64,000 nt of DNA from positions 310,001 through 374,000 of the forward strand of contig NZ_SWBP01000002.1 in NCBI RefSeq assembly GCF_005116455.1, written 5' to 3'. Origin of the DNA: Pedobacter cryophilus. Its GTDB lineage: Bacteria; Bacteroidota; Bacteroidia; Sphingobacteriales; Sphingobacteriaceae. Below, in pieces: positions 1 to 64,000 of the stretch; position 1 is the stretch's first letter; every line of letters starts with the position of its first letter. The position numbers and the translations under genes are program-made. The notes under the pieces are model-generated. The model was given only the letters and a program-made list of their open reading frames with translations. It did not search any database and was not told the origin of the DNA.

Positions 1-22
1 TTGAAATTTCAATTGTGTGACT

Positions 23-709
23 CTAATTTTTTAAATAATCAACTTCAAATTCTTTTTTAGAATAATTTAATGATAAAACCCTGTTATAGAGAAACTGGAT
101 TGCCATTTTATCCAAGATAGGTATTTTTTGGGCAGTAAGCGATTTTTCATAAGCTTTCTCATCACTAAAAATGGTTTTCCCTAACAAATTTTCAGAACTA
201 AAAACTTTATAGGAGTGAGACATTAAGCCTAAAGCATGGCAAAACTCATGGCGTAAAACCTCATATTTTTTTTGATTGACTAAAGAAGGATGGATGTAAA
301 GGTCGGCTTTTAAAAATTCATGACGTTTATTTAACGTAGGGCGCATAAATCCAAAGGGAACTTTGTCATTCTTAAAAGCAATGTTATGCTCAAAATTTGA
401 TAAATTATCTTCAAAATGAACCACAAAATTTCCATTTGATTTTACTAACTGAATAGGGATGTTTCCTAATTCTGGTCTTATTTCATCAATAAGTTGAAGC
501 ACTTTATCATAATCAACTGATGAGTATTTGCCTGTACATTCTACCAAAATAGGTTTTTCCCATCGGCTTAACCAAGCGTTTTTATAAAATGCAGTTTCCC
601 CAAAATAGTGAACAACTTCTTTATCATAAAAAGAATTGGATGGGATTTCACTTCTATTTGTTGAGAATAGAAACGAATAGATAAGAATTGCAATTAAATT
701 ATACGCCAC
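23..709 (-). CDS. Putative secreted zinc metalloprotease
   Basis: A 228-residue protein with a hydrophobic N-terminus (residues about 3-16) that looks like a signal peptide or anchor. Residues 154-165 read HEFCHALGLMSH, a zinc-binding HExxH followed by G161 and a third histidine at 165. That resembles the metzincin signature HExxHxxGxxH, but the last histidine is one residue further on. A methionine after the active site (DKMAIQ, near residue 201) could be the Met-turn. The protein is therefore probably an exported zinc-dependent peptidase of unknown substrate. It is the first gene of a minus-strand accessory stretch and no operon partner is evident. The family assignment rests on the motif only. 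Confidence 0.6.
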   Translation of the reverse strand: MAYNLIAILIYSFLFSTNRSEIPSNSFYDKEVVHYFGETAFYKNAWLSRWEKPILVECTGKYSSVDYDKVLQLIDEIRPELGNIPIQLVKSNGNFVVHFEDNLSNFEHNIAFKNDKVPFGFMRPTLNKRHEFLKADLYIHPSLVNQKKYEVLRHEFCHALGLMSHSYKVFSSENLLGKTIFSDEKAYEKSLTAQKIPILDKMAIQFLYNRVLSLNYSKKEFEVDYLKN

Positions 710-764
710 ATTAAACGTTAAGACTTCTATATACGTTTAATATGTTTTTTTATTGTTCAAAGTA

Positions 765-986
765 TTAAATGAACCAGTCGTTATCTTTTTCTGGTGTGAA
801 AAAGTTTTTCTTTCTACCTTCTCTTAAATATTTATAGAACGATAAACTAATCCAGATTAATAATATAGGTGTTAATATAAAAAGAAGGCTAAGTAGTGTA
901 GAAGTTAACTCTAAGAGTAATAATATTCCGATAGCAACAAAAAATAAAAAGGTCGAAATTAAAGAATAGGCAGGGTTTTGTATCAT
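765..986 (-). CDS. Small two-helix membrane protein, unknown function
   Basis: A 73-residue protein with two hydrophobic stretches (about residues 8-30 and 32-50) followed by a basic, then polar tail ending KDNDWFI. I do not recognise a family. The composition fits a small inner-membrane protein. It is on the same strand as its neighbours, 55 bases upstream of the metalloprotease start. A second minus-strand frame (889-1119) overlaps it; this frame is preferred because it is clearly membrane-like, whereas the other has no coherent pattern. Confidence 0.5.
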   Translation of the reverse strand: MIQNPAYSLISTFLFFVAIGILLLLELTSTLLSLLFILTPILLIWISLSFYKYLREGRKKNFFTPEKDNDWFI

Positions 987-1099
987 ATTTAAGCTCTTTA
1001 CTGCTCAAATAAACGTGTTTTGTAGTAAAAAAGTTTTTGTATTTAAACGTTTTATGAAATAGAAATACTAAATATTTTCTCCAGTACCTTGTTCCTTTT

Positions 1100-1453
1100 T
1101 TACAAAGTATTTTCTTCATTTGGATTTTTAGGTAGCCAATAAAGGTAGTAATAGCCCAAAGTAAATACTCCCATAAAAAAAGGAATTAATGATAGATGTT
1201 TAAACGTAACATCACCATAAACCAAATGACTATCAAATTCTAAAAATTCTGTTACCATCCAATAAGAATTGGCTAAAATCCAAAGTGAAATAGCCAAATT
1301 ATGGCAAAGTTCAGAAACCATTTTTCGAGTTCTGTAAGCTATAATTACAGCTATAGTTAAGGTAGGAACAATCATAATAATTCCTAAAGGTTTTAAAAAC
1401 AAACACCAGCTGATGTCTTTTAATAGCCAAAAAACAATATGGAGATTCTCCAT
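1100..1453 (-). CDS. Four-helix membrane protein, unknown function
   Basis: The open frame reaches 1489, but the methionine at 1453 (MENLHIVFW...) is preferred because the preceding 12 residues are polar and unlike the rest. The resulting 117-residue protein has about four hydrophobic segments (residues 5-25, 27-45, 55-72 and 85-108) with short loops, ending in a polar tail. Proteins of this kind, starting with a tryptophan-rich first helix, are common hypotheticals in Bacteroidota. No catalytic motif is seen, so no function is assigned. Confidence 0.6.
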   Translation of the reverse strand: MENLHIVFWLLKDISWCLFLKPLGIIMIVPTLTIAVIIAYRTRKMVSELCHNLAISLWILANSYWMVTEFLEFDSHLVYGDVTFKHLSLIPFFMGVFTLGYYYLYWLPKNPNEENTL

Positions 1454-1589
1454 TTTTCTGTATTTGATGGGAATAGTGTAATGAGGCATTGATTGATGAT
1501 GATTTTTTTGATTTTACAAGGTAAATATGATGAATTGTTTGGAGAAATTAAATCATCTTTTTTGGCTTCTGATTTCAAAATGGCTATTT

Positions 1590-1641
1590 CGCTCGTTTGC
1601 AACGAGTGCTTAACCCTTTATTTGGTTTGCAACCATTTTTA
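1590..1641 (+). repeat. Two-hairpin REP-like repeat, copy 1
   Basis: Hairpin 1 pairs CGCTCGT (1590-1596) with ACGAGTG across a TTGCA loop. A short spacer follows, then hairpin 2 pairs TGGTT with AACCA around TGC (1623-1635). Similar copies lie at 1722, 4236 and 61759, all in this orientation. The format resembles REP sequences mobilised by IS200-like RAYT transposases. No transposase is present in the window. Confidence 0.75.
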
Positions 1642-1721
1642 GCCAAAAATGTACAAATGAACACGAATTTTTAATTTTGAGTTTTTGCTATGCCTCAAAC
1701 TAAGGAAAGCGAGGCATTATT

Positions 1722-1774
1722 GCGCTCGTTTGTAACGAGTACTTAAACTAGTTCCTTGGTTTGCAACCATTTTT
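1722..1774 (+). repeat. Two-hairpin REP-like repeat, copy 2
   Basis: Same two-hairpin layout as the copy at 1590, about 130 bases upstream. The first hairpin is less perfect (loop TTGTA, one mismatch in the stem); the second (TGGTT-TGC-AACCA) is intact. The close spacing of two copies in the same orientation suggests a local duplication or repeated insertion. Confidence 0.75.
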
Positions 1775-1807
1775 TTTGCCACAAATGCACAAACGAAAAC
1801 GAAAATT

Positions 1808-2173
1808 TTACTCAGCTCTCAAAATTTTCTCCATCTTCCTTCCTTTTGCCAATTCATCTACCAACTTATCTAAATATCTTACTTGTTGGGTTAACGAGTT
1901 TGTGATTTCTTCTACACGATAGCCACAAATTAAACCTGTAATAAGATGAGTGTTTGGGTTTATTTTAGCGTTTTGAAAGAATTTTTCAAAAGTTACTTTT
2001 TCTTCTATCAGCTTCAGGAGTTTTGCTTCATCATAACCAGTAAGCCAGTTAATTACCTGATGCAATTCTTCTTTGGTCCTGCTTTTTTTCTCCACTTTTG
2101 TTAAATAATGGGGATAAACCGAAGCAAAGGTCATTTTTGCGATACGCTCATCATGGTGGGTTGTATTATTCAT
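1808..2173 (-). CDS. DUF2200 family protein
   Basis: 121 residues, full length for the family. The N-terminal text ERIAKMTFASVYP, the central KVEKKSRTKEELHQVINWLTG and the later GLICGYRVEEI are characteristic of DUF2200, a small cytosolic family of unknown function found across bacteria. The start lies six bases after the stop of the DUF1801 gene, so the two are probably cotranscribed. No catalytic residues are known. Assignment to the family is confident; its role is unknown. Confidence 0.85.
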   Translation of the reverse strand: MNNTTHHDERIAKMTFASVYPHYLTKVEKKSRTKEELHQVINWLTGYDEAKLLKLIEEKVTFEKFFQNAKINPNTHLITGLICGYRVEEITNSLTQQVRYLDKLVDELAKGRKMEKILRAE

Positions 2174-2179
2174 AATTTG

Positions 2180-2569
2180 TTACAACCTTTCTAACTGTCC
2201 TTTTCTTTTTACTATGTTTTTATAATCCCATTGTATTGCTCTTGATTTTTTTAGCCAGCGCTTTAAATCATCGTCTTTTACTTCATTAACATGATTATAA
2301 AAAACCGAAGCATCTTTAAATTTTTTACCTCTTACGTTTAAACCTTCTTCTTCAAAATCTGCACCGCTCCAAAACATTAACCTTACACCTGCTTTTTGTT
2401 TACTGTAACCAACTATTGGGTTTCCGTTTAAGAACCAAACAGGGTGGGAGTGCCAAATCTTACTTTCTGCATCATTTAATTCTCCATAAATAATGCTAGC
2501 CAATTGGTTGCAAATTTCTTGATCTGCTGGGGTTTGTTTTTCGTGGTATGCTTTTATTTCACTGTTCAT
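2180..2569 (-). CDS. DUF1801 (YdhG-like) family protein
   Basis: 129 residues with the typical DUF1801 pattern: a helical N-terminus (YHEKQTPADQEICNQL), the strand segment KIWHSHPVWFLNGNPIVGYSKQ and the motif VRLMFWSGADFEEEGL. Members are small, cytosolic and structurally related to the frataxin-like/YdhG fold, without an assigned reaction. It is the first gene of a two-gene unit with the DUF2200 gene. Both are typical of sporadically distributed accessory genes. Confidence 0.8.
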   Translation of the reverse strand: MNSEIKAYHEKQTPADQEICNQLASIIYGELNDAESKIWHSHPVWFLNGNPIVGYSKQKAGVRLMFWSGADFEEEGLNVRGKKFKDASVFYNHVNEVKDDDLKRWLKKSRAIQWDYKNIVKRKGQLERL

Positions 2570-2781
2570 TGTTGTTGGCGTAAGATTGGCGATTGCTTTT
2601 AGCTTAATATCTTATTTATTTCTGATCACAAAATACACTAATTAACACTAATAATCTAGCTTGAAGAGTTTGAAAGCCACTTGTTATATACAAATCCTTG
2701 TTCTTGTTAAATTCACACAAAGTACAGATTCACACACCTTGGAACGAAAGTTGCCTTTTCTAATTTAAAAAACAACAAAAC

Positions 2782-3483
2782 ATGAAGCTTCACTTCAAAG
2801 CCTTTTTATTATTGCCATTTTTTTACCTAGCAGTTGGATGTACAAATAATAGCACAAAACAAACCGCTCAACAAGATTCAGATTCAGTTGCAAATAAGCC
2901 TACTACTCAAGCTTCAATTCCTCATGGGTTAAATTCTAATCAGCAATTTAAAGAAGATGTTATAAAAGCAGACGAAAAGGAAACTGGTTTAATTGCCAAC
3001 ATTAGGGATGAATATCAAAGGATACAAAGGTTAGAGAATGGCGGTAGTTTGCGTAAAGAAATGATCAATTTTAACTGTAAAAACGACCCTGGCAGCGGGC
3101 AATTGGTGAGGTATTATGAAGGTGATAAAATGGTTTTAATAGATTATTTGCTAAACAGCGAGCATTGGGGAGAGAAAAAAAGGATTTATTTAAAAAACGA
3201 GGAAGCATTTTTTGTTTTCAAACAAGAAATGAGCTGGATGTTTGGCGGTCCACCAAGTAAAACAGAATATCAAAACACGATAGATAAAATAAAAGAGCGT
3301 CGTTATTACTTAAATGCTGGAGAATTAATTAGGCAATTGAATAAAGAATTTGAAGTTAAAAGCTGGGAACAAAAAGTGAAAAGCGATAATATACCGCACA
3401 CAACCGTTAAGCTAAAACCCAATTCTGCTTATCCAGATGCTGCTACAATTCCTCAAATGAAAAAGGGAATTGTGGGTTGTTAA
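2782..3483 (+). CDS. Predicted lipoprotein, unknown function
   Basis: 233 residues. The N-terminus is a lipoprotein signal peptide with lipobox LAVGC and the acylated cysteine at residue 20, followed by a Thr/Gln/Ser-rich linker (residues 21-50). The remainder is a soluble domain rich in charged residues (roughly 60-225) with two internal cysteines, one near residue 96 and one at the very C-terminus. No family is recognised. It is a single plus-strand gene between two minus-strand units, so it is probably transcribed from its own promoter in the 210-base gap upstream. Confidence 0.65.
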   Translation: MKLHFKAFLLLPFFYLAVGCTNNSTKQTAQQDSDSVANKPTTQASIPHGLNSNQQFKEDVIKADEKETGLIANIRDEYQRIQRLENGGSLRKEMINFNCKNDPGSGQLVRYYEGDKMVLIDYLLNSEHWGEKKRIYLKNEEAFFVFKQEMSWMFGGPPSKTEYQNTIDKIKERRYYLNAGELIRQLNKEFEVKSWEQKVKSDNIPHTTVKLKPNSAYPDAATIPQMKKGIVGC

Positions 3484-3509
3484 GGAATCCACTTTTATGA
3501 AACATCATT

Positions 3510-3552
3510 GCGTCGGTTTGAAACGAAAGCTAATGTTACTAACAGCGTGAGT
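3510..3552 (+). repeat. Possible degenerate REP-like copy
   Basis: The text GCGTCGGTTTGAAACGAAAGC resembles a decayed first hairpin of the repeat at 1590. It is followed by AACAGCGTGAGT, which recurs at 4437-4448 on the far side of the GNAT gene. The match is weak, and only the 12-base word is exact. Confidence 0.3.
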
Positions 3553-3559
3553 GTTAATT

Positions 3560-4072
3560 TTAATACTGAACAGGGATTTCAAACAAGCTAACTGTTGCGT
3601 GATGATAATGCGCTGGCAGGTTTTCAAATGTTTCCATTTTAGTAAGGCCTAAATAATTAAAGCCACATTTTTGATAATGTTCTATCAATTTTTGGTTTCC
3701 ACCGATGGTATCTAATCTTACAAAAAGCTTTTGATTTGCTTTGGCAAAATCAATTGACCATTTCACAATTTCCTTCACCAAATTTTTGCCTCTAAAATCA
3801 GCGTGTGTAGCAATACGATGGATGTAAACAGAAGGGTCATTATTTTTTTCTCCCCAAATCTCAGGATCGTCAAAAGTTATTGCCCAAATGCAAGCTGTTT
3901 TGCCATCAATCAATAATTTAAACTGCCTATTTTCTGCTAATTCAGTTTCCACTAAAAACCTATTAAAAACGGGCCACACAACCTTATTTAATAATTTTTG
4001 AAGTGCTGATGCATTGCTGTAAAAGCTAAAAATTTCATCAATATCGTTTGCGTTACAGTTTACTATTTGCAT
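3560..4072 (-). CDS. GNAT family N-acetyltransferase
   Basis: 170 residues with the GNAT fold order. An N-terminal helix region is followed by the central strand and acetyl-CoA loop segment SVYIHRIATHADFRGKNL, whose RGKNLVKEIVKW is a variant of the Q/RxxGxG/A pyrophosphate-binding loop. Then comes the C-terminal LVRLDTIGGNQKLIEHYQKCGF, the usual strand-helix ending with YxxxGF. It probably transfers an acyl group from acyl-CoA to an amine; the substrate cannot be predicted. It is a single gene flanked by repeats, consistent with accessory DNA. Confidence 0.8.
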   Translation of the reverse strand: MQIVNCNANDIDEIFSFYSNASALQKLLNKVVWPVFNRFLVETELAENRQFKLLIDGKTACIWAITFDDPEIWGEKNNDPSVYIHRIATHADFRGKNLVKEIVKWSIDFAKANQKLFVRLDTIGGNQKLIEHYQKCGFNYLGLTKMETFENLPAHYHHATVSLFEIPVQY

Positions 4073-4235
4073 GTGGATTTTTATTTCGAGTTGTTAAAAG
4101 CTCAATTTTAAGAAATTAAAAGGTAGTTTTTTTTAAATGAAAAGTATTTTTGTCACCACTAATGCACATAAGAATACGACGTTGGTATTTAACACTGCCA
4201 AGAGCAATAACGTTTTTTAACTATGGTTTGGTAAT

Positions 4236-4290
4236 TGCGCTCGTTTGCAACGAGTGCTTAAAATGTTTTTTGGTTTGCAGCCATTTTTAG
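4236..4290 (+). repeat. Two-hairpin REP-like repeat, copy 3
   Basis: Hairpin 1 is GCGCTCGT-TTGCA-ACGAGTGC (4237-4257, one wobble pair). Hairpin 2 is TGGTT-TGC-AGCCA (about 4271-4283), where the changed base makes a G-T wobble rather than a mismatch. Confidence 0.75.
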
Positions 4291-4533
4291 TCGCTAAGTT
4301 TTGTCATTCCAATCGGATTCATTTCGTAGTGTGATGATTTAGGTTTTATCGTTTTAAAAGCTGCCTATTTAAATGATTGTTCAAAACGGACAAATCCTTT
4401 TTATTTTAAGTTCGAGATGTGTTAAGAGCTAATTTGAACAGCGTGAGTTTTTTCTTTTTTTGAATTTAAAATATCACAAATCTTTTAAACCCCAAGTAAG
4501 TTTTATTTCATTGTTTGAAAAAGCCTTAGTTAT

Positions 4534-4608
4534 CTAAACCCGATAGCAGCAAAAATCCCTTATTTGTTTTTCACAAATAAGGGATTGTAGCGAATAGCGG
4601 GACTAGCG
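4534..4608 (+). repeat. Dispersed palindromic repeat with variable core, copy 1
   Basis: Outer arms ACCCGATAGCAGC and TAGCGAATAGCGGGACTAGCG flank a perfect 14-bp hairpin (4554-4567 with 4573-4586). The same arms with different hairpin cores occur at 14077-14170, 19881-19974, 47899-47974 and 63236-63309. It lies just downstream of glyS on the minus strand, and its core could serve as a transcription terminator. Confidence 0.7.
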
Positions 4609-4647
4609 TAACCTATGAAAAACAGGTTTTGCTTTCAAAAAAAAAAA

Positions 4648-6129
4648 TTAGCTCAATAGGTTTTTCCAGCTTACTAAATCGCCAATAATTTTTTGCAAAT
4701 CTTGGATGGCTACTCTTTCTTGTGTCATGCTATCGCGATGACGAATGGTTACCGAATTGTCTGTTAAAGTATCGTAATCTACGGTAATGCAAAATGGAGT
4801 TCCAATCGCATCCTGACGGCGGTAACGCTTACCGATTGAGTCTTTCTCGTCATAAGCCATGTTGAAATCAAGTTTCAATTGGTCCATAATTTCTCGGGCT
4901 TTCTCTGGTAGTCCGTCTTTTTTGGTCAAAGGCAAAATAGCGGCTTTATATGGCGCTAAAGCTGGATGAAGCTTTAAAACAGAACGAGAATCTTGCTTAT
5001 CTTCGGTACTTAAATCTTGTTCTTCAAAAGAGTTAATTAAAGTCACTAAGAAAAAACGATCTAAACCTATGGAAGTTTCTATTACATAAGGAATGTAATT
5101 TCCGTAAGGTTTGCCGGTTTCCTCATCTACTTCTGGATCAAAATATTGCATTTTTTTACCAGAAAATTCTTGGTGCTGACTTAAATCAAAATCAGTACGA
5201 GAGTGAATGCCTTCTACTTCTTTAAAACCAAAAGGGAATTCAAATTCAATATCAACTGCTGCGTTGGCGTAATGGGCTAATTTTGCATGATCATGAAATT
5301 TATATTTCTCTGGATTAGTACCCAATGCTAAATGCCACTTTAAGCGAGTTTCTTTCCATTTATTATACCATTCCATCTCGGTGCCAGGGCGAACAAAAAA
5401 TTGCATTTCCATTTGTTCAAACTCACGCATACGCATAATAAATTGGCGGGCAATTACTTCGTTTCTGAAGGCTTTACCTATTTGCGCAATCCCGAAAGGG
5501 ATTTTCATTCTGCCAGATTTTTGAACGTTTAAAAAGTTCACAAAAATACCTTGTGCAGTTTCTGGGCGAAGGTAAACTTCTTCAGAACCTTCTGCCATTG
5601 CGCCAAATTGGGTAGCAAACATCAGGTTAAACTGTCTTACATCAGTCCAGTTAGCAGTTTTAGAAAAAGGGCAAACTATTTTATGTTCTTCTATGAGTTC
5701 TTTTAAACGAGGAAGGTCTTCTGCTTTTAGAGCGTTATCCATCTCGGTTTGTAAGCTTTCGGCCTTTAGCTTTTCGCCTTCTGCTTCATACGCAGCAATT
5801 TTATCTTCTAATAATTGATCGGCTCTGTATCTTTTTTTAGAGTCTTTATTATCAATCATTGGGTCGTTAAAGCCATCTACGTGTCCGCTAGCTTTCCAAA
5901 CTTTAGGGTGCATAAAAATGGCAGAATCTAGCCCGACAATGTTTTCATGCATTTGTACCATGGCTTTCCACCAATAGGTTTTGATGTTGTTTTTTAACTC
6001 GGCACCTAATTGGCCGTAATCATAAACTGCACTTAAGCCATCATATATTTCGCTGCTTTGGAATACGAAACCATATTCTTTAGCATGAGAGATTACATTT
6101 TTAAAAATTTCTTCGTTTATTTTTGCCAT
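4648..6129 (-). CDS. glyS: Glycine-tRNA ligase, single-chain type
   Basis: 493 residues, the normal length for the homodimeric glycyl-tRNA synthetase of Bacteroidota and Gram-positives, as opposed to the alpha2beta2 form. It charges tRNA-Gly with glycine in the cytosol. The class II features are visible: the segment RPETAQGIFVNF, the dimer/motif 2 region FRNEVIARQFIMRMREFEQMEM written here by position (about residues 216-240), and motif 3 with ETSIGLDRFF. The C-terminal anticodon-binding domain starts around residue 385 (LAPYKAAILPL). A -7 box sits directly upstream at 6137-6144, giving a very short leader. Confidence 0.97.
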   Translation of the reverse strand: MAKINEEIFKNVISHAKEYGFVFQSSEIYDGLSAVYDYGQLGAELKNNIKTYWWKAMVQMHENIVGLDSAIFMHPKVWKASGHVDGFNDPMIDNKDSKKRYRADQLLEDKIAAYEAEGEKLKAESLQTEMDNALKAEDLPRLKELIEEHKIVCPFSKTANWTDVRQFNLMFATQFGAMAEGSEEVYLRPETAQGIFVNFLNVQKSGRMKIPFGIAQIGKAFRNEVIARQFIMRMREFEQMEMQFFVRPGTEMEWYNKWKETRLKWHLALGTNPEKYKFHDHAKLAHYANAAVDIEFEFPFGFKEVEGIHSRTDFDLSQHQEFSGKKMQYFDPEVDEETGKPYGNYIPYVIETSIGLDRFFLVTLINSFEEQDLSTEDKQDSRSVLKLHPALAPYKAAILPLTKKDGLPEKAREIMDQLKLDFNMAYDEKDSIGKRYRRQDAIGTPFCITVDYDTLTDNSVTIRHRDSMTQERVAIQDLQKIIGDLVSWKNLLS

Positions 6130-6136
6130 GATGCTG

Positions 6137-6144
6137 CAAATATA
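6137..6144 (-). promoter_or_regulatory. -7 promoter element of glyS
   Basis: On the minus strand this reads TATATTTG, a perfect match to the Bacteroidota -7 box TAnnTTTG. It ends only eight bases before the glyS start codon, so the transcript would be almost leaderless. No clear -33 TTG is seen. Confidence 0.5.
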
Positions 6145-6242
6145 ACATTGCAGTTATTTTTTGATTAATATTATTGGTTTATTTTCAATTAATGGGCAAA
6201 AAGAATTTTAATTTAGAAACCAATAAGGGTGGGTTTATGATT

Positions 6243-6821
6243 TTAGAAAGTAGTCATACTTCCTGTACTAATGTTTACCATTCTATTAAAACCGCCGTAA
6301 AAGCCAATATCATATTTCTGAAAATCGAGATTTAAACTGATAGAAGTTTTATTAAAGCCTAAAAAATCATCACTATTATAAGAAGTACTTAGGGAAATAC
6401 AATCCATATAAACGTAATCACTGGTTTGAGGATTTAAAGGAAACACCCAACTAAGTTTGGTGCTTAAATAAGAAGATTTTGTTTTAACAGATTGATCTAA
6501 TCTATCTATTACTTCTAATTCTGTAGATGGGCCTGCAAAAAGTGATATTCTTGCGCCTCTATTTATGGGAGATCTAATAAATAAAGCTTCCACCTGTGGG
6601 CCCACAAAAACGTTGGTAGCAACTTTTTGATTGTAGCCCAGTTTAACGCCCATAATTGTTTTAACGCTAGTTCCTGAAAACAGGGTGGCAATGTTAGCGT
6701 CAAAACCGACATAAAAATAGCCATTTTTTATTTGTCTGTTAATTTGAGCAATAGATGTGTTAGAATACGTAACGGCAACTAATAATATGAATAGACTACG
6801 AAAGATGGTTTTTAAGCCCAT
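6243..6821 (-). CDS. Predicted outer-membrane beta-barrel protein
   Basis: 192 residues. A signal peptide (residues 1-25, ending TSIAQ) is followed by alternating hydrophobic/polar strands with many aromatic residues (GYFYVGFDANIATLF, VFVGPQVEALFI, YLSTKLSWVFPL, FDIGFYGGFN-like ending). This pattern suits a small outer-membrane beta-barrel of eight or so strands, similar to the porin-family or OmpW-like hypotheticals of Bacteroidota. No specific family is recognised. It is a single gene between glyS and the Zn-PLC-like gene, all on the minus strand. Confidence 0.6.
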   Translation of the reverse strand: MGLKTIFRSLFILLVAVTYSNTSIAQINRQIKNGYFYVGFDANIATLFSGTSVKTIMGVKLGYNQKVATNVFVGPQVEALFIRSPINRGARISLFAGPSTELEVIDRLDQSVKTKSSYLSTKLSWVFPLNPQTSDYVYMDCISLSTSYNSDDFLGFNKTSISLNLDFQKYDIGFYGGFNRMVNISTGSMTTF

Positions 6822-6910
6822 GGTACAATTTTATTTGTTGTACGTAAGCTTGTATTTAAAGTTGTTTTTATTTAAATAGTTAAAATTTTTTGTTTCTAGT
6901 ATGTGTTTAT

Positions 6911-7876
6911 CTAGTTTTCTGGTCTTCCTAAAGCTTTTCCGTTCTGAAATAGTTTTTCTTCGGCTTCAACCTGTTTCTTTTCTTCGGCTGAGATATTTTT
7001 CTTGGTCAATTTTCTCATATCGGGTTGGCCAGCATCTACCCAGGCCGAATACCAAAAACTGCCTACGCTTAAAATAGAACTTCTCATTTGGCGTTCTACC
7101 ATTCCGTTTAATTCTTTGTGATAGGCCGCAGAATAATCAAGAGAGTATTCTTTAATTACTTTGTTGTTACGTTCATTATAAGTGTATTTTCTATCTGATG
7201 GAAAAGATTTATCTAATCTTTTCTCAATGCTTAAAGTAGAATCTAACATGGTGAAAGTGTTTTCTACAATATTCCAGGCAGCATCTAAAGGATTGTTAAT
7301 GTATTTGGCTTTTCCAACAAAATAATCGTAATCGCCAGCAAAAAGCTCTGGTAATCTGCTTTCCCAAAAGCCGTGTATGCCCACTTGGTTGGTCATTTGT
7401 CCGTTATAATTTTCCGAAGTATGTAAAGGAACGTGAGCATCGGCAATGTAATGTCCTAAATCTGCCGAGTGTTTAAGAATTAAAATAGAATCTTTATTTT
7501 CAAATGCTTTTACCAGTTTGTAATAGGTTCTTTGAATCTGCCAAGGCACAATTCCATAAGCATTTAAGGTGTCTTCAGATAATTTAGCAACTGCATCATT
7601 CCATTTTTTTGGGATGATATCAAAAGGTTTTTCGCCATAATGGTCGGCATCTAAATAATGACGAGGAGCTTCTAAAGAATCGGCATAACGCCTTTTATCA
7701 GGGTCTACTGCATGTTCTGTAATGTAATTGATGTTGCTTTTATAAAATCCTATTAAATCTTTTGGAAGCGTAAAAACAGCCAGCCTGTTAATTCTTTGAT
7801 GGGCAAAAAATCCCCACGAACTAAATAGCAATAAGCAGGGTATAATAAGCAGTAAAATGATCCTTTTAGATTTCAT
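6911..7876 (-). CDS. Zinc-dependent phospholipase C / S1-P1 nuclease superfamily protein
   Basis: 321 residues. A signal peptide (residues 1-20) ends directly before W21, which in this superfamily becomes the N-terminal residue of the mature enzyme and ligates zinc. H26 follows in WGFFAHQ. The second metal-binding segment HSADLGHYIADAHVPLH and the third, HGFWESRL, supply the usual His/Asp/Glu set. The enzyme is therefore probably a secreted phosphodiesterase that hydrolyses phospholipid or nucleic acid with a trinuclear zinc site. The Bacteroidota subfamily has not been assigned a substrate. It stands alone on the minus strand. Confidence 0.8.
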   Translation of the reverse strand: MKSKRIILLLIIPCLLLFSSWGFFAHQRINRLAVFTLPKDLIGFYKSNINYITEHAVDPDKRRYADSLEAPRHYLDADHYGEKPFDIIPKKWNDAVAKLSEDTLNAYGIVPWQIQRTYYKLVKAFENKDSILILKHSADLGHYIADAHVPLHTSENYNGQMTNQVGIHGFWESRLPELFAGDYDYFVGKAKYINNPLDAAWNIVENTFTMLDSTLSIEKRLDKSFPSDRKYTYNERNNKVIKEYSLDYSAAYHKELNGMVERQMRSSILSVGSFWYSAWVDAGQPDMRKLTKKNISAEEKKQVEAEEKLFQNGKALGRPEN

Positions 7877-7965
7877 TTTTTAAAAATAAGCGATGCGTTT
7901 TATAATTAAGCAAAATAGGTTTAAATTTTTTTTAAATTTGAATTTGTATTTAAATTTATTCAACC

Positions 7966-7973
7966 TATATTTG
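7966..7973 (+). promoter_or_regulatory. -7 promoter element of rpsT
   Basis: TATATTTG matches TAnnTTTG exactly, with a TTTG at 7943-7946 giving a 19-base spacing to a -33 element. Transcription would start near 7980, about 40 bases before the rpsT start codon. Confidence 0.6.
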
Positions 7974-8018
7974 CAGCCCCGATAAGGGAATTTTTTCAAA
8001 AGAATAAAAAGCTAAACA

Positions 8019-8270
8019 ATGGCAAATCATAAATCGGCATTAAAAAGAATTAGAGCTAACGCTACAAAACGTTTACGTAACAGATATCAGGCTAAAACTA
8101 CCAGAACTTTTATCAAAAAATTGCGTAACTCAGTTAGCAAGGAAGAGGCAGTTGCTTTATTGCCTAAAGTTACGTCTATGTTAGATCGTTTGGCTAAAAA
8201 GAACGTAATTCACAAAAACAAAGCAGCTAACAACAAGTCTAAATTGACTAAGTTCGTTAACGCTCTATAA
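8019..8270 (+). CDS. rpsT: 30S ribosomal protein S20
   Basis: 83 residues, slightly shorter than the E. coli protein but normal for Bacteroidota. The N-terminus MANHKSALKRIRANATKRLRNR and the very basic, helical composition are diagnostic. S20 binds 16S rRNA early in 30S assembly. The gene has its own promoter (7966-7973) and its own terminator (8288-8323), so it is monocistronic. Confidence 0.97.
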   Translation: MANHKSALKRIRANATKRLRNRYQAKTTRTFIKKLRNSVSKEEAVALLPKVTSMLDRLAKKNVIHKNKAANNKSKLTKFVNAL

Positions 8271-8287
8271 AAGAAATAAAATTTATT

Positions 8288-8323
8288 AAAAGCAGAATTC
8301 TATAAAGAGTTCTGCTTTTTTTG
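8288..8323 (+). terminator. Terminator of rpsT
   Basis: AAAGCAGAA pairs with TTCTGCTTT across a short AT-rich loop and is followed by a run of Ts. A classical intrinsic terminator 18 bases after the rpsT stop codon. Confidence 0.85.
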
Positions 8324-8357
8324 TTTTAAATCTCAGGGTTTTGTGTATTTTCATTTC

Positions 8358-9059
8358 ATGAATACCTCCTATGAAAACAAAATAACCATAAAAGCTTGGG
8401 CCGAAGAAGATCGTCCGAGAGAGAAATTAAGTGCACAAGGCAGAAGATCTTTAACAGATGCCGAGTTAATTGCTATCTTAATTGGATCTGGTTCTACCTC
8501 AGAATCAGCGGTAGATTTAAGCAAAAGAATCCTCCATTCTTGTAAAAACGATCTAAATGCACTCGCCAAACTATCCATTCAAGAACTTTCCAAATTTAAA
8601 GGCATTGGCGAAGCAAAAGCTATTTCTATTATTGCTGCCTTAGAATTAGGCCGAAGAAGAAAGGAAGTGGAAATCACTAATCTTGATAAAATAACTTCTT
8701 CTAAAGATATTTTCAATTACTTATCGCCTTATTTTTCTGATTTGGTTTACGAAGAGTTTTGGATTATTTTGCTTAACAGAGCCAATAAAATCATCAATAA
8801 AGTGCTAATTTCTAAAGGTGGCCAAGCCGGAACCATTGCCGATCCTAAAATTATTTTTAAAGTTGCTTTAGAAAATAATGCGGCTAATATTGTTTTGGCC
8901 CATAATCATCCATCAGGAAACTTAAAACCTAGTCATGCAGATACAGAACTAACCAAAAAGTTGAGATCTGCCGGTTTATTGCTCGATATTTCAGTGATAG
9001 ATCATCTTATTTTTTCAGAAAGAGCATATTTTAGTTTTGCTGATGAAGGAATGCTTTGA
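8358..9059 (+). CDS. radC: RadC family JAB/JAMM domain protein
   Basis: 233 residues from the ATG at 8358 (MNTSYENKI). An in-frame ATG at 8343 would add five residues but the family normally starts near YENKITIKAW. The N-terminal helix-hairpin-helix region (LSKFKGIGEAKAISIIAALELG, by position about residues 75-97) precedes the JAMM metal-binding domain with HNHPSG and a downstream serine and aspartate (SHAD). The protein was named for DNA repair but its reaction is not established. The gene stands alone between rpsT and pheT. Confidence 0.92.
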   Translation: MNTSYENKITIKAWAEEDRPREKLSAQGRRSLTDAELIAILIGSGSTSESAVDLSKRILHSCKNDLNALAKLSIQELSKFKGIGEAKAISIIAALELGRRRKEVEITNLDKITSSKDIFNYLSPYFSDLVYEEFWIILLNRANKIINKVLISKGGQAGTIADPKIIFKVALENNAANIVLAHNHPSGNLKPSHADTELTKKLRSAGLLLDISVIDHLIFSERAYFSFADEGML

Positions 9060-9140
9060 TTTGGACTTTAATTAAAGAAATCTTTACTTAATCTGTAAAA
9101 ATCTCCAACTTCTCTGTGGTTAAAATCTCCATGATTTTCT

Positions 9141-9148
9141 TACTTTTG
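9141..9148 (+). promoter_or_regulatory. -7 promoter element of pheT
   Basis: TACTTTTG matches TAnnTTTG and lies 19 bases before the pheT start codon. No convincing -33 TTG is seen in the preceding 40 bases. Confidence 0.5.
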
Positions 9149-9167
9149 CCGTTCAGAAACATATAGC

Positions 9168-11564
9168 ATGAAGATTTCTTATCGTTGGTTAAAGCAATTT
9201 ATTGATACAAATAAAACTCCAGAAGAGTTTTCTACCATTTTAACCGCAATTGGTTTAGAAGTAGAAAGCTTAGAAAAAGTACAAGCTATTCCAGGAGGAT
9301 TAGAAGGTTTAGTAATTGGCTATGTTACAGAATGTGTTCAACATCCAAATGCAGATAGGTTAAGATTAACTAAAGTTGATGTTGGTGCTTCTGAATTAAT
9401 TCAAATTGTGTGTGGTGCGCCAAATGTAGCTGCTGGTCAAAAAGTAGTGGTGGCAACAGTAGGTTGTACGGTATATCCAACCCACGGAGAGCCTTTTGCC
9501 ATCAATAAATCAAAAATAAGAGGGGAAGTTTCTGAAGGGATGATTTGCGCCGATGATGAAATTGGTTTAGGCGAAAATCATGCTGGAATTATGGTTTTAC
9601 CTAATGATGTTGAAGTAGGTGTGCTGGCAAAAGATTATTTTAAGTTAAATGATGATTTTGTTTTTGAAATTGGATTAACCCCAAACAGGGCTGATGCAGC
9701 TTCGCACTTAGGCGTAGCCAGAGATTTAGCGGCTTACCTTAATTTACCTTTATTAAAACCATCTTTAGAAGGTTTTAAAATTGATCATCAAAATTCAAAA
9801 ATTACGGTAGAAGTTGTTGATGAAGATGCTGCCCCAAGATATTCGGGATTGTCTATTTCTGGCATCACTGTAAAGGATTCGCCTCAATGGCTAAAAGAAA
9901 AATTAGCGGTTATTGGTTTAAGATCTATCAATAATATTGTTGATGTAACTAATTATGTGCTGCATGATTTAGGTCAGCCGCTTCACGCTTTTGATGCCGA
10001 TGAAATTGTTGGTGATAAAGTGATAGTGAAGAAATGTGCCGAAGGAACTGTTTTTAAAACTTTAGATGGGATAGATAGAACACTTTCTGCTGATGATTTA
10101 ATGATTTGCAATGCCAATGAAGCCATGTGTATTGCTGGCGTTTTTGGAGGAATTAATTCGGGAGTAAAAGAAAGTACCAAAAATATATTTTTAGAAAGTG
10201 CTTATTTTAATTCGGTTTCTGTAAGAAAAACAGCTAAAAGATTTGCTTTAAAAACCGACGCTTCTTTTAGGTTTGAGCGTGGAACCGATCCTGAGATGAC
10301 CGTTTTTGCTTTAAAAAGAGCAGCTTTATTAATTCAGGAAATAGCAGGTGGAGAAATCTCTTCAGACATTTTTGATCATTGCCCAAACCCTGTTGCCCCG
10401 TTTGAAGTAGAACTAACGTTTGATCATGTTCAAAAATTAATTGGTAAAGCAATTTTGCCTCAAGAAATTACGGCTATTATTAAAGCTTTAGGAATTGAAG
10501 TTGTAAATGAAACTGCTACTCAACTTTCTTTAAAAATACCTACTTATAAAGTTGATGTAACCAGAGCGGTTGATGTGATAGAAGAGGTTTTAAGAATTTA
10601 TGGTTATGATAACATCGAGATCCCGCAAAAGGTAAATGCATCATTAAATGTATCGGTTAAACCGGATAAAGAAACCATTCAGCATAGCATTGCAGATATG
10701 CTGACCGCTAATGGTTTTTTTGAAATACTTTCTAATTCTTTAACTAAATCTGCTTATTCGCCTTCGTTAGAAGAAACTGTTAAAATATTAAATCCATTAA
10801 GTTCTGATTTGGATGTGATGCGAGAATCTATGCTTTATTCTGGTTTAGAGGCTGTGGCTTACAATCAAAACAGAAGAAATGCCGATTTAAAGCTTTATGA
10901 ATTAGGTAAAACCTACCACATTGTAGAAGGGAAATATCAAGAGAGAAATCATTTGGCTATTTTTATGAGTGGGAAATCTGAAGCCGAGCAGTGGAATCAA
11001 TCAGCTAAAGCCATTGGTTTTTACCATCTAAAAGCAAGTATTGATGCTATTTTAAAACGATTGAATATTATTAATCTACAATCTGATGAAATTGCTGATG
11101 ACAAATTTGCTTACGGCATTGAATACAAAAGAGGTATAAAAGTATTGGTTAAGTTTGGAGCTGTAGCCACCAGCGAGCTTAAAAAAGCTGATGTAAATAA
11201 GCCTGTTTTTTATGCCAATATTAATTGGGATATGTTATTAATGTTGGTTAAAAATAATAAAATTACTTACAAAGAAGTATCTAAATTCCCAGCCGTAAGA
11301 AGAGATCTTTCTTTATTGTTAGATCAACCTGTTAAATTTGAAGCTTTAAAAAGAATTGCGCTTAAAACAGAGAAATCTTTATTAAAAGAAGTGAATGTTT
11401 TTGATGTTTACCAAGGTGATAAATTACCTGCAAATAAAAAATCTTATGCTTTAAGTTTTATTTTGCAGGATGAGGAAAAGACTTTGACTGATCAGCAAAT
11501 TGATGGCATCATGCAAAAATTAATTACTAACTTCGGCAAAGAAGTAGGAGCTGAGGTAAGATAA
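9168..11564 (+). CDS. pheT: Phenylalanine-tRNA ligase beta subunit
   Basis: 798 residues, the expected length. Domain order matches the family: N-terminal B1 region, the EMAP-like tRNA-binding domain (about residues 40-150, with ADRLRLTKVDVG), B3/B4 domain (about 210-380), B5 domain (about 400-480), the catalytic-like core, and a C-terminal ferredoxin-fold anticodon-binding domain (residues 700-798, starting near VSKFPAVRRDLSLLL). It forms alpha2beta2 with PheS, which is not encoded in this window. It leads a unit with the coiled-coil gene and zapA, 44 bases apart. Confidence 0.97.
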   Translation: MKISYRWLKQFIDTNKTPEEFSTILTAIGLEVESLEKVQAIPGGLEGLVIGYVTECVQHPNADRLRLTKVDVGASELIQIVCGAPNVAAGQKVVVATVGCTVYPTHGEPFAINKSKIRGEVSEGMICADDEIGLGENHAGIMVLPNDVEVGVLAKDYFKLNDDFVFEIGLTPNRADAASHLGVARDLAAYLNLPLLKPSLEGFKIDHQNSKITVEVVDEDAAPRYSGLSISGITVKDSPQWLKEKLAVIGLRSINNIVDVTNYVLHDLGQPLHAFDADEIVGDKVIVKKCAEGTVFKTLDGIDRTLSADDLMICNANEAMCIAGVFGGINSGVKESTKNIFLESAYFNSVSVRKTAKRFALKTDASFRFERGTDPEMTVFALKRAALLIQEIAGGEISSDIFDHCPNPVAPFEVELTFDHVQKLIGKAILPQEITAIIKALGIEVVNETATQLSLKIPTYKVDVTRAVDVIEEVLRIYGYDNIEIPQKVNASLNVSVKPDKETIQHSIADMLTANGFFEILSNSLTKSAYSPSLEETVKILNPLSSDLDVMRESMLYSGLEAVAYNQNRRNADLKLYELGKTYHIVEGKYQERNHLAIFMSGKSEAEQWNQSAKAIGFYHLKASIDAILKRLNIINLQSDEIADDKFAYGIEYKRGIKVLVKFGAVATSELKKADVNKPVFYANINWDMLLMLVKNNKITYKEVSKFPAVRRDLSLLLDQPVKFEALKRIALKTEKSLLKEVNVFDVYQGDKLPANKKSYALSFILQDEEKTLTDQQIDGIMQKLITNFGKEVGAEVR

Positions 11565-11608
11565 TCATAGGCGAAAGTCAAAAAATTAAAAAATATTTAA
11601 AGAAAAAA

Positions 11609-11899
11609 ATGTCTGTAATAGCAAAGAAATTAGATCAGGTGATGGACCGCACCCAAAAGCTGGTTGATTTGTCAAAAGCCTTACAGGAGCATAATGACCT
11701 ACTAAATTTAGAAAATCAGTCGCTAAAAGTAGCCTTAGAAACCAGTGAATCTAAGCGAAAAGAGCAGGACGAAAAGCTAAGAGTTTTGAAGCTAGCTAAA
11801 AGTTTAGAAGGCTCAAGTGAAAAAACACTTGACATCAAGCAAAAAATTAACGAATTTGTGCGGGAAATAGATAAGTGTATTGTATTACTAAAAAAGTAA
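11609..11899 (+). CDS. Small coiled-coil protein encoded next to zapA
   Basis: 96 residues, almost entirely heptad-like helix (VMDRTQKLVDLSKALQ, LLNLENQSLKVALETSE), with no membrane segment. It lies between pheT and zapA, 22 bases before zapA. In other bacteria zapA is often cotranscribed with a coiled-coil partner (for example ZauP in Caulobacter, ZapB elsewhere), so a role in Z-ring organisation is a reasonable inference. The sequence alone does not prove it. Confidence 0.65.
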   Translation: MSVIAKKLDQVMDRTQKLVDLSKALQEHNDLLNLENQSLKVALETSESKRKEQDEKLRVLKLAKSLEGSSEKTLDIKQKINEFVREIDKCIVLLKK

Positions 11900-11921
11900 T
11901 GCATAGTGAACCTAAGCTCAA

Positions 11922-12218
11922 ATGGGAGAAATCTCTATAAAAATAAATATTGCTGACCGTGTTTATCCTTTAAAGATAAATATGGAGGAAGAAGAAATTG
12001 TGAGGAGAGCTGCAAAGCTGATCAATGATCGTATAAAAGAATATCAAGAAAATTATGCGGTTAAAGATAAACAAGACTTACTTTCTATGTGTGTGCTTCA
12101 TTATGCCTCAGCCTCCATTAGGGCCGAAAAAAAGGCTAGTAATGAGGATACAGACGTAGCAGAGAAGGTTTACCAGTTAGACAGTTTATTAAACGATTTT
12201 TTTAATCAGAAAAAATAA
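11922..12218 (+). CDS. zapA: Cell division protein ZapA
   Basis: 98 residues with the ZapA pattern: a beta N-terminus (ISIKINIADRVYPLKI), the helix EEEIVRRAAKLINDRIKEY and a C-terminal coiled coil (YQLDSLLNDFF). ZapA binds FtsZ and bundles protofilaments at mid-cell. It is the third gene of the pheT unit and is followed by a probable 6S RNA, a neighbourhood also seen for zapA and ssrS in proteobacteria. Confidence 0.9.
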   Translation: MGEISIKINIADRVYPLKINMEEEEIVRRAAKLINDRIKEYQENYAVKDKQDLLSMCVLHYASASIRAEKKASNEDTDVAEKVYQLDSLLNDFFNQKK

Positions 12219-12248
12219 TTGTTCTTTATATAAGCGTATTAAAATCTA

Positions 12249-12420
12249 ACCGCTTTAGATTTTAGGTTTCACTATTAATTAAACTTAACACTTCGATATT
12301 CAGAAGGGTTGCAAAAACATCACTCATTTGGCTGTTTAGTCATCTGTTTATGGTTTAAACCCTAATCATGTTCGACAAGTTTACAATACATGAAGTCTAA
12401 AATTTAATGCGGTTTTTTTT
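12249..12420 (+). ncRNA. ssrS: Probable 6S RNA
   Basis: The 222-base gap between zapA and rny folds as one long rod. Bases 12249-12270 pair with 12392-12413 over 22 positions with one mismatch and a few G-U pairs (ACCGC closes with GCGGT), directly followed by eight Ts. Inside lie a small internal loop, AAACTT (12281-12286) with AAGTTT (12377-12382), AGGGTT (12305-12310) with AACCCT (12358-12363), and a terminal AT-rich region. Length, closing stem, central open region, U-tail and position after zapA fit a 6S RNA (the 6S-Flavo group), which binds RNA polymerase. The identification is structural, not by alignment. Confidence 0.7.
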
Positions 12421-12440
12421 ATTTTATTTAATTAAAGTTT

Positions 12441-14003
12441 ATGGAAATAATTATTTACCTCGCCTTAGCAGTAGTAGCTTTTGGTGGTGGTATTTTAACA
12501 GGAAGGTACTTACTACGTCAGCTCATTAAAAAGCAAGAAGTTGCTGCTCAAAACAAAGTAAAAAAGATATTGAGAGATGCTGAAAACAATGCAGAGATTT
12601 TAAAGAAAAATAAACTGCTGGAAGCAAAAGAGAAATTTTTGCAGATGAAAGCAGATCATGAGCAAGAAGTAAATCAAAAGAATAATACACTGGCTCAAAA
12701 AGAAAATTCTTTCAAACAAAAAGAACAATCTTTAAATCAGAAATTAGAGAATCAAAACAAAAAAGAGCAGGATTTAGAAAATCAGCGTAAGCAATTTGAA
12801 AAGCAAACGGAAGTTGTTATTAAAAAACAAGAAGAAATTGAGACCATTAAATTGCAGCATATTACGCAATTAGAGTCTATTGCAGGTTTATCAGCTCAAG
12901 ATGCTAAAAATCAGTTAGAAAGCCAGCTTAAAGAAGAAGCCCGCACCAATGCAATGGCTTCTATTAAAGATATTGTAGACGAAGCCAGATTAACCGCTGC
13001 TAAAGAAGCTAAAAAAGTGGTAATTCAAACTATTCAGCGTACAGCAACAGAATCTGCAATAGAAAACACGGTTTCTATTTTTAATATCGAAAACGACGAG
13101 ATTAAAGGTAGAATTATTGGTAGAGAAGGTAGAAATATTAGAGCTTTAGAAGCGGCAACAGGAATAGAAATTATTGTTGATGATACTCCAGAAGCTATTA
13201 TTTTATCGGGTTTTGACCCTGTAAGAAGAGAAATTGCTCGTTTAGCTTTGCATCGTTTGGTAACTGATGGACGTATTCACCCAGCCAGAATTGAAGAAGT
13301 TGTAGCTAAAACTCAAAAGCAAATTGAAGAAGAAATTGTAGAAATTGGCGAACGTACGGTGATTGATTTAGGTATTCATGGTTTGCATCCTGAGTTAATT
13401 AGAATGGTTGGACGTATGCGTTACCGTTCTTCTTACGGACAAAATTTATTACAACACTCTCGCGAAGTAGCTAATTTTTGCGCTACCATGGCATCAGAAT
13501 TAGGTCTAAATGCAAAGATGGCCAAAAGAGCAGGTCTTTTACATGATATTGGTAAAGTGCCTGATGATAACCCCGAATTGCCACACGCTATTTTGGGTAT
13601 GCAATTAGCGGAAAAATATAAAGAACATCCAGAAATTTGTAATGCCATTGGTGCTCACCATGATGAAATTGAGATGACTTCTATGATTTCTCCAATTATT
13701 CAGGCTTGCGATGCTATTTCTGGTGCTCGCCCGGGTGCAAGAAGAGAAGTGGTTGAAAGTTACATTAGAAGGTTAAAAGAATTAGAAAGCTTAGCTTTAT
13801 CGTATCCAGGTGTAGAAAAAACTTTTGCAATACAAGCGGGTAGAGAATTAAGGGTTGTGGTAGAAAGTGAGAAAATTTCTGATGCACAATCTGAAATTTT
13901 AGCTGCTGATATTTCTAACAGAATTCAAACAGAAATGACTTATCCAGGGCAAATTAAAGTAACAGTAATAAGGGAAACCCGCTCTGTAGCATACGCCAAG
14001 TAG
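12441..14003 (+). CDS. rny: Ribonuclease Y
   Basis: 520 residues, typical length. An N-terminal membrane anchor (residues 3-22) is followed by a long coiled coil (about 30-190), a KH RNA-binding domain ([15 protein letters not shown], about residues 217-280) and an HD domain with H368-D369 in HDIGK. RNase Y is a membrane-tethered endoribonuclease that starts mRNA decay. It has its own stretch downstream of the 6S RNA terminator and is followed by a dispersed palindromic repeat. Confidence 0.97.
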
Positions 14004-14076
14004 GGATAAACCTCAGTTTATCCTTGTTCTGCAACGTAAACCGGTGGATAAATTTTGATTTTGAAAAGAAATAAGA

Positions 14077-14170
14077 GGGCGTTTTAACACGCTATCCGCT
14101 GTATCTTTTTTGTCACCCTGAGCGGAGTCGAAGGGATCAAAGAAAGGATGCCGCTACTATCGTTAACGCA
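14077..14170 (-). repeat. Dispersed palindromic repeat with variable core, copy 2
   Basis: The arms (GGGCGTTTTAACACGCTATCCG at 14077-14098, given here by position, and CTACTATCGTTAACGCA ending at 14170) are nearly identical to those at 47899-47974. The core differs: it holds a second, unrelated common repeat at 14112-14135. The element fills most of the 227-base gap between rny and the Mpo1-like gene. Confidence 0.75.
14112..14135 (+). repeat. Nested short repeat (GTCACCCTGAGCGGAGTCGA)
   Basis: A 24-base sequence beginning GTCACCCTGAGCGGAGTCGA and ending AGGG. From general knowledge this sequence is widespread in intergenic DNA of many bacterial genomes. Here it sits inside the arms of another repeat and occurs only once in the window. 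Confidence 0.6.
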
Positions 14171-14230
14171 CCTAAACAGTTATAAAACAAAGCGATGGAC
14201 TAATCTCCATCGCTTTTATTATTAAATATT

Positions 14231-14740
14231 ATGGCAAAACCACAATCATCACCACTAAGAGAAATAGATATTCTACTTGCTAAATATTCAGAATCACATC
14301 AAAACCCTACCAATAAGCTTATTCACTGGGTTTGTGTTCCGCTTATTGTATTGAGCATTATTGGTTTAATTTCGGCTATTCCATTTCCTTACCTCAATTT
14401 TTTAGGAAAGTATAATATGTTTATCAACTGGTTTTCTTTAGTGATGGCCGCCTGTATTTATTACTATTTAAAGCTTTCGCCAATTTTGTCTTATTTAATG
14501 CTGTTCTTTTTTGGAATCTGCTATTTCTTTGTAGTGCAGTTAGAATATGTAGAGCAAGCTGGTGGCCCTGCTTTATGGCAATCTAGTTTGGTTATTTTTG
14601 TTTTAGCGTGGATAGGGCAGTTTATTGGCCATCAAATAGAAGGGAAGAAACCATCTTTGTTAACCGATTTAAAGTTTTTGTTAATTGGTCCGCTATGGTT
14701 AATGCACTTTATTCTTAAAAAGTTCAATATCAAATATTAA
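14231..14740 (+). CDS. Mpo1-like (DUF962) membrane protein
   Basis: 169 residues with the family pattern: an N-terminal HxxNxxxH-like segment (SESHQNPTNKLIHWVCVPLI), four hydrophobic helices, and the conserved histidine GQFIGHQIEGKKP near residue 138. Yeast Mpo1 is an Fe(II)-dependent dioxygenase acting on 2-hydroxy fatty acids from phytosphingosine; the histidines are the iron ligands. Sphingobacteria make sphingolipids, so a lipid role is plausible, but the bacterial reaction is inferred. Single gene. Confidence 0.8.
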   Translation: MAKPQSSPLREIDILLAKYSESHQNPTNKLIHWVCVPLIVLSIIGLISAIPFPYLNFLGKYNMFINWFSLVMAACIYYYLKLSPILSYLMLFFFGICYFFVVQLEYVEQAGGPALWQSSLVIFVLAWIGQFIGHQIEGKKPSLLTDLKFLLIGPLWLMHFILKKFNIKY

Positions 14741-14761
14741 ATCGTGTTGTTTACGTTAAAT

Positions 14762-14827
14762 TAACATTAGCATCATTGTTACTTAATTATTAGGTAACTC
14801 ACTCGTAACATTGGGATAATACTTTTG
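14762..14827 (+). promoter_or_regulatory. Promoter with phased 11-bp TAAC half-sites (Pho-box-like)
   Basis: Half-sites start at 14762 (TAACA), 14773 (TCATT), 14784 (TAATT), 14795 (TAACT) and 14806 (TAACA), each exactly 11 bases apart. They run into the -7 box TACTTTTG at 14820-14827. No -33 TTG is present at the right distance, so an activator probably replaces it. Direct repeats with 11-bp period are the usual target of OmpR/PhoB-family regulators. The same arrangement recurs at 17642-17718. Confidence 0.7.
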
Positions 14828-14849
14828 CATCAACTAAAACAAAGCAAAA

Positions 14850-17639
14850 GTGATACAAAAGTATTTTTCAATTCTTCTAAAAATCAGCTTCCTGCTGATT
14901 ATTTCTGCAAATCAAGTTTACGCACAAACTGGTAAAATTGCAGGTAAAGTAACTGATAAAACTACAGGAGAAACATTAATTGGCTTAACTGTAGGTATAG
15001 AAGGAACTACTAAGGGCGCTGCAACTGATGTAGAAGGTCGTTATGTAATTTCAAATTTAGCCGCCGGTAAGTATAATCTTACCTTCAGATACCTAGGTTA
15101 TAAAAGTAAAAATGTTACTGGTGTAGATGTTATAGATGGGAAAGTAACCAGTTTGGATGTGATTATGGAAGAAGCAGCTACACAAAGTTTAAACGAGGTA
15201 GTAGTTACGGCTTCTTACAGGCAAGAAACGGTTGGAGCTTTATATGCTCAACAAAAAAATGCCGTAAGTATTTCTAGTGGAATTTCATCAGATCAAATTA
15301 GAAAATCGCCAGATAAAAATACATCTGAGGTACTAAGAAGAGTAAGTGGAACGAGTATTCAGGATGGAAAGTTTATTGTGATAAGGGGTTTATCAGATAG
15401 ATACAATACAGCATTATTAAACAATGCAATTTTGCCAAGTTCAGAGCCTGATAGAAAAGCGTTTTCTTTTGATATTGTACCCTCAAATTTGGTTGATAAA
15501 ATTGTAATAAGTAAAACAGCTAGTCCAGATTTACCTGGAGATTTTGCAGGCGGTGTTACGCAAATTATCACTAAAGATATCCCAGACAAGAATTTTTTTG
15601 GTGTTGCTATAACAACTGGCTACAATTCTCAAAGTACATTTAAAGACTTTAGGTCTAATGGAAGAAATAGTACAGATTTTTTAGGTTTTGATGATGGAAG
15701 TAGAGGCATTCCTGATGGGTTTCCTAAATCCAGATCTTTGTACAATAATAACAATACCACAGTACAAGAAAAAATAGCGAATACCAAATTATTTGATAAT
15801 CCTTATGCTGTTGAAACCACCACAGCAATGCCTATTCAAAGTTATCAAATCAATTGGGGTAATGTTAGAAATTTTAAAAATGAAGGAACTTTAGGAAGTA
15901 TTCTTTCCCTTACTTACCGAAACGGACAAACTTATCAAGGTGCAACAAGAGAGACTTTTGATGGGATTGAAACTAACTATCAGTATAATGATCAAGTCTA
16001 TAAATACAATACAACTTTAGGCGCATTAGCTAATTTTTCTTACAAGAAAGGAAAGAGTAAGTATTCTTTCAAAAATTTATTCAATCAAACTTTTGATGAT
16101 AGCTATACTGATAGAACAGGAACCAATATTAATCAGGGAAACATTATCTACAGTGGTTCAGAATTAAACCAAAAAGGTTTGTTTAATACCCAGCTAGAAG
16201 GAGAGCATCGTTTTGGAGAGAAAAATTCAAAATTAGATTGGAATCTTAATTATTCAGTGGTAACTAGAAATCAGCCTGATTTAAGAAATATTTTATACAA
16301 TCAGTCAGGTAGTAATCCTTATAGTTTTGCGGATAACTTTTCAAGACGTTTTTATTCTGATTTAACAGAGAATATATATGGTATAAATGCTGCTTATACT
16401 ATTCCGTTTACATTTCTAGAAAAGAAGAGTAATATTAAGTTTGGTGGCTTAAAGCAAATTAGAAAACGAGATTTCAATTCTAGAAACTTCATTTACCAAG
16501 CAGCTTCTTTTGGCAATTTTGATGCATCTAAGTTAACGCTACCAAAAGAAGTTATAGTTAATGATGAAAATATAAGTGAAACAGGTTTTGTGTTTAATGA
16601 AATCACGAATAATTCTGATAGCTATAATGGCTATTCAGATTTAAATGCAGGTTATGTTATGCTGGATAATCAATTGTCAGATAAAATTAGATTAGTTTGG
16701 GGTGCAAGAGCCGAAAGTTATTTTCAAGATATTAATGCGCTTGGTAATTCTGGCTTACCAATTAGTGCTGATCAAACATTTTTTGATGTCCTTCCATCAT
16801 TCAATCTTACTTATAATTTTAATGATAAGGCTAACTTAAGGTTTTCTGGTTCTCAAACCGTAACCAGACCAGAGCTTAGAGAATTAGCCCCATTTACATT
16901 CATCAATCAAGAAGAGAATACTTTAACAGCAGGAAATCCTAACCTAAAGAGAAGTAATAATACAAATGCTGATATCAGATTTGAATATTATCCAACAAAT
17001 GGAGAGGCTTTTACCGCTACAGTTTTTTATAAGAACTTTAAAAATCCTATTGAGCAAATTGTTGGTTCCTCTGCTACTTATAGCAATCTTACATTTAATT
17101 TTAACAACGTTAAAAGTGCTTATTCTTATGGATTTGAATTAGATTTTAGAAAAAGATTAGATTTTCTTGGAAATGCGGCTTGGTTAGAAAACTTTACAGT
17201 AGCTTCCAATTTAACATTGATAAAATCTGAAGTTGATTTAGGAAACCAATCTACAGCAGCGGTGCGTCCATTACAAGGGCAATCTCCTTATCTAGTAAAC
17301 GGAAGCATTCAATATAATTCACCTAAGTCAGGTGTTTCTCTTAATGTGCTGTACAATAGAATTGGAAGTAGAATAGCAAGAGTAGGAAACGAGAATATTC
17401 CAGATTTTTATGAAATAGGAAGAGATCTTCTTGATTTACAGGTTTCAAAGAAGATATTAAAAAATAAAGGAGAATTACGCTTGAATATTGGAGATGTTCT
17501 TAATCAAAGTCAAATACTTTATCAAAACTTTGATGGTAACAGAAAATACAACAAAGGGATAGATAATGATTTTTTTAATTACAAGACGGGTACAAATTTC
17601 ACACTTGGTTTTACTTACGATTTCAGTTTTGCTAATTGA
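14850..17639 (+). CDS. TonB-dependent receptor with CarboxypepD_reg-like domain
   Basis: 929 residues, with a GTG start at 14850. It has a signal peptide (residues 1-25, ending VYAQ), a CarboxypepD_reg-like domain (about 28-110), a plug domain (about 125-240, with FIVIRGLSDRYN and SPDLPGDFAGG) and a C-terminal outer-membrane beta-barrel. It should import a substrate across the outer membrane using TonB energy. No SusD partner follows; instead a beta-helix-like lipoprotein is encoded next, under the same kind of phased promoter. Substrate unknown; the regulatory sites point to phosphate or a phosphorylated compound, by inference. Confidence 0.92.
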   Translation: MIQKYFSILLKISFLLIISANQVYAQTGKIAGKVTDKTTGETLIGLTVGIEGTTKGAATDVEGRYVISNLAAGKYNLTFRYLGYKSKNVTGVDVIDGKVTSLDVIMEEAATQSLNEVVVTASYRQETVGALYAQQKNAVSISSGISSDQIRKSPDKNTSEVLRRVSGTSIQDGKFIVIRGLSDRYNTALLNNAILPSSEPDRKAFSFDIVPSNLVDKIVISKTASPDLPGDFAGGVTQIITKDIPDKNFFGVAITTGYNSQSTFKDFRSNGRNSTDFLGFDDGSRGIPDGFPKSRSLYNNNNTTVQEKIANTKLFDNPYAVETTTAMPIQSYQINWGNVRNFKNEGTLGSILSLTYRNGQTYQGATRETFDGIETNYQYNDQVYKYNTTLGALANFSYKKGKSKYSFKNLFNQTFDDSYTDRTGTNINQGNIIYSGSELNQKGLFNTQLEGEHRFGEKNSKLDWNLNYSVVTRNQPDLRNILYNQSGSNPYSFADNFSRRFYSDLTENIYGINAAYTIPFTFLEKKSNIKFGGLKQIRKRDFNSRNFIYQAASFGNFDASKLTLPKEVIVNDENISETGFVFNEITNNSDSYNGYSDLNAGYVMLDNQLSDKIRLVWGARAESYFQDINALGNSGLPISADQTFFDVLPSFNLTYNFNDKANLRFSGSQTVTRPELRELAPFTFINQEENTLTAGNPNLKRSNNTNADIRFEYYPTNGEAFTATVFYKNFKNPIEQIVGSSATYSNLTFNFNNVKSAYSYGFELDFRKRLDFLGNAAWLENFTVASNLTLIKSEVDLGNQSTAAVRPLQGQSPYLVNGSIQYNSPKSGVSLNVLYNRIGSRIARVGNENIPDFYEIGRDLLDLQVSKKILKNKGELRLNIGDVLNQSQILYQNFDGNRKYNKGIDNDFFNYKTGTNFTLGFTYDFSFAN

Positions 17640-17641
17640 GT

Positions 17642-17718
17642 TAACAAATAGGTAACAATATAAAAACCTAAAGTTAATTGATTATTAATCTTGTGGTAAC
17701 ATCAGGTTTGTTTCTTTG
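17642..17718 (+). promoter_or_regulatory. Second promoter with phased 11-bp TAAC half-sites
   Basis: Half-sites start at 17642 (TAACA), 17653 (TAACA), 17664 (AAACC, weak), 17675 (TAATT), 17686 (TAATC) and 17697 (TAACA), all exactly 11 bases apart. A near-consensus -7 box TTTCTTTG lies at 17711-17718, 14 bases after the start of the last half-site. This is the same offset as in the promoter at 14762-14827. Confidence 0.7.
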
Positions 17719-17732
17719 AAAAAAAAATAAAG

Positions 17733-19079
17733 ATGAAAAAGATCAACTATTTATTAATGTTATTATCAGTCGTTTTTGTTCTCAGTTCTTGTAACAATGG
17801 AGATGAAAATATTGTAGTTCCTATTTTGGAACCAGAAGTTATTGCTAACAATGTTTCTACAAATACAACACTAACTTCTGATAGGGTTTGGATTTTAAGA
17901 GGTGAAACACATGTTCAAAGTGGAGCAGTTTTAACCATCCAAGCAGGAACTATTATCAAATCTGATGTTTCTCAAAAAGGAGCTTTAATTATTGATAAAG
18001 GAGCCAGAATTGAAGCAGTAGGAACAGCAGCAAGCCCAATAATTTTCACTTCGGGAGTTGCAGCTGGATCAAGAGCTCCTGGCGATTGGGCCGGAATTAC
18101 TATTATTGGTAGAGCACCAACCAATAGAGCAACTGTAGGTATCGTTGAAGGAGGTGTAAGTGGTCAGTTTGGTTTAGACAATATACCAACTGATAATTCT
18201 GGGACTTTAAAATATGTTCGTATTGAATATGCAGGTATTGCTGTAGCTCAAGGTTCAGAAGTGAATGCATTAAGTTTATATGCAGTTGGTTCAGGTACAA
18301 CGTTAGATCATATTCAAATTTCTTATGCTAAAGATGATGCTTATGAGTTTTTTGGAGGTACCGTTAACGGAAAATATTTAATTTCTTACGGTACATCTGA
18401 TGATGATTTCGATTTTGATAATGGATATACAGGAAAAATTCAGTTTGGAGTAGTTTTACGTCGTCCAGAATTAGTTGATCCTACAGATCAAGGAAATGGC
18501 GTAGAGTGTGATAATGAATCTTCAGTTCCAACTGCTGGTCCATCAACACCATTAACCAGACCTGTTCTCTCTAACTTCACTTTCTTAGGTTCAAATGGAG
18601 CGTCTAACGAAGCAGCTCAACAGCATTTTGCAAATAGATTTAGAAGAGCTACCCAGTTTGTAGTTGTTAATTCACTTTATGGTGGATTTAAAGAAGCCGG
18701 TGTTTCTATGGAGTCAGAGCAAACTGTTTCTGCTTATGTAGCAGGTACTTCTATATTTAAAAATAATGCGGTAACAGCAATGAAACAACCTTATTTAACT
18801 AATTCTGCTACTTTAAATTCTGCAGCTTTCCAAGTTAAAGCAGAAACAGAAGGCAATGTTACATTAGCAAATTCTGCCGCTTTACTTCTGTCAAATCCAT
18901 TTAATTTATCAGCGCCTAATTTTTCACCACAAACAGCTTCTCCTGCATTGTTAGGAACTTATGTAGCTGCTGATAACTCAGGTTTCTTTACAGCAACAAC
19001 TTACAGAGGAGCTTTTGCTGCTAACGATACTTGGACTAATACTTGGACTAATTTTAATCCAAATTCTTCAACTTACTAA
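17733..19079 (+). CDS. Surface or periplasmic lipoprotein with right-handed beta-helix-like repeats
   Basis: 448 residues. Lipobox VLSSC puts the acylated cysteine at residue 20. The body is Gly/Ala/Thr-rich with short strand repeats (VWILRGETHVQSGAVLTIQ, AGTIIKSD, GDWAGITIIGRAP, LKYVRIEYAG, EFFGGTVNGKYL), suggesting a parallel beta-helix or similar solenoid. The acidic segment SDDDFDFDNGY could bind a cation. It follows the TonB receptor by 93 bases with its own matched promoter. The pairing recalls a phosphate-starvation lipoprotein and receptor in Caulobacter (ElpS and neighbour), but homology was not verified here. Confidence 0.75.
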   Translation: MKKINYLLMLLSVVFVLSSCNNGDENIVVPILEPEVIANNVSTNTTLTSDRVWILRGETHVQSGAVLTIQAGTIIKSDVSQKGALIIDKGARIEAVGTAASPIIFTSGVAAGSRAPGDWAGITIIGRAPTNRATVGIVEGGVSGQFGLDNIPTDNSGTLKYVRIEYAGIAVAQGSEVNALSLYAVGSGTTLDHIQISYAKDDAYEFFGGTVNGKYLISYGTSDDDFDFDNGYTGKIQFGVVLRRPELVDPTDQGNGVECDNESSVPTAGPSTPLTRPVLSNFTFLGSNGASNEAAQQHFANRFRRATQFVVVNSLYGGFKEAGVSMESEQTVSAYVAGTSIFKNNAVTAMKQPYLTNSATLNSAAFQVKAETEGNVTLANSAALLLSNPFNLSAPNFSPQTASPALLGTYVAADNSGFFTATTYRGAFAANDTWTNTWTNFNPNSSTY

Positions 19080-19101
19080 AATAAATTTTTATCTAAGATT
19101 A

Positions 19102-19132
19102 AATCCTGCTCATTTATGAGTGGGATTTTTTA
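19102..19132 (+). terminator. Terminator of the beta-helix lipoprotein gene
   Basis: AATCCTGCTC (19102-19111) pairs with GAGTGGGATT (19118-19127) and is followed by a T run. It closes the receptor-lipoprotein locus 22 bases after the stop codon. Confidence 0.8.
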
Positions 19133-19181
19133 TTTAATTAAAACTTCATCAATTCAAATTTCAATTTATTTTTAATCTAAA

Positions 19182-19286
19182 ATGTTAGCTACTGGTTTTA
19201 CAAAAGATACTTTTGTTGGAGCTATGGGAACTATTGATTGGAATGCAAATTGGTGTTTTGGTCCTCCAAAAACAAATGATAAATAA
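19182..19286 (+). pseudogene. C-terminal remnant of a paralogous lipoprotein
   Basis: An in-frame stretch of 34 codons and a stop (from 19182) encodes GFTKDTFVGAMGTIDWNANW and ends shortly after. It resembles the end of the preceding 448-residue lipoprotein (SGFFTATTYRGAFAANDTW, then TNTW). There is a stop codon just upstream in frame and no start region, so this looks like the leftover 3' end of a second copy. It has its own terminator at 19306-19339. Confidence 0.6.
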
Positions 19287-19305
19287 TTCATTTTTAATAA
19301 AGCAT

Positions 19306-19339
19306 AAAAAAGGGGAATCCATCTAGATTCCCCTTTTTT
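19306..19339. terminator. Bidirectional terminator
   Basis: AAAAAAGGGGAATC (19306-19319) pairs perfectly with GATTCCCCTTTTTT (19326-19339) around a six-base loop. It has A and T runs on both sides, so it can stop transcription from the remnant on the plus strand and from the lipoprotein gene on the minus strand. Confidence 0.9.
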
Positions 19340-19356
19340 ATTAAACCTAATTATCG

Positions 19357-19785
19357 TTATTCTTTGGTGAAAACGGCATCATAAATAACTTTGGTGATCA
19401 CTCCGTTTATGGTTTCTGTTTCTTCTTCTGAAATTACAAAGGTTTTGCCATCAAAAGATTTCAAAATAGTAGTTTCAACGTCAGTACCTTCTTTTAAAGT
19501 TAAAGTTTTGGTAGAACTGTTAAACGTATAAGTGCCTTCGCCTTCTAACTGACTATCTGTGAAAGTTTTAAACGTAGTTTCTGTAAAAAGAAGATAAGCA
19601 TCGCCTTTAGAATAGTTCTCACTTGCTTTTTGTTTAGAAACACCGTTTTCAAACAGCTCTAATTTCATTTCGGTTAAATCCCAGCGTCCTTTTAAAGAGG
19701 TTACTATTGCTGAGTCGGCATCTTTTTTACAACCTTGAAATGCTAGTACTCCAATGGTTAAAATAAGTAATAAAATTTTTTTCAT
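19357..19785 (-). CDS. Lipocalin-like lipoprotein
   Basis: 142 residues. Lipobox LAFQGC places the acylated cysteine at residue 19. The mature part begins with LKGRWDLTEMKLEL and contains strand segments (AYLLFTETTFKTFTD, GEGTYTFNSSTKTLTL), the usual pattern of the lipocalin-like family of small Bacteroidota lipoproteins. No ligand is known. Single gene on the minus strand, ending at the shared terminator (19306-19339). Confidence 0.75.
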   Translation of the reverse strand: MKKILLLILTIGVLAFQGCKKDADSAIVTSLKGRWDLTEMKLELFENGVSKQKASENYSKGDAYLLFTETTFKTFTDSQLEGEGTYTFNSSTKTLTLKEGTDVETTILKSFDGKTFVISEEETETINGVITKVIYDAVFTKE

Positions 19786-19880
19786 GTGGTTTTTTTATTT
19801 AAAGATGCCGAAAAAGTATATTCATGATTAGGGATGTAGCTAATTATTTATTTAACGGTTGTTTGATACGAGCTGAATTT

Positions 19881-19974
19881 TGCGTTAGCGGTGGAAGCGG
19901 CACCCCACAGCCCCAATTTTTCTTTGGGGCGAGGAGTATAGCGTACAACGCGACCCTTTTTTAGGGGAACGCCC
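19881..19974 (+). repeat. Dispersed palindromic repeat with variable core, copy 3 (diverged)
   Basis: Left arm TGCGTTAGCGGTGGAAGCGG and right arm ending GGGGAACGCCC match the outer arms at 14077 and 47899 with several changes. The core contains the hairpin GCCCCAA-TTGGGGC (19910-19930) and a second small hairpin CCCTTTTTTAGGG. It occupies most of the 236-base gap before the acyltransferase gene. Confidence 0.6.
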
Positions 19975-20021
19975 AAAGCTGGATAATAAAAAAAATGGAA
20001 TGAGTGATGAGTGAGCTGGAA

Positions 20022-21776
20022 CTAGAAATTTTTTCCTAATTTTTCTAACATATCTTTAGGTACATCTTCCAAATCTAATATCAAAAAACCATCCAAACAA
20101 TCGGCAAATTTTGGATCAATATTGAAGCAGATGATTTTTGCATTTAAGGCAATATACTGTCTTAACAAAACCGGGACTTTAATATGAGTAGTTTCTATTT
20201 CGGTAATTAAAGCGTCTAAATTTTTTAAGGAATTGCTGCTTGCTGTTAAAATATCAGCATCAATTTTAGAATAATCTACTTTAAATTTTTTGCGGGGTTT
20301 TACCATGTGTGCCATTTCATAATCAAAATGGTTGCGATAAATAAAATCTACGATTAAAGATTTTGAGAACTTGCTAAATGAATTACTGATGGAAACTGGT
20401 CCAATAAGGTATCTGTATTTTGGATGGTCAACAAGGTACTTTAAAATGCCTTTCCAAAGTAAAAATAGAGGTAAAGGTTTTTGTTGGTATTCTTTTCTAA
20501 TCCATGAACGACCGAGTTCTAAGCTGTTTTTTAAAACGGGACTAAATTGAGATCTGATTTTGAACAATTCTGCGGTGTAAAATCCTTTCTTACCAAAGCT
20601 GTAAAATATTTCGTCGCCTTTACCAATTCTGTAAGCGCCCACAATCATTTTAGTTTCTGTATCCCAAATAAACAAATGATGATAGTAAATATCATATCCG
20701 TCAAGATCTGTAGATTTATTAGTTCCCTCGCCAATAGCCCTAAAAGTAATTTCTCTTAGTCTGCCAATTTCTTTAATAATATTTGGAATATTGGCTGTAG
20801 GGGTAATAAAAACTTCGTAGTTTTTTTCGGTCCAAACTTTAAAGTCTTCTCTTAACAAGGCTACTTCTTTTTCCATCAAATCTGTAGCAACAGCATTTTG
20901 TATGGGCTCTACTTTTTTCTTGACTTTAAATAGGTTTCTGGGATTAAAAATTTTCTTTTCGTTCTCTAATCCCACTCCTAAAGCATAAGTTTTAGCTCTT
21001 AAAAAAGCCATTAAACTATTGTTATTTTCGTAATTGGGAATGTTTTTTATTTGAATAGGTTTTCCTATTCTTACTTTAATGATATCTCCTTTTTTATTAA
21101 AAAGCTCTGAAGGTAACTTTGCCGTTCTTAGCGTAGGGTGAATAAGAGAGAGTAAATTAAACAACAGGCCGTTGTTACCATGAAAATAGATAGGTAAAAT
21201 GGGAGCTTTTGCTTTAGATATAATTTTCCCTACCACGGGATGCCACAATTTATCAGTAATTTGTTGTTGATCTAATTTGTAGGTAGAAACTTCACCAGCC
21301 GGAAAAATACCAATAGGTGTGCCTTTGTTAAGTAGGTTTAAGGTTGTTTTTATTCCGCTGATGCTGGATGAATGATCAACATTTTCAAACGGATTTACTG
21401 CTACAAAAAAATCGCTAAGGTTGGGTATTTTTTTGAGAATAAAATTAGCCATTACCTTGGCATCAGGTCTTACACTACATAATATTTTGATGAGTATCAA
21501 ACCTTCAATTCCACCGTAAGGGTGATTTGCTAGGGCTATAAAGGCACCTTCTAAAGGAATGTTTTTGAGGTCGCTTTCGCTGATTTCTACCTTAACGCCA
21601 ACTAATCTTAATATTTCATCTACAAACTCTACACCTTCAAATTCGGCTGCTTTTGCAAAGGTTTCGTTAATGTCATTTATTTTCATGATTTCCATAAGCA
21701 AAGAAGCCAAACCCGGCATTCTTAGCTTATCAATATTGGTCGCTTTTGCAAATTCCTCTGAAGTGATAATTTTCAT
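20022..21776 (-). CDS. Bifunctional acyltransferase (PlsC-like plus GNAT-like), ornithine/glycine lipid synthesis
   Basis: 584 residues, two domains. The N-terminal half (about 40-280) is a PlsC-like O-acyltransferase: NHPYGGIEG is its version of NHxxxxD and IGIFPAGEVST the second motif. The C-terminal half (about 310-540) resembles OlsB/hemolysin-type N-acyltransferases (ELGRSWIRKEYQQKPLPLFL). The order matches OlsF, in which the C-terminal domain makes N-acyl amino acid and the N-terminal domain adds the second acyl chain. The product is probably an aminolipid (ornithine or glycine lipid) in the membrane. Which amino acid is used cannot be read from sequence. Confidence 0.82.
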   Translation of the reverse strand: MKIITSEEFAKATNIDKLRMPGLASLLMEIMKINDINETFAKAAEFEGVEFVDEILRLVGVKVEISESDLKNIPLEGAFIALANHPYGGIEGLILIKILCSVRPDAKVMANFILKKIPNLSDFFVAVNPFENVDHSSSISGIKTTLNLLNKGTPIGIFPAGEVSTYKLDQQQITDKLWHPVVGKIISKAKAPILPIYFHGNNGLLFNLLSLIHPTLRTAKLPSELFNKKGDIIKVRIGKPIQIKNIPNYENNNSLMAFLRAKTYALGVGLENEKKIFNPRNLFKVKKKVEPIQNAVATDLMEKEVALLREDFKVWTEKNYEVFITPTANIPNIIKEIGRLREITFRAIGEGTNKSTDLDGYDIYYHHLFIWDTETKMIVGAYRIGKGDEIFYSFGKKGFYTAELFKIRSQFSPVLKNSLELGRSWIRKEYQQKPLPLFLLWKGILKYLVDHPKYRYLIGPVSISNSFSKFSKSLIVDFIYRNHFDYEMAHMVKPRKKFKVDYSKIDADILTASSNSLKNLDALITEIETTHIKVPVLLRQYIALNAKIICFNIDPKFADCLDGFLILDLEDVPKDMLEKLGKNF

Positions 21777-21875
21777 TATTTACAAATATGAATCTTTTAC
21801 TTAAAAATAGACAATATCTGGTATTGTAAATATTAAATTTTTTAATGTAGATTTAATTCTTCTATCTATCTATTT

Positions 21876-22784
21876 ATGTATCAAAAGTTTAAACAATATT
21901 TCGAAATATCAAAACGAGAATTCAAGGGGATGATGGTTTTTATCGTTATTCTGGTAATAGTTTACGCATCTCCCTATGTTTATGAGAAATTAACATTTGA
22001 GCCAGTAAAAATTACTATCGAAACGCTAAAACCAAAAATTGTTGAGATTGAAAGTTTTAAGCAGGAATCTTCTTATGGGGATCAAAACCTAAACGAGGCT
22101 GAGGAAGTTAATAAAGGAATTTTGTTTAATTTTAATCCTAATAATTTGCCTTTAGAAGATTGGGTAAAGTTAGGCTTATCAGATAAACAAGCCCGAAGTA
22201 TTAAAAACTACGAAGCCAAGGGTGGTAAATTTAGAACCGTAGCAGATGTAAAAAAGATGTACGCCATTAGTAATAAGCAATTTTTAAAATTAGAGCCTTA
22301 CATACAAATTCCTCAAGAAAATAAATTCTCATCATCATTTAGTGAACCCTCAAAGCCAAATGTTTTCCCTTCTAAAGAATTATCTAAAGTAGTAATTGAC
22401 ATAAACACGGCAGATTCTGTGCTCTTAACATCAATAAAAGGAATAGGACCTGCTTTTGCTGCCAGAATCATAAAATATAGAACTCGTTTAGGCGGCTTCC
22501 ATTCCAAAGAACAATTGAAAGAAGTTTACGGCATTGATTCTACAAAATATGATCAAATTACTAACCAAACAAAAGTAGAATCAATAGCTTTAAACCAAAT
22601 TAAAATCAACGAATGTACTTTTGATGAGCTTAAATTATTTCCATATTTAAGTTATAAACAAATGAATGCACTTATTGCCTATAGAAAGCAACATGGTGTT
22701 TATAAAAGTATTGATGATTTGAATAAAATTGCGATCTTAAACCCCGAAATAATTCAAAAAATCAAACCATATTTATCGTTCTAA
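21876..22784 (+). CDS. Helix-hairpin-helix (ComEA-like) membrane-anchored protein
   Basis: 302 residues. One N-terminal membrane helix (about 20-38) is followed by three helix-hairpin-helix units: near residues 85-150, 170-225 (VIDINTADSVLLTSIKGIGP) and 235-300 (KINECTFDELKLFPYLS). HhH units of this type bind DNA without sequence specificity, as in ComEA. The protein faces the periplasm, so a role in DNA uptake or envelope-associated DNA binding is possible but unproven. Its stop overlaps the apt start by one base (TAATG), indicating translational coupling. Confidence 0.8.
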   Translation: MYQKFKQYFEISKREFKGMMVFIVILVIVYASPYVYEKLTFEPVKITIETLKPKIVEIESFKQESSYGDQNLNEAEEVNKGILFNFNPNNLPLEDWVKLGLSDKQARSIKNYEAKGGKFRTVADVKKMYAISNKQFLKLEPYIQIPQENKFSSSFSEPSKPNVFPSKELSKVVIDINTADSVLLTSIKGIGPAFAARIIKYRTRLGGFHSKEQLKEVYGIDSTKYDQITNQTKVESIALNQIKINECTFDELKLFPYLSYKQMNALIAYRKQHGVYKSIDDLNKIAILNPEIIQKIKPYLSF

Positions 22785-23314
22785 TGATTCAAGAAAGAAT
22801 TAAAAATAGTTTAAGAGATGTACACGATTTCCCCAAACCCGGTATCGTTTTTAAAGACATCACACCAATTTTAAAAGATCAAAAACTGTGTTCAGAAATT
22901 GTGGATGAATTTGTAGAAAGATTGAAGCATTTAGAGTTTGATGCTATTGCTGGAATAGAAAGCAGAGGTTTTTTATTTGGATTAATGTTAGCTAATAAAT
23001 TAAATAAACCATTTATCCCAATTAGAAAAGCAGGAAAACTACCTTACAAAACTATTCAGCAAAGCTATGATTTAGAATATGGGTCGGCTACAATAGAAAT
23101 CCATGCTGATGCTTTTCAAGAAGGTCAAAAAATACTTATTCATGATGATCTTTTAGCAACCGGAGGCACAGTAGAGGCTACCTCTTTATTAATTCAAAAA
23201 ATGAAAGGGCAAATCGCAGGCTTTTCATTCCTCATTAGTTTAAATTTTTTAAACGGAGAGCAAAAGCTAAATAAGTTTTCAAAAAATAATATTTCCTTAG
23301 CTTCATTTACTTAA
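22784..23314 (+). CDS. apt: Adenine phosphoribosyltransferase
   Basis: 176 residues, normal length. It converts adenine and PRPP to AMP in purine salvage. The family features are clear: FPKPGIVFKDITP near the N-terminus, the segment GIESRGFLFG, and the PRPP-binding loop LIHDDLLATGGTVEAT (around residues 121-136). The gene is coupled to the HhH gene by a one-base overlap. Confidence 0.97.
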   Translation: MIQERIKNSLRDVHDFPKPGIVFKDITPILKDQKLCSEIVDEFVERLKHLEFDAIAGIESRGFLFGLMLANKLNKPFIPIRKAGKLPYKTIQQSYDLEYGSATIEIHADAFQEGQKILIHDDLLATGGTVEATSLLIQKMKGQIAGFSFLISLNFLNGEQKLNKFSKNNISLASFT

Positions 23315-23442
23315 TATTCATTCATAAATATTAAACCCATTTTTTAGACCAAAAACCAATTTAGCTCATTTGTATCTAACTAAATAGATACAAAATAATG
23401 AATCTTAATTTACTAATTTGTCCCAAAACCAATTATTAAAAG

Positions 23443-24612
23443 ATGAATTCAAACGCACAAGCCGTAAATGGATACAATTTTTCTGAATCAGAAAGTCAAA
23501 CCATGATTGCTAAAATGGTTAAAGATTTTGCACTAAAACACATCAAGCCAAAAGTGATGGAGTGGGATGAAGCGCAAACTTTTCCAGTAGAGATATTTAA
23601 ACAATTAGGAGAACTTGGTCTAATGGGTGTACTTGTACCCGAAGAATATGGCGGTTCTGGTTTAGGCTATTTCGAGTATGTAAAAGTTATAGAAGAAGTA
23701 GCTAAAGTTTGTGGCTCAATAGGTCTCTCCTTGGCGGCCCACAATTCCTTATGTACTGGCCATATCATGTATTTTGGTAACGAGGAGCAAAAAAAGAAAT
23801 GGTTGCCTAAATTAGCTACCGCCGAATGGATTGGAGCTTGGGGTTTAACAGAAGCCAATACAGGTTCAGACGCTATGGGAATGAATACCACAGCTGTTCT
23901 AGACGGAGATCATTACATTGTTAACGGATCTAAAAATTGGATAACTCATGGTAAATCTGGCAATATTGCAGTAATCATGGTGCGTACCGGCGAAAAAGGA
24001 GATGCTCGTGGAATTTCTGCAATAGTGATAGAAAAAGGAACTCCAGGTTTTACCCACGGTAAAAAAGAAAATAAGTTAGGAATGAGGGCTTCCGAAACTA
24101 CCGAACTTATTTTTGACAACGTTCGTGTACCTAAAGAAAATTTATTAGGTAAAGAAGGAGAGGGTTTTAAACAAGCTATGAAAATATTAGATGGAGGCCG
24201 AATTTCTATCGCAGCCTTATCTTTAGGTATCGCAAAAGGTGCTTATGAAGCCGCCTTGGCTTATTCTAAAGAGCGCCATCAGTTTGGTCAGCCTATTTCT
24301 AGTTTTCAAGGAATCGCGTTTAAATTAGCAGATATGGCTACAGAAATTGAAGCGGCAGAATTGTTAATTTACCAAGCTGCTGATATGAAGAATAAAGGCT
24401 TAAATATGACTAAGCAATCTGCAATGGCTAAGTACTTTGCCTCAGAAGTTTGCGTACGAGCGGCTACAGAAGCTATTCAAATATTTGGAGGTTACGGTTA
24501 TACTAAAGATTTTCCGGTAGAAAAATTTTATAGAGATTCTAAATTATGTACCATTGGAGAAGGTACCAGCGAAATCCAAAAAGTAGTAATTGCTAGAGAA
24601 ATTTTAAGATAA
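23443..24612 (+). CDS. Acyl-CoA dehydrogenase
   Basis: 389 residues. It has the N-terminal helical domain, the middle beta domain (WGLTEANTGSDA, a conserved flavin/substrate segment) and the C-terminal helical domain with the catalytic glutamate in CTIGEGTSEIQ near residue 371. It oxidises acyl-CoA to trans-2-enoyl-CoA using FAD and electron-transfer flavoprotein. Length and motifs fit short- or branched-chain acyl-CoA dehydrogenases; chain-length preference is not predictable. Single gene with its own terminator. Confidence 0.93.
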   Translation: MNSNAQAVNGYNFSESESQTMIAKMVKDFALKHIKPKVMEWDEAQTFPVEIFKQLGELGLMGVLVPEEYGGSGLGYFEYVKVIEEVAKVCGSIGLSLAAHNSLCTGHIMYFGNEEQKKKWLPKLATAEWIGAWGLTEANTGSDAMGMNTTAVLDGDHYIVNGSKNWITHGKSGNIAVIMVRTGEKGDARGISAIVIEKGTPGFTHGKKENKLGMRASETTELIFDNVRVPKENLLGKEGEGFKQAMKILDGGRISIAALSLGIAKGAYEAALAYSKERHQFGQPISSFQGIAFKLADMATEIEAAELLIYQAADMKNKGLNMTKQSAMAKYFASEVCVRAATEAIQIFGGYGYTKDFPVEKFYRDSKLCTIGEGTSEIQKVVIAREILR

Positions 24613-24621
24613 TTTTTAAGA

Positions 24622-24664
24622 AAAGCAGGGTACCTACTTTCATTAGTTTCGGTAGCCCTGCTTT
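24622..24664 (+). terminator. Stem-loop after the acyl-CoA dehydrogenase gene
   Basis: AAAGCAGGG-TACC pairs with GGTA-G-CCCTGCTTT (one bulged base) across a 16-base loop, ten bases past the stop codon. A T run does not follow, so it may act as a processing barrier rather than a strict intrinsic terminator. Confidence 0.65.
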
Positions 24665-24669
24665 ACCTA

Positions 24670-24691
24670 TTCCGAAGGAATCCCTTTGGGA
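24670..24691 (+). repeat. Two tandem mini-hairpins
   Basis: TTCC-GAA-GGAA is immediately followed by TCCC-TTT-GGGA. I recall this kind of sequence in other Bacteroidota intergenic DNA, but it occurs only once here. Confidence 0.4.
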
Positions 24692-24854
24692 CATATCATT
24701 TGTTTTTCCTTTCTGACATTTCCAAATCACAGGTAATCTGGGCTTTTTGTCCAATCAAGTTTATTTAACTTGGTTATATTATAGAATATAAAAAAGTTAA
24801 AATATAGAAAAATCATACTAACTGTGATTTTTCTATATTTTTATAAGGAAAATT

Positions 24855-25091
24855 TTATTGAGCCGAACTTTTGTTACTTCTAGTAATCAATACTAAAACC
24901 ACAATAAATACAGCAATACCAATAGCCCAAACCCAAGGTTGTCCGTACCAAACAGAACCACCATTCGTATTAATATCTACTTCAACTTTCTCGGGTACAT
25001 CCTGAGCAAAAGTATAAAGACTTGTAAAAGTTAATAAAATTAATGCAGCAATACCTTTCAATGGTGCATTAAGAGTTTTTTTTAGTTCCAT
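24855..25091 (-). CDS. Small exported membrane protein, unknown function
   Basis: 78 residues. A hydrophobic N-terminal segment (about 12-29) ending TFAQ looks like a cleavable signal peptide. A short periplasmic part with VEVDINTNGGSVW follows, then one C-terminal membrane helix (WVWAIGIAVFIVVLVLITR). Similar tiny proteins are frequent in Bacteroidota, but no function is known to me. Single gene on the minus strand. Confidence 0.65.
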   Translation of the reverse strand: MELKKTLNAPLKGIAALILLTFTSLYTFAQDVPEKVEVDINTNGGSVWYGQPWVWAIGIAVFIVVLVLITRSNKSSAQ

Positions 25092-25327
25092 GACTTATTT
25101 ATTTAATGACTGATTTTACAACACTTTTACAATTACTACGCCAAGAAATAAATTCAAATAATTACAGGATATTTCCTCTTTAAAAATGGACTGAAAAACT
25201 TAAAACAAAATAAAAATGGATTTATTTTGAGGAAATTATATCCGTTAACTAATTAGATAAATACATTTATTACACAAATCAAAAGATGGATACATTTTAT
25301 ATTTATTTTTATCTAAAATCATTTAAA

Positions 25328-25480
25328 ATGAAAGAGATTAGAATCACTAAAAGAGATGTGAAATTTTTTCTATTAGGAATATTTACATGGCTAATAATTG
25401 TAGCCATTTGGGATTGGAAAGGAGTTAAGAGCGATCTTATTGAGGGATATAAGGCTGGTTTTTCTGACTCAAAAAAATAA
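25328..25480 (+). CDS. 50-residue single-helix membrane protein
   Basis: The frame is open from 25286, but the ATG at 25328 (MKEIRITKRDVKFF) gives a more sensible start. One membrane helix (FLLGIFTWLIIVAIWDW) is followed by a polar tail (DLIEGYKAGFSDSKK). No family is recognised. It lies just upstream of rpsU, on the same strand but with a promoter between. Confidence 0.55.
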   Translation: MKEIRITKRDVKFFLLGIFTWLIIVAIWDWKGVKSDLIEGYKAGFSDSKK

Positions 25481-25516
25481 CAAATCAAATTTCTTTTATA
25501 ATTACATTCATTTAAT

Positions 25517-25524
25517 TACCTTTG
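25517..25524 (+). promoter_or_regulatory. -7 promoter element of rpsU
   Basis: TACCTTTG matches TAnnTTTG and is followed by GCATCCCC, 48 bases before the rpsU start. No strong -33 element is seen. Confidence 0.5.
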
Positions 25525-25571
25525 CATCCCCAACAGAATTATAAAAGGGATAGAAAGGTGGTATTTAACAA

Positions 25572-25760
25572 ATGATCATTATCAATGTAAAAGATGGCGA
25601 ATCAATTGACAGAGCATTAAAACGCTTTAAAAAAAAATTCGAGAAAACAGGTGTTTTAAGAGAACTTCGCAGTCGTCAAGCTTATGAGAAAAAATCTGTA
25701 GCTAGAAGAATGGAAGTAAAACATGCCATCTACGTTCAAGACATGAACAAAGAAGCTTAA
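25572..25760 (+). CDS. rpsU: 30S ribosomal protein S21
   Basis: 62 residues, typical of the Bacteroidota S21. The sequence MIIINVKDGESIDRALKRFKKK and the basic C-terminal helix are diagnostic. S21 sits at the 30S platform near the anti-Shine-Dalgarno; in Bacteroidota it helps sequester that region, consistent with the lack of Shine-Dalgarno sequences here. It heads the rpsU-xerC-hpf group. Confidence 0.95.
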   Translation: MIIINVKDGESIDRALKRFKKKFEKTGVLRELRSRQAYEKKSVARRMEVKHAIYVQDMNKEA

Positions 25761-25834
25761 TCTTTTAGATTAAATATTCTTTCAATATATAAACTATTTG
25801 TATATTCACTTTTGGGGATATATAAATAGTTTTT

Positions 25835-26713
25835 ATGTTTTTAGAGCAGTTTTTAAAATATTTACAATACGAAAAAAGGTACTCCCCGCATACCTTAACT
25901 GCCTATAAAAATGACCTTTTTCAATTCTCGCAATTTCTTAAATCCGTTGATACAGAAATTCAATTAGCTAATCATCAAATTATTAGGTCATGGATTGTTT
26001 TTTTGATGGATGAGGATATTGATCCTCGTTCTATAAACAGAAAAGTATCTACTTTAAGATCGTTTTATAAATTTCTACTCAAGGAAAAAATTGTAGAAGA
26101 AAACCCTGTGTTAAAAATTCAGACTCCTAAGGTTGCCAAAAAACTTCCAACATTTATTTCAGACGATAAGTTAACTGGGTTATTAGATGCGAAGGTTTTT
26201 GAGGATTATTTTTCTGGATTGAGAGATAAATTGATTATCGAGCTTCTTTTTGGTACCGGTATCCGTTTAAGCGAACTGTTAGGAATTACAGAAAAGGATA
26301 TTTACTTAGCAGAGAAAACATTAAAAGTATTAGGAAAAAGAAATAAAGAAAGAATAATTCCTATTAATTATTCTCTAATTAACTTACTTGATAAATACAT
26401 TGTGGAAAAAAAGATTCAAGGTTTTTCCAATAACTCAGCTGTTTTAATCGTTACAAACAGTGGATTACCTGCATATTCTAAATTTATTTATAGAGCTGTG
26501 CAAAAATATTTAACAATGATATCTACTCAGGAAAAGAAAAGCCCTCATGTACTTAGGCATTCTTTTGCAACCAGTCTTTTAAACAAGGGTGCAGATATCA
26601 ACGCAATTAAAGACTTGTTAGGTCATGCTAACTTAGCGGCCACTCAAGTTTATACCCACAATTCAATTGAAAGGCTTAAATCAATTTATAAACAGGCTCA
26701 TCCAAAAGCCTAA
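25835..26713 (+). CDS. xerC: Tyrosine recombinase XerC
   Basis: 292 residues with an N-terminal SAM-like core-binding domain (1-85) and the C-terminal catalytic domain. The catalytic residues are visible: Arg in GTGIRLSELLG, His and Arg in SPHVLRHSFATS, His in LLGHANLAATQ and the nucleophile Tyr in VYTHNS. XerC/XerD resolve chromosome dimers at dif. The neighbourhood (rpsU before, hpf after) is the conserved chromosomal one, so this is the housekeeping enzyme and not a mobile integrase. Confidence 0.93.
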   Translation: MFLEQFLKYLQYEKRYSPHTLTAYKNDLFQFSQFLKSVDTEIQLANHQIIRSWIVFLMDEDIDPRSINRKVSTLRSFYKFLLKEKIVEENPVLKIQTPKVAKKLPTFISDDKLTGLLDAKVFEDYFSGLRDKLIIELLFGTGIRLSELLGITEKDIYLAEKTLKVLGKRNKERIIPINYSLINLLDKYIVEKKIQGFSNNSAVLIVTNSGLPAYSKFIYRAVQKYLTMISTQEKKSPHVLRHSFATSLLNKGADINAIKDLLGHANLAATQVYTHNSIERLKSIYKQAHPKA

Positions 26714-26727
26714 AACAAGGAGGAAAA

Positions 26728-27066
26728 ATGAAAATCGTAATTCAATCAATCCATTTTGATGCTGATCAGAAATTATTAGCATTCATCCAAAAAAAAGTAG
26801 ACAAACTTGATCAATACTATGATCAAATTATTAATGGTGAGGTTTATCTAAAGGTCGACAACGTCACAGAGGAAACAAATAAAATTGTAGAAATTAAATT
26901 GATCATTCCCGGGAGTATTTTATTTGCTAAAGAAGAATGTAAGACTTTTGAAGAAGCAACTGATCTTTCGGTAGAGTCTTTACGTAAGCAAATAAGGAAA
27001 TTCAAAGAAAAACTAAGATCTCATGAAAGTAACCACAAAGAAATAGTTAATCAGATATTAGATTAA
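26728..27066 (+). CDS. hpf: Ribosome hibernation promoting factor (short form)
   Basis: 112 residues, the short HPF/RaiA type without the C-terminal dimerisation domain. It has the expected beta-alpha-beta N-terminus (MKIVIQSIHFDADQKLLAFI), the central strand EVYLKVDN and basic helix (SLRKQIRKFKEKLRSH). It inactivates 30S/70S ribosomes in slow growth by occupying the tRNA and mRNA channel. It starts 14 bases after xerC and ends at a strong terminator. Confidence 0.93.
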   Translation: MKIVIQSIHFDADQKLLAFIQKKVDKLDQYYDQIINGEVYLKVDNVTEETNKIVEIKLIIPGSILFAKEECKTFEEATDLSVESLRKQIRKFKEKLRSHESNHKEIVNQILD

Positions 27067-27106
27067 AATATAGATAAACTGTTGTTTAACAAAGCCTTTT
27101 AAATAT

Positions 27107-27143
27107 AAAATTCGATGAATATAAAATTCATCGAATTTTTTTT
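27107..27143 (+). terminator. Terminator of the rpsU-xerC-hpf unit
   Basis: AAAATTCGATGAAT (27107-27120) pairs with ATTCATCGAATTTT (27126-27139) around five bases, followed by more Ts. Confidence 0.9.
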
Positions 27144-27152
27144 GAAAAAAAT

Positions 27153-27182
27153 TTTGTTCAAGTATTAATTTTCGTAGTTTTG
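27153..27182 (+). promoter_or_regulatory. Promoter of the tRNA-tuf operon
   Basis: TTTG at 27153-27156 and TAGTTTTG at 27175-27182 are separated by 18 bases, an almost ideal Bacteroidota promoter (-33 TTTG, -7 TAnnTTTG). Transcription should start near 27189, about 55 bases before tRNA-Thr. Confidence 0.8.
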
Positions 27183-27244
27183 CAGTCCCTTAAGCAAATG
27201 ATATTTGTGAAAAAGGAAAAAGTTCTTTAAAATTCTTGAAAAAC

Positions 27245-27317
<73 letters not shown>

Positions 27318-27400
27318 CATTCTAATTTTAGAATGATAGATTTTAAAATTGCTATTTGAAAAAATTGTAATTTTTTTTCGTTCAATCAAAAATAGAAGAT

Positions 27401-27484
27401 GGGGGGATTCCAGAGCGGTCAAATGGGACGGACTGTAAATCCGTTACTTCGGTTTCGAAGGTTCGAATCCTTCTCCCCCCACCA
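27401..27484 (+). tRNA. tRNA-Tyr (GUA)
   Basis: The acceptor stem GGGGGGA pairs with TCCCCCC and the anticodon loop CTGTAAA gives GUA. The long variable arm (TTACTTCGGTTTCGAA region) is typical of class II tRNA-Tyr. The sequence after the discriminator reads CCA, so CCA may be encoded. Confidence 0.97.
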
Positions 27485-27516
27485 TTAAATTATTTGAATA
27501 TCAAATAATTTAAATT

Positions 27517-27589
27517 GCGAAAGTAGCTCAGTTGGTAGAGCGATAGCCTTCCAAGCTATAGGTCGCGAGTTCGAACCTCGTCTTTCGCT
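27517..27589 (+). tRNA. tRNA-Gly (UCC)
   Basis: 73 bases. The acceptor stem GCGAAAG pairs with CTTTCGC. The anticodon stem ATAGC/GCTAT carries the loop CTTCCAA, giving UCC. Confidence 0.97.
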
Positions 27590-27599
27590 CAATATGTTT

Positions 27600-27656
27600 A
27601 CGAGTTACGATTAACGAATTCAGATTCGTAAGTCCAAGATCGGCAATCGTAAATGA
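27600..27656 (+). repeat. Intercistronic inverted repeat between tRNA-Gly and tRNA-Thr
   Basis: TTACGATT (27605-27612) pairs with AATCGTAA (27645-27652), and inside it CGAAT pairs with ATTCG (27615-27628). The sequence is built from near-repeats of the word TTACGA. Confidence 0.6.
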
Positions 27657-27659
27657 AAA

Positions 27660-27731
<72 letters not shown>

Positions 27732-27787
27732 CGTTAGAGTTTATAAAGAAAAATATATAAAATTAACCTACTAATAAGTATAAAATC

Positions 27788-28975
27788 ATGGCAAAAGAAA
27801 AATTTGACCGTAGTAAACCACACTTAAACATCGGTACAATCGGTCACGTTGACCACGGTAAAACTACGTTAACTGCAGCTATCACTAAAGTTTTAGCAGA
27901 TGCAGGTTATTCAGAAGCTCGTTCATTTGATTCAATTGATTCAGCTCCTGAAGAAAAAGAAAGAGGTATCACTATTAACACAGCTCACGTAGAATATTCT
28001 ACAGCTAACCGTCACTATGCTCACGTTGACTGTCCAGGTCACGCGGATTATGTGAAGAACATGGTTACAGGTGCTGCGCAAATGGATGGTGCTATTATCG
28101 TAGTAGCTTCAACTGATGGTCCTATGCCTCAAACTCGTGAGCACATTTTGTTAGCTCGCCAGGTTGGTGTTCCATCTCTTGTTGTTTTTATGAACAAAGT
28201 AGATATGGTTGATGATCCAGAATTACTAGAATTAGTAGAAATGGAGATTCGTGAACTTTTATCTTTCTATAATTTCCCTGGTGATGATATTCCTGTTATT
28301 CAAGGTTCTGCATTAGGCGGATTAAATGGAGACCCAAAATGGGTTGGTAAAATTCTTGAACTAATGGAAGCGGTTGATAATTACATTCCAATTCCACCAA
28401 GATTAACTGAACTTCCTTTCTTAATGCCAGTTGAAGATGTTTTCTCTATTACAGGTCGTGGTACAGTGGCTACAGGTCGTATAGAAAGAGGAATTATCAA
28501 TTCTGGAGAAGGTGTTGATATCTTAGGTATGGGTGCTGAAAACTTAAAGTCTACAGTAACTGGAGTTGAGATGTTCCGTAAAATATTAGACAGAGGTGAA
28601 GCAGGTGATAACGTAGGTTTATTGTTACGTGGTATTGAAAAAACTGATATCCGTCGTGGTATGGTTATTTGTAAGCCAGGTTCAGTAACTCCTCACACAG
28701 ATTTCAAAGCTGAGGTTTACGTATTATCAAAAGCAGAAGGTGGACGTCACACTCCATTCTTTAACAAATACCGTCCTCAATTTTACTTCAGAACAACAGA
28801 TGTAACAGGTGAAATTACATTACAAGAAGGAGTAGAAATGGTTATGCCAGGTGATAACGTTACTATCAATGTAGTATTAATTAATGCTATTGCGATGGAA
28901 AAAGGTTTACGTTTCGCTATCCGTGAAGGTGGTAGAACAGTAGGTGCTGGTCAGGTAACTGAAATCGTTAAATAA
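27788..28975 (+). CDS. tuf: Translation elongation factor Tu
   Basis: 395 residues. The GTPase motifs are all present: GHVDHGKT at residues 19-26, DCPGHADY and NKVDMVD, followed by the two beta-barrel domains. EF-Tu delivers aminoacyl-tRNA to the ribosome. It follows four tRNA genes from a strong promoter (27153-27182) and ends at a terminator before tRNA-Trp, a typical Bacteroidota arrangement. Codon use is that of a highly expressed gene (many CGT, GGT). Confidence 0.99.
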
Positions 28976-29010
28976 TAATTTTTAATTACCCTTATGGGTT
29001 TTTAAATGAG

Positions 29011-29045
29011 AAAGTACTTAGGAAAATACTCCTAAGTACTTTTTA
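29011..29045 (+). terminator. Terminator of tuf
   Basis: AAAGTACTTAGGA (29011-29023) pairs with TCCTAAGTACTTT (29030-29042), followed by Ts. It separates tuf from tRNA-Trp and secE; readthrough may still supply some downstream transcription. Confidence 0.85.
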
Positions 29046-29078
29046 TCTAATAAAAGTTTAGGTTTCTAAAATTAATAA

Positions 29079-29149
29079 ACGGGAATAGTTCAACGGTAGA
29101 ATAGAGGTCTCCAAAACCTTTGATCAGGGTTCGAATCCTTGTTCCCGTG
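29079..29149 (+). tRNA. tRNA-Trp (CCA)
   Basis: 71 bases. The acceptor stem ACGGGAA pairs with TTCCCGT and the anticodon loop TCTCCAAAA gives CCA. It sits between tuf and secE, as in many Bacteroidota. Confidence 0.97.
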
Positions 29150-29166
29150 CTAACGCGAAAATAAGA

Positions 29167-29361
29167 ATGGCTAGTTTTGCAGAATATTTAAAAGAATCAT
29201 ACATAGAACTTACTGAAAAAGTAAGTTGGCCTACTTGGAGTGAATTACAAAACAGTGCTGTAATTACTCTTGTTGCCTCTTTAATCATTGCATTGATTAT
29301 TTTAGCAATGGATGAGTCAGCTGGAAACTTATTAAAGTTAATGTACAAATCATTTGCATAA
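29167..29361 (+). CDS. secE: Preprotein translocase subunit SecE
   Basis: 64 residues, the short single-helix form. An amphipathic N-terminal part (YLKESYIELTEKVSWPTWSEL, with the conserved KVSWPT) precedes one membrane helix (about 30-48). SecE clamps SecY in the translocon. It is placed between tRNA-Trp and nusG, its universal neighbour. Confidence 0.95.
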   Translation: MASFAEYLKESYIELTEKVSWPTWSELQNSAVITLVASLIIALIILAMDESAGNLLKLMYKSFA

Positions 29362-29371
29362 TATATAGAGC

Positions 29372-29914
29372 ATGAGCGATCAGTTGAAATGGTATGTAGT
29401 AAGAGCAGTTAGTGGTAAAGAAAAGAAAGTTAAGCAATATATAGATGCAGAGATAAGTCGCTTAGGTTTAACTCATTTGGTTCCTCAGGTATTAATACCG
29501 ATGGAGAAATACTACCAGATGCGTGATGGCAAAAAAATTGCGAAAGAAAGAAATTTCTATCCAGGATATGTTCTTATTGAAACTGCATTAAACGCAGAAT
29601 TAGAGCAGATCATTAAAAGCGTAAATAGTGTAATTGGTTTTTTAGGAGATAAAAGCGGAAACGCAGTTCCTTTAAGACCAGCCGAAGTGAACAGGATATT
29701 AGGCAAGGTTGATGAAATGGCGGAGCAAGGTGAAATGATGAATGTACCTTATTACGTAGGGGAAAATATCAAAGTAATGGATGGGCCTTTCAACGGATTT
29801 TCTGGCGTAATTGAAGAAGTTAACGAGGAAAAGAAAAAATTAAAGGTAATGGTTAAGATTTTTGGTAGAAGAACACCTTTAGAACTTAACTATATGCAAG
29901 TAGAAAAAGAATAA
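29372..29914 (+). CDS. nusG: Transcription antitermination factor NusG
   Basis: 180 residues. The N-terminal NGN domain (KWYVVRAVSGKEKKVKQYI, residues 5-115) is followed by a C-terminal KOW domain (about 128-180, VKVMDGPFNGFSGVI). NusG binds RNA polymerase and couples it to Rho or the ribosome. It starts ten bases after secE. Confidence 0.97.
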   Translation: MSDQLKWYVVRAVSGKEKKVKQYIDAEISRLGLTHLVPQVLIPMEKYYQMRDGKKIAKERNFYPGYVLIETALNAELEQIIKSVNSVIGFLGDKSGNAVPLRPAEVNRILGKVDEMAEQGEMMNVPYYVGENIKVMDGPFNGFSGVIEEVNEEKKKLKVMVKIFGRRTPLELNYMQVEKE

Positions 29915-29918
29915 ATAA

Positions 29919-29988
29919 AGTATCAAAATTTGAAGTATCAAGCATCAAGATTTAATGTCTTGTCTCTTGATATTTTCTAATTGATACT
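29919..29988 (+). repeat. Inverted repeat between nusG and rplK
   Basis: Three nested pairings: AGTATCAA (29919-29926) with TTGATACT (29981-29988), TATCAAG (about 29936-29942) with CTTGATA (29966-29972), and CAAGA with TCTTG (29946-29962). The unit word TATCAAG also occurs downstream of the S4 gene and of mreB. Confidence 0.65.
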
Positions 29989-30053
29989 AACAAGATCTTA
30001 AATGTTACAAATGCTTCCACATTATTAACGTTGAGAAATAAATAAATAAACAA

Positions 30054-30497
30054 ATGGCAAAAGAAGTCAGTGCGTTAATCAAATTACAAATCAAAGGAGG
30101 AGCGGCAAATCCATCTCCACCAGTTGGTCCTGCATTAGGAGCAAAAGGTGTGAATATCATGGAATTTTGCAAGCAATTTAACGCTCGTACCCAAGATAAG
30201 CCAGGCAAAATTCTTCCTGTTGTAATTACCGTTTATGCAGACAAGTCATTCGATTTTATCATTAAAAATCCACCAGTTGCAATCCAGTTAATGGAAGTTG
30301 CAAATTTAAAAAGTGGATCAGCAGAATCTAACCGTAAAAAAGTTGCCAAGATTACTTGGGAACAAGTTGAGGTTATTGCAAAAGATAAAATGCCTGATTT
30401 AAATGCATTCACAGTAGAATCAGCAATGAAGATGGTTGCAGGAACCGCCCGTAGTATGGGTATAAACGTTACAGGTGATGCACCCTGGAATAATTAA
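30054..30497 (+). CDS. rplK: 50S ribosomal protein L11
   Basis: 147 residues. Conserved N-terminal text [20 protein letters not shown] and the rRNA-binding C-terminal domain are clear. L11 forms the GTPase-associated centre with the L10-L7/L12 stalk. It opens the rplKAJL group, 139 bases after nusG. Confidence 0.98.
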
Positions 30498-30520
30498 TTA
30501 ACAAAAATAAGTAAAAGACA

Positions 30521-31219
30521 GTGGCAAGATTAACAAAAAATCAAAAGACGGCACTTTCCAAACTTGAGGCTGGTAAAGCTTATTCCTTAAAGGATGCAGC
30601 TGCCTTGGTAAAAGATATCACCATCGCCAAATTCGATTCATCAGTAGATATTGATGTTCGTTTAGGAGTTGATCCGCGTAAAGCGAATCAAATGGTTCGT
30701 GGTATTGCAACTTTACCTCATGGTACCGGTAAAACAGTACGCGTTTTAGCTTTAGTAACACCTGATAAGGAAGAAGAAGCGAAAGCAGCGGGTGCTGATT
30801 TTGTAGGTTTGGATGAGTATATAGCTAAGATTGAGAGTGGGTGGACAGATGTCGATATTATTATTACTACTCCTAGCTGTATGGCTAAGGTAGGAAAGTT
30901 AGGTCGTATATTAGGTCCGCGTAATTTGATGCCAAATCCTAAATCAGGAACTGTAACTCCAAATGTTGGACAAGCAGTTACCGATGTTAAGGCTGGTAAA
31001 ATCGACTTCAAAGTTGATAAAACAGGTATCATTCATTGCTCAATAGGTAAAGTATCTTTCGCTTCTGATAAGATTTATGAAAATGCTTTAGAAGTTCTTC
31101 AAATTATTTCAAAATTGAAGCCTTCTGCTGCTAAAGGAACATACTTTAAGAGTATTCACATCTCTTCTACTATGTCTCCAGGGATTGAAATAGAAACTAA
31201 ATCAGTAGCGGGAATTTAA
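30521..31219 (+). CDS. rplA: 50S ribosomal protein L1
   Basis: 232 residues, normal length. It starts with GTG at 30521 (MARLTKNQK). The internal domain includes [20 protein letters not shown], a hallmark of L1. L1 forms the mobile stalk at the E site and in many bacteria represses its own operon. Four bases separate it from rplJ. Confidence 0.98.
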
Positions 31220-31223
31220 TATT

Positions 31224-31748
31224 ATGAGAAAAGAAGAAAAACACGAAGTTGTTTCTGCTTTAACTGAGAAAATGAAAGAGTACGGTAATTTTTATATTAC
31301 TGACACTTCTAGTTTATCGGTTGCGAAAATCAATAATATTCGCCGTAAATGTTTTGAGAACGAAATTGGAATGCAAGTAGTTAAGAATACGCTTATCAGA
31401 AAAGCTCTAGAGCAATTAGATGGCGATGTAACTCCTTTGTTCGACGTTCTTAAAGGTTCATCATCAATCATGTTCTCAACAAATGCTAATGCTCCGGCTA
31501 AGCTGATTAAAGAATTGAGAAAAGGTAAGAATGAGAAACCAGTTTTAAAAGCAGCTTATGTAGATTCAGCTGTTTTCATTGGCGATAACCAATTAGATGC
31601 ATTAGTAAATCTTAAATCAAGAGAACAACTTATTGGTGATATCATTGGATTATTACAGTCTCCAGCTAAAAATGTTATTTCAGCATTACAGTCTGGCGGA
31701 AACAAATTGGCAGGTATTGTCAAAACTTTACAAGAAAGAGAAGGTTAA
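31224..31748 (+). CDS. rplJ: 50S ribosomal protein L10
   Basis: 174 residues. The N-terminal rRNA-binding domain (MRKEEKHEVVSALTEKMKEY) and the C-terminal helix that binds L7/L12 dimers are present. It anchors the stalk. No L10-leader structure can precede it, because rplA ends four bases upstream. Confidence 0.97.
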   Translation: MRKEEKHEVVSALTEKMKEYGNFYITDTSSLSVAKINNIRRKCFENEIGMQVVKNTLIRKALEQLDGDVTPLFDVLKGSSSIMFSTNANAPAKLIKELRKGKNEKPVLKAAYVDSAVFIGDNQLDALVNLKSREQLIGDIIGLLQSPAKNVISALQSGGNKLAGIVKTLQEREG

Positions 31749-31807
31749 CCAAACACCTCAAGTTTGGAGTAAATTATTAATTAGTAAAAATTTAAAATTT
31801 AAATATA

Positions 31808-32182
31808 ATGGCGGATTTAAAGGCGTTTGCTGAACAACTAGTAAACCTAACAGTTAAAGAAGTTAACGAGTTAGCTCAAATATTGAAAGACGAGTACGGT
31901 ATTGAACCAGCTGCTGCTGCAGTTGCTATTGCTGGACCAGCTGCTGCTGAAGCTCCTGCTGCTGAAGAGAAAACATCTTTTGATGTAATCTTGAAAGAAG
32001 CTGGTGGTTCTAAGTTAGCAGTAGTGAAATTAGTTAAAGACCTTACAGGTCTTGGACTAAAAGAAGCAAAAGATTTAGTTGATGGTGCACCAAAAGAATT
32101 AAAAGTAGGTGTTACTAAAGACGAAGCAGAAGCTTTGAAGAAGCAGCTTGAAGAAGCTGGAGCTGTTGTTGAGATCAAGTAA
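31808..32182 (+). CDS. rplL: 50S ribosomal protein L7/L12
   Basis: 124 residues: N-terminal dimerisation helices, an alanine-rich hinge (about residues 36-55, [19 protein letters not shown]) and the C-terminal factor-binding domain ([19 protein letters not shown]). It recruits translation GTPases. A hairpin follows before rpoB. Confidence 0.98.
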
Positions 32183-32205
32183 TTCATTACCCCTCAATAA
32201 AAAAT

Positions 32206-32250
32206 AGCCTTAAACTCCATCCTCAAAAGAGGATAGGAGTTTATGGCTTT
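32206..32250 (+). terminator. Attenuator between rplL and rpoB
   Basis: AGCC-TTAAACTCC-ATCCTC pairs with GAGGAT-AGGAGTTTA-TGGCT around AAAA, followed by only four Ts. A partial terminator at this place is well known in other bacteria and lowers rpoBC expression relative to the ribosomal genes. Confidence 0.75.
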
Positions 32251-32327
32251 TGGTGTATATCACCAAAATATACTGAACATAGGTTCAGTTTTAATCGAAT
32301 TTTCGGTTTAACTAAAATTTAAGACCC

Positions 32328-35300
32328 TTGGCAAACAAAAGCAATCAAAGGATAAACTTTGCTCAAAGTAAGCATGTGTTAGATTATCCTGATTTTCTGG
32401 ATGTACAAATCCAATCGTTCAAGGAATTCTTTCAGCTAGAAACCACCTCAGATAACCGTCACACCGAAGGATTATTTCAGGTATTTGCTGAAAACTTTCC
32501 GATCTCTGATTCAAGAAACATTTTCGTTTTAGAATTTTTGGATTATTTTATTGACCCACCTCGTTATGACATTCATGAGTGTATAGAGCGTGGATTAACT
32601 TATAGTGTTCCTCTCAAGGCTAAACTTCGTTTGTCTTGTAATGATGAAGAACATGAAGATTTTGAAACTATCGTTCAGGATGTTTATTTAGGAACTATTC
32701 CTTATATGACTCCAAAAGGTACTTTCGTAATTAATGGCGCTGAGCGTGTAATTGTATCTCAATTACACCGTTCTCCGGGTGTGTTCTTCGGCGTAAGTCG
32801 TCACACTAACGGAAGCAAGTTATATTCTGCCCGTGTAATTCCTTTCAAAGGATCATGGATTGAATTTGCAACAGACGTTAATAACGTGATGTATGCTTAC
32901 ATTGATCGTAAGAAAAAATTCCCAGTAACTACATTATTAAGAGCAATTGGCTATGATTCTGATAAAGATATCTTAGAATTATTTGATCTTGCTGATGAAG
33001 TAAAAGTAAGTAAGTCTGGCTTGAAAAAGTATGTAGGACGTAAACTTGCTGCAAGGGTACTTAAAAAATGGGTGGAAGATTTTGTTGATGAGGATACAGG
33101 TGAAGTGGTATCTATTGACAGAAATGAGATCATTCTTGAAAGAGAAACCATTTTAGAAGAAGATCAAATTGATATGATTGTTGATGCAGGTGTGAAAACT
33201 TTAATCCTTTCTAAGGAAGATGGTAACACTGGCGATTACACAATTATTTATAATACGCTACAAAAAGATACTTCCAATTCTGCAAAAGAAGCGGTTGAAC
33301 ATATATATAGACAATTACGTAACGCCGAACCACCTGATGAGGAAACTGCTCGTGGTATCATAGATCGTTTATTCTTTTCAGATAAACGTTATGATTTAGG
33401 AGACGTAGGTCGTTACAGAATCAATCGTAAATTAAAAATGGATACACCAGTTGAAACTAAGGTTTTAACTAAGTTAGATATTATTGCGATTGTTAAATAC
33501 TTGATCAAATTAATTAACTCAAAAGAAGATGTTGATGATATTGATCACTTGTCAAACAGAAGAGTAAGAACTGTTGGAGAACAATTATATGCACAGTTTG
33601 GTGTAGGTTTAGCTCGTATGGCTAGAACCATCCGTGAGCGTATGAATATTCGTGATAACGAAGTGTTTACCCCAACAGATTTAATTAATGCTCGTACATT
33701 ATCTTCTGTTATCAACTCATTCTTTGGTACTAACCAATTATCTCAATTTATGGATCAAACCAATCCATTAGCTGAGATTACACACAAACGTCGTTTGTCA
33801 GCTTTAGGGCCAGGTGGTTTATCAAGAGAAAGAGCTGGTTTTGAGGTTCGTGACGTTCACTATACTCACTACGGTCGTTTATGTACCATTGAAACACCTG
33901 AAGGACCAAACATTGGATTAATTTCTTCACTTTGTGTTCATGCTAAAATTAACAGTTTAGGTTTCATTGAAACACCTTATCGTAAAGTTAATGACGGTAA
34001 TGTAGTAATGGATCAACCGGTTGTTTATTTAAGTGCTGAAGATGAAGACGGAATGACGATTGCGCAAGCAAACGCTCAGTACAGTGATGCAGGTATTTTT
34101 GATGATGATAGAGTAAAAGCTAGATATGAGGGTGATTTTCCAGTAATTGAGCCTAAAAAATTAGATTATATTGATATTGCACCAAATCAAATTACTTCTA
34201 TTGCAGCGTCTTTAATTCCTTTCTTGGAACATGATGATGCGAATAGAGCTTTGATGGGATCTAACATGCAACGTCAGGCTGTTCCTTTATTACGTCCTCA
34301 AGCTCCAATTGTTGGAACCGGATTAGAAGGAAGAGTAGCTCGTGATTCAAGAACACTGATCAACGCCGAAGGTAATGGTGTTGTTGAATATGTTGATGCT
34401 AATAAAATCACCATCAGATACGAAAGAAATGATGACGAAAGATTAGTGTCTTTTGATGGAGAATCTAAGAGTTACAACTTAATTAAGTTTAAGAAAACTA
34501 ACCAAAGTACTTGTATTAACTTAAAGCCAATTGTTAAAAAAGGGCAAAGAGTTGAAAAAGGACAAGTATTATGTGAAGGTTATGCTACGCAAGATGGAGA
34601 ATTAGCATTAGGTATCAACTTAAAAGTTGCATTCATGCCTTGGCAAGGATATAACTTTGAGGATGCGATTGTAATCTCTGAAAGAGTAGTTTCTCAGGAT
34701 ATTTTTACTTCTCTTCATATTGAAGAATTTGAATTAGAAGTTAGAGATACCAAAAGAGGAGAAGAAGAATTAACTCCAGATATTCCTAACGTTTCTGAAG
34801 AAGCAACTAAAGATTTAGATGAAAACGGAATCATTAGAGTTGGAGCAGATGTTCAAGAAGGTGATATTTTAATTGGTAAAATTACTCCTAAGGGAGAATC
34901 AGACCCTTCGCCAGAAGAAAAATTACTAAGAGCAATTTTTGGTGATAAAGCTGGTGATGTTAAAGATGCATCTTTGAAAACTCCTCCATCTATTAAAGGT
35001 GTAGTTATCGATACTAAATTATTCTCAAGAGCAAAGAAAACTTCTAAAGCAGAAGAAAAAGCAATGCTAGAGAAGTTAGATGCTAAACATGAAAAAGCGG
35101 TTAGAGAACTAAGAGAAAATTTAGTTGAAAAATTATTCACTATAGTAAACGGAAAAACTTCTCAAGGAGTTTTCAATGTTTACAAGGAATTATTAATAGC
35201 TAAAGGAGTGAAGTTTACTCAGAAGCTGTTAATGGAATTAGATTATAACCATATCAATCCAACAAAATGGACAACTGATGATGATAAAAATGATTTAATT

Positions 35301-36128
35301 AAAACCTTGTTACACAACTTCGGTATCAAAACTAACGAAGAGTTAGGAGCGTACAGAAGAGATAAGTTTGCAATTAGTGTTGGAGATGAATTACCATCAG
35401 GTATAGTTCAGATGGCTAAAGTTTATGTTGCTAAGAAACGTAAATTGAAAGTTGGTGATAAAATGGCTGGTCGTCACGGTAATAAAGGTATTGTTGCCAG
35501 AATTGTTCGTGATGAAGATATGCCATTCCTTTCTGATGGAACACCGGTAGATATCGTTTTAAATCCACTAGGCGTACCTTCTCGTATGAACTTAGGACAG
35601 ATTTACGAAACTGTTTTAGGATGGGCAGGTAAAGAATTAGGATTGAAATTTGCAACTCCAATTTTTGATGGTGCTTCTCATGATGAAGTTGAAGCATACG
35701 TGAAACAGGCAGGTGTACCAGAATCTGGAAGAACTTACTTATACAACGGTTTAACAGGTGAGCGTTTTGATCAACACACTACAGTAGGTATTATTTATAT
35801 GCTTAAACTGGGTCACATGGTTGATGATAAGATGCATGCTCGTTCAATAGGGCCGTACTCATTAATTACACAACAACCATTGGGTGGTAAAGCTCAATTT
35901 GGAGGTCAGCGTTTTGGTGAGATGGAGGTTTGGGCATTAGAAGCATTTGGTGCATCTAATATTCTACAAGAAATCTTAACTGTTAAATCTGATGATGTGG
36001 TAGGTAGAGCTAAAACTTACGAGGCTATCGTAAAAGGCGAAAATCTTCCAACTCCAGGTGTTCCTGAATCATTCAATGTATTGGTTCACGAATTAAGAGG
36101 TTTAGGATTAGATATTACATTAGACTAA
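32328..36128 (+). CDS. rpoB: RNA polymerase beta subunit
   Basis: 1266 residues, the Bacteroidota length. The start is TTG at 32328 ([11 protein letters not shown]). The rifampicin-binding region lies near residues 470-505 ([20 protein letters not shown]); the usual resistance positions Asp, His and Ser carry the wild-type residues. The C-terminal region with [20 protein letters not shown] is intact. With RpoC it forms the catalytic core. It is preceded by an attenuator and followed by an inverted repeat. Confidence 0.99.
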
Positions 36129-36129
36129 T

Positions 36130-36208
36130 AAGTTAAAAGTTTAAGGTTGAAAGATAAAAGTTTTAAAGCTTTACTTTCAACTTTTAACTTATGACTTTCA
36201 ACTTAAAG
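36130..36208 (+). repeat. Inverted repeat between rpoB and rpoC
   Basis: AGTTAAAAG (36131-36139) pairs with CTTTTAACT (36181-36189) and TTGAAAG (36147-36153) with CTTTCAA (36174-36180). A further copy ACTTTCAACTT follows at about 36194. Nearly the whole 87-base spacer is made of these near-repeated words. Confidence 0.7.
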
Positions 36209-36215
36209 AAAGAAT

Positions 36216-39200
36216 ATGTCTTACAAAAAGGATAGTAAAATCAAAAGTAATTTTACATCAATTACCATCAGCTTATCATCTCCAGAAGCAATTCTAGAGA
36301 GATCAAGTGGCGAGGTATTGAAGCCAGAAACTATCAATTACAGAACTTACAAGCCAGAGCGTGATGGTTTGTTTTGTGAGCGAATTTTTGGTCCGGTAAA
36401 AGATTACGAATGCCATTGCGGTAAATACAAGCGTATCCGTTACAAAGGTATTGTTTGTGATCGTTGTGGGGTTGAGGTAACAGAGAAAAAAGTACGTCGT
36501 GAGCGTATGGGGCACATTAATTTGGTAGTTCCGGTTGCGCATATCTGGTATTTTAGATCTTTACCAAACAAAATCGGATATCTATTAGGATTACCTACAA
36601 AAAGGTTAGATCTTATCATCTATTACGAACGATATGTAGTGATCCAATCAGGCTTAATGGCTGATCAAGGGATCAATTACATGGATTTCTTAACAGAAGA
36701 AGAATACTTAGATATCTTAGATAAGTTACCAAAAGAAAACCAATATCTTGATGATAAAGATCCTAATAAATTCGTTGCCAAAATGGGTGCCGAAGGTTTA
36801 GAAGATTTATTAAGAAGGTTAGATTTAGATCAATTGTCTTATGATTTACGTCATCAGGCAGCAAACGAAACTTCACAACAACGTAAAAACGAAGCATTAA
36901 AGCGTTTACAAGTTGTGGAAGCTTTCCGCGATGCAAGAAATCGTATTGAGAACAACCCAGAGTGGATGATTATCAAAATCGTTCCTGTAATTCCACCAGA
37001 ATTACGTCCGTTAGTTCCTTTGGAAGGTGGTCGTTTTGCAACTTCAGATTTAAATGATTTATACAGAAGAGTAATCATCCGTAACAACCGTTTAAAAAGA
37101 TTGATGGAGATTAAAGCTCCAGAAGTAATCTTACGTAACGAAAAGCGTATGTTACAAGAAGCTGTTGACTCTTTGTTTGACAACTCACGTAAAGTGAATG
37201 CCGTTAAAACAGAAGGTAATAGAGCTTTAAAATCTTTATCAGATATTTTAAAAGGTAAACAAGGTCGTTTCCGTCAAAACTTATTAGGAAAACGTGTGGA
37301 TTATTCCGGACGTTCTGTAATTGTTGTAGGACCAACTTTGAAACTACACGAGTGTGGTTTACCAAAAGATATGGCAGCTGAACTATTCAAACCATTTATC
37401 ATTCGCAAGATGATAGAAAGAGGAGTAGTGAAAACTGTAAAATCTGCAAAGAAAATTGTGGATAGAAAAGATCCATTAGTTTGGGATATTTTAGAAAATG
37501 TATTGAAAGGACACCCTGTTTTATTAAACAGAGCACCTACATTACACCGTTTGGGTATTCAAGCTTTTCAACCAAAATTAGTAGAAGGTAAAGCTATTCA
37601 ATTACACCCATTAGTGTGTACCGCATTTAACGCGGATTTTGATGGTGACCAGATGGCAGTTCACGTACCACTAGGTAACGCTGCAATTTTGGAAGCCCAA
37701 ATTTTGATGTTAGCTTCTCACAATATTTTGAATCCCGCTAACGGTACTCCAGTAACAGTACCATCTCAGGATATGGTTTTGGGTCTATACTATATGACCA
37801 AAGGCCGTAAAACTGAAGAAGGACATATTATAAAAGGAGAAGGTCAAACTTTTTATTCTTCTGAAGAAGTAATTATCGCTTACAATGAAAAGCAAATAGA
37901 TTTACATGCTTTTATTAAGGTTAAAGCAATCTTTAAAGAAAAAGATGGATCTTTAGTTGAAAAAATTATAGATACTACTGTAGGTAGAGTTTTATTTAAT
38001 GAGGTTGTTCCTGCTGAAGTTGGTTATATCAATGAATTATTAACTAAGAAATCACTTCGTGATATTATTGGTGAAGTAGTGAAGAATACCGGTATGGCCA
38101 GAGCGGCTAACTTCTTAGATGAAATTAAAACTCTAGGATTCCAATCAGCTTTTATAGGAGGTTTATCTTTCAACTTAAAAGATTTAAATATCCCAACAGA
38201 AAAGCACACTTTATTAGAGCAAGCTAAGAAAGAAGTTGAAGAGGTAACGGGTAACTATAACATGGGATTCATTACCAATAACGAACGTTATAACCAAATC
38301 ATCGATATCTGGACTCGTATTAACAATAGACTAACCACTTTTGTAATGACGCAGTTGACAAATGATAATCAGGGTTTCAACTCTGTTTACATGATGCTTG
38401 ATTCTGGAGCTCGTGGATCTAAAGAACAAATTCGTCAGCTTTGCGGAATGAGAGGTTTGATGGCTAAGCCACAAAAATCTGGTTCTGGAGGTGAGATTAT
38501 AGAAAATCCTATTTTATCTAACTTTAAAGAAGGACTATCTGTATTAGAATACTTTATTTCTACTCACGGTGCTCGTAAGGGTTTGGCGGATACAGCGTTA
38601 AAAACTGCCGATGCTGGTTACTTAACTCGTCGTTTACATGATGTGGCTCAAGATATGGTAATTAAACACCATGATTGCGGTACATTAAGAGGGATGTTTA
38701 CTACTGCTTTAAAAGATCAAGAAGATATTGTTGAACCATTATACGATAGAATTTTAGGTCGTACTTCTCTTCACGATGTTTATCATCCATTGACTAATGA
38801 AATATTAGTTAGAGCAGATTCAGACATTACTGAAGAAATTGCAAGAACAATTGAAGAGTCTCCACTAGAAGGAATTGAAATACGTTCTGTACTTACTTGT
38901 GAAGCTTCTAGAGGAGTTTGTGCATTATGTTATGGTCGTAACTTAGCTTCTGGTAAGCCTGTTCAAATGGGTGAAGCAGTTGGAGTAATTGCTGCTCAGT
39001 CTATTGGTGAGCCAGGAACACAGTTAACATTACGTACTTTCCACGTGGGTGGTACAGCATCTAACATTGCTGCTGAATCTCAAATCAATGCCAAATTTGA
39101 TGGTTTAATTGAATTTGAAAACCTAAGAACTGTGACTATGGCAACTGAAGACGGTGGTATAGAAGTTGTTTTAGGTCGTTCAGGTGAATTTAAAATCACT

Positions 39201-40508
39201 GATCCTAATACGAATAGAGTAATCATGACTAATAATATTCCTTACGGTTCTTTCCTTTATGTTAAAGAAGGAGATATTGTGACCAAAGGAGATAAAATTT
39301 GTTCATGGGATCCATACAATGCGGTTATCATCTCAGAATTCTCTGGAAAAGTTGAGTTTGAAGCTGTAATTGAAGGTGTTACTTTCCGTGAGGAATCTGA
39401 TGAGCAAACTGGTCACAGAGAAAAAGTAATTATTGATACTAGAGATAAAACTAAAAACCCTGTTGTTAAAATTGTTGACAAAAAAGGTGGAGCCATCAGA
39501 GATTACAATATCCCGGTAGGTGCACACATTGTTGTTGATGAAGGTCAGCAAATGAAAATGGGTGAAATTTTAGTAAAAATTCCTCGTACAACTGGAAAAA
39601 CTAGAGATATTACCGGTGGTTTACCTCGTGTAACTGAATTATTTGAAGCGAGAAATCCTTCTAATCCTGCGGTTGTAACTGAGATTGACGGTGTGGTAAC
39701 TTTAGGTGGTGTGAAACGTGGTAACCGTGAGGTAACTATCGAATCTAGAGATGGTCAGGTGAAGAAATACTTGGTTCCACTTTCTAAGCACATTTTAGTT
39801 CAGGATAACGATTTTATTAAAGCGGGTATGCCATTATCAGATGGAGCAATCTCTCCTGGAGATATTCTATCAATTAAAGGACCAGCAGCAGTACAAGAAT
39901 ACTTAGTAAATGGTATCCAAGAAGTTTACCGTTTACAGGGTGTAAAAATCAATGATAAACACTTTGAAACCATCGTTCACCAAATGATGCAGAAAGTAAT
40001 GATTGAGGATGCTGGAGATACTCGTTTCTTAGAAAAAGAAGCCGTAGATAGATTTGATTTCTCTATAGAAAACGATGAAATCTATGATAAAATGGTTATT
40101 GAAGATGCTGGAGATTCTAATACGTTAAAATCTGGACAAATTTTATCAGTACGTAGATTACGTGATGAAAATTCACAATTGAAACGTAAAGATTTAAAGT
40201 TAGCTACCGCCAGAGAAGCAAGACCAGCAACTGCTAGTCCAATGCTACAAGGTATTACAAGAGCATCTTTAGGTACTAAATCGTTTATTTCAGCAGCATC
40301 ATTCCAGGAAACCACAAAAGTTCTTAATGAGGCAGCAATTGCAGGTAAACGTGATAATTTATTAGGCTTGAAAGAAAACGTAATTGTTGGTCACTTGATT
40401 CCATCAGGAACTGGCTTACGTGATTACGAAAGAATCATTGTTGGTTCTCAAGAAGAGTATGATAAATTAATGGCATCTAAAAGAGAAGAGGAAGAAGTAG
40501 GAGCATAA
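36216..40508 (+). CDS. rpoC: RNA polymerase beta' subunit
   Basis: 1430 residues. The N-terminal zinc site is [20 protein letters not shown], and the catalytic NADFDGDQ is around residue 472. The second zinc site cysteines ([14 protein letters not shown]) and the trigger-loop region ([20 protein letters not shown]) are present. Complete and undisrupted. It ends at a strong terminator (40590-40618). Confidence 0.99.
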
Positions 40509-40589
40509 GCTTAAGCTGATTTCTTTAAATTTTAAAGCTTTTAATAGATATTCTGTGTCAAATCAGAATTAATTTTAAAAATGAATATA

Positions 40590-40618
40590 AAAGTCCTCCT
40601 TTATCGGAGGACTTTTTT
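40590..40618 (+). terminator. Terminator of the rpoBC operon
   Basis: AAAGTCCTCC (40590-40599) pairs with GGAGGACTTT (40606-40615) around a six-base loop, followed by Ts. Confidence 0.9.
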
Positions 40619-40629
40619 AATTTAGGACT

Positions 40630-40944
40630 ATGGAAGAACAAAATAACAACCAATTAAATATTGAATTATCTGAAGAGATAGCAGAAGGAATTTATTCTAA
40701 TTTAGCTATCATCACACATTCTAATAGCGAGTTTGTAGTAGATTTTATTAGGGTGATGCCTGGTATACCAAAGGCAAAAGTGAAAAGTAGAATAGTTTTA
40801 ACACCAGATCATGCTAAAAGATTATTAAACGCATTAGAAGATAATATTGCTAAATTTGAGATGATAAATGGAGTAATTGAAGTTGGTAATAGCGACAATA
40901 ATGGAATGCCATTTAATTTTGGTGGGCCTACAGCACAGGCGTAA
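40630..40944 (+). CDS. DUF3467 family protein
   Basis: 104 residues. The sequence NQLNIELSEEIAEGIYSNLAIITHSNSEFVVDF and the later RIVLTPDHAKRLLNALEDNI fit DUF3467, a small cytosolic family common in Bacteroidota and of unknown role. It follows the rpoC terminator by 12 bases and precedes the channel gene by 11 bases, so these two probably share a transcript. Confidence 0.85.
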   Translation: MEEQNNNQLNIELSEEIAEGIYSNLAIITHSNSEFVVDFIRVMPGIPKAKVKSRIVLTPDHAKRLLNALEDNIAKFEMINGVIEVGNSDNNGMPFNFGGPTAQA

Positions 40945-40955
40945 TTGCTTGTAAG

Positions 40956-41639
40956 ATGAGAAAAACTTTTCGTAAGATTTTAAGAGGTGAACATTCATTT
41001 CAGGAAGATAACCATTCAGGATATCAACATCATATTGGGAAAATTTCTGAAGTTTGGAAGGGGAAAAATCATGATGATTACGGGATTTTACGCTTATACA
41101 GGCTTTTAATTATTACTGCATTATTTTTCTTTCCGGGAGTATTAATAGATGAGATTTTTAAGTTTAAGAATTACATCACCAGAAAGTTAATTGTAGAATT
41201 ATATGTGTTGTTAAAAACACTATTTCCGCTCATTATTTTGGTTAATGGATGGTATGTTTATCCATTTGTGTGCTATCTAAATGTTTATCTCTTGATAGAA
41301 ACATACCTTTATTTATTCAGTAAAATCTTTTTAGAATATCAGCATTTTAAGGTTTCTAATAAGCGGACGTTATTAATGTTGGTTTTTAATTTTATAGAAT
41401 CAGGATTATCTTTTGCTGTTGTCTATATGTCTGGAGACTATATGAATGTTGACATGGAATATATTGATGCTATTTATTTTTCTTTTGTGACCAGTGCAAC
41501 TGTGGGTTACGGAGATATCCATCCAGTTACGCATTTTGGTAAAATTATATCTACCATACAAATATTTTGTTCGATATCTTTTTTCGTCTTATTCTTTAAT
41601 TTTTTCTCTGGTAAGGCTCATCAAACAAACGCTCAATAG
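40956..41639 (+). CDS. Two-pore-domain style potassium channel family protein
   Basis: 227 residues with about five hydrophobic segments. The selectivity filter TVGYGD stands at residues 181-186, between a pore helix (YFSFVTSA) and a last membrane helix (STIQIFCSISFFVLFFNFF). This is the ion-channel (Ion_trans_2) pattern, so it probably conducts K+ through the inner membrane. No cytoplasmic RCK domain is present. Its 3' end overlaps the convergent miaA gene by 44 bases. Confidence 0.85.
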   Translation: MRKTFRKILRGEHSFQEDNHSGYQHHIGKISEVWKGKNHDDYGILRLYRLLIITALFFFPGVLIDEIFKFKNYITRKLIVELYVLLKTLFPLIILVNGWYVYPFVCYLNVYLLIETYLYLFSKIFLEYQHFKVSNKRTLLMLVFNFIESGLSFAVVYMSGDYMNVDMEYIDAIYFSFVTSATVGYGDIHPVTHFGKIISTIQIFCSISFFVLFFNFFSGKAHQTNAQ

Positions 41640-42528
41640 TTTTAATGATATTTTCTAAATCGCTAGGTTCAAACCAATTGATTTGGGGGTATTTTCTAAA
41701 CCAGGTGAGTTGCCTTTTTGCAAAGTTTCTGGTGTTTTGTTTAATTTTTTCTATGGCTTCTGCTAAAGAAATATTTTCTTCTAGATAGTTGAATATCTCA
41801 GAATAGCCTACTGTTTTTAATGCGTTTAAATCTTTAAATTCTTTTAGGTTGGTTACTTCTTCTACTAAGCCTGCCGTAATCATTTGATCAACCCTATGAT
41901 TAACTCTATCATAAAGTTTTGTTCTATCGGTGTTTAAACCAATGATTATCGATTCAAAAGAACGATTTTTAGCTTCTGTTTTTCTAAATGAGGAGAAAGG
42001 TTTCCCAGTACTCATGCAAACTTCTAAAGCCCTGATAATTCTTTGTGGGTTTTGAATGTCAACTTCGGAATAATATAAAGGATCTAATTCTTTAAGTTGG
42101 ATTTGAAGTTTTTCAATTCCCTCTGCTGTTAATTGTTGATTTAGTTGTTCTCTTAGGTTTTCATCTGCTTTAGGCAATTCATCAAAACCAAATAAAACAG
42201 CATTGATGTATAAACCAGAACCTCCAACCATTACTAATACATCATGCTCTACAAAAAGAGCTTCAATTTTTGAGATGGCTTCTTTTTCAAAACTCCCAAC
42301 ACTTACTTCTTCTTGTATGGAATGAGAATCTATAAAATGATGTTTAGCTTGTGACAGTTCTTCTTTACTTGGTTTGGCTGTACCAATGCTCATTTCTTTA
42401 AAAAACTGACGAGAATCAGCTGAAATGATTTCTGTTTGATAATGTTGCGCCACTTTTATGGCTAAAGCAGTTTTACCAATTGCCGTAGGACCTGCAATTA
42501 CTATTAAGGTTTTTTTATTTTTTTGCAT
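41596..42528 (-). CDS. miaA: tRNA dimethylallyltransferase
   Basis: 310 residues. The P-loop GPTAIGKT is at residues 13-20, followed by SADSRQFFKE (tRNA/DMAPP-binding) and the C-terminal region with RNFAKRQLTWFRKY. MiaA adds the dimethylallyl group to A37 of tRNAs reading codons that begin with U. A hairpin-T terminator sits only seven bases before its start codon, so it may rely on a promoter within or beyond that hairpin, or be attenuated. Confidence 0.97.
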   Translation of the reverse strand: MQKNKKTLIVIAGPTAIGKTALAIKVAQHYQTEIISADSRQFFKEMSIGTAKPSKEELSQAKHHFIDSHSIQEEVSVGSFEKEAISKIEALFVEHDVLVMVGGSGLYINAVLFGFDELPKADENLREQLNQQLTAEGIEKLQIQLKELDPLYYSEVDIQNPQRIIRALEVCMSTGKPFSSFRKTEAKNRSFESIIIGLNTDRTKLYDRVNHRVDQMITAGLVEEVTNLKEFKDLNALKTVGYSEIFNYLEENISLAEAIEKIKQNTRNFAKRQLTWFRKYPQINWFEPSDLENIIKTIERLFDEPYQRKN

Positions 42529-42534
42529 GATATG

Positions 42535-42562
42535 AAAAATCCGGTTTTGAGACCGGATTTTT
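42535..42562 (-). terminator. Terminator directly upstream of miaA
   Basis: AAAAATCCGGT pairs with ACCGGATTTTT (42535-42545 with 42552-42562). On the minus strand it ends the pRiA4b-like gene's transcript, but it lies just seven bases before the miaA start codon. Confidence 0.75.
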
Positions 42563-42570
42563 ATTATAAT

Positions 42571-43191
42571 TTATTTTTCTAGATCTTCTTCATCAAAACC
42601 ATCGGTATCAGAAAATTCATCCATAAATTCGTCGCTTTCTTCTTCCTCTTCTTCTGCAACTTCGGTATCTGTATTTAAACCTTCTAATTCTTCATCATCA
42701 GCTAAAGCAATATCCATTTCATCCAATACATCCAAATCATCTTCATCACCAGTAATTTCATCTGGTGAACCAAAAAATGGGATAATAATTTTTGGAGCTT
42801 CGCCTACTGATTTAAAAAGACTTGGATATGTTGCTGTTGGGTTGTTATCTAAAATTTTGATTAATTCTACATGAAATTCAAAAGGCTTATCAAAATTATA
42901 GATATAGTAAAATTTTTGATGAGGATCATCAATAAATCTGCTCAGCTTAGAGTCTTCCATAAGGGCAACTCCTCTTTCTATTTTCCTTTGATTTGGTAAA
43001 TAAGCCAACTCCTCATTTTTAATCCATTGATCATTACTTACGTAAAAAGACGACGACTTTTCAGGATCGTAACCTATCATCTTGTGAAAAAATTCATGAA
43101 GATCTTTAAATGTTTGGTTGGATTTGATATCAATTTCTCTAATCACTTCATCGTAATCCTCAAAACTTATCCTAAATCTATATACTGCCAT
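42571..43191 (-). CDS. Plasmid pRiA4b ORF-3-like family protein
   Basis: 206 residues. The N-terminus (YRFRISFEDYDEVIREIDI, then FKDLHEFFHKMIGYD) and the segment FYYIYNFDKPFEFHVEL resemble the pRiA4b ORF-3-like/IS1096 passenger domain, in which a WxYxYDFGDxWxH-like core is usual; here it is reduced to YIYNFDKPFEFH. The last 55 residues are strongly acidic (Glu/Asp runs). Function is unknown despite the mobile-element name. It is likely a chromosomal gene in Bacteroidota, encoded upstream of miaA. Confidence 0.75.
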   Translation of the reverse strand: MAVYRFRISFEDYDEVIREIDIKSNQTFKDLHEFFHKMIGYDPEKSSSFYVSNDQWIKNEELAYLPNQRKIERGVALMEDSKLSRFIDDPHQKFYYIYNFDKPFEFHVELIKILDNNPTATYPSLFKSVGEAPKIIIPFFGSPDEITGDEDDLDVLDEMDIALADDEELEGLNTDTEVAEEEEEESDEFMDEFSDTDGFDEEDLEK

Positions 43192-43227
43192 TGTGTAAAA
43201 ATACTGTTTTGGTTTAAAATATTCTTT

Positions 43228-44640
43228 TTAATTTAAATGATTCACCAAATTTAATCCCATTTGGAGGCCTAAATCAGTCATTAATTTTAAAGCTTCTGCT
43301 CTGTTATTTTTAATTTCACCTTCTAAAATAGCCTCTCTTATTTGACTTTTAATCATCCCAACTTCTTTACCCGCAGGAATATTAAAAGCTAACATAATAT
43401 CTTCTCCACTTATTGGAGGTTGCCAATTTCTAATCTGATCTCTCTCTTCTACGTCTTTGAGCTTTTGTTGTACCAGTTCAAAATTATTACGGTACTTCTT
43501 TATTTTGTATTCATTTTTGGTAGTGACATCAGCATGGCACAGTTTCATTAAAGCCTCAATATCTTCGCCAGCTTCAAAAAGCAAACGTCTAACGGCCGAA
43601 TCGGTTACAATTTCTTGAGCTAAAACAATAGGTCTTAAATGCAGCTGAACCAACTTTTGAACAAATTTCATTTTCTCGTTTAAGGGAAGCTTTAGCTGAT
43701 TAAATATTTTGGGTACCATTCTAGCCCCTTTATCTTCATGACCATGAAATGTCCAACCATGCCCTCTTTCAAATCTTTTAGTAGCCGGCTTTGCAATATC
43801 ATGTAAAATAGCCGCCCAACGTAACCATAAATCATCAGTGGTTTGAGCTACATTATCTAGGACTTGTAAGGTGTGGTAAAAATTATCTTTATGCCCTTTT
43901 CCATCTATAATGTCTACACCAAACAAATCGGTCATTTGAGGAAATATAATTTTAAGCAAGCCTGTATCAAATAAATATTTAAAACCGATGGAAGGAATAG
44001 GAGATGAAATTATTTTGTTGAGCTCATCTGTAATGCGTTCTTTAGAAACAATTTGGATACGCTCTTTATTCTTTTTTATAGCTTCAATGGCATCTTCGGC
44101 TATGGAAAAACCTAACTGAGAGGCAAATCTTACTGCTCTCATCATCCTTAAAGGGTCATCAGAAAAAGTTTCTTCTGGATTTAAGGGCGTTATAATTATT
44201 TTTTCTTCTAAGTGTTTTAATCCATCAAATGGATCTAGAAGTTTACCAAAATGTGCCGGTGAAAGCTGAATAGCCATGGCATTAATAGTAAAATCTCTTC
44301 GTTTTTGGTCATCTTCTAAACTTCCATCTTCTATAATTGGTTTTCTAGATTCGGCTCTGTATGATTCTTTTCTGGCACCAACAAATTCTATTTCTAAATC
44401 TTGATAGCGCAACATGGCAGTTCCAAAACTCTTAAAAACGGTAACTTGAACGTTTAAATGTTTTGCAACTGCGGTAGCAAAATCAGGTCCGTTGCCTAAC
44501 ACTACAATATCAACGTCTTTAGATGGTCTGTTTAAGAAAATATCTCTCACAAAACCTCCAATTACATAAGCTTCCACATTCAGTTGTGCTGATAGTTTAG
44601 ATAATATGGTGAAAACCGGATGTTTTAGGTGTTGCTTCAA
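43228..44640 (-). CDS. cca: CCA tRNA nucleotidyltransferase with HD domain
   Basis: 470 residues. The class II polymerase motif GGFVRD (28-33) is followed by the catalytic DVD (42-44) and the segment RRDFTINAMA. An HD domain with HDIAKP follows in the middle part. It adds or repairs the CCA end of tRNAs; the window's tRNAs mostly do not encode CCA, so the enzyme is needed. The HD domain adds phosphatase/phosphodiesterase activity in relatives. Single gene. Confidence 0.93.
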   Translation of the reverse strand: MKQHLKHPVFTILSKLSAQLNVEAYVIGGFVRDIFLNRPSKDVDIVVLGNGPDFATAVAKHLNVQVTVFKSFGTAMLRYQDLEIEFVGARKESYRAESRKPIIEDGSLEDDQKRRDFTINAMAIQLSPAHFGKLLDPFDGLKHLEEKIIITPLNPEETFSDDPLRMMRAVRFASQLGFSIAEDAIEAIKKNKERIQIVSKERITDELNKIISSPIPSIGFKYLFDTGLLKIIFPQMTDLFGVDIIDGKGHKDNFYHTLQVLDNVAQTTDDLWLRWAAILHDIAKPATKRFERGHGWTFHGHEDKGARMVPKIFNQLKLPLNEKMKFVQKLVQLHLRPIVLAQEIVTDSAVRRLLFEAGEDIEALMKLCHADVTTKNEYKIKKYRNNFELVQQKLKDVEERDQIRNWQPPISGEDIMLAFNIPAGKEVGMIKSQIREAILEGEIKNNRAEALKLMTDLGLQMGLNLVNHLN

Positions 44641-44760
44641 AACGTATGGATATTATATTTTTCCTCAGCTGATTGATGAACAATCAGCTGAAAATTATTT
44701 TTGCAAATATAGGCTTATATCGGTTTATTGTTAAGCCGAATTTGGATTTGTATAGAGGTT

Positions 44761-45327
44761 TTATTTCCTGATAAATGCGAATTTGCCATCAGGTTCTAAT
44801 TTCATGATGGTTGAGGGTTGTTTTTTCTCTATGCTTTCTTGCTCTAAATCTACCACATAATCTACTCCGTCTATAATTTTCTGATTAATTTCTGAAAAAT
44901 TTGCAGGCGTGTTTTCTCCGCTGATGTTTGCCGATGTAGAAACTATAGGTTTTCTAAAACGTTGAATGAGTTGCTGACAAAAATCATGTTTAGGAATTCT
45001 AATACCTATACTACCATCTTCATTAATGAGATTAGAAGCTAAATTTTTAGCTCCAGAATAGATGATGGTTAAAGGGTTTTCACTGTATTCTATTAAATCA
45101 TAAGCTATATCTGGTACTTCACTTATATAGCTTTGAAGTTTATTATCTGTATCTAAAAGAATAATTAAGCTTTTGCTATCAGCTCTGTTTTTTAAGGCAT
45201 AAACTTTTGCAACTGCTTCTACATTAGTAGCGTCACAACCTAAACCCCAAACCGTATCAGTAGGGTAGAGAATAATTCCTCCAGTTTTTAAAACTTCCAA
45301 AGCTTTGTTAATTTCTTCTTTAAGCAT
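44761..45327 (-). CDS. L-threonylcarbamoyladenylate synthase (Sua5/YciO/YrdC family)
   Basis: 188 residues, the short form without the Sua5 extension. It has YPTDTVWGLGCDA, KNRADSKSL and STSANISGE, which together form the threonine/ATP/bicarbonate site. The product threonylcarbamoyl-AMP is used to make t6A37 in tRNA. It overlaps the upstream glycosyltransferase gene by eight bases. YciO-type paralogues cannot be excluded. Confidence 0.88.
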   Translation of the reverse strand: MLKEEINKALEVLKTGGIILYPTDTVWGLGCDATNVEAVAKVYALKNRADSKSLIILLDTDNKLQSYISEVPDIAYDLIEYSENPLTIIYSGAKNLASNLINEDGSIGIRIPKHDFCQQLIQRFRKPIVSTSANISGENTPANFSEINQKIIDGVDYVVDLEQESIEKKQPSTIMKLEPDGKFAFIRK

Positions 45328-46447
45328 GATATAAGGTTTTTTGATATACAGCCATTAAGTTTTTTGCTATTTGTTTTTCTCTAAAATTTAATGCAAATTT
45401 TTTACCCTGATTAACCATTTTTAGTTTCAAAGGTTCGTCATCATAAATATGGATAATAGCTTTTGTAAGTTGAGCAGCATTGTCATTCTCAAAATACAAA
45501 CTATCTGGTCCGCCGGCTTCTTCTAAACAAGAACCTTTGGCCGCAATAACAGGAACTCCGCTGTTTAACGCTTCTAAAATTGGAATTCCAAAACCTTCAA
45601 ATTGTGAAGGGTAAATAAATATTTTAGCTTGCTGATAAATGCCCGGTAAATCTTGAAATGGTACATCTTTTATAAAATGAACCCTGTTTTCTAATTCATG
45701 AAAGGCAATGAAATTTAATAGAATTTGCTCATAAGAAGTTGCTTTACCAACTAAAACCAAATGGATGTGTTTGGGTAAATGTTGTAAAGATTTTAAAATT
45801 AATAATTGATTTTTACGATTTTCTATAGTGCCTACGCAAAGTAAATAGTGGTTTGGTAGTTGATATTTTAGTTTAATATCTTCTAATTCGTTAATTGGTA
45901 ATGGTTGGTAAAATATAGCATCACAACCCTGATAAACTACTTCTATTTTATCTTCTGAGGTACCAAAAAAATGAATAATGTCTTTTTTGGTTTGCTCACT
46001 AATTGCAATAATCCGATCTGCATTTTCACAAGCGGATCTAAATTTAATGTCATATATTTTTCTATCAATTCTTTTAAAATAATATGGAAAGCGCAGGTAA
46101 ATTAAATCGTGAATGGTGACTACAGATTTGATACCTTCTTTTTTTAATTGCGATGGAATTTCGTGGCTTAAACCATGGTAAAGGTCTATTTTATCTTTCA
46201 CCAGATCTTTCACCATTCCGTTACTTCTCCAATAAGATTTTAACAATTTAAACGGAGCTGTTTTGATTGTTAAGTTTGGTAAGCTGAATAAAAAATGAGT
46301 CCTGTTATTTTTAACAACATCAGGTGTATAGGCAAAGAAATCACTTTCAGGGTATTCCTGAGATAGAATTTTTATTACCGAACGAGCATAATTTCCTAAA
46401 CCCGTAAGGTTTTTAAAGGCTCTTTTTGCTTCGAATCCTATTCTCAT
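45320..46447 (-). CDS. GT4 family glycosyltransferase
   Basis: 375 residues with the GT-B fold. The N-terminal domain includes VTIHDLIYLRFP. The C-terminal nucleotide-sugar domain contains LLCVGTIENRKNQLLIL and the EGFGIPILE motif (E-x7-E) for the donor phosphate and sugar. It probably adds a sugar to a lipid or polysaccharide precursor at the cytoplasmic face. It is translated with the tsaC-like gene (eight-base overlap); the reason for that pairing is not evident. Confidence 0.9.
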   Translation of the reverse strand: MRIGFEAKRAFKNLTGLGNYARSVIKILSQEYPESDFFAYTPDVVKNNRTHFLFSLPNLTIKTAPFKLLKSYWRSNGMVKDLVKDKIDLYHGLSHEIPSQLKKEGIKSVVTIHDLIYLRFPYYFKRIDRKIYDIKFRSACENADRIIAISEQTKKDIIHFFGTSEDKIEVVYQGCDAIFYQPLPINELEDIKLKYQLPNHYLLCVGTIENRKNQLLILKSLQHLPKHIHLVLVGKATSYEQILLNFIAFHELENRVHFIKDVPFQDLPGIYQQAKIFIYPSQFEGFGIPILEALNSGVPVIAAKGSCLEEAGGPDSLYFENDNAAQLTKAIIHIYDDEPLKLKMVNQGKKFALNFREKQIAKNLMAVYQKTLYHA

Positions 46448-46461
46448 GTTTTTTAAGTTCT

Positions 46462-46530
46462 AGGTTGAAAGTTATAAGTAGTAAGTTATGGAGTCGTGAA
46501 TAATCACCTATAACTTACTACTTATCACCT
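46462..46530 (+). repeat. Long inverted repeat between the GT4 gene and dapD
   Basis: ATAAGTAGTAAGTTAT (46474-46489) pairs perfectly with ATAACTTACTACTTAT (46510-46525), with AGGT and ACCT extending it outward. It is composed of short near-repeats of TAAGTAG/AAGTTAT and fills most of the 92-base gap. Confidence 0.75.
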
Positions 46531-46539
46531 AAAACTCAA

Positions 46540-47358
46540 TTAAACTGCTACGTTATGCTCTCTTAAAGCTTCATTTAACGAAGTCTTTTTATCTGTTGAT
46601 TCTTTTCTTTTGCCAATAATTAAAGCGCAAGGAACTTGATATTCGCCAGAAGGGAATTTCTTAGTATAAGAACCTGGAATAACCACTGAACGTTCTGGAA
46701 CAACCATTTTATATTCTACTGGCTCTGGTCCGGTGACGTCAATAATTTTTGTAGATGCAGTTAACACAACGTTTGCACCTAAAACAGCCTCTTTTTCTAC
46801 TCTAACGCCTTCCACTACAATGGCTCTAGAACCAATAAAGCAACCATCTTCTATAATTACAGGAGCACCTTGAACAGGTTCTAACACACCACCAATACCT
46901 ACACCACCACTTAAATGTACGTTTTTACCAATTTGAGCACATGAGCCAACAGTTGCCCAAGTATCTACCATAGTACCTTCATCAACATAAGCGCCAATGT
47001 TTACGTAAGAAGGCATCATAATTACACCTTTTGCAAGAAAAGCACCATATCTGGCAATACCATGCGGAACAACTCTAACTCCTTTTTCTTTGTAATCGGT
47101 CTTTAATTTCATTTTATCATGAAAAACAAAAGGACCTACTTTAATTTCTTCCATCTCGCGGATAGGGAAATAAAGAATTACGGCTTTTTTAATCCAGTCG
47201 TTTACCACCCAGGCACTTCCAATAGGTTCTGCAACTCTTATTTCGCCAATGTCTAGTCTATAAATAGTTCTTTCTATGGCATCACGATATTCTTTAAAAT
47301 TCAGCAGGTTTCTATCATCCCATGCTTCTTCTACAGCTTTTTTTAGTTCGGCAATCAT
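46540..47358 (-). CDS. dapD: 2,3,4,5-tetrahydropyridine-2,6-dicarboxylate N-succinyltransferase
   Basis: 272 residues, normal length. An N-terminal helical domain is followed by left-handed beta-helix hexapeptide repeats (GAFLAKGVIMMPSYVNIGAYV, about residues 107-127; then DTWATVGSCAQIG and GCFIGSRAIVVEG). It transfers succinyl from succinyl-CoA in lysine and meso-diaminopimelate synthesis. A -7 box lies upstream (47377-47384), divergent from the S4 gene. Confidence 0.97.
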   Translation of the reverse strand: MIAELKKAVEEAWDDRNLLNFKEYRDAIERTIYRLDIGEIRVAEPIGSAWVVNDWIKKAVILYFPIREMEEIKVGPFVFHDKMKLKTDYKEKGVRVVPHGIARYGAFLAKGVIMMPSYVNIGAYVDEGTMVDTWATVGSCAQIGKNVHLSGGVGIGGVLEPVQGAPVIIEDGCFIGSRAIVVEGVRVEKEAVLGANVVLTASTKIIDVTGPEPVEYKMVVPERSVVIPGSYTKKFPSGEYQVPCALIIGKRKESTDKKTSLNEALREHNVAV

Positions 47359-47376
47359 TATATTTTAATTTGAGTG

Positions 47377-47384
47377 CAAAATTA
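47377..47384 (-). promoter_or_regulatory. -7 promoter element of dapD
   Basis: On the minus strand this reads TAATTTTG, matching TAnnTTTG, 18 bases before the dapD start codon. The -33 element is not obvious. Confidence 0.45.
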
Positions 47385-47416
47385 AGATTTTTTACCTATT
47401 AGCATGAATTTTGCGT

Positions 47417-47424
47417 TATTTTTG
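47417..47424 (+). promoter_or_regulatory. -7 promoter element of the S4-domain gene
   Basis: TATTTTTG matches TAnnTTTG and ends eight bases before the ATG, which would give an almost leaderless mRNA. Confidence 0.4.
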
Positions 47425-47432
47425 AACTCTTT

Positions 47433-47834
47433 ATGGCAGAAAAATTAAGAATTGATAAATATTTATGGTCTATTAGGCTATTTAAAACCAGAAGTTTAGC
47501 TACCGATGCTTGCCGAGCCGGAAGGGTGAAAAAAGACGGAACCAATATTAAAGCCAGTTATGAAGTAAAAGTTGGCGAGATATTTCAAGTGTCTAAAAGC
47601 GTCGAGAAGAAAATTATTAAAGTTGTAGAGCTATTAACCACCAGAGTTGATGCTAAAAAAGCCATTTTAGCTTATCAAGATTTAACGCCACCAGAAGAAA
47701 CTGCCAAATACAAATCAATGTTTCATTCGCCTTTATTGCTAAGAGACCGTGGAACCGGCCGGCCAACTAAAAAAGATAGAAGAGAGATTGATGATTTGAG
47801 CGATAGATTTTTTAATGTGGAAGAGGAGGATTAG
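47433..47834 (+). CDS. S4 RNA-binding domain protein (Hsp15-like)
   Basis: 133 residues. The N-terminal S4 domain LRIDKYLWSIRLFKTRSLA followed by RAGRVKKDG is the signature of the heat-shock protein 15 family, which binds stalled 50S subunits carrying peptidyl-tRNA. The C-terminal tail is basic then acidic. It is a single gene, divergent from dapD, with a TATCAAG repeat and a dispersed palindrome downstream. Confidence 0.88.
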   Translation: MAEKLRIDKYLWSIRLFKTRSLATDACRAGRVKKDGTNIKASYEVKVGEIFQVSKSVEKKIIKVVELLTTRVDAKKAILAYQDLTPPEETAKYKSMFHSPLLLRDRGTGRPTKKDRREIDDLSDRFFNVEEED

Positions 47835-47877
47835 TATTGAGTAGCAAGATAATAGTATCAAGTATCAAGACTATTAA
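47833..47877 (+). repeat. TATCAAG-type short repeats after the S4 gene
   Basis: The stretch contains AGTATCAAG twice in near succession and a related AGTAGCAAG. It is the same word family as in the nusG-rplK spacer, here on one side only. Confidence 0.5.
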
Positions 47878-47898
47878 TTGACGGTTTAATTTTTATTA

Positions 47899-47974
47899 GG
47901 GCGTTTTAACACGCTATCCGTTACAATCTTTTGCTTCAAAAAGCAAAAGGATTTCCACTACTATCGTTAACGCA
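47899..47974 (-). repeat. Dispersed palindromic repeat with variable core, copy 4
   Basis: The arms match the copy at 14077-14170 nearly base for base. The core here is a hairpin of TTTTGCTT with AAGCAAAA. The outer ends GCGTT and AACGC can also pair. It lies between convergent genes. Confidence 0.75.
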
Positions 47975-48071
47975 AAACCTACTGATTTGATTAAACGTAG
48001 GGATAATCCTCGGATTTTCCGATTGAAGCACAATTCTAAACAAAGGATAACCCGAGTACCAAAATCGTTTA

Positions 48072-49061
48072 TTAGATAACTAGAGTATTATCCCTACCAA
48101 AGTTCTCCATAATTTTTAAACTCAATAAAGCATCTTCTAAAGAACAAGGATTTTCTCCTTTACCTAAAAAATAATTCACTGTTTTTTCAATCATATTTTG
48201 TTGAATATGTTGGGTGTTTTTAAAACTAAAATGCTCAGTTTCTGAGTTAATGGTTAAATCTAAATCGTGACCAAAAAACGAAAAAACTATTTTCCCTTTT
48301 GATCCTATCATCTCACATTTCTCTAGTTCATTATCAGGGTGACTGTTAAAGCACCATAATCCATTAAAAACAATGTCTTTGTTGAATATTAATTGTCCGC
48401 TGGTGATATCAGCAACTGCATTTTGCTGACTCTGATTTTTAGAAAATCCGTTGATATAATTTGGAGTACCAAAAATATGAACCAATATATCTAATTGATG
48501 AGGGGCTAAATCATAAAATAAACCTCCACCAGAAAGGGCCGGATTAATTCGCCAGTTTTCGGCAGTTTGAGCTATTTGAGTTGAACCTGGTTTTTGATAT
48601 AATTTTAAATCGATAATGCGGATATCTCCAATAGCTTGCTCATCAATTAATTCTTTGATTTTAATAAATAGGGGTAAAGCCCTGCGGTAATGTGCAACAG
48701 TTACTTTTTTTTGATAAAGCTTTTCGGTAGCAATAATTTCTTCACACTCTGCAACGGTAAGTGTCACTGGTTTTTCTATGTACACATTTTTACCAGCCTT
48801 TAAAGCTTCAATAGCATAATCTTTATGGAAAGCGGGTGGAGTGGCAATGTAAATAGCATTTATATTTTCATCACTAATCAATTCTTCTGCGGAAGCGTAC
48901 CATTTAGAAATTTGATGACGATTTGCATAATCTTTTGCTTTTTCGGCATCTCTACGCATTACAGCTTCTGTTGTTGAGTTAGGCACTTTTTTAAAAGCTG
49001 GGCCACTTTTTACTTCCGTAACATCGCCGCAGCCTAATATTCCCCAGTTTATTTGATTCAT
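48072..49061 (-). CDS. Gfo/Idh/MocA family oxidoreductase
   Basis: 329 residues. The N-terminal Rossmann fold starts INWGILGCGDVTEV, and the EKPVT motif near residue 95 carries the conserved lysine. The C-terminal domain has the segment GGLFYDLAPHQLDIL, with the histidine typical of sugar-acting members. It is an NAD(P)-dependent dehydrogenase, probably on a sugar or cyclitol derivative; the substrate is unknown. It lies 50 bases downstream of the guanine deaminase gene on the same strand. Confidence 0.88.
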   Translation of the reverse strand: MNQINWGILGCGDVTEVKSGPAFKKVPNSTTEAVMRRDAEKAKDYANRHQISKWYASAEELISDENINAIYIATPPAFHKDYAIEALKAGKNVYIEKPVTLTVAECEEIIATEKLYQKKVTVAHYRRALPLFIKIKELIDEQAIGDIRIIDLKLYQKPGSTQIAQTAENWRINPALSGGGLFYDLAPHQLDILVHIFGTPNYINGFSKNQSQQNAVADITSGQLIFNKDIVFNGLWCFNSHPDNELEKCEMIGSKGKIVFSFFGHDLDLTINSETEHFSFKNTQHIQQNMIEKTVNYFLGKGENPCSLEDALLSLKIMENFGRDNTLVI

Positions 49062-49111
49062 TGTTATACAGTATTGAGTAGAGCGTAATGAGTATTTAGA
49101 TCAGATATTTT

Positions 49112-49588
49112 TTAATAATCTATTTTTTGTGTGGATGCTTTCCATTGCTCAAAAACTAAAATAGCTTCTTCTTTTAGAATCTGTTCGCTTTTTAGCTTTC
49201 TTTCTTCCAGTTTTAAGTCAATTTCCTCGTAAATAAATTGATCATCAAAACCTATAGCGGCAGCATCTGATTTGGTATTGGCATAATACATTTTATCTAA
49301 CCGAGCCCAGTAAATTGCGCCTAAGCACATTGGGCAAGGCTCGCAGCTGGTGTAAATTACGCATCCTTCTAAAGTGAAAGTTTGTAGCGCTTGGCAAGCT
49401 AACCTAATGGTGGCAACTTCTGCATGGGCAGTTGGATCATTTGTGGTGGTTACCCTATTCGCACTTTTAGCAATTATTTTTCCGTCTTTTACTATTACCG
49501 CTCCAAATGGACCGCCTAAGCCATTTTTTACGTTATCTTCTGAAAGCGCAATAGCTTCCCTCATAAAATTTAAATGTTGCTCTTCCAT
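49112..49588 (-). CDS. Guanine deaminase (cytidine-deaminase-like nucleoside deaminase)
   Basis: 158 residues. The zinc site is HAE (H55, E57) and PCPMC (C85, C88). The C-terminal region AAIGFDDQFIYEEIDL is that of the small guanine deaminases (GuaD of Bacillus) rather than of tRNA adenosine deaminase. It converts guanine to xanthine in purine catabolism. A terminator precedes it on the same strand, so it probably has its own promoter. Confidence 0.88.
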   Translation of the reverse strand: MEEQHLNFMREAIALSEDNVKNGLGGPFGAVIVKDGKIIAKSANRVTTTNDPTAHAEVATIRLACQALQTFTLEGCVIYTSCEPCPMCLGAIYWARLDKMYYANTKSDAAAIGFDDQFIYEEIDLKLEERKLKSEQILKEEAILVFEQWKASTQKIDY

Positions 49589-49603
49589 TTTTTTATAAAT
49601 TAA

Positions 49604-49628
49604 AAAGCCCGACTATTAGCCAGGCTTT
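49604..49628 (-). terminator. Terminator of the OmpH-like lipoprotein gene
   Basis: On the minus strand AAAGCCTGGC pairs with GTCGGGCTTT (two wobble pairs) and is followed by Ts. It separates this gene from the guanine deaminase gene. Confidence 0.75.
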
Positions 49629-49651
49629 GATGATAAGTTTAAAACTTAAAA

Positions 49652-50248
49652 TTATTTTTTGTCGCTTTTGTAAGCTTCGTTTAAGCCTTTAATTACTTCT
49701 TTGGTCACATCTAAACTTTCATCAGCAAATAATATTGCGCTGTTTCCTTTAGAATAAGTTAATACCATTTTATAACCTTTGTCTTTTGCATGTTTCTTTA
49801 AATATTCGGCAACTTTATCATACAGTTTTTCATTTTCTCCAGCTTCTTCATTTTGTAAAGCCGAACCTGCATTTTGTTGATAAACTTGTAATTCTTGTTG
49901 TTTTCTTGCTAAACGTTGTTCTGTTTGTGCTCTTTGATCAGCACTTAAAGTGTTAGCTGCTTGTTGATAAGCTGCTACTTCACGTTGAAAAGCCGCACCT
50001 TTATCTTTTAAATCAGCTTCCGCTTTTTTTGATTTGTCTTCAAATTTAGTTTTGATTTCTTTAAAATATTCGTAATTATTTAAAAGAGAATCAGAGTTTA
50101 CATAAACAATGCCTCCTGTAACGCCAGCTTCAGTTGGAGTTGTTTTAGTTTCACCAGATTTAGTTTCAGTTTTATTACAAGCCACTACGGCTACCATTAA
50201 AGCTACGCCAGCACTTGCTTTAGCAATATTTGAGATTAATTTATTCAT
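49652..50248 (-). CDS. OmpH/Skp family chaperone, lipoprotein form
   Basis: 198 residues. The N-terminus has a lipobox (AVVAC, Cys at 24), then a Thr/Glu linker. The mature part starts with GIVYVNSDSLLNNYEYFKEI, the usual beginning of Skp/OmpH proteins, followed by a long coiled coil rich in Lys, Glu and Gln (about 70-140) and a final beta segment (YKMVLTYSKGNSAILFA). Skp holds outer-membrane proteins in the periplasm. Attachment by a lipid is unlike the free E. coli Skp. A -7 box lies upstream at 50268-50275. Confidence 0.85.
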   Translation of the reverse strand: MNKLISNIAKASAGVALMVAVVACNKTETKSGETKTTPTEAGVTGGIVYVNSDSLLNNYEYFKEIKTKFEDKSKKAEADLKDKGAAFQREVAAYQQAANTLSADQRAQTEQRLARKQQELQVYQQNAGSALQNEEAGENEKLYDKVAEYLKKHAKDKGYKMVLTYSKGNSAILFADESLDVTKEVIKGLNEAYKSDKK

Positions 50249-50267
50249 GTTTAATTTAAAATTTACG

Positions 50268-50275
50268 CAAATATA
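50268..50275 (-). promoter_or_regulatory. -7 promoter element of the OmpH-like gene
   Basis: Minus-strand TATATTTG, a perfect TAnnTTTG, 19 bases before the start codon. Confidence 0.5.
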
Positions 50276-50349
50276 TAGATTAACTAAAAGTATCCTAATT
50301 CTTTAACTTATTTTAATCCCACAAGGGGAATTAATTTTTCCTAAAAAAA

Positions 50350-50379
50350 GAAAAGACTTCATTTTACTGAAGTCTTTTC
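50350..50379. terminator. Terminator of trxA
   Basis: GAAAAGACTTCA (50350-50361) pairs with TGAAGTCTTTTC (50368-50379). The minus-strand side is followed by a T run, fitting the end of trxA. Confidence 0.85.
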
Positions 50380-50400
50380 CTTAAAGATTTTATGGTTGAA

Positions 50401-50721
50401 TTAAGCCATTTGCTTGTTTAATTTCTCAGCAAGTACAGATTTTGGAACCGCACCAATTTGTTTATCTACAATTTCTCCGTTTTTGAAAAATAATAAAGCA
50501 GGAATATTTCTGATACCAAACTTCACAGAAATTTCTGGATTATGGTCTACATTCACTTTTCCAATTATCGCTTTTCCTTCAAATTCTTTAGCTAATTCTT
50601 CTACCACTGGGCCAACCATACGGCAAGGACCGCACCATTCTGCCCAAAAATCTACTAATACTGGTTTATCTGATTTTAATACTAATTCATCAAAATTAGC
50701 ATCTGTTATTTCTAATGCCAT
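50401..50721 (-). CDS. trxA: Thioredoxin
   Basis: 106 residues. The active site WCGPC is at residues 29-33 and the conserved cis-proline region [13 protein letters not shown] follows. It reduces disulfides in cytosolic proteins with thioredoxin reductase. Promoter elements are visible upstream (50746-50777) and a terminator downstream, so the gene is monocistronic. Confidence 0.97.
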
Positions 50722-50745
50722 AGTTTATATTTTTTAAATTCTAAT

Positions 50746-50777
50746 CAAATATAGGTCCAAATAAATCATTAGCCAAA
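50746..50777 (-). promoter_or_regulatory. Promoter of trxA
   Basis: On the minus strand TTTG (50777-50774) is followed after 20 bases by TATATTTG (50753-50746), matching -33 and -7 elements. The start codon lies 25 bases further. Confidence 0.65.
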
Positions 50778-50957
50778 TAGTATTTAGTTATCTGATGATA
50801 GCCTGAGGTTATTGGTATACTAAAGTGAAACCAGCTATTGTTTTGAGCAATTATTGAAAATATATATCTTTAACGGGAAAAAAGATAATTGTAATTCAAG
50901 TATTTGGTCATTGTTTTTATCTTAAACCTACCCAATTGATATGTTTCAGAATTTTTA

Positions 50958-52028
50958 ATGAGTGTAAAAGAAATAAAAAGCTTAACTGGTATTAGAGGTT
51001 TGGCAGCCTTATATGTGATTGTGTTTCACTGGTATGCAGAAATCTCTCATTTTCATTTAACTGAACTCAATAGTTATTTCAAAAGGTTTTTAGGTCACGG
51101 ATATTTAGCGGTCGATTTATTTTTTGTTTTGAGTGGCTTTGTCTTATGCTTAAGTTCTTACAAGCTGTTTCAGCAGTTTGATTTTAAGAATTACCAATCT
51201 TTTATGTACAAAAGATTTGTGAGGATATTCCCTTTATATATTTGTATTACCTTATTGTTTTTCTTTATGTTTAATGATAAGCTGAGCAAGCTTTTGGTGA
51301 ATTTAACTTTGTTTCAGGGGCTTACTTTTAAATATAACAATTCTATTATTCCTCCGGGATGGTCTTTAACTAATGAATGGATCATTTACTTTCTTTTTCC
51401 ATTTATGTTCTATTTGGTTTTGAGGATTGTAAAGAAGCCTTGGGTACTTATTCTGAGCGCTCTACTGATCTTAATTTTATTGAGTAGCGTAAGAAGTTAT
51501 GATTTTAATTGGTCTAACTACAGCTTTTTAAGAAAGGTGGAGGGCTTTCATCCTGTGATTTCATTTAGCAGAGGCCCGGCAAGTTTGTTGCGAACTTTAG
51601 CCGATTATCTTTTAGGGATTTTTGTGTTTTTGATGTACCAAAGAGGTGCTCAAATAAAGTATTTCAAATATCTGATTTTGGTGTTATTTGTTGCATTATG
51701 TTTTAGTAAAACAGATATCCTCATCATTATGCTTATCCCTTTTATTATTCTTCATCTCACAAAGTCTAATGTTGCAAGTAATTTATTATCCCATAAAACT
51801 GTTTATTTTATTGGCTTAATATCTTATTCACTCTACGTGAATCATTATTTGTTTATCAAAACTTATAAGCAAGCATCAAGTTTATTAGGCGTTAATCATT
51901 GTTTATTTAGCTTTTGTTATGTGATAGTAGGGACAATTATCATGAGTATCATCACTTATTATAGCATAGAAAAACCTGCAATAAATTTGTTTAGGAGGTT
52001 TAAAACAAAAGAGACTGTTAGGGTTTAA
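50958..52028 (+). CDS. Acyltransferase 3 family membrane protein
   Basis: 356 residues with about ten membrane helices. The N-terminal histidine in IVFHWYAEISHF and the segment YLAVDLFFVLSGFVL are the hallmarks of the acyltransferase-3/OafA family. It should O-acylate a sugar of a surface polysaccharide or another carbohydrate, using acyl-CoA from the cytoplasm. No polysaccharide genes are adjacent, so the acceptor is unknown. It is divergent from trxA and convergent with dnaE. Confidence 0.88.
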   Translation: MSVKEIKSLTGIRGLAALYVIVFHWYAEISHFHLTELNSYFKRFLGHGYLAVDLFFVLSGFVLCLSSYKLFQQFDFKNYQSFMYKRFVRIFPLYICITLLFFFMFNDKLSKLLVNLTLFQGLTFKYNNSIIPPGWSLTNEWIIYFLFPFMFYLVLRIVKKPWVLILSALLILILLSSVRSYDFNWSNYSFLRKVEGFHPVISFSRGPASLLRTLADYLLGIFVFLMYQRGAQIKYFKYLILVLFVALCFSKTDILIIMLIPFIILHLTKSNVASNLLSHKTVYFIGLISYSLYVNHYLFIKTYKQASSLLGVNHCLFSFCYVIVGTIIMSIITYYSIEKPAINLFRRFKTKETVRV

Positions 52029-52082
52029 CAATCTCTTCATCCGTTTAAAAAGTTTTTTTCTTCTTGTAGATTTTTTACAAGC

Positions 52083-55000
52083 CTAATTCAACACATAATC
52101 TAACTCTATTTCATCTAATTGCGCTAGCAATTCTTTGGAGATATTTACTTGCCTTCCTTTGCTTTGCAAATCAATTTTTAGTTTGTCTTTTTTATCTAAA
52201 ATGATAAAGTTGAGTTTTTTGGAACCCACATGATTAGAGAATATAGCATCTAAATCACTAATTAAAGTATCATTGATATGATTAATATCTAAGCTAATAT
52301 CAATTTTTGTTGATTGTTTTTCTAATACATCCCGTAAATCAGAGAAATCACCATATGAGGTTCTATGCCTTTTAGATCCATCAGGATTAGAAAAATAGCC
52401 CACATTTCCTTTAACATATAAATAGTTATTGGGTACTAAATGGTGTTTAAACTTTAAGTAATCGTCTCTATAAATGGTAAATTCAAAAGAATCATCATAA
52501 CCATCTAGTTTAAAAATGCCCCAGCCACGACCATCTTTGGTAGTCATGTGTCTTATTGAGGTGAGAATGCCTCCAACTTTAAATTGAAAATCAACACCTT
52601 TATCAATTTCATTAAAAATAGTGAGGTTGCCTTTTGAGCAATATTTGGTTAATACCAACTTATATTCATCAAGCGGATGACCAGAGATATAAATTCCAAC
52701 TACTTCTTTTTCTTTAGCTAGTTTTTCCATGGCTCCCCATTCTTCGCAAGGTGGGAGAGAAGGTTCTTCTAAAGCTACATTGCTGCTGCCGCCAAATAAA
52801 CTAGCTTGAGAAGAGTTTTCATTCTCTTTAAACTTTACTCCGTATTTAATAGCTTTTTCTAAAGGACTGATCCCTTCTTCATCTGCATCGTTAAAATATT
52901 GTGCTCTGTGGGTATTTTCAAAACAATCAAAGCCACCGGCTAATACTAAATTTTCTAAAGCTTTTTTATTGGCGGCTCTTAGATCTACTCGCTTAGCAAA
53001 ATCAAAAATTGATTTATATTTTCCGCTTGCCCTGCAAGTTACAATGGTATCTACAGCGCCAGCACCTACACCTTTTACTGCTCCCATTCCAAAACGGATA
53101 GCATTTTGATCATTTACGGTAAACTTATGAAAGGATTCGTTTACATCCGGACCTAAAACATCTAAGCCCATTCTGCGGCATTCTTCCATAAAGAAAGAAA
53201 CCTGTTTAATGTCGCTCATGTTGTTAGAAAGCACTGCGGCCATATATTCTGCGGGATAATTTGCCTTTAAATAAGCGGTTTGGTAAGCTATCCAAGCATA
53301 GCAAGTAGAGTGAGATTTGTTAAAAGCATAACTCGCAAAAGCTTCCCAATCTTTCCAAACTTTTTCTAAAACTACCGGATCATGACCTTTTGCTGCTGCC
53401 TGAGCAACAAATTTAGGTTTCATTTTATCCAGTACATCTTTTTGTTTCTTACCCATCGCTTTACGCAAAACATCGGCTTCACCTTTGGTGAAATCAGCTA
53501 ATTTTTGCGATAAAAGCATCACCTGCTCTTGGTAAACTGTAATTCCGTAGGTTTCTTTTAAGTATTCTTCACTAGCAGCTAAATCGTATTTAATTTCTTC
53601 CTCACCGTTTTTTCGCTTTACAAAACTCGGGATATATTCCATTGGTCCTGGGCGGTAAAGCGCATTCATGGCAATTAAATCTCCAAATACGGTGGGTTTT
53701 AAATCCTTTAAATGCTTTTGCATTCCTGGAGATTCATATTGGAAAATCCCTACGGTTTCGCCACGTTGAAAAAGCTCATAAGTTTTTTCGTCATCAATTG
53801 GGAAAGTATCAGGATCTAAATCTATCCCTTTTTTAAATTTTACCAGTTTAACGGAATCCTTAATCAGCGTAAGCGTTTTTAAACCTAAAAAGTCCATTTT
53901 TAACAAGCCGGCACTTTCTACAACCGAGTTATCAAATTGGGTAACATAAAGGTCAGAATCTTTGGCCGTTGCAACTGGTACAAAGTTGGTGATATCACTT
54001 GGCGTGATAATTACCCCGCAAGCATGAATCCCGGTATTTCTTAACGATCCTTCTAAAACTTGTGCTTGTTTAATGGTTTCGGCAGTGACATCCTTGCCTC
54101 CAGCTAAATTTTTTAACTGGGTAACATTCTCCATTTCTTCTGAACGAAGCGCACTTTTTAAGCCAGCATCATCTAGCGTAAAAATCTTATTCAGCTTTAA
54201 ATTGGGAATCAGTTTGGCAATTTTATCTGCTTCAAAAAGCGGTAAATCTAACACACGGGCAGTATCTCTAATGGCAGATTTTGCTGCCATAGTACCGTAA
54301 GTGATAATTTGAGCTACCTGACTAGCGCCATATTTATTAATCACGTAATCCATTACCCTGCCTCGGCCTTCATCATCAAAGTCAATATCAATATCGGGCA
54401 TGGATACACGATCTGGATTTAGAAAACGCTCAAAAAGGAGATCGTAAGCAATAGGATCTATATTGGTAATCCACAAGCAATAAGCCACAGCAGAGCCTGC
54501 TGCCGAACCCCTTCCTGGGCCTACAGAAACATCTAATTCTCTGGCCTTGGCAATAAAATCCTGAACAATGAGGAAGTATCCCGGGTAACCGGTTTTTTCT
54601 ATGGTTTGTAACTCAAAATCTAAACGCTCTTTAATTTCGGGCGTAAGATTGGGGTAGCGTTTTGCAGCACCCACATAAGTTAAATGGGCTAAATATTTGT
54701 TTTCTCCTCGTTTACCTCCATCAGCTTCATCTTCAGCAACTAAAAACTCTTCGGGGATATCAAATTTTGGTAATAAAACTTCACGATATAAAGAGTAGGT
54801 TTCTATCTTGTCTATTACCTCTTGAATATTGATAATCGATTCTGGAACATCAGAAAAGAGCTTTTTCATCTCATCTCCCGATTTGAAATAGTATTCGTCA
54901 TTAGGCATCCCAAATCTAAAACCTCTGCCTCTGCCTTTTGGAGTCGCTAATTTTTCGCCTTCTTTCACACATAATAAAATATCATGTGCATGGGCATCTT

Positions 55001-56453
55001 CTTTATTTATGTAATAGGTGTTATTGGTAGCTACCAATTTTACATCATGCTTTTTGGCAAGCGTAATTAGTGTTTGGTTTACTCGGTCTTCATCTTCTTG
55101 GTGGTGACGCATTAATTCTATGTAGAAATTTGCGCCAAAAGTTTGTTTCCACCATATTAAAGCTTCTTCGGCTTGGTTTTCACCGAGGTTTAAAAGCTTG
55201 TTGGCTATTTCTCCGTAAAGGTTTCCTGATAAAATAATTAAGTCTTCTTTGTATTTTACCAAAGTAGCTCTATCTATTCTGGGTACATAATAAAAGCCGC
55301 TTGTGTAAGCCAATGAAGACATTTTAGCCAAATGATGATAGCCATTTTTATTTTTGGCTAATACCACAATTTGGTAGCCATTGTCTTTTCGTTTTTTATC
55401 GCTTAAATCATCACAAACAAAAAACTCGCAACCTACAATAGGTTTAATAATGGTTTCTGTGGGTTGTTCTCCGTTTTCTAAAGCAGTTTTATTTTTTGCT
55501 TCTGCAGCTTTGTTATGGTTTAAAACACCACTTACAAAATGGAAAGCGCCCATCATATTGGCATGATCTGTAATTGCAACTGCAGGCATTTTATATTTAG
55601 CCGCCGCTTTTATTAAAGATGCTACTGATATGGTAGATTGTAAAATAGAAAACTGTGTATGATTATGTAAATGAACAAAATTAACATCGGCTAAATCCTG
55701 TAAATTACTTTGATGATTTGTACTTAGGTTATTTTGATCGTTCTTCTGATTTGCTTTTAAAGCCGATGAAGCCTCTTTTAAATTTACATGTTTTAACCCA
55801 ACCGATTTAACCGGTGCGGAATGAAAATTCTTGAATTCTTCAAAATAAGCTACTTCAACTTGTAGCTCTTCTTTAGTGAAAACTTCCCTACGCACCAATT
55901 CAAAAAAGCAACGGGTGGTGGCTTCCACATCAGCAGTTGCATTATGAGCTTCGGCAAAAGGTTTGTCAAAAAGGTATTGATGAAGTTCTGTTAAATTGGG
56001 TAGTTTAAATTTACCACCTCTGCCGCCTGGTAACTTTAGTAAGCTCGCTGTAACCTCCGTACAAGTGTCTAAAATAGGCATTTCTGCAAGTATAGATGGA
56101 CAAGCCATTCTATGCAACTCGCAGCCCATGATGTTGATATCAAAGCCTAAATTTTGACCTACTACAAATTTAGCCTGAGCAAGTGCCGTATTAAATTTTT
56201 CTAAAACTTCTGCTAATGGAATCCCTTTTTCAATGGCCAATTCGGTAGAAATACCATGAATTCTTTCGGCATCATAAGGAATGTTAAAGCCATCAGGTTT
56301 AACCAAATAATCTTCATGAGCGATCAATTCGCCCATTTCATTATGTAATTGCCATGCAATTTGAATACACCTTGGCCAATTGTCGGTATCTGTGATAGGA
56401 GCATCCCAACGTTTTGGCAATCCGGTAGTTTCAGTATCAAAAATTAAATACAT
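52083..56453 (-). CDS. dnaE: DNA polymerase III alpha subunit with fused proofreading exonuclease
   Basis: 1456 residues, about 290 more than E. coli DnaE. The extra N-terminal domain (1-200) is a DnaQ-type 3'-5' exonuclease with D6/E8 in DTETTG, D105 in NLGFDIN and H170/D175 in HNATAD. A linker leads to the PHP domain (HLHNHTQFS, near residue 258), the polymerase palm with PDIDIDFD around residue 685, fingers, HhH and an OB fold (about 1250-1330). Replicative synthesis and proofreading are thus on one chain. Single gene. Confidence 0.95.
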   Translation of the reverse strand: MYLIFDTETTGLPKRWDAPITDTDNWPRCIQIAWQLHNEMGELIAHEDYLVKPDGFNIPYDAERIHGISTELAIEKGIPLAEVLEKFNTALAQAKFVVGQNLGFDINIMGCELHRMACPSILAEMPILDTCTEVTASLLKLPGGRGGKFKLPNLTELHQYLFDKPFAEAHNATADVEATTRCFFELVRREVFTKEELQVEVAYFEEFKNFHSAPVKSVGLKHVNLKEASSALKANQKNDQNNLSTNHQSNLQDLADVNFVHLHNHTQFSILQSTISVASLIKAAAKYKMPAVAITDHANMMGAFHFVSGVLNHNKAAEAKNKTALENGEQPTETIIKPIVGCEFFVCDDLSDKKRKDNGYQIVVLAKNKNGYHHLAKMSSLAYTSGFYYVPRIDRATLVKYKEDLIILSGNLYGEIANKLLNLGENQAEEALIWWKQTFGANFYIELMRHHQEDEDRVNQTLITLAKKHDVKLVATNNTYYINKEDAHAHDILLCVKEGEKLATPKGRGRGFRFGMPNDEYYFKSGDEMKKLFSDVPESIINIQEVIDKIETYSLYREVLLPKFDIPEEFLVAEDEADGGKRGENKYLAHLTYVGAAKRYPNLTPEIKERLDFELQTIEKTGYPGYFLIVQDFIAKARELDVSVGPGRGSAAGSAVAYCLWITNIDPIAYDLLFERFLNPDRVSMPDIDIDFDDEGRGRVMDYVINKYGASQVAQIITYGTMAAKSAIRDTARVLDLPLFEADKIAKLIPNLKLNKIFTLDDAGLKSALRSEEMENVTQLKNLAGGKDVTAETIKQAQVLEGSLRNTGIHACGVIITPSDITNFVPVATAKDSDLYVTQFDNSVVESAGLLKMDFLGLKTLTLIKDSVKLVKFKKGIDLDPDTFPIDDEKTYELFQRGETVGIFQYESPGMQKHLKDLKPTVFGDLIAMNALYRPGPMEYIPSFVKRKNGEEEIKYDLAASEEYLKETYGITVYQEQVMLLSQKLADFTKGEADVLRKAMGKKQKDVLDKMKPKFVAQAAAKGHDPVVLEKVWKDWEAFASYAFNKSHSTCYAWIAYQTAYLKANYPAEYMAAVLSNNMSDIKQVSFFMEECRRMGLDVLGPDVNESFHKFTVNDQNAIRFGMGAVKGVGAGAVDTIVTCRASGKYKSIFDFAKRVDLRAANKKALENLVLAGGFDCFENTHRAQYFNDADEEGISPLEKAIKYGVKFKENENSSQASLFGGSSNVALEEPSLPPCEEWGAMEKLAKEKEVVGIYISGHPLDEYKLVLTKYCSKGNLTIFNEIDKGVDFQFKVGGILTSIRHMTTKDGRGWGIFKLDGYDDSFEFTIYRDDYLKFKHHLVPNNYLYVKGNVGYFSNPDGSKRHRTSYGDFSDLRDVLEKQSTKIDISLDINHINDTLISDLDAIFSNHVGSKKLNFIILDKKDKLKIDLQSKGRQVNISKELLAQLDEIELDYVLN

Positions 56454-56648
56454 AGCAATTTATATATGTGTAAATGAGGGAATTAAGTGGGTTTTTGAAA
56501 ATTCGACCACAATCTCAAATTTACCAAAAAAACGGAGGGATTTTAAAGTGTTGAAAAGTTGTTTTTGGGTTAAAAACAGGAAACATATAAAGCTTTTTCT
56601 AAGCTTAAATTTTTTCTTTCGTTTACAGTGAATTTCCTTATCGTAAAC

Positions 56649-56999
56649 TTATCCCAAGTTCAATTGCTTTCTCAATTTTTTTGAGAGCTTATCTTTTACC
56701 AAATTATAAGACTGTTTAATATATTTCTCCCAATCAGCCTTATTCATTTTAGTAATATCTTCAATTAAAACCCATTTATATTTAGCTACATAAGGAGCTG
56801 GCTTAAAATTAGGCCAATTGCTAATTTCTTCAAATTCTTCATCGGTAACTTTAAATGATGCTGTTGTTGGTAGTTGATTTAATCCTACTACACAAAACAT
56901 TTTTTGTCCAACAGAAAACACAAGATCATTTTCCCATTTTATATCTTCAGATGCTCCACGCATTTCCAAACAAATAACTCTTATACCTTCGATATCCAT
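56649..56999 (-). CDS. MmcQ/YjbR family protein
   Basis: 116 residues. The pattern LEMRGASEDIKWENDLVFSVGQKMF, then ASFKVTDEEF and YKWVLIED, fits the MmcQ/YjbR family (CyaY-like fold, sometimes called DNA-binding). Its reaction is unknown. A single gene downstream of the oxidoreductase operon on the same strand. Confidence 0.85.
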   Translation of the reverse strand: MDIEGIRVICLEMRGASEDIKWENDLVFSVGQKMFCVVGLNQLPTTASFKVTDEEFEEISNWPNFKPAPYVAKYKWVLIEDITKMNKADWEKYIKQSYNLVKDKLSKKLRKQLNLG

Positions 57000-57110
57000 T
57001 TTCTATGGGTTATTTGCCTAATCTAAGTTCTGCTTTTACTACGCTTACATCATATCAAAATAGTAAACCTTAATCTTTTATCCTTGTTCCTTTATCTTTA
57101 CTCCTGTATC

Positions 57111-59324
57111 TTAACTCTCCCAAACTGTAATTTTATCTAAAGTAATAGGCAAATCTCTCACTCTTTTACCCGTTGCATGGAAAACTGCATTGGCAATAGC
57201 AGGGGCAAGGCCGATGATAGAAACTTCTCCTAATCCTTTTGCGCCAATTGGATTAATGTAAGGGTCAGGTTTGTTCACAAAAAGGATATCTATTGGAGGA
57301 ATATCAGCATGTACTGGCACATGATAATCTGCAAAATTATTATTGGCATAAACGCCAAAACGATGATCGTAAATTCCTTCTTCGGTTAATGCCATTCCTA
57401 TTCCGCCTACTACACCACCAATCATTTGGCTGCGGGCTTGTTTCTCGCTAATGATTTTTCCGGCATCCACAGCTGAAACTACCTGTACTACCTTTACCAT
57501 ACCAGTAAAAGGATGAATATGTAATTTTACAAAATGAACCGCAAAGGAGTTAAAAGCATATTTCTGGCGTTCGTTTCCTGCTTTAGATTCTCTGGTAACG
57601 GTGAGTTCTTTTAGTCCTGCTTTTTTAATGAGGTCTGTATAACTGGTGCTTTTACCTCCCAAAATAATTGCTCCATTTTTGAAGGTGAAATTTTCATAAG
57701 CATGCTGCTGGCCATCTGTTACTATAAACTGATGGTAAACTTGCACCATTTTTTCTTTTAAGGCGGTACAAGCATCATAAACTGCCGAACCTACCGTAGA
57801 AGTAGTGTTGCTGCCACCTTGGGTTGGGGCAGGAGGCAGGTTGGTGTCTCCTAACTCTACAAATACTTCTTTACCCTCAGTTTGGAAACTATCCATAGCT
57901 ACCTTTTTCATCATAATTCCAGTCCCGGGTCCAATGTCGCTGGCGGCACTTTGTATGGTTAATTTCCCGGTTTCATCTAATGTTGCTCTGGCTGTAGCCG
58001 AACTTCTTCCGGCGTTAAAAACACCACTTCCCACGCCATAGCCCACCAACATGCCATTTTCTTTCATAGAAGCTGGCTTTGGATTTCTGTTGCTCCATCC
58101 AATCTTTTTTGCACCTATTTCATAACATTCATCTAAAAATTTACTGCTCCAGGGTAGTTCATTCTCTGGATTGATGACAGCATAATTTTTTAAACGAAGT
58201 TCAATAGGATCCATGTTTAATTTATAAGCTAACTCATCCATGGCGCATTCTAAAGCATACATTCCGGTGGCTTCTCCGGGGCCACGCATCCATATTGGGT
58301 TGCTTACATCCATTTTTACCAGCCTGTAAATGGTGTTTACATTTGGGCATTTATACATAAATTGAGAAGGACGAACAGTGCCTTCCGTAAAATTATCAAA
58401 AGAAGAAGTTACGGCCCAAGCTTTATGCGTTATCCCTTGCAATATGCCTTCTTTTGATGCGCCAATCCCTACAAATTGTTTAGTTTCTGGTCGGTAACCT
58501 ACCATAGTAAACATTTGGATACGTGTGAGCATAGTTTTTACTGGTCGGTTGGTTATTTTAGCCGCAATTACGGTGGCATCCTGATAAGGCCAAGAATGTA
58601 AAGCCATTCCAAAAGCACCACCCACATGTGGGGCAATCACCCTCACCTTTTTGCTGTCAATTTCATACAAACTGGCATAATGTCTTTGCGAACTAAATAC
58701 ACCTTGTGTTTTATCATAAACAGTTAATCCATCGCCTTCCCAATGCGCAATAATGCTTCCTAATTCCATTGGGTTATGGATGTGATTTGGCTGATCATAT
58801 TCTGCCTCTATAAAAACTTCGGCATCTTTATAAGCATCAATTTGATTACGCACATAGTCTTTTGCATTTGGGTTAGGAGCAACGGCGTTTGCTATATTTA
58901 ACTCCAAATTGGTTTGATGCGGAGCTTTCTGATAAACGGCTTTAATTAATGAAGCGGCATAAACAGCCCTTTCATAAGTATCTGCAATTACCATTGCAAT
59001 AGGCTGACCTGCAAATAAGATTTGATCGTTATAAAAAACCTTATTAATGTTTCTATCTATAATAAGTGCCTGATCTTTTGCATAACGAGGAACACTGTTA
59101 TTCACATTTAAATGACTCAGTACTTTAATTACACCGGGTGCGTTTTCTGCAGCTTTGGTATCTAAGCTATTAATTTTCCCTTTGGCTATGGTGCTGGGTA
59201 CTAAAACGCCATAAGTAATGCCGGGTATTTGGTATTCTGCCGAATATTTTGCGCCTCCGGTAACTTTTAATATTCCGTCGGTTCTATCAGTATCTTCTGC
59301 GGCAAGATTCAATAAATTCTCCAT
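57111..59324 (-). CDS. Aldehyde/xanthine oxidoreductase, molybdopterin subunit (PaoC/YagR-like)
   Basis: 737 residues with the two molybdopterin-binding domains of the xanthine oxidase family. The segment RPSQFMYKCPN and GGAFGMALHSWPYQDA belong to the cofactor region. The active-site glutamate is in KGLGEVSIIG near the C-terminus. The length and partner order match PaoC of the periplasmic aldehyde oxidoreductase PaoABC. It would oxidise aldehydes to acids with water as oxygen donor. No signal peptide of its own, so export would be with the Tat-borne partner. The cofactor-insertion chaperone PaoD is absent from the window. Confidence 0.88.
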   Translation of the reverse strand: MENLLNLAAEDTDRTDGILKVTGGAKYSAEYQIPGITYGVLVPSTIAKGKINSLDTKAAENAPGVIKVLSHLNVNNSVPRYAKDQALIIDRNINKVFYNDQILFAGQPIAMVIADTYERAVYAASLIKAVYQKAPHQTNLELNIANAVAPNPNAKDYVRNQIDAYKDAEVFIEAEYDQPNHIHNPMELGSIIAHWEGDGLTVYDKTQGVFSSQRHYASLYEIDSKKVRVIAPHVGGAFGMALHSWPYQDATVIAAKITNRPVKTMLTRIQMFTMVGYRPETKQFVGIGASKEGILQGITHKAWAVTSSFDNFTEGTVRPSQFMYKCPNVNTIYRLVKMDVSNPIWMRGPGEATGMYALECAMDELAYKLNMDPIELRLKNYAVINPENELPWSSKFLDECYEIGAKKIGWSNRNPKPASMKENGMLVGYGVGSGVFNAGRSSATARATLDETGKLTIQSAASDIGPGTGIMMKKVAMDSFQTEGKEVFVELGDTNLPPAPTQGGSNTTSTVGSAVYDACTALKEKMVQVYHQFIVTDGQQHAYENFTFKNGAIILGGKSTSYTDLIKKAGLKELTVTRESKAGNERQKYAFNSFAVHFVKLHIHPFTGMVKVVQVVSAVDAGKIISEKQARSQMIGGVVGGIGMALTEEGIYDHRFGVYANNNFADYHVPVHADIPPIDILFVNKPDPYINPIGAKGLGEVSIIGLAPAIANAVFHATGKRVRDLPITLDKITVWES

Positions 59325-59352
59325 AATATGCTGAGCTTAAACAAGCTTTTTT

Positions 59353-60336
59353 TTAAGATAAATGTGATGCTTTTAACAAGGCCTCTACTATTGATGATGG
59401 TGCTAAAGCCAATTTAAAATCATTATGACCATAACTTTTAGCGCCTTTCATGGCGATTTTTGCAGCTTCTTCAAAATTTTGTAGAGAAGCTGTTTTGCCT
59501 TGTAAAAAGTTTTCGGCATCATACAAACGCCAAGGTTTATGCGCTACGCCGCCCATTGCCAATCTAACTTTTTTAATGTTTTGCCCGTCCATTTCTAAAC
59601 CAGCAGCAACAGAAATTAAGGCAAAAGCATAAGAGTGTCTGTCCCTTACTTTAAGGTAATAAGAATTGTTATAAAATTGATTTTCAGGAATAATGATGTC
59701 AGTAATCATTTCATTTTTTTGTAAATGATTATCTAATTGAGGAGAATCTCCGGCTAGTTTATGAAAATCTGCGAAAGCAATGGTGCGTTCTTTTTTTGCG
59801 CTTTTTAAAATCACTTTTGCATCTAAAGCTACCAAAGCCACATTCATATCACTTGGGTTTACAGCAATGCAAACATCCGAAGTGCCAAAAATACCATGCA
59901 TTCTGTTGATACCTGTTAATGCGCTACATCCACTATTTGGTTCTCGTTTATTGCAAGGCATAGTGGTATCGTAAAAATAAGAACAGCGGGTGCGTTGCAT
60001 CATGTTGCCTCCAAAAGTGGCCATGTTTCTTAATTGAGCAGATGCACCGGCATTAATTGCCATTGATAAAAGCGGATATTTTGTTTTGATGAGTTCATGA
60101 TCTGCAGCCTGACTGTTTAAGGCTAAAGCACCAATTTGAACCCCTTGTTTTGTGGTATGAATGTATTTGAGCGGTAGCGGATTAATGTCGATAAGCTTGG
60201 TTGGAGCCATCACATTCCTTTTCATCAAATCAATAAGGTTGCTCCCTCCGGCAATAATTTTGGCATCTGGAAATTTATCTAATGCTTTTACAGCAGAAGA
60301 AATGCTGCCCATTCGGATATAATCAAAGTTGATCAT
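59353..60336 (-). CDS. Aldehyde oxidoreductase, FAD-binding subunit (PaoB-like)
   Basis: 327 residues. The FAD-binding segment KIIAGGSNLIDLMKR and the loop SAQLRNMATFGGNMMQRTRC are typical. An insert with cysteines near residues 118, 128 and 137 (RTRCSYFY, MPCNK, SGCSAL) is that of PaoB and 4-hydroxybenzoyl-CoA reductase beta, where it binds an extra [4Fe-4S] cluster. It carries electrons between the [2Fe-2S] subunit and the acceptor. It overlaps the [2Fe-2S] gene by four bases and is followed by paoC-like after 28 bases. Confidence 0.88.
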   Translation of the reverse strand: MINFDYIRMGSISSAVKALDKFPDAKIIAGGSNLIDLMKRNVMAPTKLIDINPLPLKYIHTTKQGVQIGALALNSQAADHELIKTKYPLLSMAINAGASAQLRNMATFGGNMMQRTRCSYFYDTTMPCNKREPNSGCSALTGINRMHGIFGTSDVCIAVNPSDMNVALVALDAKVILKSAKKERTIAFADFHKLAGDSPQLDNHLQKNEMITDIIIPENQFYNNSYYLKVRDRHSYAFALISVAAGLEMDGQNIKKVRLAMGGVAHKPWRLYDAENFLQGKTASLQNFEEAAKIAMKGAKSYGHNDFKLALAPSSIVEALLKASHLS

Positions 60337-60971
60337 AATTTCATTCCTCCATTTTTAACTTCTACAATAGCATCTACAATATTTGGATAAGCACCACAAC
60401 GACAAATGTTGCCACTCATAAACTCTCTAATTTCTGTCGGACTATTGGCGTGACCTTCATTAATACAAGCTATGGCCGACATAATTTGCCCCGGAGTACA
60501 ATAACCACATTGAAAACCATCATTTTTTAGAAAGGCTTCTTGCATTGGGTGTAACTTATCTCCGTTTGCAATGCCTTCTATGGTGGTAATTTTTTTACCT
60601 TCTTGCATCACCGCTAAGGTTAAGCAAGAATTAACACGTATCCCATCTACATGTACGGTACAAGCACCACATTGCCCATGGTCACAACCTTTTTTGGTCC
60701 CGGTTAAATGCAATCTTTCCCTTACAAAATCTAATAAGGTTTCCCTTGGTTCGGTTTCCATTTGGTAAGCTTTCCCGTTTACTTCAATGTTTAAAGGAAT
60801 CTTTTCAAAGAAAGCAGCTAGTCGCTCGTCTGCATGTTGCAGAGCGGCTTTGGTTATTAAAGACGGACTTAAGGCAATAGCGGTTAAAGCGGTTGTAGCT
60901 TTTAAAAATCCCCTTCTAGAAGAGCAGATGAGTTCTTTTTCTTGGGTTTCAGGTTGTTTTTGATCGGACAT
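60333..60971 (-). CDS. Aldehyde oxidoreductase, [2Fe-2S] subunit with Tat signal (PaoA-like)
   Basis: 212 residues. A twin-arginine signal (SSRRGFLKATTALTAIALS, Arg at 19-20) directs export of the folded complex. The plant-type [2Fe-2S] site CDHGQCGACTVHVDG and the second site CGYCTPGQ...CRCGAYP are intact. It is the first gene of the operon, as in paoABC, and the only one with a signal, so the three subunits are probably exported together. Confidence 0.9.
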   Translation of the reverse strand: MSDQKQPETQEKELICSSRRGFLKATTALTAIALSPSLITKAALQHADERLAAFFEKIPLNIEVNGKAYQMETEPRETLLDFVRERLHLTGTKKGCDHGQCGACTVHVDGIRVNSCLTLAVMQEGKKITTIEGIANGDKLHPMQEAFLKNDGFQCGYCTPGQIMSAIACINEGHANSPTEIREFMSGNICRCGAYPNIVDAIVEVKNGGMKL

Positions 60972-61362
60972 GTGAATGTGATGAATTTAAAATAGAAGTT
61001 AGGAATAAAATCTTTATTAGGGGATAAATTTTTTGAGGTATTAGGATTGTTACTAAATTGTCAATCGGAATGATTGTAGGTATTTGGGGTGGTGGTGGTT
61101 TTGCTTATGAGAGAGTTTGAATGACTCCAATTAATATTTGTATCAGGAAAAAAATAAGAGCTAATTTTTGGGACAGAGTCCTCTTTTTTCTTTAGAAGAT
61201 TTTAAAATATGGTGATGTTACGCTTAACAATATAACAGGTGGCTAGAGATCGCTTAATTGGATGAAACTCTTTTTCATTTCTATTTCGGGATGCGCTAAT
61301 GGCCAAGAACATAAACAGCTTTGTGGTTTGAGTAACCGATGTTTATGCCAAATAATTTTTAT
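60972..61362. other. Non-coding stretch before the accessory island
   Basis: 391 bases without a credible gene. A weak hairpin GGAC-AGA-GTCC with a pyrimidine run lies near 61171-61195. Bases 61268-61300 closely resemble 61878-61908, downstream of the DUF1398 gene. The rest shows nothing I can identify. Confidence 0.5.
61268..61300 (-). repeat. Spacer repeat, copy A
   Basis: TTTTTCATTTCTATTT followed by CGGGATGCGCTAAT matches 61878-61908 (CTTTTCATTTCTATTT, TGTGATACGCTAAA) with a handful of changes. Each copy lies just downstream of a minus-strand gene. Confidence 0.55.
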
Positions 61363-61662
61363 TTATAAGAATGTTAGACCAATACGCTTGTTTAAGCCTA
61401 TTTCAAAAATCCTAATTAAAGTAGAAAATTGAATATTTCCTTTTCCATTTTCAATTCTGGAGATATAACTTTTTTTAGTTCCAGTTTTTTCGGCTAATTG
61501 TTCTTGGGTGATTTTTGCTTCTTTTCTGGCTTCTTTAAGCATTTCACTTATAATGAACATTTGCGTTTTTTTTTCGTAGTTATTTCTACTCTCAGTTCCT
61601 ATTTTTCCGTGTTCAACTTCAATAAGTTCGTCAAAAGTTGTTATGCCTCTATACTTTTCCAT
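61363..61662 (-). CDS. XRE-family HTH protein, HigA-like antitoxin
   Basis: The frame is open to 61683 (TTG), but the ATG at 61662 (MEKYRGITTFDEL) is more likely: 99 residues. The C-terminal half is a Cro/CI-type helix-turn-helix (KITQEQLAEKTGTKKSYISRIENGKG). The acidic N-terminal half is as in HigA antitoxins. Directly upstream lies only a broken 3' fragment of a toxin gene, so this antitoxin appears to be an orphan that may now act only as a repressor. Confidence 0.8.
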   Translation of the reverse strand: MEKYRGITTFDELIEVEHGKIGTESRNNYEKKTQMFIISEMLKEARKEAKITQEQLAEKTGTKKSYISRIENGKGNIQFSTLIRIFEIGLNKRIGLTFL

Positions 61663-61666
61663 TCTT

Positions 61667-61757
61667 TTATTTTTTATTTTCAAAATACTCAGTCATTAAA
61701 ATTAACGCTTTCTCCAATTCATTTTTTGGTGTTTTTTATTTTAAATTTCAAACCAAG
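61667..61757 (-). pseudogene. Fragment of a HigB/RelE-like toxin
   Basis: The minus strand encodes TPKNELEKALILMTEYFENK and a final Lys, then a stop five bases before the antitoxin ATG. This is the usual end of HigB-type toxins (KTPKxEIEKA). Upstream, GLKFKIK continues only in another frame, so at least one frameshift is present. Everything before is missing; the sequence runs directly into the REP-like copy at 61759. The gene order toxin-antitoxin is that of higBA. Confidence 0.6.
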
Positions 61758-61758
61758 A

Positions 61759-61813
61759 TTGCACTCGTATGCAACGAGTGCTTAACCTTTTTTTTAGTTT
61801 GCAACTATTTTAA
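61759..61813 (+). repeat. Two-hairpin REP-like repeat, copy 4
   Basis: Hairpin 1 is a perfect 8-bp stem GCACTCGT/ACGAGTGC with loop ATGCA. Hairpin 2 is TAGTT-TGC-AACTA, in which both sides changed compared with TGGTT/AACCA, so pairing is preserved. It abuts the toxin fragment. Confidence 0.8.
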
Positions 61814-61877
61814 ACTAATGGTTTCGCAACGCATAATAAAAGATTTGACGAGCGATACTTTAAGAGGATGACATCAT

Positions 61878-61908
61878 ATCCTTTTCATTTCTATTTTGTG
61901 ATACGCTA
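61878..61908 (-). repeat. Spacer repeat, copy B
   Basis: Partner of 61268-61300. It lies about 25 bases beyond the DUF1398 stop codon. The two copies bracket the toxin fragment, REP copy and antitoxin gene. Confidence 0.55.
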
Positions 61909-61931
61909 AAAGTTAACATCACGAACAACTT

Positions 61932-62321
61932 TTATTTTGGAATTAGCTCTACTAATATTTCATTTCCTGCTTTGTCAAAATAAGTACAAGTCATTTTGGC
62001 TATAGAAACTGCCCATTTTTCAATCCCCGATTTCGCACAATCATTGCAAAAAGTTGGATAATCTGTTTTGCCTTGTTGATGAGCTTTAATATCGGTCTTA
62101 AACTGGTTTATGTTTGAATGGTTTGCAATTGTTAAAGGCTCATATTTAGCAGGACTTGATGTTTTGTAATTATTTCCGCCATAATAGTCAGTGTGTCCGT
62201 CTATTACAAATGCTTCATAATAGGTAACACCCAATTTTTTAAGGTCCTGAATGTAATTAGGAAAATCGGCACCTGATTTTACTTTGCTGTGAGCAGCTTT
62301 AATTTGTTCTACTGTAAACAT
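61932..62321 (-). CDS. DUF1398 (YbcV-like) family protein
   Basis: 129 residues, full length. The N-terminus FTVEQIKAAHSKVKSGADFP and the middle YYEAFVIDGHTDYYGG are typical of DUF1398, a small cytosolic family known from phage-derived (YbcV) and accessory regions. Function is unknown. It lies 30 bases downstream of the methionine aminopeptidase gene and may be cotranscribed with it. Confidence 0.85.
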   Translation of the reverse strand: MFTVEQIKAAHSKVKSGADFPNYIQDLKKLGVTYYEAFVIDGHTDYYGGNNYKTSSPAKYEPLTIANHSNINQFKTDIKAHQQGKTDYPTFCNDCAKSGIEKWAVSIAKMTCTYFDKAGNEILVELIPK

Positions 62322-62351
62322 CGTATTTGTTATTTTAAGTTTATTGTTTTC

Positions 62352-63116
62352 TTAATTCCATATTTCATTCATCTCTGTCAATATAATTGGTTTACCGTCA
62401 GTAACCACAATAGTATGTTCGTGTTGAGCCATAAAGCCGCCCATATTGCTAACCATTGTCCAACCATCTTGCAACGTTTCGGCATAAGTGGAGGTTGTTG
62501 AAATGAATGTTTCTATAGCTACCACAGAATTTTTCTTAAACCTTTGAAGATTAAATCTATCTCGGTAATTAGCTATTTCATTTGGTTCTTCGTGAAGACT
62601 ACTTCCTATTCCGTGGCCAGTCAAATTTTTAATGACTTTGTACCCTCTTTTCTTCGCTTCAGTTTCCATTAATAATCCAATATCAGAAATGCGAACTCCT
62701 CCTTTTATATTGTGTATGGCTTTACGCAAAATTTGTTTGGAAGCCTCAATCAATTTTTGGTGTTGGTTTACATCTGTCCCTATAACAAATGAACCTCCAT
62801 TGTCGGACCAAAAACCATCTAATTCTGCTGAAACGTCAATATTAATTAAATCGCCTTCATCAAGTATTTTTTTATCAGACGGGATACCATGACAAAATTC
62901 ATTATTAACACTTATACAAGTCCAACCCGGAAAACCGTAAGTTAAATACGGTGCTGATTTAGCTCCCATGTCTTTAAGGATTTGTCTGCCATAATTATCT
63001 AATTCCTTAGTAGTTATACCCGGTTTAGCAAATTTTCTCATTTCTTTTAAAGTGAGGGCAACAGCTTCACTTACTTTTTTCATTCCAACTAGTTCGTACT
63101 CTTGTGTAATTGACAT
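62352..63116 (-). CDS. map: Methionine aminopeptidase, type I
   Basis: 254 residues, without N-terminal extension. The dinuclear metal site is visible: two aspartates (INIDVSAELDGFWSDNGGSF), the histidine in LTGHGIGSSLHEEP, and the glutamates in AIETFIS and MAQHEHTIVV. It removes the initiator methionine from new proteins. The housekeeping map of Bacteroidota is usually in the secY-infA ribosomal cluster, so this copy, beside DUF1398 and an orphan antitoxin, is probably an additional accessory enzyme. Confidence 0.92.
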   Translation of the reverse strand: MSITQEYELVGMKKVSEAVALTLKEMRKFAKPGITTKELDNYGRQILKDMGAKSAPYLTYGFPGWTCISVNNEFCHGIPSDKKILDEGDLINIDVSAELDGFWSDNGGSFVIGTDVNQHQKLIEASKQILRKAIHNIKGGVRISDIGLLMETEAKKRGYKVIKNLTGHGIGSSLHEEPNEIANYRDRFNLQRFKKNSVVAIETFISTTSTYAETLQDGWTMVSNMGGFMAQHEHTIVVTDGKPIILTEMNEIWN

Positions 63117-63235
63117 ATTCTATTTTTCTTTAGTAAGTATTTTTGGTGTTATTGCGTTTACTTTTAATCTATTAGTAAATTTACATGATTATTTTTATTT
63201 CGAAAGCAAGTTGATAGCAATAGCCTAAGTACCAT

Positions 63236-63309
63236 AAACCTGATTGCAGCGATATCCTTTTTGCTTTCTATCAAGCAAAAAGATTTAGCGAAAAGCAGGA
63301 CTACCTTTA
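63236..63309 (+). repeat. Dispersed palindromic repeat with variable core, copy 5
   Basis: Arms AAACCTGATTGCAGCGATATCC and TTTAGCGAAAAGCAGGAC (given by position) match copy 1 at 4534. The core is CTTTTTGCTT with AAGCAAAAAG (63257-63282). Confidence 0.65.
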
Positions 63310-63339
63310 AAGATAATTACCGAACCCTGCTTTTCTAAA

Positions 63340-63373
63340 AACAAAAAAGCAAGACCGTTTCCAATCTTGCTTC
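63340..63373 (-). terminator. Terminator of mreB
   Basis: AAGCAAGA (63348-63355) pairs with TCTTGCTT (63366-63373). The minus-strand copy is followed by a run of Ts. It lies about 70 bases beyond the mreB stop codon. Confidence 0.8.
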
Positions 63374-63407
63374 CTTAATTCTTAACTCTATAACACATAT
63401 TATAGGG

Positions 63408-63436
63408 TCTTGATACTTGTGTCTTGATACTTATAT
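63408..63436 (-). repeat. CTTGATAC short repeats after mreB
   Basis: TCTTGATACTTGTGTCTTGATACTT holds two close copies of CTTGATACTT (positions about 63410-63434). It belongs to the word family seen between nusG and rplK. Confidence 0.5.
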
Positions 63437-63442
63437 CTTCAC

Positions 63443-64000
63443 TTACTGCATCAAAAACTTAAAGTTTGCGATATTTTTAAGCGATATTCCTGTTCCTCGT
63501 ACTACTGCTCTCAAAGGATCATCGGCAACGTGAACGGGTAACTTTGTTTTAGAACTGATACGTTTATCTAAGCCTCTTAATAAAGCGCCTCCGCCTGTTA
63601 AATAAATACCGGTTTGGTAAATATCTGCAGAAAGTTCTGGAGGGGTGATTTCTAAAGCTTTTAGAATTGCTTCTTCAATTTTAGAGATAGACTTATCTAA
63701 ACAATGCGCAATTTCTGTGTAAGAAACTGTGATTTGTTTGGGCACACCGGTCATTAAATCACGGCCTTGTACGGCAAAATCTGCTGGGGCATCTGTTAAT
63801 TCTGGTAGGGCAGAACCTACTTCAATTTTAATTCTTTCGGCAGTTCTATCACCAATCATAATATTATGTTGGCGACGGATATAATTCACAATATCAGAAT
63901 CAAAATTATCTCCAGCAACACGAATAGATTGATCGCAAACAATTCCTGATAAGGCAATAACGGCAATTTCTGTAGTTCCACCGCCTATATCAATAATCAT
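63443..64000 (-). CDS. mreB: Rod shape-determining protein MreB (C-terminal part, cut by the window end)
   Basis: 185 residues are visible; the gene continues beyond 64000, so the true start is outside. The visible part starts at the phosphate-binding segment IIDIGGGTTEIAVIALSG and includes GDRTAERIKIEVGSA and YLTGGGALLRGLD, the adenosine-binding motif of the actin superfamily. MreB forms membrane-associated filaments that position peptidoglycan synthesis. About half of a normal MreB (340-350 residues) is present. In Bacteroidota mreC and others usually follow, but here a terminator follows directly. Confidence 0.95.
   Translation of the reverse strand: MIIDIGGGTTEIAVIALSGIVCDQSIRVAGDNFDSDIVNYIRRQHNIMIGDRTAERIKIEVGSALPELTDAPADFAVQGRDLMTGVPKQITVSYTEIAHCLDKSISKIEEAILKALEITPPELSADIYQTGIYLTGGGALLRGLDKRISSKTKLPVHVADDPLRAVVRGTGISLKNIANFKFLMQ

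Follow-up and report, generated by a model that had tools for sequence, protein, structure and literature searches.

Pho-box-like arrays with an 11-bp period precede a TonB receptor-ElpS-type lipoprotein pair and point to a candidate phosphate-starvation regulon in Pedobacter cryophilus

Introduction

In the genome of Pedobacter cryophilus a gene for a TonB-dependent receptor is directly followed by one for a lipoprotein, and both are preceded by TAAC-like half-sites that recur every 11 bp. Which regulator would use these repeats, and for the uptake of what are the two genes switched on? To answer this, a window of 64,000 nt (the whole stretch of DNA analysed, G000:C9:310001-374000) of the 3.99-Mb genome was studied together with named relatives, i.e., Pedobacter and its allies. 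We propose, at a probability of about 85%, that the arrays are Pho boxes at which a PhoB-family regulator would activate the receptor, the lipoprotein and the phosphate transporter Pit in low phosphate, serving phosphorus uptake.

Results

Two phased arrays in front of the receptor and the lipoprotein gene

The features of the locus are listed in Table 1. The first-pass annotation had described half-sites with a spacing of exactly 11 bases in both arrays, and reading the letters of the window bore out these coordinates. The receptor array consists of TAACA (14762), TCATT (14773), TAATT (14784), TAACT (14795) and TAACA (14806), the lipoprotein array of TAACA (17642), TAACA (17653), AAACC (17664), TAATT (17675), TAATC (17686) and TAACA (17697). 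Each array holds one weak half-site (TCATT and AAACC, respectively), and in both the last half-site begins 14 bases 5' of the -7 box, as had also been noticed. The box of the lipoprotein promoter is a single letter off TAnnTTTG. A sixth in-phase half-site, seen upstream of the receptor in relatives, is degenerate in the window at 14751. Rfam gave zero matches across 14600-19300. Directly 5' of the receptor array lies an Mpo1-like gene (PF06127; window 14231-14740), and in many Pedobacter loci its place is occupied by ORFs that are alike in length and position.

Table 1. Features of the receptor-lipoprotein locus, in window positions.
Feature	Position	Strand	Basis or remark
Pho-box-like array, five half-sites, 11-bp period	14762..14810	+	pattern scoring, alignment of relatives
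-7 promoter box TACTTTTG	14820..14827	+	TTTG lies 18 nt from where the last TAA begins
TonB-dependent receptor, 929 aa from GTG	14850..17639	+	CarbopepD_reg_2, Plug and beta-barrel domains
Pho-box-like array, six half-sites, 11-bp period	17642..17701	+	pattern scoring
-7-box-like TTTCTTTG	17711..17718	+	register equal to that of the receptor promoter
ElpS-type lipoprotein, 448 aa	17733..19079	+	lipobox cysteine at residue 20; predicted right-handed parallel beta-helix

When the window was scored for five TAAC half-sites at 11 bp, each array reached 17/20. Six positions score at least 16, all of them inside these two arrays and on the same strand. In 200 dinucleotide shuffles of the window the mean number of such positions was 0.115, and the best score was 17 in 1/200 and 16 in 19/200 shuffles. 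At nine other periods (7 to 16) the real window contains 0 to 4 positions scoring at least 16. Looser patterns gave chance numbers: three half-sites with up to two mismatches were found 11 times in the window compared with 10.26 expected, and genome-wide matches with two mismatches showed no excess over the backward control. As loose pattern searches return mostly chance matches, a promoter model was used instead.

The behaviour of the loose patterns would suit an origin of the repeats by chance in AT-rich promoter DNA. We regard such an origin as very improbable, since shuffled windows rarely reach the scores of the arrays, and the arrays are distinguished by their length, their register to the -7 box and their conservation.

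The arrays are conserved in relatives in a fixed register

Upstream regions of the receptor were compared in 21 loci, the window and 20 named ones (the region of L078 runs off its contig). The array is kept in 18/21 regions, and the mean best four-site score of the 21 is 17.6 at period 11 compared with 9.7-11.9 at nine other periods (7 to 16). The distance from the last TAA of the best array to TTTG is exactly 18 nt in 18/18 array-bearing promoters, with 12 offsets allowed; L079, L080 and L081, which have no receptor array, were left out of this test. A register held in 18 of the 21 receptor promoters again argues against chance. The array is absent from three loci, two of Mucilaginibacter and one of P. 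caeni, and the receptors there are 32-33% identical. Aligned with each other, the receptor promoters show six half-sites, to which most rows add a TAATA overlapping the -7 box.

The receptor and lipoprotein genes are adjacent in the window and in 21/21 named loci. In the lipoprotein promoters (22 regions) the signal is weaker than in the receptor promoters, with a mean score of 14.2 at period 11 compared with 9.8-10.8 at the other periods, and TTT[GA] stands in matching register in 12/18 promoters. Three loci from Chitinophagaceae or their like (L067, L068 and L075) carry the lipoprotein gene without an array upstream, which would fit an operon.

A promoter model connects the pair with Pit

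The promoter model R1 comprises 45 positions. Its training set consisted of 14 promoters of the receptor and 3 of the lipoprotein, among them the two of the window, and contained no Pit promoter; the model alignment (A3) does not contain L063, L068, L073 and L075. In the P. cryophilus genome it finds three matches at E<=0.01, upstream of the receptor (8.8e-8), the lipoprotein (3.7e-4) and Pit (2.1e-6). The first two are members of the model, and the Pit promoter is independent of it. The Pit match lies upstream of an operon for a DUF47 protein and the Pit phosphate transporter, beside the gene of a PhoR-like kinase. A genome-wide search for TAAC repeats had been proposed in the first-pass annotation; with the loose pattern it stayed at control level, but with the promoter model it led to the Pit operon. 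PstC gave no match in this genome, compared with matches in 14/14 control genomes.

Across 18 genomes of the genus, 30 matches at E<=0.01 were obtained, 15 for the receptor, 12 for Pit, 1 for the lipoprotein and 2 inside an ORF (L147, L156). The search of 61 genomes of the family yielded 83 matches in 51 genomes, while 10/61 had no match; the letter-reversed model yielded 4 matches in 4 genomes in the same search, the best at 7.9e-4. Because the reversed model reaches 7.9e-4 once, single matches near E 0.001-0.01 can be chance. As a set, however, 83 matches against 4 speak against a chance origin of the motif.

Sorted by the gene downstream, the 83 family matches comprise 30 receptors (partly by construction, because some genomes that served as model source reappear), 30 Pit, 1 lipoprotein, 7 other phosphorus genes and 15 others. 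In this sorting L244 was taken as Pit from its neighbours, and the names of L249 and L237 follow from the scanned L236 and L228, which they resemble. The motif is present before Pit in 30/61 family genomes, that of P. cryophilus included. The seven other phosphorus genes encode PstS, GlpT, a second PHO4-type transporter, a purple-acid-type phosphatase, two MetallophosN/C proteins and a histidine phosphatase. PstS (TIGR02136, above cut-off) was found downstream of a match in two genomes (G024 and G091, E 0.0086 and 0.0206), the match at E 0.0206 being from Pedobacter sp. SYSU D00535, and GlpT (above cut-off) in one (G058). The 15 others are made up of four other TonB receptors, two DUF2490 proteins, two ECF sigma factors and seven remaining cases: a glycosyltransferase, an S41 peptidase, HupE/UreJ and an outer-membrane efflux protein (one each) and three without an identified gene. 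At E<=0.05 the genomes of 10 of the 21 named loci gave 28 matches, of which 9 belong to the receptor, 2 to the lipoprotein, 7 to Pit, 1 to PstS and 9 to other or unidentified genes.

Two weak matches in the P. cryophilus genome (L116 and L118, E 0.048 and 0.36), before an aldose epimerase and a protein whose DUF4175 match is sub-threshold, are not claimed as members of the regulon. The phytase locus of this genome has a weak three-site array only (R1 E 1.28). L160 (G000:C10:188000-206000) encodes a second TonB receptor, two purple-acid-phosphatase-like proteins and a phytase; it shows a weak three-half-site 11-bp array at 8919-8950 and, upstream, a gene for a TPR-type regulator. Its receptor is absent at E<=1e-100 from 17/17 other genomes of the genus. 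In some relatives ECF sigma factor genes lie downstream of R1 matches (L251, L262, L296 and L297, where the letters of L297 equal those of L296 and its assignment rests on the scanned L296). These sigma factors would fit a cascade.

A PhoB-like regulator and a PhoR-like kinase are candidates for the switch

The genome contains six full-length matches to the PhoB model. The best of them, L171 (G000:C13:113743-114432), scores 227.1 of 296.2 and 221.8 of 270 bits and is thus under the curated PhoB cut-offs. It stands alone on another contig and not beside the gene of the PhoR-like kinase. The kinase gene upstream of Pit (L082, 8847-11652) ends just 5' of the Pit array, and its product is under every curated NCBIfam cut-off (best matches PnpS 263 of 400, WalK 241, phoR_proteo 232 of 334).

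Six regulators encoded near the pair in relatives all match L171 best among the six of P. cryophilus, with 209-289 bits and 43-61% identity, the next best reaching at most 128 bits. Two further regulators near the pair are weakly like L171 (32% for L061 and 27% for L186). An L171-type PhoB-like regulator, a PhoR-like kinase or Pit is found near the pair in 9/41 loci, and in L186 the receptor, lipoprotein, PhoB-like and PhoR-like genes are neighbours. From these likenesses L171 is most likely the regulator that would bind the arrays. Around the six regulator genes of this genome R1 detects no array, so that autoregulation is not seen.

The arrays could also be bound by a different regulator of the OmpR family that answers to some other stress common to Pit and the receptor. 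Five full-length PhoB-model matches exist besides L171, and direct repeats with an 11-bp period are general in the OmpR/PhoB family. Nevertheless, we consider this improbable, as the motif precedes Pit and, in relatives, PstS, GlpT and phosphatase-type genes, and the regulators compared near the pair are of the L171 type. A point in its favour comes from PhoP of Riemerella anatipestifer, since that study likens the PhoP motif to that of ArcA and names targets that are not phosphate genes (PMC9603813). On balance, the phosphate reading of the arrays is well supported by the sequence comparisons: the switch is shared with phosphate-transport genes, which would place the receptor and the lipoprotein in the phosphate-starvation response. 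One PhoB-type activator for both genes had been suggested in the first-pass annotation, and this view gains good support from the Pit operon as the sole other strong match in the genome.

The lipoprotein is of the ElpS type and has a predicted beta-helix fold

The receptor contains the Pfam domains PF07715, PF13715 and PF14905. It scores 65.3 bits against the SusC/RagA model, whose cut-off is 368, and the lipoprotein has no SusD match in Pfam or NCBIfam, so that the two do not form a SusCD-type pair; the lack of a SusD partner had been recognized before. The lipoprotein gave no meaningful family match in Pfam or NCBIfam, and the PDB contains no relative of its sequence, the single match (E 3.1) being meaningless. 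The lipobox cysteine at residue 20 is invariant in 19/19 aligned sequences.

A confident AlphaFold2 prediction (pLDDT 87.1, pTM 0.88) agrees with the earlier impression of a beta-helix-like protein and gives it the predicted fold of a right-handed parallel beta-helix. The predicted structure matches the alginate epimerase AlgE4 (2pyh) with a VIA Z of 23.4 and an rmsd of 3.3 over 273 residues, whereas with Foldseek alone no E fell below 0.011. Nearest to it are alginate epimerases, pectate and alginate lyases and tailspikes. Several invariant Asp/Glu residues cluster at about residues 201-261 of the lipoprotein, and the alignment suggests them as a possible metal or ligand site.

With tblastn, homologues of the lipoprotein were detected on 21 plasmid records. 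Those that sit in the ElpS gene arrangement were found at 3e-30 and 1e-45 by tblastn and at 9.8e-64 and 1.4e-149 by profile match within a set of seven sequences. They belong to the alphaproteobacteria Sphingomonas parapaucimobilis and Indioceanicola profundi and adjoin genes for a TonB receptor and T2SS. The homologue of Pseudoalteromonas has genes for a TonB receptor and ExbB/ExbD/TonB nearby, and the neighbourhood of the Marinobacter homologue contains no TonB receptor, T2SS or ExbB/ExbD/TonB genes. Altogether a TonB receptor stands beside the homologue in 3/4 plasmid neighbourhoods opened, and these three receptors align to that of the window. Some proteins carry the lipoprotein-profile domain repeatedly, three times in Pseudoalteromonas (L301 4408-8508) and twice in Indioceanicola (L300 5779-8649). 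Judged by its homologues in the ElpS gene arrangement the lipoprotein is of the ElpS type; the resemblance named in the first-pass annotation was borne out through these homologues.

The pair may be Pho-regulated and yet take up a ligand without phosphorus, e.g., a metal or a plant glycan whose removal gives access to phosphate. The enzymes nearest to the predicted beta-helix and the clustered Asp/Glu residues with their possible metal site would suit such a role, and the relatives of the lipoprotein in Flavobacterium were suggested by Lidbury and colleagues to bind or hydrolyse plant glycans or cell-wall molecules (PMC8115612). However, a common fold proves no activity, and the PDB holds no sequence relative. 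We consider a non-phosphorus ligand possible but rather unlikely, and prefer a phosphorus-containing one.

Discussion

Proposed mechanism

In phosphate shortage, the PhoR-like kinase encoded upstream of Pit would activate an OmpR/PhoB-family regulator, likely L171, which would then fill the 11-bp half-sites head to tail. The bound regulator would recruit RNA polymerase to the Bacteroidota -7 box at a fixed distance, replacing the -33 element. Receptor and Pit transporter would thereby be switched on together with the lipoprotein, whose gene has a second promoter of its own. The ElpS-type beta-helix lipoprotein, probably located on the cell surface, may capture a ligand that contains phosphorus, or help to mobilise it. 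This ligand would be carried through the outer membrane by the TonB receptor, and phosphate through the inner membrane by Pit.

Novelty and meaning

The first-pass annotation considered the two proteins a possible new type of uptake pair. Such pairs are already on record, however: low-phosphate induction has been published for Flavobacterium johnsoniae (PMC8115612) and the partnership of ElpS with a receptor for Caulobacter (PMC2996285). The promoter architecture in Bacteroidota and its regulon seem to be new: in the literature searched, with subscription papers and preprints outside its scope, neither a phased Pho promoter in fixed register with the Bacteroidota -7 box nor a Pit-centred regulon had been described.

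More tentatively, and with less than even confidence, we suggest that Sphingobacteriaceae and their neighbours use a distinct Bacteroidota Pho promoter, in which two or three to six half-sites are register-locked to a -7 box and replace the -33 element. In members without Pst its core regulon would consist of the ElpS-type pair and Pit. With the kinase gene beside Pit, these bacteria could sense phosphate by way of Pit and its DUF47 partner rather than by way of Pst.

The promoter model offers a means of predicting, from the sequence alone, which genes of Sphingobacteriaceae belong to the phosphate-starvation regulon. It indicates a Pit-centred Pho system with an adjoining kinase gene in a genome in which PstC has no match, and it gives the ElpS-type lipoproteins a conserved receptor as partner and a defined switch.

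Comparison with known systems

In Bacillus subtilis (PhoP) and E. coli (PhoB), Pho boxes are 11-bp direct repeats as well and overlap the -35 region. In contrast, the arrays of the window are tied to the Bacteroidota -7 box, and here the array also precedes Pit, with PstC having no match in the genome.

Within Bacteroidota, expression of pstC in Bacteroides fragilis needs a PhoB (PMC3547664). PhoP of R. anatipestifer shares the phylum and a TTTAACA half-site core, determined by DAP-seq, and PhoP genes rise in phosphate starvation (PMC9603813). The difference is that 583 peaks are reported there (PMC9603813), compared with three strong R1 matches in the P. cryophilus genome, and that the Riemerella motif is not known to keep a set spacing from a -7 box. 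The main text of the study contains none of the terms 'pst', 'phosphatase', 'inorganic phosphate' and 'direct repeat'.

According to Le Blastier, ElpS (Cc0170) of C. crescentus is a lipoprotein made in phosphate starvation and encoded beside the TonB receptor Cc0171 in the order ElpS-Cc0171-T2SS; its release needs the T2SS, and Cc0171 is reported as constitutive (PMC2996285). The two alphaproteobacterial homologues of the window lipoprotein share this order with T2SS genes, whereas in the window the receptor comes first.

The closest published counterpart is Fjoh_0543-0546 (PUSIV) of F. johnsoniae, where a receptor and a beta-helix lipoprotein belong to a phoBR cluster and Fjoh_0545/0546 are both induced by phosphate depletion (PMC8115612). 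The same study lists sigma factors induced by low phosphate and names the Flavobacterium relatives of the lipoprotein as major exoproteins of phosphate starvation. No array is described for PUSIV, as 'promoter' and 'Pho box' are absent from the main text (PMC8115612). There phoBR adjoins the pair, whereas the pair of the window has no neighbouring PhoB or PhoR candidate; the gene neighbourhood of L186, however, resembles the F. johnsoniae phoBR arrangement (PMC8115612). The likeness to PUSIV is one of published descriptions and domains: the PUSIV receptor is listed with the same three Pfam domains as the window receptor, and the PUSIV lipoprotein (form II) is assigned to the pectin-lyase-like superfamily IPR011050 (PMC8115612).
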